A DNA stretch of 20,210 nucleotides from a virus: the IMG/VR virus record IMGVR_UViG_3300032236_001209, positions 1 to 20,210 of that record; one strand, written 5' to 3'. The notes below the pieces were generated by a model. The model was not told where the DNA came from, searched no databases, and saw only the letters and a program-made list of their open reading frames with translations. Of the stretch, positions 1 to 20,210 are shown piece by piece. Both the position numbers and the translations under genes were made by a program. The first letter of the stretch is position 1; each line of letters opens with the position of its first letter.

Positions 1-709
1 CTGCGGCTTGGAATCGACTTCCAGCTCCAGCCATTGGGATAAGAACATTCATCTTACCACCTTGCCATTTTGGAATACTCATAACTTTATTTTTGTTTAA
101 TTTGTTTTCTATTTTTTCTAATGTCAAATCATGTGGATTGTCCACTCTTAACACATTTGCTCTACTTCTACTTGCTGCCAATAACCCATGTGGAGAGTCT
201 TCTACAATTAGAGTTTCTTCTGGTAAACATCCCATCATACTCATTGTTTTCCAATACATCTCAGGATGCGGTTTAGAGTTCTTTACATCCTCATTAGAGA
301 TAATTAAATCCATATATTCAATTATACCTATCTTTGCTAACATAACCAATACAGACCTTCTAATTGAGTTTGAAGCACATGCCAACTTATATCCTCTATC
401 TCTCAATTCCTTAAATACCTCAATCAATCTTAAATCAGGTTGTAATTGTGATATTGCTTCGATTGTTAAATGTTGTTTTCTATTCCAAACGGTTTCGTAA
501 GTATCTCTATGCAATCCTTTATTTTGTGTAAGTAATTCCAATTTCTGATTAGTTTTTAATCCATCATAAATTGATAAATGTTCTGCTTCTGAAATTACAT
601 ACTTATCGCTCTTTGCAATTTCCCATAAAGCTTTATTTAAGGTATCAAAGTGTATTTGTTTAGCTTCTACCAATACACCATCCAAATCAAATATTATTAA
701 TTTTGTCAT
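1..709 (-). CDS. HAD phosphatase fused to sugar nucleotidyltransferase (3' end outside window)
   Basis: I translated this frame directly from the ATG at 709. It stays open for 236 codons and leaves the window without a stop. Residues 1-215 form a complete HAD hydrolase: DLDGV at 8-12 (nucleophile D8, acid D10), S113 (motif II), K146 in NSKPHP (motif III) and EDS at 170-172 (motif IV). This resembles the beta-phosphoglucomutase/phosphatase branch. At about residue 220 a second domain begins with MNVLIPMAGAGSRF, the glycine-rich nucleotide-binding start of sugar-1-phosphate nucleotidyltransferases. The fusion suggests removal of one phosphate and nucleotide activation of a sugar by one protein (inference). 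Its start overlaps the stop of the kinase-aldolase gene by 4 nt (ATGA), so the two are probably translated together. The sugar and nucleotide are unknown, and most of the second domain is not visible. Confidence 0.85.
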   Translation of the reverse strand, partial: MTKLIIFDLDGVLVEAKQIHFDTLNKALWEIAKSDKYVISEAEHLSIYDGLKTNQKLELLTQNKGLHRDTYETVWNRKQHLTIEAISQLQPDLRLIEVFKELRDRGYKLACASNSIRRSVLVMLAKIGIIEYMDLIISNEDVKNSKPHPEMYWKTMSMMGCLPEETLIVEDSPHGLLAASRSRANVLRVDNPHDLTLEKIENKLNKNKVMSIPKWQGGKMNVLIPMAGAGSRFQAA

Positions 710-2136
710 TTTCTATATTTTTCAGATTGTAAATTTAATAAATAATCAACATCATCTTTCGATATCGGTTTAATCTTACCCAATTTATTTGCGTACCATA
801 AAATATAATTATGAGCTGCCAATGTTTCTTCATCATCAATTACAACTGCATCTGGAAAAGTAAAAGTTTCAATTGGTTTATATTGTGGCCAACTAAAATC
901 AAATTCTTTGAAATTTGGAACTGCTTTTTGAATATATTCTTTTGTAAATGTATTGATACGAGAAATTAAATGAATACATCTCAAATATCTATCCGATGTA
1001 ACTATTAATCCATGGTTTTGTAAAAATATTACTTCTTTTAAATCTGGAGTATTTAAAATTTTACTACTCAATTCAAATCCAGGATTATAATAATCTAAAT
1101 ATGAATATTCAAAATCATCATCTAAAAATATTGAATCTATTATATCTTTGCCATTTTCTAAAGATAATATACAATTTAAATAAATAGGATGTATGTGGAA
1201 AACATATTTTTTAAATCCGGTATGAAATGCCGTTTCCATTGATGGTTTCTTATATGGTGTATTTTTTACCAATCCTAATAATTTAGAATCCAAGTCCGTA
1301 TCAGAAACTATATCATCAAAATTTATATTATAATCAATAACAGAATATCCTTTATTGTACTTTATATCTTTTATTTTCCCCCCTGATTCTTTTATTATCA
1401 TCAATTTTTCATTTATTTTTGATGATATGTTTCCACCTTTGGATTGAACAATACTAATTCTATGACCTAAACTACTATTCATCCATTCAAATTCCTGCAG
1501 CTCCTTATGCATTGTTTCTATGAATTCAAATAATTTATAATCATATCCTTTTTTATTTAAAGTTATTTCAAATCCATGCAAATATTTCATAGTAATAATA
1601 ACATCTGCTTTTTTAATTTGAATATCTCTTATATGATTTGCATCAGTTTCTCTTTGTTCTATTTGCTGATATACCATTTCTTCGGTATATCCTCTTTCAT
1701 TTATATCTCTATTTAATTTAAATTTTATTCTATTTGATTCATCGGTATCTATCCATATATTTAAATCCGAAATATTAGAAGAATAATCAGTATAGAATGA
1801 ATGTAAACCTTCATTTATTATGTATTTGTTTGGTTTTATTTCAATTGTGTTATCAAACATACCGGTAGTATGATTGTAAGGATTTCTATAAATACTTTCA
1901 CAATTTTTTAATTTTTTTAAATCATCATCACCTTTTTGCAAATCATTTGTAAGAGGATTTAAATGTGTATATTTTTCCCAAATTGAATTTTTTCTATCAT
2001 ATTTATGCAAATCATCTCCTGATATTATGGTTGTATTTTCATATCCATAATATAATCTGATGAAATTTGCAATTGTAGATTTTCCACTACCAGAATCACC
2101 TGCTATGTTTATTATTTGTGGTTTAATTTCTACCAT
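706..2136 (-). CDS. Phosphoribulokinase-like kinase fused to class II aldolase
   Basis: This is a 476-aa two-domain enzyme. Residues 1-205 are a P-loop kinase of the phosphoribulokinase/uridine kinase family: Walker A GDSGSGKS at 13-20, DDLHKYDR at 41-48 and the PRK-like EGLH at 109-112. Residues 218-476 are a class II (zinc) aldolase/epimerase domain: KGGNIS phosphate-binding loop at 233-238, PSMExxxH with probable catalytic E301, zinc ligands H314 and H316 in HIHP, and H375 in QNHG. The Glu/His-His/His spacing is close to that of fuculose-phosphate aldolase. Both active sites look intact. A likely role is forming and phosphorylating a sugar phosphate for a glycan donor (inference). The start overlaps the upstream glycosyltransferase by 14 nt, and the stop overlaps the HAD-nucleotidyltransferase start. 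The exact substrate cannot be read from sequence. Confidence 0.88.
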   Translation of the reverse strand: MVEIKPQIINIAGDSGSGKSTIANFIRLYYGYENTTIISGDDLHKYDRKNSIWEKYTHLNPLTNDLQKGDDDLKKLKNCESIYRNPYNHTTGMFDNTIEIKPNKYIINEGLHSFYTDYSSNISDLNIWIDTDESNRIKFKLNRDINERGYTEEMVYQQIEQRETDANHIRDIQIKKADVIITMKYLHGFEITLNKKGYDYKLFEFIETMHKELQEFEWMNSSLGHRISIVQSKGGNISSKINEKLMIIKESGGKIKDIKYNKGYSVIDYNINFDDIVSDTDLDSKLLGLVKNTPYKKPSMETAFHTGFKKYVFHIHPIYLNCILSLENGKDIIDSIFLDDDFEYSYLDYYNPGFELSSKILNTPDLKEVIFLQNHGLIVTSDRYLRCIHLISRINTFTKEYIQKAVPNFKEFDFSWPQYKPIETFTFPDAVVIDDEETLAAHNYILWYANKLGKIKPISKDDVDYLLNLQSEKYRK

Positions 2137-2866
2137 ATTTTTGCCAATCGTTGTGCATGAATAATCCTTCGTTATGTCCTACTTTATATTCTTGTTGCGC
2201 CCACCATTTACTAATATTTCCTTCCAATGCAATTCCTTCACCTGCAAATGGTTTGACAGTATTTAAATAAAATTGTTTTTTATAAAGACATGGGTTGTTT
2301 GTCCAATTACCATAACGAGATGTAGTCCAAAACATATCTTCCGATTTATTTATTTTATCGGGAAATTCTATTGCAGGGTCTAACCAATGTAGTGAATCTA
2401 ATAAATGTGGTGATGTTACTCCAATTTCTTCATCATAATAAGTTAATTCATCTCCTCTCATTCTAAATGAAAAATGTGGGAAACCTGGATTCGTTCTATG
2501 TCTTAATCTAACTACATCCAATCCCATTTCGATTGCCTGATAACTTCTTTTTAATGTATTGTATGTAGTTTCTTTATCTTCAATTAAATTCCAATCATGT
2601 TCTAATACCAAAACATAATCCGATTGTGCATTTTCTGTCAATCTAATGAATGCTTGTCCAATTCCGATGTTTTTTTGTAAACCTATGAAATCCAATTCAA
2701 AATGAGTTGCTATTTGAATATCTTGTGGTGTTACTTCTTGAAATAAAATAGTGACATCATTAACCATATCAAACAATCCATTATTGTGATATGTGGTCAA
2801 TGTATCTACTAATACTTGTCCACTATGCCAACTCAATATTCCTATACTAATTGGTAGTTTTTCCAT
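2123..2866 (-). CDS. GT-A fold glycosyltransferase (GT2-like)
   Basis: This 247-aa protein has the layout of a small family 2-type glycosyltransferase. It starts with a beta-strand and loop (SIGILSWHSG, 7-16), then NIGIGQAF at 66-73, and then a hydrophobic strand ending in LEHDW (88-92). LEHDW sits where GT-A enzymes carry the metal-binding DxD motif, with D91 the likely ligand. There is no signal peptide or membrane helix, so it should act in the cytoplasm on a nucleotide sugar. It overlaps the next upstream glycosyltransferase gene by 20 nt and the kinase-aldolase gene by 14 nt, so it belongs to the same translation-coupled block. Donor and acceptor are unknown. Confidence 0.75.
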   Translation of the reverse strand: MEKLPISIGILSWHSGQVLVDTLTTYHNNGLFDMVNDVTILFQEVTPQDIQIATHFELDFIGLQKNIGIGQAFIRLTENAQSDYVLVLEHDWNLIEDKETTYNTLKRSYQAIEMGLDVVRLRHRTNPGFPHFSFRMRGDELTYYDEEIGVTSPHLLDSLHWLDPAIEFPDKINKSEDMFWTTSRYGNWTNNPCLYKKQFYLNTVKPFAGEGIALEGNISKWWAQQEYKVGHNEGLFMHNDWQKYGRN

Positions 2867-3497
2867 TTCTTAAATAATTTATAAAATATTCATAATCTTT
2901 TTTCTTAATATCATCCCATTCTTTTTCATCTGATGTTGTACTCATTTCCGTTTCAACTCTAAAATTTCTCAAACATCCTTTTGCTACTGGATTTATATCT
3001 TTAATTATGTTATCTCCATACCAAATTTTAATATCATTTGGAATCGGTTGCCAATGTGATTTTTTAAGTAATATCAAACAACCCCATCCCCAATCGTTTA
3101 CACCGGGTTTCCACATATCAATATAAGGTCCTCTTTCTTCATCAATTGTGTCTTTATAATTTCCTTCACCCATACCAATAATACCACTATACATTAAAGT
3201 ATTTTCAGTAATTACTCCAAAGATATTTGGGTCAAAATTTATATCATCATTACATAATGCAATACATTCATTCTTTGCTATTTCAATACCCAAATTCCAA
3301 GCTGGGTTTACATAAATGTTTTCACCTTCCGAAATCAATCTCATCTTTGGTTCAACAAATAAATTCATTCCAGTTGGTGCTGCATTGTCTATAACAATTA
3401 TTTCATCAACATACTCACATTCTCTTAAATCTTCAAGTAACTTTTTAGTTCTATCAGATTTCCAAAGTGTAGGAATTACGACTGTGTATTTATCCAT
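2847..3497 (-). CDS. Glycosyltransferase family 2-like protein
   Basis: This 216-aa protein begins with the GT-A pattern YTVVIPTLWKSDRTKKLL, followed by DEIIVIDNA at 31-39. NPAWNLGI lies at 64-71, and LCNDDINFD at 81-89 supplies the DxD-like metal-binding acids. This order (VVIPT, IIVIDN, a WNxG-type loop, NDD) is typical of GT2-type sugar transferases. It is short for the family, with only a brief C-terminal region after the catalytic core. It overlaps its neighbours by 20 and 22 nt. It is probably a cytoplasmic sugar transferase of the cluster, with substrate unknown. Confidence 0.8.
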   Translation of the reverse strand: MDKYTVVIPTLWKSDRTKKLLEDLRECEYVDEIIVIDNAAPTGMNLFVEPKMRLISEGENIYVNPAWNLGIEIAKNECIALCNDDINFDPNIFGVITENTLMYSGIIGMGEGNYKDTIDEERGPYIDMWKPGVNDWGWGCLILLKKSHWQPIPNDIKIWYGDNIIKDINPVAKGCLRNFRVETEMSTTSDEKEWDDIKKKDYEYFINYLRNGKTTN

Positions 3498-4075
3498 TGT
3501 ATAAATTGTTCAGGTGAAATAACATTTAACATTCTATATTTGTGAACATTATAATACGCATAAGTTTTATAATTTTCAATATTTGGTTGGAATGGTACAT
3601 TTGTACCTCTACGAATAATACCACATCCATAATCGGTATCAACAACTCTAATATCTAAATCAATTGTTTCAACTCTTAATTCTGCAATTGCTTTCCAAAC
3701 ATCACCGGTCCATTCACCACCATTGTCATCTCTTGATTGCATTAATTCGGTCGATGGTAAACAATCGTGGCAAATAATAGTACCATTATCAGATAGATGA
3801 TTTAAAGAATTTTCAATATCTTTTAAAACTTGGTCATCATGATGCAATCCATCTACAAAAATAATATCATATTTTACATCTTCAGAAATACTTTCAAAAT
3901 ATTCATCCGATGTTCCAATAAATGTAACCTCACCTCTCGGAAATGGGTCAATTGAAACTTTGTGTTCTACTTTGATTAAATCAAAATTTGATGTTGGGTC
4001 TTGTGTTCCAACTTCTAAGTAACTTTTATATCCGTATTTTTCAATAAAAGCGTTAATAATGTCTGTTCTTTTCAT
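3476..4075 (-). CDS. Class I SAM-dependent methyltransferase
   Basis: This 199-aa protein matches the Methyltransf_24-type class I fold. A SAM-binding strand YLEVGTQDPTSNF starts at residue 19, an acidic strand end SIDP lies at 41-44, and the family-typical FVDGLHH is at 73-79. DNGTIICHDCLPS (96-108) follows as the strand-4/5 region. Related proteins sit in many polysaccharide clusters and are thought to methylate sugars or amino-sugar groups. That role fits the flanking glycosyltransferase and epimerase, but it is inference. The start lies 3 nt after the epimerase stop, and its stop overlaps the next glycosyltransferase by 22 nt. A role on DNA is less likely, because I see no DPPY/NPPY motif. 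Confidence 0.82.
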   Translation of the reverse strand: MKRTDIINAFIEKYGYKSYLEVGTQDPTSNFDLIKVEHKVSIDPFPRGEVTFIGTSDEYFESISEDVKYDIIFVDGLHHDDQVLKDIENSLNHLSDNGTIICHDCLPSTELMQSRDDNGGEWTGDVWKAIAELRVETIDLDIRVVDTDYGCGIIRRGTNVPFQPNIENYKTYAYYNVHKYRMLNVISPEQFIQWINTQS

Positions 4076-4078
4076 ATT

Positions 4079-5071
4079 TTATTTTTTCCAAAATGAGTAA
4101 ATACCCTTATCTAATTCATATTCGTTCCAATGAAATCTTTCTCTATTAGGTTGTTTTTGAGCCCATTCCCACATTCTTGTCAAACCATCTTTTAATGTAG
4201 TTTTATGTTCAAATCCTAATATGTCTACCGATTTTTGATGTGTTGGTATTGAATATTTAACTTCGTGTCTACCTTCCTTATAAACAACTTCACTACCACC
4301 AATTACTTCTATCAAAACATTGTTTGCTGCATTTATTGACCATTCTTCTATTCCACCTAAGTTTATTATTTCTTTAGATGCTTCTGGTCTTATTGCTGCG
4401 TTCCAAAGTGGTTCTAATATATCATCAATATAACTAAATGCTCTTTTTTGTTCACCATCACCAAATATACTCATAGGTTCTCCGTTCATATGTTGATACA
4501 TCCAAATACCCAATACGTTACGATATTTGTCCCATATGTTTTGTTTGATTCCATAAACATTGTGTGGTCTAATAATACACCAATCCAATCCATGTTGTTC
4601 ACCTGCGATTTGAATATCCATTTCACAACCATATTTTGCAACACCATAAGGGTCAATTGGTGCAGGAATTTGTGATTCATCAAATACTCCATAATTACCA
4701 TGTCCATATACTGCAAGTGTAGATGTAAATACCAATCGTTTAACATTATGTTTAATACATTGATTAACTATTCTTGCTGTTGCAACTAAATTATTTTCAT
4801 AATTAAACTGTCTAATAAATGGTGATAATCCTTCTGCCGCATATGCTGCAAAATGGAATACATAATCAAATTTATATGTTTCGAATACAAAATCTAATTC
4901 ATTTTTTACTAAATTTCTTTGTAAAAAAGTTATATTTTTATTTACATTTTCTTCATATCCACCACTCAAATCATCTATACCAACTACTTCAATTTCAGGA
5001 TGATTTTCAACTAACCAATCTGCAAGCCTACTTCCCAGTAATCCTGCTACGCCCGTTATTAAAACTTTCAT
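4079..5071 (-). CDS. NAD-dependent nucleotide-sugar epimerase/dehydratase (extended SDR)
   Basis: This 330-aa protein is an extended short-chain dehydrogenase of the UDP-glucose 4-epimerase type. The NAD-binding loop TGVAGLLG is at 6-13 and the adenine-ribose acid is in GIDD (31-34). HFAAYAAE lies at 73-80. The catalytic set is S117/T118 with Y142 and K146 in PYGVAKYG. The C-terminal half has the RAFSYIDD substrate-domain pattern. It would interconvert nucleotide sugars in the cytoplasm, supplying the neighbouring glycosyltransferases. Whether it is a GalE, a dehydratase or another epimerase is not settled. The start is fixed by the canonical MKVLITG. This places its first 44 nt inside the upstream glycosyltransferase gene, an unusually long overlap. 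Confidence 0.88.
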   Translation of the reverse strand: MKVLITGVAGLLGSRLADWLVENHPEIEVVGIDDLSGGYEENVNKNITFLQRNLVKNELDFVFETYKFDYVFHFAAYAAEGLSPFIRQFNYENNLVATARIVNQCIKHNVKRLVFTSTLAVYGHGNYGVFDESQIPAPIDPYGVAKYGCEMDIQIAGEQHGLDWCIIRPHNVYGIKQNIWDKYRNVLGIWMYQHMNGEPMSIFGDGEQKRAFSYIDDILEPLWNAAIRPEASKEIINLGGIEEWSINAANNVLIEVIGGSEVVYKEGRHEVKYSIPTHQKSVDILGFEHKTTLKDGLTRMWEWAQKQPNRERFHWNEYELDKGIYSFWKK

Positions 5072-5924
5072 ATTTTTCTATTAATTTATCTACTACTTGT
5101 ATTTGTGTATAATTTGCTATTACTTTTGCCATACCATTGTATGCAATTCTTTCTCTTTCTTCTTCGTTATCGGCATAGTAGTTTATCTTTTCAATACAAT
5201 CGAACATATCGTTGTATAAAATGATTTCTTCACCTTCAACAAATATCTCATCTAATCCTCTACTTTCAGGTAATCTATCTGTAATAACTAATTTACCACA
5301 AGCCATTCCTTCAAATATTCTACGAGTTATTTCTTGCCATCTACTATTTTGAATAACTATTAAACCACTATTTAAAAATTTAGTATGTTCTTCTGCATCC
5401 ATATTATTTCTATTTCCAATAGCACCTTCTGCCCATCTCGTAAGATAATCTAAAAACTCAGAACCACCTGGTCCTCTACTTGTAACTGCGGTGTATTGTG
5501 GTTCGGTATTTAATGGAAACTGAACTGCTGTATCTGCCCAATGTGTTACCCAATCGGAATCAATTCCATTATTTCTATAATGTCTAGCAGATTCTTTATC
5601 AGGAGTTATTGTATAATGGAATCTATGTGATTTAGGATAATTTCTAACCCAGTTTTGAGGGTCATCACCACTTTCTTGTATCCAAAATGCTTCTGGTTTT
5701 AAATTCTTATCTAACCATTTAGAATCAAATCTACCCCAATCCATAAACATTACAATATCCGTTGGTGTATCTTGTTGAATCCACAATTGTAATTGCGAAT
5801 CATCACCATTTGGAATTGGAACTATTTCAGTTTCCCATCCTCTTTCTTTAAATTCATTCAATAAAGATAAAGGTGTTGACCATTTTTCATTTGGTTTATG
5901 GTCGTAAATAAATGTTATCTTCAT
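5028..5924 (-). CDS. CgeB-like GT-B glycosyltransferase
   Basis: This 298-aa protein starts MKITFIYDHKPNEKWS and ends in a GT-B nucleotide-binding region. NSRWQEITRRIFEGMACGKL runs from 193 to 211, followed by VITDRLPESRGLDEIFVEGEEI. E205 in FEGMACG lies where GT-B enzymes bind the donor sugar. The layout resembles CgeB/Glyco_trans_1_2 proteins, which carry a short degenerate N-terminal domain. At under 300 aa it is small for a two-domain GT-B enzyme. Its tail, about 14 residues, is encoded in the same DNA as the NAD-binding loop of the downstream epimerase but in another frame. The upstream gene ends 4 nt into it (ATGA). Substrates are unknown. Confidence 0.8.
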   Translation of the reverse strand: MKITFIYDHKPNEKWSTPLSLLNEFKERGWETEIVPIPNGDDSQLQLWIQQDTPTDIVMFMDWGRFDSKWLDKNLKPEAFWIQESGDDPQNWVRNYPKSHRFHYTITPDKESARHYRNNGIDSDWVTHWADTAVQFPLNTEPQYTAVTSRGPGGSEFLDYLTRWAEGAIGNRNNMDAEEHTKFLNSGLIVIQNSRWQEITRRIFEGMACGKLVITDRLPESRGLDEIFVEGEEIILYNDMFDCIEKINYYADNEEERERIAYNGMAKVIANYTQIQVVDKLIEKYESFNNGRSRITGK

Positions 5925-6580
5925 ATATTATATTCTTCTCTTTTAAAATTTATTCTATAATGGTTTTCACCTTGTTTATTATATGGTGAATATGGGTTCC
6001 AATCATTACCACATTGAATATAATTTAGTTCCGCATTAAATCTATCTCTATAAACTGAATCTAAATTTATTGTTTTTATGTAATTTGATTTTGCCCACCA
6101 AAAATTACCTGAATAGAATTTACAATTTGGTAGGTGTGATAATAATACACCATAGCTATTAAAATTCGTATTTTCAAATAATTTAAAAACATCTTTACAT
6201 TTTTCAATATTATAATAATTCATAAGATGTCTCCAACTTATAATATTATCATAACTTATATCATTTTGTTTAGATGCTCCCTTTGTATGAATATACAAAA
6301 TATAATCGGATTCACCAAATGTTTCTTTATCTTTTTCTATTAATTCAATCGTTGTAAACTCATTACCACCAGCTCTTACTTCTCTAATTTTATAATTTGG
6401 TTTATTAAACTTATAAAATTTTTCTATAATATTATAAGTTGATTGGTTTTCATTAGCAATAGAAATCCCCACATTTAGTATGTAGGGAAAATCAAAATAT
6501 TTTTCTATTAAAGAAATTTGTTCATTAATTATGGATTCAACACCATCAATTGCATATATGTGATAATATATTCTTACCAT
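5921..6580 (-). CDS. Putative glycosyltransferase with YIHTKG motif (rhamnan synthesis F-like)
   Basis: This 219-aa protein does not look like GT2 or GT4. It has the pattern LYIHTKGAS at 95-103, SWRHLMNYY at 115-123 and SGNFWWAKSNYI at 157-168. I associate this pattern with RgpF/rhamnan synthesis F-type glycosyltransferase-like proteins. No classical DxD motif is obvious, and the HTKG and NFWWA blocks are probably the conserved core. It sits between two clear glycosyltransferases, sharing a TAATG junction (1 nt) with the upstream GT2 gene and a 4-nt ATGA overlap with the downstream one. The family call is recognition by motif only. Glycosyltransferase activity is inferred from context. Confidence 0.62.
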   Translation of the reverse strand: MVRIYYHIYAIDGVESIINEQISLIEKYFDFPYILNVGISIANENQSTYNIIEKFYKFNKPNYKIREVRAGGNEFTTIELIEKDKETFGESDYILYIHTKGASKQNDISYDNIISWRHLMNYYNIEKCKDVFKLFENTNFNSYGVLLSHLPNCKFYSGNFWWAKSNYIKTINLDSVYRDRFNAELNYIQCGNDWNPYSPYNKQGENHYRINFKREEYNI

Positions 6581-7203
6581 TATAAAGTATCATAATAATT
6601 GTTTTGTCTTTCTTGTCTTTCTATTGTTTTTGGATGCTTTATACAATATACTTCTTCTGCTGGGAATGCTGTATAATTTTCGTATCCACCAATTCTTTCG
6701 TGTACTTTACCTGCCCACCCAATTGTTTCTTTATTTTTGTAAATACGAGTTTGAACATCTGGAAAGTTTACCCAACCTTTTTCGTTTACATTCCATCTCC
6801 ATTTTTGAATATGTGCATCCGTTAATCCTTCGACAGTATTAATTCTAGGAACTACAATTAAATCTTTATCTGAATTTGTATCTAATATATCTTCCAAATT
6901 AACAATTAAATCTGGTTCCAAATATTCATCCGCATCCAATTGAAATATCCATTCACCTTTACAATTTGAATTTAAAAAATTCTTCCATTGTGCAAAATCA
7001 TTATCAAATTCGGATTCAATTAATGTAATATAATTTGCTTCACCTTGTAATTCCAAATATTCAACCAACTCAGCAGGTGCTTTTGGTGTATCTAATAAAA
7101 CTACTATTTCTGAATTTTCTCCTTTATAGTTTAATAATTGTGTAACTAACCTAATAGTTTCTTGTACCTCATTACAAGCAGTAATTGCGTAACTTATTTT
7201 CAT
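6580..7203 (-). CDS. Family 2 glycosyltransferase (WaaE-like)
   Basis: This 207-aa protein is a compact GT2 enzyme. It opens with ISYAITACNEVQETI at 3-17, and IVVLLDTP at 33-40 forms the second strand. FQLDADEYLEPDL at 87-99 carries the DxD-type metal site (D90, D92). A late VHER at 167-170 is a pattern common in WaaE/KdtX-type and other lipooligosaccharide GT2 proteins. It probably adds one sugar in the cytoplasm. Only a single base separates its start from the stop of the Ser/Thr-rich protein gene, and its own stop overlaps the next start (TAATG). Sugar and acceptor are unknown. Confidence 0.83.
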   Translation of the reverse strand: MKISYAITACNEVQETIRLVTQLLNYKGENSEIVVLLDTPKAPAELVEYLELQGEANYITLIESEFDNDFAQWKNFLNSNCKGEWIFQLDADEYLEPDLIVNLEDILDTNSDKDLIVVPRINTVEGLTDAHIQKWRWNVNEKGWVNFPDVQTRIYKNKETIGWAGKVHERIGGYENYTAFPAEEVYCIKHPKTIERQERQNNYYDTL

Positions 7204-7204
7204 T

Positions 7205-7633
7205 TTAATCTTTTATATCGTTTCCACCATTTGTATAAGTAACATTACTACCAAATGGGAGTGATGTTGCTGTTGATGTTGTTATAGAAAATGAACCCGT
7301 ACCAAATTGAGCAGGATTAAATGTTGTAATATAACCATATCCAGGTGTTGTTGTCAATGTATATGGTGGTGTTGTAGTTCCAAATGAACCACTACTACTA
7401 TCACAATATACCTTAAATGGATTATATGGGTCTGTATGTATTGGCCAAACTGATGGTGTTGGTGTTATATTAGGTGTTCCAAAAGGAAATTTTGGTGATT
7501 CTAAAATCAAAGTTTTATCTTCTACTTTTTCCAATTTTTCTTTTAATAAATCCCATTGTTTTGGAGTAATATTATATTCATGTACTCCTTCTGTGAATCC
7601 TTTTAACCAAAGGACAAATTCTTGTGATGTCAT
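7205..7633 (-). CDS. Small phage protein with Ser/Thr-rich low-complexity tail
   Basis: This 142-aa protein has two parts. Residues 1-40 (MTSQEFVLWLKGFTEG... then TPKQWDLLKEKLEKV) resemble a small helical module seen in many phage hypothetical proteins. Residues 50-136 are low complexity, rich in Thr, Ser, Gly, Pro and aromatic residues, with runs such as TTTPP, TLTTTPGYGY and SITTSTATS. No enzymatic motif, signal peptide or membrane helix is visible. The gene lies between a GT2 gene and an SGNH hydrolase gene with 1-nt gaps on both sides. A disordered linker, a structural/adhesion piece, or an O-glycosylation target are all possible. I do not know its function. Confidence 0.72.
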   Translation of the reverse strand: MTSQEFVLWLKGFTEGVHEYNITPKQWDLLKEKLEKVEDKTLILESPKFPFGTPNITPTPSVWPIHTDPYNPFKVYCDSSSGSFGTTTPPYTLTTTPGYGYITTFNPAQFGTGSFSITTSTATSLPFGSNVTYTNGGNDIKD

Positions 7634-7634
7634 T

Positions 7635-8309
7635 TTATATTATTTTTGGTTTTGAACTTTCTAAATATTCTATAATTTGTTGTGCTAATTCATAATATCC
7701 TTGCTGCCCATAATGTCCATCTTGTACCGCATCATTTGTTTCTTGTGACATATTTGTATGATTTACAACAGGTATACTTAAATTTAGATTTTGTTTACCT
7801 CCAATTACTTCATTACACCAACTCCAATGGACAACAGTTACTCCTTTTAATTCCGCCCACTCATTTATAAAAGAAATCCATTCATTAACTTCATTTTCGT
7901 ACATGTCCTGAAATTCACTTCTATTTAAAAGTAATTGTTCAACAATTTCGTTTGTAACATGCACACCATCAACACAACCATATTCTGGTTCCGATGTTAA
8001 ACCCTTTGCCCATATTTGTCTCCAACTTCTATTACGATTTGCACCAGATGCTAATCTAAATCTTAAAATAACAGTCCATCCAAAAAGAACTATATCACCT
8101 TTTTTTATATTTTTAAAATTAGCCAAAAATCTATGAAACATTTGATGATTGGATGAACCACCCACTCCCAAATTATTAGATTCCATTTCATATTTTTCTG
8201 CAACAAAATCACATGTACTTTTGCCTTCATACCCCAACCATGCGGTATAAGGTCCTTCTTTTCCAAGTTTAGCGGTCATTGAATCACCGAATGCCCAAAC
8301 TGTATTCAT
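7635..8309 (-). CDS. SGNH/GDSL hydrolase (apparently intact)
   Basis: This 224-aa protein carries SGNH blocks in order. AFGDSMT at 6-12 has nucleophile S10. LGVGGSSNHQM at 47-57 supplies the oxyanion Gly and Asn54. LFGWT at 75-79 is at the block III position, and DGHYGQQGYYELA at 197-209 gives the Asp-x-His pair D197 and H199. Family members in glycan clusters usually remove or transfer acyl groups on sugars, so a glycan esterase or acetyltransferase role fits here (inference). There is no signal peptide, so it should be cytoplasmic or virion-carried. It differs from the second SGNH-like protein at 16706-17455, which has lost these residues. Confidence 0.8.
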   Translation of the reverse strand: MNTVWAFGDSMTAKLGKEGPYTAWLGYEGKSTCDFVAEKYEMESNNLGVGGSSNHQMFHRFLANFKNIKKGDIVLFGWTVILRFRLASGANRNRSWRQIWAKGLTSEPEYGCVDGVHVTNEIVEQLLLNRSEFQDMYENEVNEWISFINEWAELKGVTVVHWSWCNEVIGGKQNLNLSIPVVNHTNMSQETNDAVQDGHYGQQGYYELAQQIIEYLESSKPKII

Positions 8310-8311
8310 AT

Positions 8312-8746
8312 TTATTTTATTTTATTTTTTGGAACTAAATTAGTTATATCCATGTCTAATTCAATTACTGAACCAATTCCACTTAATTTATAAGTTCTAT
8401 ATGCATCGTTTTTTACAATCTTAACTTTTGAAACAACACCTTCATAAAATGCCTGTGCTCCTCCTTTCATTTTTAATTTTTGTTCATCTACATCTATAAA
8501 TTTTCCAAAAAATCTTTTAACTAATTGTGGATTTATTTCGGATACTTTAACACAATGAACAACATCTTTTCCTGTTGATGTGTATAAAACGTATATTATT
8601 GGCCCATTCGATATACTATAACTTGCTTTATCCCCATCTACATATTCATATTTTTTTATAAGATAAAACTTTCCTTTTCTCATACTTTTTGGAGATACAG
8701 AATGCTTATCATCAATGAATTTTTTGTAGATGGGATTGTAGTTCAT
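8312..8746 (-). CDS. Conserved-looking phage protein of unknown function
   Basis: I do not recognise this 144-aa protein. It is basic overall, with Lys-rich termini and a beta-rich centre: KGKFYLIKKYEYV at 24-36, PIIYVLYTSTGKDVVHCVKV at 49-68 and YRTYKLSGIGSVIELDMD at 116-133. There is one Cys (C65), and no signal peptide, helix bundle or catalytic signature. A small beta-barrel (SH3- or OB-like) is plausible from the strand pattern. I compared it by eye with T4 RegA, which often lies near replication genes, and saw no match. Its start overlaps the stop of the GT4 gene by 1 nt (TAATG), so it is co-translated with glycan genes. Confidence 0.7.
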   Translation of the reverse strand: MNYNPIYKKFIDDKHSVSPKSMRKGKFYLIKKYEYVDGDKASYSISNGPIIYVLYTSTGKDVVHCVKVSEINPQLVKRFFGKFIDVDEQKLKMKGGAQAFYEGVVSKVKIVKNDAYRTYKLSGIGSVIELDMDITNLVPKNKIK

Positions 8747-10014
8747 TATTTATTTAACATTTTCAATTTTGGTAATTGTATTTGTTGAAACTTAGGTTGT
8801 ACTTTAGTATAAATACCATAGTGATTTAAAATTCCATCAAACAATTTAGTCATTTTTTCTAAACCAAAATTTTGTTTATTTTGCTTACCCAATTGAAACG
8901 AATCAACTTTATATTTATCGTAGTTCTTATAAACATCTTTAATTACAGGAAGTGCTTTTGAAATATTTACATTAAACCATTGAGAATCTTTTAATAAAAA
9001 ATTATCAGCAGCTGATTCATGTACATTCTTTAATTCGCCCTCTAATAATACTGCTCCATTTTTTAAGAAGTCCAAATGTCCACTCCAATTACTAACTATG
9101 ATTGGTTTACCCGTTAAACTAAATTCTAACAATGGTCTACCAAATCCTTCACCTTTTGTGAAATTTAACATTGCCTTTACCTTTGGATGCTCATACAAAC
9201 CATTCATTTGAGATGGTGTTAAATCTCCATGTAAAAAATAAATTGGAACTTTGCCATAATCTTTACCTAAAACTTCTTTAATTTTTTTAATTGTATTTTC
9301 TCTATCTATTACACTAAATCCTGCGGAACTGGTTTTAAGAATCAATGCTGGCTTTTTCTTTTCATTTTTAAAAGCCATTACAAATGTTTTAATCATCATT
9401 CCAACATTTTTTCTATCTTCACCCAAATCTCCTCTTAACCAATGTCCTACAAATAAAAATCCAAAATCTTCTTTAATTTGGTCTAATTCAGAAACATGTG
9501 CAACTACATCTGTTCCAAAATCATTTTCATCAAAACCTTCAAAAAGAATTTCTACTGGTTTTGTAATTCTATGTTGTGCAATTAATTGTCCTGTTTGTTG
9601 ATTTGCTTCGTTATAGACTGTATCAACTAAACTCTTTTTTGAATGTTCGGATGGAACTATAATTAAATCCATTCTATTACAACCATGTACCCAATCTAAA
9701 GCACAATGTGTTGTTTCGATTGCTGCAGTAATTCCTATGTTATAAAATCCCAAAGCTTGAAACTCGTTTGGAACTGTCACCTGAATATAAATGTCAGGCT
9801 TTTCTGTAACTTGTGGAATTACTCTATCTATAATCCATTTGTGAAATTCATTATCATAATTAAGTGCATCCATTGGAGTAGTTCCCCATCTAGTGCTAAT
9901 AACTTTGATATCAAATTTATCTAATTTATAAAGAGAATGTAATAAATCTCTTGCGTGGTCACCATATCCACTTCTTGTAGCAATTGGTGATTGAAATACT
10001 AATGTTGGTTTCAT
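8746..10014 (-). CDS. GT4-type (GT-B) glycosyltransferase
   Basis: This 422-aa protein has a full GT-B layout. The N-terminal domain contains the glycine-rich loop SGYGDHARDLL at 15-25. The C-terminal donor-binding domain starts near 185 (FLFVGHW), with LILKTSS at 224-230. The E-x7-E motif KGEGFGRPLLEF has E289 and E297, and GKPIIVSNWSGHLDFL follows. These are retaining GT4 features. It should transfer sugar from a nucleotide donor in the cytoplasm. The gene starts 1 nt after the stop of the next GT4 gene, so the pair is translated together and may act in consecutive steps. Donor and acceptor are unknown. Confidence 0.88.
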   Translation of the reverse strand: MKPTLVFQSPIATRSGYGDHARDLLHSLYKLDKFDIKVISTRWGTTPMDALNYDNEFHKWIIDRVIPQVTEKPDIYIQVTVPNEFQALGFYNIGITAAIETTHCALDWVHGCNRMDLIIVPSEHSKKSLVDTVYNEANQQTGQLIAQHRITKPVEILFEGFDENDFGTDVVAHVSELDQIKEDFGFLFVGHWLRGDLGEDRKNVGMMIKTFVMAFKNEKKKPALILKTSSAGFSVIDRENTIKKIKEVLGKDYGKVPIYFLHGDLTPSQMNGLYEHPKVKAMLNFTKGEGFGRPLLEFSLTGKPIIVSNWSGHLDFLKNGAVLLEGELKNVHESAADNFLLKDSQWFNVNISKALPVIKDVYKNYDKYKVDSFQLGKQNKQNFGLEKMTKLFDGILNHYGIYTKVQPKFQQIQLPKLKMLNK

Positions 10015-10015
10015 A

Positions 10016-11395
10016 CTATAACTCTATTAATCTAAATTTTTGTTTTGGTTTCCAATTTGCAAATGCACCTTCCATTCCATCTACTAATGCCTGACACATT
10101 GCTTCTTTACTTAATTTACCCTCACCTAAGAAATAATTTCTACCTTTTAATCCGGCTGCCTTTCTTTCTTCTCTTCCCATATTGTAGAAATCTTTAATTA
10201 AAGGTGCTACATCAATGAAATCAACTCTATCATCAAATATGTATGGAGTAGGAACTGAACCTGTTGTTGAACGAACTGGCCATATTGGTTTAACCCAATC
10301 TCCCCAAACTAATGTAGGTTTTTTGTATCTATCATGCAAAGAACCAACTTCAACATAATCTTCTTCCATTAACAATTTACCCGTACCTTTATCTCTAAAT
10401 CCACATTGGTCTTGCAATCCACCGGTTACATTTACAATGATTGGTGTTCCGGCCATTACTGATTCTGCAGTTGCTAATCCAAATCCTTCATTAGATGCTA
10501 AGTTAATTGTAACATCTGCTAAATTGTAAAGATAGTTTAATTCTACTTCCGTAAATTTATCTTCTACAAAAATAACTTCAGAATCCGGCATACAATGTTT
10601 AATAAATGTAGGTAAGTCAGTACCATGCTCCATAACAGGTTCAGTATGCATTACCATACAAACTTTGTTTTGTTGTTCTTCTGATAAACCTTTTCTAAAT
10701 TCATCAAATGCCAACATTGCATCCATAGGTTGTTTTCTACGAATATTTCTATTATTCCAATAAAGAACAAAATCATATTCTTTATCACCTAAAATTCTTT
10801 CTTTAAAATCTTTTGGAACATCGGTTGGTTGATATAATTCCGAATTAATACCATGTGGTACATAACTAACTTGCCAATCTTCACATGGATTCCATTGTTT
10901 TTCATCTTCTAATCCCCAAACTCTTTTAGTAATACCATAAGTTTGTTTAGAAATACATCCAATCCAATCACAACTTTCGTAGTAATCTCTATTATATTTT
11001 GGGTCTGGTAAATCATCCCAAATGTGATAGAAGAATAATGGAACGGATTGTCTTAATTCATGTTCCATTTCATATAACCAAATCCAATATCTTGGGTCTG
11101 TAAAGTGTAAGATTGCATCAGGTTTTTCAATCATTAATAATTGTCTGATTGCATCTGGATTACCATACCCGTCGGATGGATATATCTTAACATTTGCATC
11201 ACTAATACCGGTTCTATTTCTAATATCTTCAGAAAGGTCAAACACTTTACCTTGGTCTGGATGTTTAATAGCTGCTCCTAATTGTACCCAATCGTATTTA
11301 TCGACTGTTCCTAATACTAATTGTTTAGAAACATTTGCAATACCACTCGTCATACGAAGGTCATCTGAAAGTAACAGAATTTTCTTTTTTGCCAT
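10016..11395 (-). CDS. GT4-type (GT-B) glycosyltransferase
   Basis: This 459-aa protein is a second, divergent GT4 enzyme. The N-terminal loop is DDLRMTSGIANVSKQL at 11-26, HFTDPRYW lies at 97-104 and VSYVPHGIN at 176-184. The donor-binding domain includes FVLYWNNRNIRRK (209-221). The E-x7-E motif SNEGFGLATAES has E303 and E311, followed by GTPIIVNVTGG. All key elements are present. It is the first gene of the glycan block after the nuclease gene and has a 37-nt AT-rich leader, so transcription of the block might restart here. Sugar specificity cannot be read from sequence. Confidence 0.88.
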   Translation of the reverse strand: MAKKKILLLSDDLRMTSGIANVSKQLVLGTVDKYDWVQLGAAIKHPDQGKVFDLSEDIRNRTGISDANVKIYPSDGYGNPDAIRQLLMIEKPDAILHFTDPRYWIWLYEMEHELRQSVPLFFYHIWDDLPDPKYNRDYYESCDWIGCISKQTYGITKRVWGLEDEKQWNPCEDWQVSYVPHGINSELYQPTDVPKDFKERILGDKEYDFVLYWNNRNIRRKQPMDAMLAFDEFRKGLSEEQQNKVCMVMHTEPVMEHGTDLPTFIKHCMPDSEVIFVEDKFTEVELNYLYNLADVTINLASNEGFGLATAESVMAGTPIIVNVTGGLQDQCGFRDKGTGKLLMEEDYVEVGSLHDRYKKPTLVWGDWVKPIWPVRSTTGSVPTPYIFDDRVDFIDVAPLIKDFYNMGREERKAAGLKGRNYFLGEGKLSKEAMCQALVDGMEGAFANWKPKQKFRLIEL

Positions 11396-11432
11396 AACTT
11401 TTATTTATAATATAATTATTGTTTTTTAAATT
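11396..11432 (-). promoter_or_regulatory. AT-rich intergenic leader with a T4-late-like TATAAATA octamer
   Basis: This 37-nt gap before the GT4 gene is almost pure A/T. On the minus strand it contains TATAAATA (11402-11409), identical to the core of the T4 late promoter -10 element. It lies only 6 nt before the ATG, so a transcript would be nearly leaderless, and an exact octamer is not surprising in such AT-rich DNA. I found no other exact copy before a start in this window. This is a weak call. Confidence 0.2.
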
Positions 11433-12314
11433 TTAAAATACATTTTTTAATCCTCTATCACACAATCCTCTTTGATGAAATTCACACCATTCACAAAGTT
11501 TAGTTGCATTCTTTGGGTATTCAACATCGGTACGATAATTACCATCTTTATCAAACACACTTTCTACAAATTCGGTAAAACCTTTCCAAGCTTTATTTAC
11601 TGATACTTTACCATTTGCAGGTATATGCTTACTCATTCTATAAGTTGGAATATCTTCCACTACTTCAACTTTTCTTTTCAATATAATAAATTCCACATCA
11701 ATTATATCTTCGGAAATGTTTAATAATTCTGCATAAAACTTTTTGTATAATAGGATTTGTGCATTCTTTACAGGGTCTTTCTTTTGATATTTAGACCACC
11801 CTCTGGTTGATGTTTTAAAGTCGATTATACGATACCTTCCATTAAATGTATCTCTTATAACCAAATCAATAAAACCCATAAAATTTACATTATCTGCTAT
11901 CTTAGTATTGATTGGTTGCTCAATAGCTACCAATTCATCATGCTTTAATGAAAAGAAACGATTGAAATTTTTAGATTTCTGAAACCAATCTAATAATACA
12001 TTACCATCTTCTAAAAATTCTACCAATTCTTCTTTGGTACAAATATTAGAATTTAATTCACCTTCGGTTTCTTTAAGATAATTTTCTCTCATTCGTTGTT
12101 TAAGATAATCTTTCAAATCAATCATCTTATCAGCTTGTGATTTTGATATTCTTAAACACTTATCCAAGTAATGCTGAAGCGTTTCATGCATCGCTGTTCC
12201 GAATATTGAATGTATATTAGAACTGGATTCGGATAATCCGTCTATGTAACTTAGTTTGTATTGATGTGGACAGTTGTGCCACATACTATATTGTGAAAAT
12301 GATACTCTAGCCAT
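11433..12314 (-). CDS. PD-(D/E)XK nuclease with Cas4/AddB-like cysteine cluster
   Basis: This 293-aa protein belongs to the RecB-like PD-(D/E)XK nuclease group (PDDEXK_1 type). It begins RVSFSQYSMWHNCPHQYKL. Visible catalytic elements are H43 in GTAMHETLQHY, D150 in FMGFIDLVIRD, the DFKT motif (D165, K167) and Q186/Y190 in the QxxxY helix. Cys15 near the N-terminus and Cys274, Cys277 and Cys285 near the C-terminus match the four-cysteine iron-sulfur arrangement of Cas4 and AddB. It is probably a DNA exonuclease or end-processing enzyme used in phage replication or recombination. It sits downstream of the clamp loader and radical SAM genes. There is no fused helicase. Confidence 0.88.
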   Translation of the reverse strand: MARVSFSQYSMWHNCPHQYKLSYIDGLSESSSNIHSIFGTAMHETLQHYLDKCLRISKSQADKMIDLKDYLKQRMRENYLKETEGELNSNICTKEELVEFLEDGNVLLDWFQKSKNFNRFFSLKHDELVAIEQPINTKIADNVNFMGFIDLVIRDTFNGRYRIIDFKTSTRGWSKYQKKDPVKNAQILLYKKFYAELLNISEDIIDVEFIILKRKVEVVEDIPTYRMSKHIPANGKVSVNKAWKGFTEFVESVFDKDGNYRTDVEYPKNATKLCEWCEFHQRGLCDRGLKNVF

Positions 12315-12351
12315 ATATGTAATATAACCAAATTATTTGAATTTACCAAAA
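12315..12351 (-). promoter_or_regulatory. AT-rich intergenic leader before the nuclease gene
   Basis: This 37-nt gap reads as A/T-rich minus-strand leader. A TTTG followed 20 nt later by TATATTAC loosely resembles the Bacteroidota -33/-7 pattern, but the second box has two mismatches and lies almost on the ATG. It has no Shine-Dalgarno sequence and no clear hairpin. I treat it as a possible weak promoter only. Confidence 0.15.
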
Positions 12352-13563
12352 TTAAATTAATCTATTTGATGTATTTCTTAATTTATCTAATTTAGTATTA
12401 AATTCATTAACTTTATCCAATTCCATATCAGGATTAGTATCCATAAAAGTTAAAATAGCAAGTAATTCATTTTTAGTTTTTTCAGATTCTATTTTTTCAA
12501 TATTATCATTAAAAAATTGTCTAACTTGTTCTTTTGCCGCAGGTGCTAAATTATTAATAGAAGCATATCCAGGTTGCCATGCATAATAAAAATCTATATT
12601 ATCGGTAGTTTCTATTAATTCATTTTTTTGCATAAATTCTATAAAATCAAAAATATGGAATACATTATAAATTGTTGTTGTAAACTGAAAATTGTAATGT
12701 AATTCATTTTTATTTGTTCTATCTCCCAGTTTTGCACCATATGGAACAAAGTATTTCTTAACACTTGCCATATTTTCCATAAATGTATCGTGCAAAAATC
12801 CAGTTCTTTGATATTCGCCCACTTCACCAATACCATCACATGATATTGATAAGAATACTTTTTTAAATCCTTTCCACATTTCAACTAAATCGGAATTTTC
12901 AAATCTAGTAATTGATAAATTGGTATTATAATGTATTCTTAAAGGTCTAACATCAAATTCATTTACAGGTAAATTATCATATAACCATCTTAAAATTTTA
13001 TAATGCCCTGGCATAATTAATGGTTCTCCTCCTGCAAAATAAATACTTTTAATTTCTTTTAAGTGTGGTATTAATTCATCAACAATATTTTCTCTAATTT
13101 GTACCAACTTTGGTAAGTTTGCAACTGAATCAGGATTTAATATTTTTGCATCTTCATACCAATTTGATGATGAATCGTGTCCACACATTCTACATTTAAA
13201 ATTACATAAATTAGAAAAACGAACGTCTATATGTTGAAATTGAACTTCAACACTAAAATCTTCGTTTACTTCTGGATGATGCCATAATGTATTTGAATTA
13301 TAAAATTGTCTAACACTACTTTCACCCAAATCTTCTTTTTTATAACAAACTTCGCAAGATTTATTTCTCTTGCCTTCCATCATATCTTTTCTTAATTGTT
13401 TGAATTGAGGAGAATTAAATATATCCTCAACCGACATTTCATTTATGTTTAAAACGGGTTCAAATGGGTCTGCTATCCCACATGGTTTTACCTCACCATT
13501 TGCCAATGAACACAAATGCATGAAAGGAAATCTACAATAAGTTTCTGATGGTAGTTGTTCCAT
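12352..13563 (-). CDS. Twitch-domain radical SAM protein
   Basis: This 403-aa protein has the radical SAM cluster motif CNFKCRMC (C120, C124, C127), preceded by the strand HIDVRFSNL and followed by FAGGEP at 176-181. Before it lies a cysteine-rich twitch/SPASM-like segment: C10, C18 and C28 (VKPC), an IFNSPQFKQLRKDM helix, and CEVC (C70, C73). This segment could bind an auxiliary iron-sulfur cluster. Members of this family modify peptides or other substrates by radical chemistry; the substrate here is unknown. The gene sits between the gp62-like clamp-loader gene (1-nt TAATG junction) and the nuclease, at the border with the glycan block. It could act on a protein or sugar made by that block (inference). 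Confidence 0.87.
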   Translation of the reverse strand: MEQLPSETYCRFPFMHLCSLANGEVKPCGIADPFEPVLNINEMSVEDIFNSPQFKQLRKDMMEGKRNKSCEVCYKKEDLGESSVRQFYNSNTLWHHPEVNEDFSVEVQFQHIDVRFSNLCNFKCRMCGHDSSSNWYEDAKILNPDSVANLPKLVQIRENIVDELIPHLKEIKSIYFAGGEPLIMPGHYKILRWLYDNLPVNEFDVRPLRIHYNTNLSITRFENSDLVEMWKGFKKVFLSISCDGIGEVGEYQRTGFLHDTFMENMASVKKYFVPYGAKLGDRTNKNELHYNFQFTTTIYNVFHIFDFIEFMQKNELIETTDNIDFYYAWQPGYASINNLAPAAKEQVRQFFNDNIEKIESEKTKNELLAILTFMDTNPDMELDKVNEFNTKLDKLRNTSNRLI

Positions 13564-14015
13564 TATATTTTTAATTTCAATTTTGTAATTTGTTTTTTAT
13601 CAGTTCCATATTTTTCACATATGTACTTTATATTTTCTCTACCTTCTCTTGTAGAATATAACACTTCGATATAATCAATTGCATCTCTTTCTGAACATAG
13701 GTATTCTTTTTTAATTAAATCAACCAAAAATTGTTCATATTTTTCTTCACCTTTTCCTTTGATATATTTTAAGAAATACTTACCTTTTGGAATAACATTG
13801 ATATACAACTTATACATTTCTTTTGGAGACAAAGTTTGACTCAAAGGAAGTAAAGTTGCAATCAATTCTACCCACTCAGGTTTCATAGAAAGAAAACGAT
13901 TGACCATGAAATTACTCCACGATTTCAAATCTTCTTCTGAGAGTTTATCAAAGTAGTTTGGGTCTTGCTCACTAGTTATTGCATTAAGATGGTCAAATAA
14001 CTTTTTAGCTGCCAT
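13563..14015 (-). CDS. 62: Clamp-loader small subunit, T4 gp62-like
   Basis: This 150-aa helical protein starts KKLFDHLNAITSEQDPNYFD and contains DLKSWSNFMVNRFLSM at 30-45, a pattern I recognise from gp62-type clamp-loader subunits of T4-like phages. It is shorter than T4 gp62 (187 aa). With gp44 it would form the ATP-driven machine that opens the gp45 ring and loads it on primer-template DNA. Position supports this: it follows gp44 with only the zinc-ribbon gene between, as T4 keeps 45-44-62 in order. The start is set by a TAATG junction with that gene. Motif recognition is modest; the context makes the call strong. Confidence 0.8.
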   Translation of the reverse strand: MAAKKLFDHLNAITSEQDPNYFDKLSEEDLKSWSNFMVNRFLSMKPEWVELIATLLPLSQTLSPKEMYKLYINVIPKGKYFLKYIKGKGEEKYEQFLVDLIKKEYLCSERDAIDYIEVLYSTREGRENIKYICEKYGTDKKQITKLKLKI

Positions 14016-14257
14016 TATTCTACAATTTTTGTTTCTTGTAATTCTTGTGGTAATAACTCATTCAATGGGGTTCCACAACTTGCACAAACATATAATTCAA
14101 TTGGCATAACAGAATCCTTTGGTTGTCCCGTTAATAAACGAGATATTTTTTTAAATCTATATGCTGGTAAAAATATATTACCACCACATTTACAATCCAT
14201 ATCTCTTGCATCGTTTAAATTAAAATTCATTGGTAATTGTCCTTGTCCTTGTTCCAT
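14015..14257 (-). CDS. Small zinc-ribbon protein between clamp-loader genes
   Basis: This 80-aa protein has two cysteine pairs, CKCGG (C22, C24) and CASCG (C58, C61). They are separated by a basic segment (RFKKISRLLTG, 34-44), which suggests a four-cysteine zinc ribbon. The rest is short and polar. It is joined to both clamp-loader genes by TAATG junctions, so it is made together with them. A role in DNA or RNA-polymerase binding, or as a clamp-loader partner, is possible but not shown. I do not know its function. T4 has no gene at this place. Confidence 0.72.
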   Translation of the reverse strand: MEQGQGQLPMNFNLNDARDMDCKCGGNIFLPAYRFKKISRLLTGQPKDSVMPIELYVCASCGTPLNELLPQELQETKIVE

Positions 14258-15204
14258 TATTTTATAATATTTAAAATTTGTATAATTGTACTCATAAATA
14301 CGATTTCTTTATCTACTACCAATGCATCTTTTGAAAGACCATCTGCAATAGTCAAAATTGTATTTGCTACATTTCCACTTGCATACTCATCCACTTTATC
14401 GTATAACATTGTATACATTTCTGAGTAATCGTTTAGTTTGTTGTCTGCTACTGCTTGTCTAATTTTCATAAACATATTTCTCTTATCGTCATTTGCTTTC
14501 AATAAATCAATAAGTTTATTTGCAAAGTTTGCTTCAACCATTACTTTAGGGTCTACTTTTAATTCACCCTTCGCTGATTGTAATTGACAAGTATTAAGTA
14601 TTCTTCTAATATCTGGATAATATGAATTAATCACATCCGCCATATTTTTTGGTTCATACTTAATCTTTTCAGCATCTAATATCTTTGCTACCTGAACTGC
14701 TACATCTTTTTTAGTTGGAGGAGTAATTGCGAAAGACTGACATCTACTTTGGATAGGGTCAATTATTTTCTCAATATAATTACAGGTTAAGATAAAACGA
14801 CAATGCTTACTAAATGTTTCCATTAAGTTTCTTAAAATTGCTTGTGCTCCTGGTGTCATATAATCAAACTCATCTAAGATGATTACTTTGAAACCTGCAA
14901 ATCCAACCGATGATGCAAAGTTTTTAACCTTTGTTCTTACCGTGTCCACATTGTTTTCATCGGATGCGTTGATAATCATAAAATCACATTTGATTGTATT
15001 TACGATTAATTTAGCAAGTGTGGTTTTACCAGTACCTGCTTTTCCGTATAACAACAAATGTGGAATATCATTTGCATCTAAGTATTGCTGAATTGTTTCT
15101 TTGATGGTTTCATTACCAACATAATCAGCAAGAGTTTGTGGGCGGTATTTCTCCACCCACAAGCTATGTTCTTTTTTATTGTTTTCGTTTGCGAAAAAAC
15201 TCAT
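14257..15204 (-). CDS. 44: Clamp-loader large (ATPase) subunit, T4 gp44-like
   Basis: This 315-aa AAA+ protein belongs to the replication factor C/gp44 family. It begins WVEKYRPQTLADYVG (16-30), the family signature. Walker A GKAGTGKT is at 54-61, Walker B IILDEFD at 108-114 (D111, E112), sensor 1 TCN at 140-142, and the SRC box with the arginine finger R154 at 153-155. Length is close to T4 gp44 (319 aa). It hydrolyses ATP to load the sliding clamp, working with gp62. It starts 1 nt after the dUTPase stop, and its stop overlaps the zinc-ribbon start. All catalytic elements are present. Confidence 0.95.
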   Translation of the reverse strand: MSFFANENNKKEHSLWVEKYRPQTLADYVGNETIKETIQQYLDANDIPHLLLYGKAGTGKTTLAKLIVNTIKCDFMIINASDENNVDTVRTKVKNFASSVGFAGFKVIILDEFDYMTPGAQAILRNLMETFSKHCRFILTCNYIEKIIDPIQSRCQSFAITPPTKKDVAVQVAKILDAEKIKYEPKNMADVINSYYPDIRRILNTCQLQSAKGELKVDPKVMVEANFANKLIDLLKANDDKRNMFMKIRQAVADNKLNDYSEMYTMLYDKVDEYASGNVANTILTIADGLSKDALVVDKEIVFMSTIIQILNIIK

Positions 15205-15205
15205 A

Positions 15206-15661
15206 TTATTTTCCAGTTGAACCGAATCCGCCTTCGCCTCTTTCGGTGTTAGATAATTCTTCTACTTCTTTAAATTCAATTTGAGGATAAGGTAAAATCA
15301 TAATTTGACAAATTCTGTCACCCACTCTATAATTATCCAATGCATCATTACTTATTCCTTGAATTTTTTTAAATGTAGCTTGGATTTCACCTCTATACCC
15401 ACTATCAATAACACCAACCGAATTACTTAAGAATAAGTGTGTTTTTCTGATAGATGAACGAGGAAATATTAATCCTACATATCCTTCGGGTATTTCTATT
15501 GCAATATCCGTTCCATATGTAATAGAATCTAAAGTTTCGTTTATAATTTTAGTTGCTGTTATATCCATACCAGCATCCCCAACTTTTGCGTAAGTGGGGA
15601 TAACTGCATCTGGACTAAGCTTTTTGATTCTAATTTGTGGTTTCCAATTCTGTGCTTCCAT
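15206..15661 (-). CDS. dut: dUTP diphosphatase
   Basis: This 151-aa protein is a trimeric-type dUTPase with all five motifs: DAGMD at 29-33, PRSS at 67-70, GVIDSGYRG at 83-91 (catalytic D86), GDRICQ at 114-119 and the flexible Gly-rich C-terminal RGEGGFGSTG at 141-150. It hydrolyses dUTP to dUMP and diphosphate, keeping uracil out of phage DNA and feeding thymidylate synthesis. The first 32 nt lie inside the upstream 105-aa gene. I keep this start because MEAQNWKPQIRIKKL gives the usual N-terminal strand, and no later Met precedes motif 1. Its position inside the clamp/loader run suggests early expression with the replisome. Confidence 0.95.
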   Translation of the reverse strand: MEAQNWKPQIRIKKLSPDAVIPTYAKVGDAGMDITATKIINETLDSITYGTDIAIEIPEGYVGLIFPRSSIRKTHLFLSNSVGVIDSGYRGEIQATFKKIQGISNDALDNYRVGDRICQIMILPYPQIEFKEVEELSNTERGEGGFGSTGK

Positions 15662-15947
15662 TTTGTTCTAATCTTGCTTTTTTACTTTCTTCACTAATAG
15701 GTCTTGGGAAAATTTTAAATTCCATTCCATTTTGTCTAAATACCAATCCTTCACTTTCTACTGGTTGGATTTGTAAAACTAATGGAGTTGGTTCTTCTTC
15801 TTCATTTTGCCAAGCAAACACAATTGGTTCGTTGTTAAAAAATTGAAAACACCACTCACAATCTTGGATTGTTTGTGCTTCTGGAACACTAATTTCTACT
15901 GGTTCATTCGATACTTCATTGAAGTCTTGTTCTAATTGTTCTGACAT
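15630..15947 (-). CDS. Acidic protein of unknown function between clamp and dUTPase genes
   Basis: I do not recognise this 105-aa protein. It is strongly acidic at the N-terminus (many Glu/Asp in residues 1-20) and again at EEEE near 74-77. A CEWC pair lies at about 30-33, and the middle looks like a small beta-rich domain (IVFAWQNEE, LVLQIQPV, MEFKIFPR). It starts 5 nt after the clamp stop and overlaps the dUTPase gene by 32 nt in a different frame. Being next to the clamp gene, a clamp-interacting or transcription-linking role is possible, but nothing in the sequence proves it. Confidence 0.68.
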   Translation of the reverse strand: MSEQLEQDFNEVSNEPVEISVPEAQTIQDCEWCFQFFNNEPIVFAWQNEEEEPTPLVLQIQPVESEGLVFRQNGMEFKIFPRPISEESKKARLEQNGSTELETTN

Positions 15948-15952
15948 TTTGT

Positions 15953-16666
15953 TTAATTTGAGATTTCTACTAAATAATATTTACATACAAAATCATCAAT
16001 TTGGAATTCAACATTTGATAAACCATCTGTTGAAACTTTTAATTTTGCTGATGTTGCTTCTTTGTTTGCTGTTAAGATTTCTTTCAAATACTTTGCTGAG
16101 AAAGAAATAGGTTTTACCGTTTCTGCGTAATCTTTTTGTGCAGTAAATGTAACTCTGTTTGTAGAGATAGAAGAATAACCAATTGCCATCTTCAAATCAC
16201 TACCTTCCGTAAATACGGTAAATGTATCTACATCACTCAATGCACCTTTTGCTTTGATAAATTTATCAATCATATTTGATGCCATATCAATACTGATATC
16301 AAAATCAGGTAATTGTTTCAAATCTGGAACTGGAGGGATAACACCTAAATCTGCTAATTGATATGATGTTTCGGTTTCATCTGAAGATAATTTCAATGAT
16401 ACCGCTTTATCGCCAGCTTTATCAACTTTTAATGCAATATCATTATCTAATACACCAATCATATTTTTTAATAATGATGTTGTATAAATACCAACACTCA
16501 TCGGTGTTGATGTATATGCGTTATACTCAACTTCACCTAATAATGTTTTGTCATCTGAAATAAATCTAACTGATAACTTTGTTCCTTCTGCATTCCATGC
16601 TACCGATTCAATAAGTCCACCTAATGAATACTTTTGAATGAATTTTAATAAATTGTTTTTGTTCAT
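15953..16666 (-). CDS. 45: Sliding clamp, T4 gp45-like
   Basis: This 237-aa protein matches the T4-type clamp in length (T4 gp45 is 228 aa) and context. Recognisable parts include the central linker VIPPVPDLKQLPDFDISID and the C-terminal strand region NVEFQIDDFVCKYYLVEI. It would form the trimeric ring that tethers the polymerase to DNA and, in T4, also supports late transcription. The order 45, (unknown), dut, 44, zinc ribbon, 62 keeps the T4 45-44-62 direction with two insertions. A 39-nt gap before the gene holds a promoter-like site. Confidence 0.88.
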   Translation of the reverse strand: MNKNNLLKFIQKYSLGGLIESVAWNAEGTKLSVRFISDDKTLLGEVEYNAYTSTPMSVGIYTTSLLKNMIGVLDNDIALKVDKAGDKAVSLKLSSDETETSYQLADLGVIPPVPDLKQLPDFDISIDMASNMIDKFIKAKGALSDVDTFTVFTEGSDLKMAIGYSSISTNRVTFTAQKDYAETVKPISFSAKYLKEILTANKEATSAKLKVSTDGLSNVEFQIDDFVCKYYLVEISN

Positions 16667-16686
16667 GTTTTAAATTTTATGTTTGT

Positions 16687-16717
16687 TAAATATACGAATA
16701 ATTTTTTAGATTTCAAA
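16687..16717 (-). promoter_or_regulatory. Possible Bacteroidota-type promoter for the sliding-clamp gene
   Basis: On the minus strand, TTTG (16714-16717) is followed after 19 nt by TATATTTA (16687-16694). The Bacteroidota consensus is TTTG, 19-21 nt, then TAnnTTTG, so spacing fits and the -7 box has one mismatch. A start site a few bases further on would give a short leader to the ATG at 16666. It lies in one of only three real gaps of the window, partly within the end of the upstream gene. The AT-rich background makes chance matches likely. Confidence 0.33.
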
Positions 16718-17455
16718 ATTTTGTTCAATATAATTGTATAAATTTTTTGCATATGCTTCATTTTGAATTGCAGATGCGTATGTAGAATTATTTTCAAAAT
16801 ATGGATAATTACCATCAAATCTATTGGAATCGGAATAATCTGTTTTTAAAAATGTTCCATTCCAAACAAAAGGAATTTGCTTATTATCTAAGTAATTTGT
16901 AATAAGCAGGTGGTTTTTGTACCAATTCATTAAATCTTCTTCCGTATTTGTTGAAGACATAATTCCAACCCACTCTTTTCTTCCATCCATTTCTTCATCA
17001 AAATAACCCCATGGTTTTTTACTATATGGTTCTATTGTACCATCTATTGTATAAAATTCTCTTTTATGAGGATATGTGTACATAATAAAAACAAAATCTG
17101 GATTTAATGTATCATTCCACGATAAAATAGTTCTAGCAATATAATCATTACTTCTACCATTAATACCACAATTTAAATCAACTCCATTTTTAAATTGTTT
17201 TGATAAATAGTGAGGCCATGTTTGATGATTATGTACCATAATACCTTCGGTATGCCCACATCCAACTGACATTAATCTCAATCCTTTTTTTCTCGGTGAA
17301 TCACCTCTAAATCCTAATTCATTAAATGTATAGTAACAATTTCCTGTGGAATCTGCTCCATTCCCCATTAATTCTTTATTTGCTCTTTCTGCAAATCTCC
17401 ATTTGTAACTAGCAATTTCAAATGTTTCTTTTTTCCAAAATTTTAAACTCTTCAT
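16706..17455 (-). CDS. SGNH-fold protein lacking catalytic residues
   Basis: This 249-aa protein has the frame of a phage SGNH hydrolase-like family: TFNELGFRGDSP at 43-54, then LMSVGCGHTEG at 61-71, WPHYLSKQF at 80-88 and NCGINGRSNDYI at 95-106. In related proteins the first block reads GCSxTxG with Ser as nucleophile; here that position is G67 (codon GGG in the DNA). The C-terminal Asp-x-x-His pair is also missing from the end (around NEAYAKNLYNYIEQ). It may be a binding or scaffold protein rather than a hydrolase. It lies between polymerase (2-nt gap) and clamp genes, away from the glycan block. It keeps an intact reading frame, so it is probably functional in some way. Confidence 0.7.
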   Translation of the reverse strand: MKSLKFWKKETFEIASYKWRFAERANKELMGNGADSTGNCYYTFNELGFRGDSPRKKGLRLMSVGCGHTEGIMVHNHQTWPHYLSKQFKNGVDLNCGINGRSNDYIARTILSWNDTLNPDFVFIMYTYPHKREFYTIDGTIEPYSKKPWGYFDEEMDGRKEWVGIMSSTNTEEDLMNWYKNHLLITNYLDNKQIPFVWNGTFLKTDYSDSNRFDGNYPYFENNSTYASAIQNEAYAKNLYNYIEQNFEI

Positions 17456-17457
17456 AA

Positions 17458-20013
17458 TTAAAATGCAAAAAACTTTTTAGCTGTTTTTGTTTCAGTTGTT
17501 GCTTTATCCCATTTCAATGCATTATAGAAATCATCTAATTTGTTTTCTAATTCTGCTTTGAATATCATATCTCTATCAATATAATTTTCAACAAAATCCA
17601 TAATATCTTTAGGGTCATTATAATCTTTAAATGCTAATGTATCTAAACCTAATGGATTGTTTTTAAGATAAACCCATTTTACTTTATCACCATCTCTAAT
17701 TGGTTCGTGTTTATAGGGTGCGTTAAAGAATTTCAACAATCTATTATATGCAATTCCGGCTTTAACGTGTGCAGGTGTTCCCTTTTCAAAGGATGCAATT
17801 GCTGAACCTGTTTTCCAACTACCATCATCATATTTACTTAATTCTTTAATTGCTCCACCTTTTGCTATCTGATTTACAGGAAGTGTTGGTAAACTTTTCT
17901 TAAATGTTAAAAGGGTATCATCAATATATTCATTACCCTTACCCATTAAAATATCTTTCAACATTGTAGACATAAATTTCTGAAAAGCTTTTGGAAATGA
18001 AGAACGAACTACATCCAATCCTTTTACATCCAACTTATCACATGGAATACCATTCTTTAAAATCATCCATTGTGCATATCTTTTCTTTGCAACCCAAAAT
18101 CCTGCTTTACTGATATACTCTTTCTTAATCTCAAATCTATGTTTTTCTTTTGGAATAAAGAAGAATCTTTCTGCCAATAAATCGTAAAATGAATTTAAGA
18201 ACGATTGAGTTTCCTCTGCAATAGTGTTTACTTCTTGTGCCATTCTTTCTTCATCAAATTCTTTATATTCTGGGTATCTATGTTTTACCAATGGTTCAGC
18301 CATCATATAAATTGAATCCGTATCGATGTATACATTGTAGTCATCCTTTGTACCCAATTCTTTCCAATATTTTCTATTTGCCATTTCGGCTGTTTTCTTA
18401 ATAACCACCTGCCCTGTCAATGTTACTGCTTCTGCATTATCCACATCATAGAAACGGAAGGCGGGTAAACCTAATACACCATACATTGAGTTCAAAAGGA
18501 TTTTCTGAACGTGTTGTCTTTTACCATAGAATTCATACATTTCTGTATTTTTTTCCTCACCATATTTCTTTTCCAATTTACGATATTCCACACGTTTTTG
18601 AAACCATGTGTTAAGAATATCCGCAATTAAACCAGGTTTTTCTTGCGTATAAAGAACTCCATTTGCTGCAACACCTAAATTACTATCTTTAATAACTTCT
18701 GCTAATTCCTGACGGGTATAATCGTATTCATCACCATCCTTACCTATAAGGTGATAATTTCTATCTTCGTTTTTAATCCAAGCCTCCGCATCCCAATTCT
18801 CAATTTTACCAATCTTTGTTTCAGGACTGATGTTTAATGTCATAATGATTGATGGATATAGTGATGTTAAATCCAAATCATAAATCCAATCATACTTACC
18901 AACGATAGGTTCTTTCACATATGCTCCAATAAACTTCTCTTGGTCGTTATCTCTCAATGCTTGCATTCTTTCTCTTCTATCCGCAGGTTTATTTGTTGCA
19001 ACTAATCCTTTAGTTTTAAGATAAGCCAAACAAGCTCCTTCTAACCATTTTGAAGAATAAATGTAATCTTCATAAGGAACATAGCCAGCGTGACATATTG
19101 CTCTACACAAATCAATGAATTTTAATTTATCATCCATTGATACTACTAAGTCCACATCGACAATGTTATACTCAATAAATTTTTCCAAATCATTTACAAA
19201 CAAATCATCCAAACTTCCTTCATACTCAACTTTACCTCTACCCAATTCTTTCATTGCAATATGATTCAATGTGTATGAACTTTCTAATCCAAAGTTATAT
19301 TGTTTGTATAAATTAATATAATCCAATATTGCTACTCCACCAAAAGACCATTTTTCTCTGTACGGTGAATAGAAACATTGTCCAATACGGGATAATCTTT
19401 TTGCATGTCCTTCTCCACATACATTTTTAATTCTATTGTAGAGATATGGAATATCAAAAAAATCTATATTCCAACCCGTTAAAATCGTGGGGTCAATTTC
19501 CTCGTAATAATTAAGGAAAGCAAGTAAGAGATTTTTCTCGTTATCGAAAATGTGAAGAGTAACTTCTCTCCCATCTTTGCTAAAGTTTTTGGCATTGTTT
19601 TTTACTTTTCGTTCTTTATCTAATACGAATACATCAAATACTTTTGTTGCACTATCATGTGCTGCAATTGCTGTTAATTCGTTTTGTGCTTCTCGTGTGT
19701 TTGGAAGACCTGTAATCATTTCAACCTCAATGTCAAATGTTAATATTCTATGACCGGTTGATGGTAAATCACTATCGTAAATATCAACTAATACTCTCGT
19801 GGTTTCAGGAACATCAGATTCAAATAAATCATCATTTTCTTCCTTTTCCCACTTTGAAATACGAGTCAATCTTTCACCATTCATTGAAAGATGTTGTCCG
19901 TATGGGTCTTTCTTATACGCATACTTTCGGTATGGCATTGTTTGATATCCACTTTTATCATCCCATAAATGTATGAGATTTTTTGCTCTTTCGTAATAAA
20001 TGTTTTGATACAT
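17458..20013 (-). CDS. 43: Family B DNA polymerase, T4 gp43-like
   Basis: This 851-aa replicative polymerase has 3'-5' exonuclease activity. Exo I TFDIE (D94, E96), Exo II GWNIDFFD (182-187) and Exo III YNIVDVD (D286) are intact. Polymerase motif A is DLTSLYPS (D381), motif B is KILLNSMYG (504-512) and motif C is YIDTDS (D564, D566). The length is near T4 gp43 (898 aa). The C-terminus ends KKFFAF, like the clamp-binding tail of RB69/T4 polymerase, so it should bind the gp45-like ring encoded about 0.8 kb downstream. It is the first complete gene of the run. In T4, gene 43 follows 45-44-62; here it precedes them. No intein or split is seen. Confidence 0.97.
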   Translation of the reverse strand: MYQNIYYERAKNLIHLWDDKSGYQTMPYRKYAYKKDPYGQHLSMNGERLTRISKWEKEENDDLFESDVPETTRVLVDIYDSDLPSTGHRILTFDIEVEMITGLPNTREAQNELTAIAAHDSATKVFDVFVLDKERKVKNNAKNFSKDGREVTLHIFDNEKNLLLAFLNYYEEIDPTILTGWNIDFFDIPYLYNRIKNVCGEGHAKRLSRIGQCFYSPYREKWSFGGVAILDYINLYKQYNFGLESSYTLNHIAMKELGRGKVEYEGSLDDLFVNDLEKFIEYNIVDVDLVVSMDDKLKFIDLCRAICHAGYVPYEDYIYSSKWLEGACLAYLKTKGLVATNKPADRRERMQALRDNDQEKFIGAYVKEPIVGKYDWIYDLDLTSLYPSIIMTLNISPETKIGKIENWDAEAWIKNEDRNYHLIGKDGDEYDYTRQELAEVIKDSNLGVAANGVLYTQEKPGLIADILNTWFQKRVEYRKLEKKYGEEKNTEMYEFYGKRQHVQKILLNSMYGVLGLPAFRFYDVDNAEAVTLTGQVVIKKTAEMANRKYWKELGTKDDYNVYIDTDSIYMMAEPLVKHRYPEYKEFDEERMAQEVNTIAEETQSFLNSFYDLLAERFFFIPKEKHRFEIKKEYISKAGFWVAKKRYAQWMILKNGIPCDKLDVKGLDVVRSSFPKAFQKFMSTMLKDILMGKGNEYIDDTLLTFKKSLPTLPVNQIAKGGAIKELSKYDDGSWKTGSAIASFEKGTPAHVKAGIAYNRLLKFFNAPYKHEPIRDGDKVKWVYLKNNPLGLDTLAFKDYNDPKDIMDFVENYIDRDMIFKAELENKLDDFYNALKWDKATTETKTAKKFFAF

Positions 20014-20021
20014 ATTTTAAA

Positions 20022-20201
20022 TTATCTTCCTACGTCTGCTAAAAATTTGTCTTTCATTTGTTCCCATGTTAATCCAATCGCATCTGCATAGAATAACTTT
20101 TCTGGTTTCAATCTTCCTTCTTCATGCAATTTTGTATATCTTTTAATTGCTTGTTTTTTCCACCAACGGATTGTATAATCATCTCCCTCTTTGAATTTAT
20201 C
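20022..20201 (-). pseudogene. Short reading frame with a stop at its second codon
   Basis: Directly upstream of the polymerase (8-nt gap) a 59-codon frame is open and protein-like: KEGDDYTIRWWKKQAIKRY, then LKPEKLFYADAIGLTWEQM, ending DVGR. In frame before it are ATG (20205-20207) and then TAA (20202-20204), so the likely start is followed at once by a stop. The ATG lies in a TAATG junction, the same stop-start form used elsewhere here, which supports it as the original start. A single T-to-G change (TAA to GAA) would restore the gene. It could be a real mutation or a sequence error near the end of the window. The product is an unknown small basic protein. Confidence 0.5.
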
Positions 20202-20210
20202 TTACATTAC

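Follow-up and report, generated by a model that had tools for sequence, protein, structure and literature searches.

Two overlapping enzyme fusions in a phage glycan cluster and their possible part in a route to a nucleotide-activated ketopentose-derived unit

The last two genes of a glycan cluster in an uncultured virus encode a fusion of a kinase with a class II aldolase (KIN-ALD) and a fusion of a HAD phosphatase with a nucleotidyltransferase (HAD-NTP), and judging from domain sequences and gene content we lean towards the view that they are part of a phage operon which would make a nucleotide-activated ketopentose-derived unit for the adjacent glycosyltransferases. The same functions, together with a GDPD-like protein, form a five-function set in diverse bacteria and many uncultured phages, through which an activated sugar is probably made by a new route. 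Confirmation of this route would assign a function to surface-polysaccharide genes whose annotation stops at uridine kinase, phosphoribulokinase, class II aldolase, HAD hydrolase or GDPD; it would mean that phages possess the complete set in condensed form, and it would connect glycan synthesis with PRK/RuBP-phosphatase chemistry as it is familiar from carbon metabolism.

Genomic setting

The stretch of DNA analysed, hereafter the window, is a complete IMG/VR record of 20,210 bases, so that the sequence has no continuation to the left and relatives are the source for what lies past that edge. Its DNA polymerase is T4-like, the closest isolate being Microcystis phage Mel-JY01 (48%), and a glycan cluster on the minus strand reaches its left edge with KIN-ALD and HAD-NTP as the final genes. 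The gene directly upstream of KIN-ALD (2123..2866, minus strand) overlaps it by 14 nt and is without a family match; a homologue of about 87% identity occupies the same place in the loci L010, L011 and L195, and from its context the gene is probably a glycosyltransferase. The remainder of the cluster (2847..7203, minus strand) consists, by Pfam, of a GT2 (2847-3497), a methyltransferase (3476-4075), an NAD-dependent epimerase (4079-5071), a GT1-like protein (5028-5924) and a second GT2 (6580-7203), with an unknown protein at 5921-6580. The cluster furthermore holds a GDSL/SGNH hydrolase-like protein (7635-8309, minus strand) with a weak Pfam match, a possible second one, seen by eye only, lies near the DNA polymerase (16706-17455, minus strand), and a radical SAM/SPASM protein is found between the glycan cluster and the replication genes (12352-13563, minus strand).

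KIN-ALD (706..2136, minus strand) is a protein of 476 aa with Pfam PRK/uridine kinase and class II aldolase domains. As a previous sequence-only reading had it, the two fusions overlap by 4 nt, the ATGA at 706..709 (minus strand) being shared by the open reading frames at 706-2136 and 2-709 as the stop of the former and the start of the latter. The AlphaFold model of KIN-ALD has a pLDDT of 92.5 and a pTM of 0.89, and its domains match PRK and fucose-type aldolases respectively; the best viral structural match is a giant-virus 'class II aldolase' of Bodo saltans virus (BFVD A0A2H4UUW4). The closest relatives of the window's KIN-ALD (L010/L191/L195, 65%) lie beside a different NTP gene, and the stretch from 2 to 2136 is mosaic in that HAD-NTP is 87% identical to its counterpart in L018 whereas KIN-ALD is closest (65%) to L010/L191.

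Kinase and aldolase domains

The PRK-like kinase domain comprises residues 8-182 (1591..2115, minus strand; Pfam PF00485, 7e-29) and is structurally matched by the M. hungatei PRK (5b3f) with a Z-score of 21.2 and an rmsd of 1.9 over 190 residues. It has the P-loop GDSGSGKST and an aspartate, D41, in the position of the catalytic Asp of PRK, and its residues H44, R48, Y87, H89, K140 and R143 correspond, with a constant offset of 11, to H55, R59, Y98, H100, K151 and R154 of the Ru5P/ATP site of M. hungatei PRK, of which R154 is an ATP-site residue (PMC5241800). Among 152 family members, the 49 fused and 22 separate viral kinases all have D41 and these site residues, and at each site the same residue is kept by all but one of 81 bacterial kinases. 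Since the PRK07429 score of 169 bits is below the curated PRK subfamily cut-off of 236, the kinase is not classed as a PRK, but it is predicted to work like one and would add a phosphate to C1 of a ketose 5-phosphate. With PRKs of PF00485, such as 5b3f and the cyanobacterial enzymes, it has in common the fold, the P-loop, the catalytic Asp and all residues published for the Ru5P/ATP site, whereas it differs from them in that it is about 200 aa long, lacks the PRK C-terminal part, is fused to an aldolase, has motifs of its own (KWER, which is KYDR in the window, and THLNPxAN) and is encoded in glycan loci without Rubisco.

Fusions of this kinase with other partners are also found. In bacteria the kinase makes up the C-terminal portion of a protein of about 700 aa, the N-terminal part of which resembles a membrane glycosyltransferase (weak ALG3 match), and in several large phages the kinase domain is joined to a different, soluble glycosyltransferase-like domain (DUF7796-like); examples of such kinase-transferase proteins are L087 7729-9804, L006 8906-10888 and L193 8254-9702, and the fusions with presumed transferases in bacteria and in large phages are independent.

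The aldolase domain comprises residues 207-404 (925..1518, minus strand; Pfam PF00596, 5e-10 at 228-395) and has its structural matches in 3m4r (Z 20.9) and the L-fuculose-1-phosphate aldolase 2opi (Z 19.3). The glutamate base E301 and the zinc ligands H314, H316 and H375 are invariant in phages and bacteria. Epimerase, dehydratase and decarboxylase members exist in the class II aldolase fold, and the catalytic residue is a Glu in FucA and an Asp in the AraD epimerase; an AraD-type epimerase was judged unlikely since the catalytic position is invariantly Glu. By its active-site residues the domain appears to be a class II zinc sugar-phosphate aldolase with predicted DHAP aldol activity. It shares fold and Glu/His active site with the L-fuculose, rhamnulose and 5-deoxyribulose 1-phosphate aldolases of PF00596, but differs from these in its biosynthetic neighbours and in a C-terminal tail (residues 405-476; 709..924, minus strand) with the motifs PDxV and LLNxxxEKYR, which are common to the bacterial aldolases of the gene set.

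The HAD-nucleotidyltransferase fusion

HAD-NTP (2..709, minus strand) is cut by the contig end, such that 236 of about 455 aa are visible and no stop is reached. Residues 1-205 (95..709, minus strand) form a HAD-IA phosphatase domain of the PGMB/YqaB subfamily (HAD_2 1e-30 at 5-188; TIGR02009 1e-25), and the active-site motif DLDGV as well as the positions S112, K145 and E169/D170 are present. The active sites had been proposed to be intact in this domain and in both domains of KIN-ALD, and the P-loop, PRK, aldolase and HAD residues are indeed all kept. The best model for the HAD domain is PGMB-YQAB-SF (91 bits), while the match to the RuBP-phosphatase model NF053830 is weak (36 bits).

Of the nucleotidyltransferase domain the window holds the first 18 residues (KMNVLIPMAGAGSRFQAA; 2..55, minus strand), a stretch too short for a Pfam match which was therefore read by alignment with relatives. 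The closest of these is a complete HAD+NTP protein of 455 aa (L018:9422-10789) with 87% identity over the visible 236 aa of the window, and homologues of about 50% identity in Kyanoviridae likewise have a complete PF00483 NTP_transferase domain after the same junction, so the window domain can be taken as a nucleotidyltransferase. The GxGxRF ... PKPL motif is found in the complete domains of L018 and the cyanophage homologues, the window with its 18 residues showing only their beginning. The earlier assignment of the second domain is thereby upheld through the relatives and not from the window itself, and its truncation here is due to the contig end only.

A conserved gene set in phages and bacteria

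When the entire fusion served as a single protein query, no viral contig matched, and domain profiles were needed. A kinase-core profile was built from plasmid loci matching the kinase and used to scan bacterial genomes and viral contigs; loci were picked by the kinase core alone, and the other functions were then scored by separate profiles, the E-values of which depend on the alignments built in this analysis. The viral loci are IMG/VR contigs, some of them of bacterial type (L144, L145).

Kinase, aldolase, NTP transferase, HAD phosphatase and GDPD-like protein occur together in 61 of the 66 bacterial loci with enough flank and in 59 of the 76 viral ones, where all numbers are counts of loci and not of independent events because many loci are near-duplicates. 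NTP transferase and GDPD-like protein are each found in 64 of the same 66 bacterial loci, and in 75 and 74, respectively, of the 76 viral ones. The four activities that had been suggested from the window alone do therefore form a conserved unit, in kinase-chosen loci with glycan contexts in phages as well as bacteria, although the order of steps in which the aldolase comes first is not supported (see below). The sequence-only reading had missed a fifth member, since a GDPD-like protein follows these genes in nearly every relative, and it had also missed that the set extends beyond phages: in bacteria its functions are encoded by separate genes, the carriers being Pseudomonas, Erwinia, Yersinia, Legionella, Lysobacter, Sphingomonas, Polynucleobacter, Nitrospira and Acidobacteria.

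Gene order is mostly fixed in bacterial and viral loci, the commonest bacterial order (43 loci) being NTP-NTP, GDPD, kinase, HAD, aldolase and the commonest viral order (24 loci) kinase+aldolase, NTP, mini-HAD, GDPD. In bacteria, as in the Yersinia proxima locus, GtrA and a GT2 separate the tandem NTP gene from that for GDPD. An NTP gene of whichever type nearly always follows KIN-ALD and usually overlaps it. Most phages have KIN-ALD, an NTP gene, a mini-HAD of about 100 aa with DIDET and WTARG motifs, and a GDPD-like gene; the mini-HAD between the NTP and GDPD genes, e.g. L172 11122-11436, is mostly left unannotated by family libraries, and the notion that most phage loci are without a phosphatase was rejected when it was seen to be encoded in the 290 nt that follow the NTP gene. 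About a dozen viral loci have no HAD.

The window belongs to an arrangement of KIN-ALD, HAD-NTP and GDPD that is seen in six viral loci. Since these six loci lack both the separate NTP gene and the mini-HAD, the HAD-NTP fusion takes the place of that pair, an interchange which speaks well for a route shared by the phosphatase, the nucleotidyltransferase and the kinase-aldolase. Domain identity, intact catalytic residues, co-occurrence and the interchange are read directly from sequence and gene content. The window itself is without a GDPD-like gene only because the contig ends there.

Two lineages can be told apart among the NTP domains. NTP-A comprises the first halves of tandem proteins together with the NTP that viruses encode as a single gene, and NTP-B the second halves together with an additional gene after GDPD in eight sequences, which is closest to these second halves (L159, L160, L161, L194, L211, L213, L217, L218). 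The lineage of the window's HAD-NTP is equally distant from both, and HAD-NTP is therefore a replacement rather than an orthologue of the NTP of the bacterial set.

All 27 bacterial HADs of the set match the RuBP 5-phosphatase model NF053830 (best E 8e-59), and this is the best model for the Yersinia proxima HAD as well, with 168 bits, which is below the curated cut-off of 330 bits. The GDPD-like proteins have no Pfam match, but H6, R7, E35, D37, H49, D50 and K71 are invariant among the relatives and correspond to the HR, ExD, HD and Lys catalytic positions; the model of this protein of 146 aa has a pLDDT of 93.7, and its structural match to GDPDs is partial (1vd6, E 9e-3).

The kinase-aldolase fusion itself looks phage-specific, bacteria having separate genes. 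It is absent from 80 bacterial loci and from 398 Pseudomonadota genomes, five of which have the kinase form of about 700 aa; three further kinase matches in these genomes are in frames of 324-355 aa, the ordinary PRK size, and no kinase match spans an aldolase. It is likewise absent from 50,697 phage records, where the kinase found no more than partial matches of about 30% identity, and no phage pathway with this pair was found in open-licence PMC papers, in agreement with what had been stated before. Searches of open-licence PMC papers for the gene set as such and for the genes of ketose-containing O-antigens yielded no description of the set, and a jumbo-phage survey which treats phage glycan clusters does not mention an aldolase (PMC7824862).

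Proposed pathway

From these observations we infer a pathway in terms of its substrate, order, aldolase direction, nucleotide, GDPD step and final glycan. The PRK-like kinase would phosphorylate a ketopentose 5-phosphate, most likely ribulose 5-phosphate, at C1, and the HAD phosphatase would then remove the 5-phosphate to leave a pentulose 1-phosphate. The zinc class II aldolase might interconvert this 1-phosphate with DHAP and glycolaldehyde, or exchange the aldehyde and thereby set the final sugar and its stereochemistry, and the nucleotidyltransferase would make an NDP derivative from the sugar phosphate. The GDPD-like protein, encoded just past the contig end, could act on a phosphodiester intermediate or product, and the glycosyltransferases would transfer the unit.

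Aldol formation followed by phosphorylation, as first suggested, fits poorly with a PRK-like kinase that keeps a ketose-5-phosphate site and with bacterial HADs that resemble RuBP 5-phosphatase, and on these sequence grounds it is more likely that the kinase is followed by the phosphatase and that the aldolase acts on the 1-phosphate. Several points nonetheless count against the proposal. Kinase and HAD would already provide the pentulose 1-phosphate, so a role for the aldolase is not evident, and as the phosphate of a ketose 1-phosphate is not the anomeric one, the NDP product would differ from the usual glycosyl donors. Furthermore, HAD-NTP occurs with a GDPD-like gene but without the kinase-aldolase in Kyanoviridae, the HAD of the window matches the RuBP-phosphatase model only weakly, its NTP lineage is equally distant from both types of the bacterial set, the GDPD match is partial, and about a dozen viral loci are without a HAD.

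A variant in which the module activates the ketose at its anomeric C2 would explain the two conserved NTP lineages as well as the GDPD. Kinase and HAD would here shift the phosphate from C5 to C1, NTP-A would form an NDP-1-ketose, the GDPD-like protein would cyclise this and open it to a 2-phosphate, and NTP-B would form an NDP-2-ketose, which, if the variant is true, donates the ketofuranose residues of surface glycans. The variant is however quite unlikely, and many phages, the close relatives of the window among them, have one NTP domain only.

Alternative explanations

The kinase, HAD and aldolase could also degrade a pentose phosphate (Ru5P to RuBP to Ru1P to DHAP and glycolaldehyde) for host metabolism during infection, with NTP transferase and GDPD-like protein serving elsewhere. 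The chemistry of the three enzymes fits the haloarchaeal non-carboxylating pentose bisphosphate pathway, and pentose-phosphate genes are known from cyanophages, S-8S55 having a transaldolase near HAD-NTP. Such a shunt is however unlikely, since the NTP transferase and the GDPD-like protein occur as regularly as the aldolase does, the loci are rich in glycosyltransferases and GtrA, and a glycolaldehyde reductase was not noticed in them. Homologues in unrelated catabolic settings had been named beforehand as something that would refute the original idea, and no such setting was seen for the fusion. That the two fusions serve separate pathways and have become neighbours through the shuffling of phage glycan cassettes is rather unlikely: the occurrence of HAD-NTP without kinase-aldolase in Kyanoviridae and the different closest relatives of the window's HAD-NTP (L018) and KIN-ALD (L010/L191/L195) agree with such mosaicism, but it accounts poorly for an NTP gene that nearly always follows KIN-ALD and usually overlaps it, for the replacement of NTP gene and mini-HAD by the fusion, and for the clustering of the same activities in bacteria.

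A function in nucleoside or nucleotide metabolism, with a uridine/cytidine kinase joined to an epimerase or dehydratase of nucleoside breakdown, is very improbable. The Pfam family is indeed shared with uridine kinases and human UCK2 is a close structural match (Z 21.6), but the NCBIfam scores are 169 bits for PRK07429 and 76 for uridine kinase, the PDB sequence matches are 1e-55 for PRK and 3e-21 for uridine kinase, and the Ru5P-site residues are invariant; a uridine kinase was rejected on these grounds.

Relation to known systems

The NDP-heptose pathways (HldE/GmhB and HddA/GmhB/HddC) use a kinase, a HAD phosphatase and a nucleotidyltransferase to proceed from a bisphosphate through a 1-phosphate to an NDP-sugar. 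The proposed kinase-HAD-NTP route would follow the same logic with other enzymes, and hits to the NTP domain include the 'putative 6-deoxy-D-mannoheptose pathway protein' (5xhw, 6jq8), but the kinase belongs to another superfamily, an aldolase and a GDPD-like protein are added, and there is no isomerase GmhA.

The pairing of a RuBP phosphatase of the HAD type with a FucA-type class II Ru1P aldolase has been shown experimentally in the haloarchaeal non-carboxylating pentose bisphosphate pathway, the phosphatase model of which is the best match of the bacterial HADs; in that pathway, however, an isomerase makes RuBP from ribose 1,5-bisphosphate and the end products are DHAP and ethylene glycol, whereas here the HAD and the aldolase are accompanied by a PRK-like kinase, an NTP transferase, a GDPD-like protein and glycosyltransferases (PMC9700705). 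The glycan cluster of the Kyanoviridae S-8S55, S-PRM1, B23 and DSL-LC03 shares with the window a HAD-NTP of about 50% identity and has a GDPD-like gene nearby, but these records are without the KIN-ALD that the window has.

Two further loci may be mentioned. A phage glycan cluster (L172 1407-2500) contains a split transketolase, the N and pyrimidine-binding halves of which are two genes, and a 33-kb E. coli IncR plasmid (L006, NZ_CP145712.1) carries the complete bacterial gene set with IS26 downstream.
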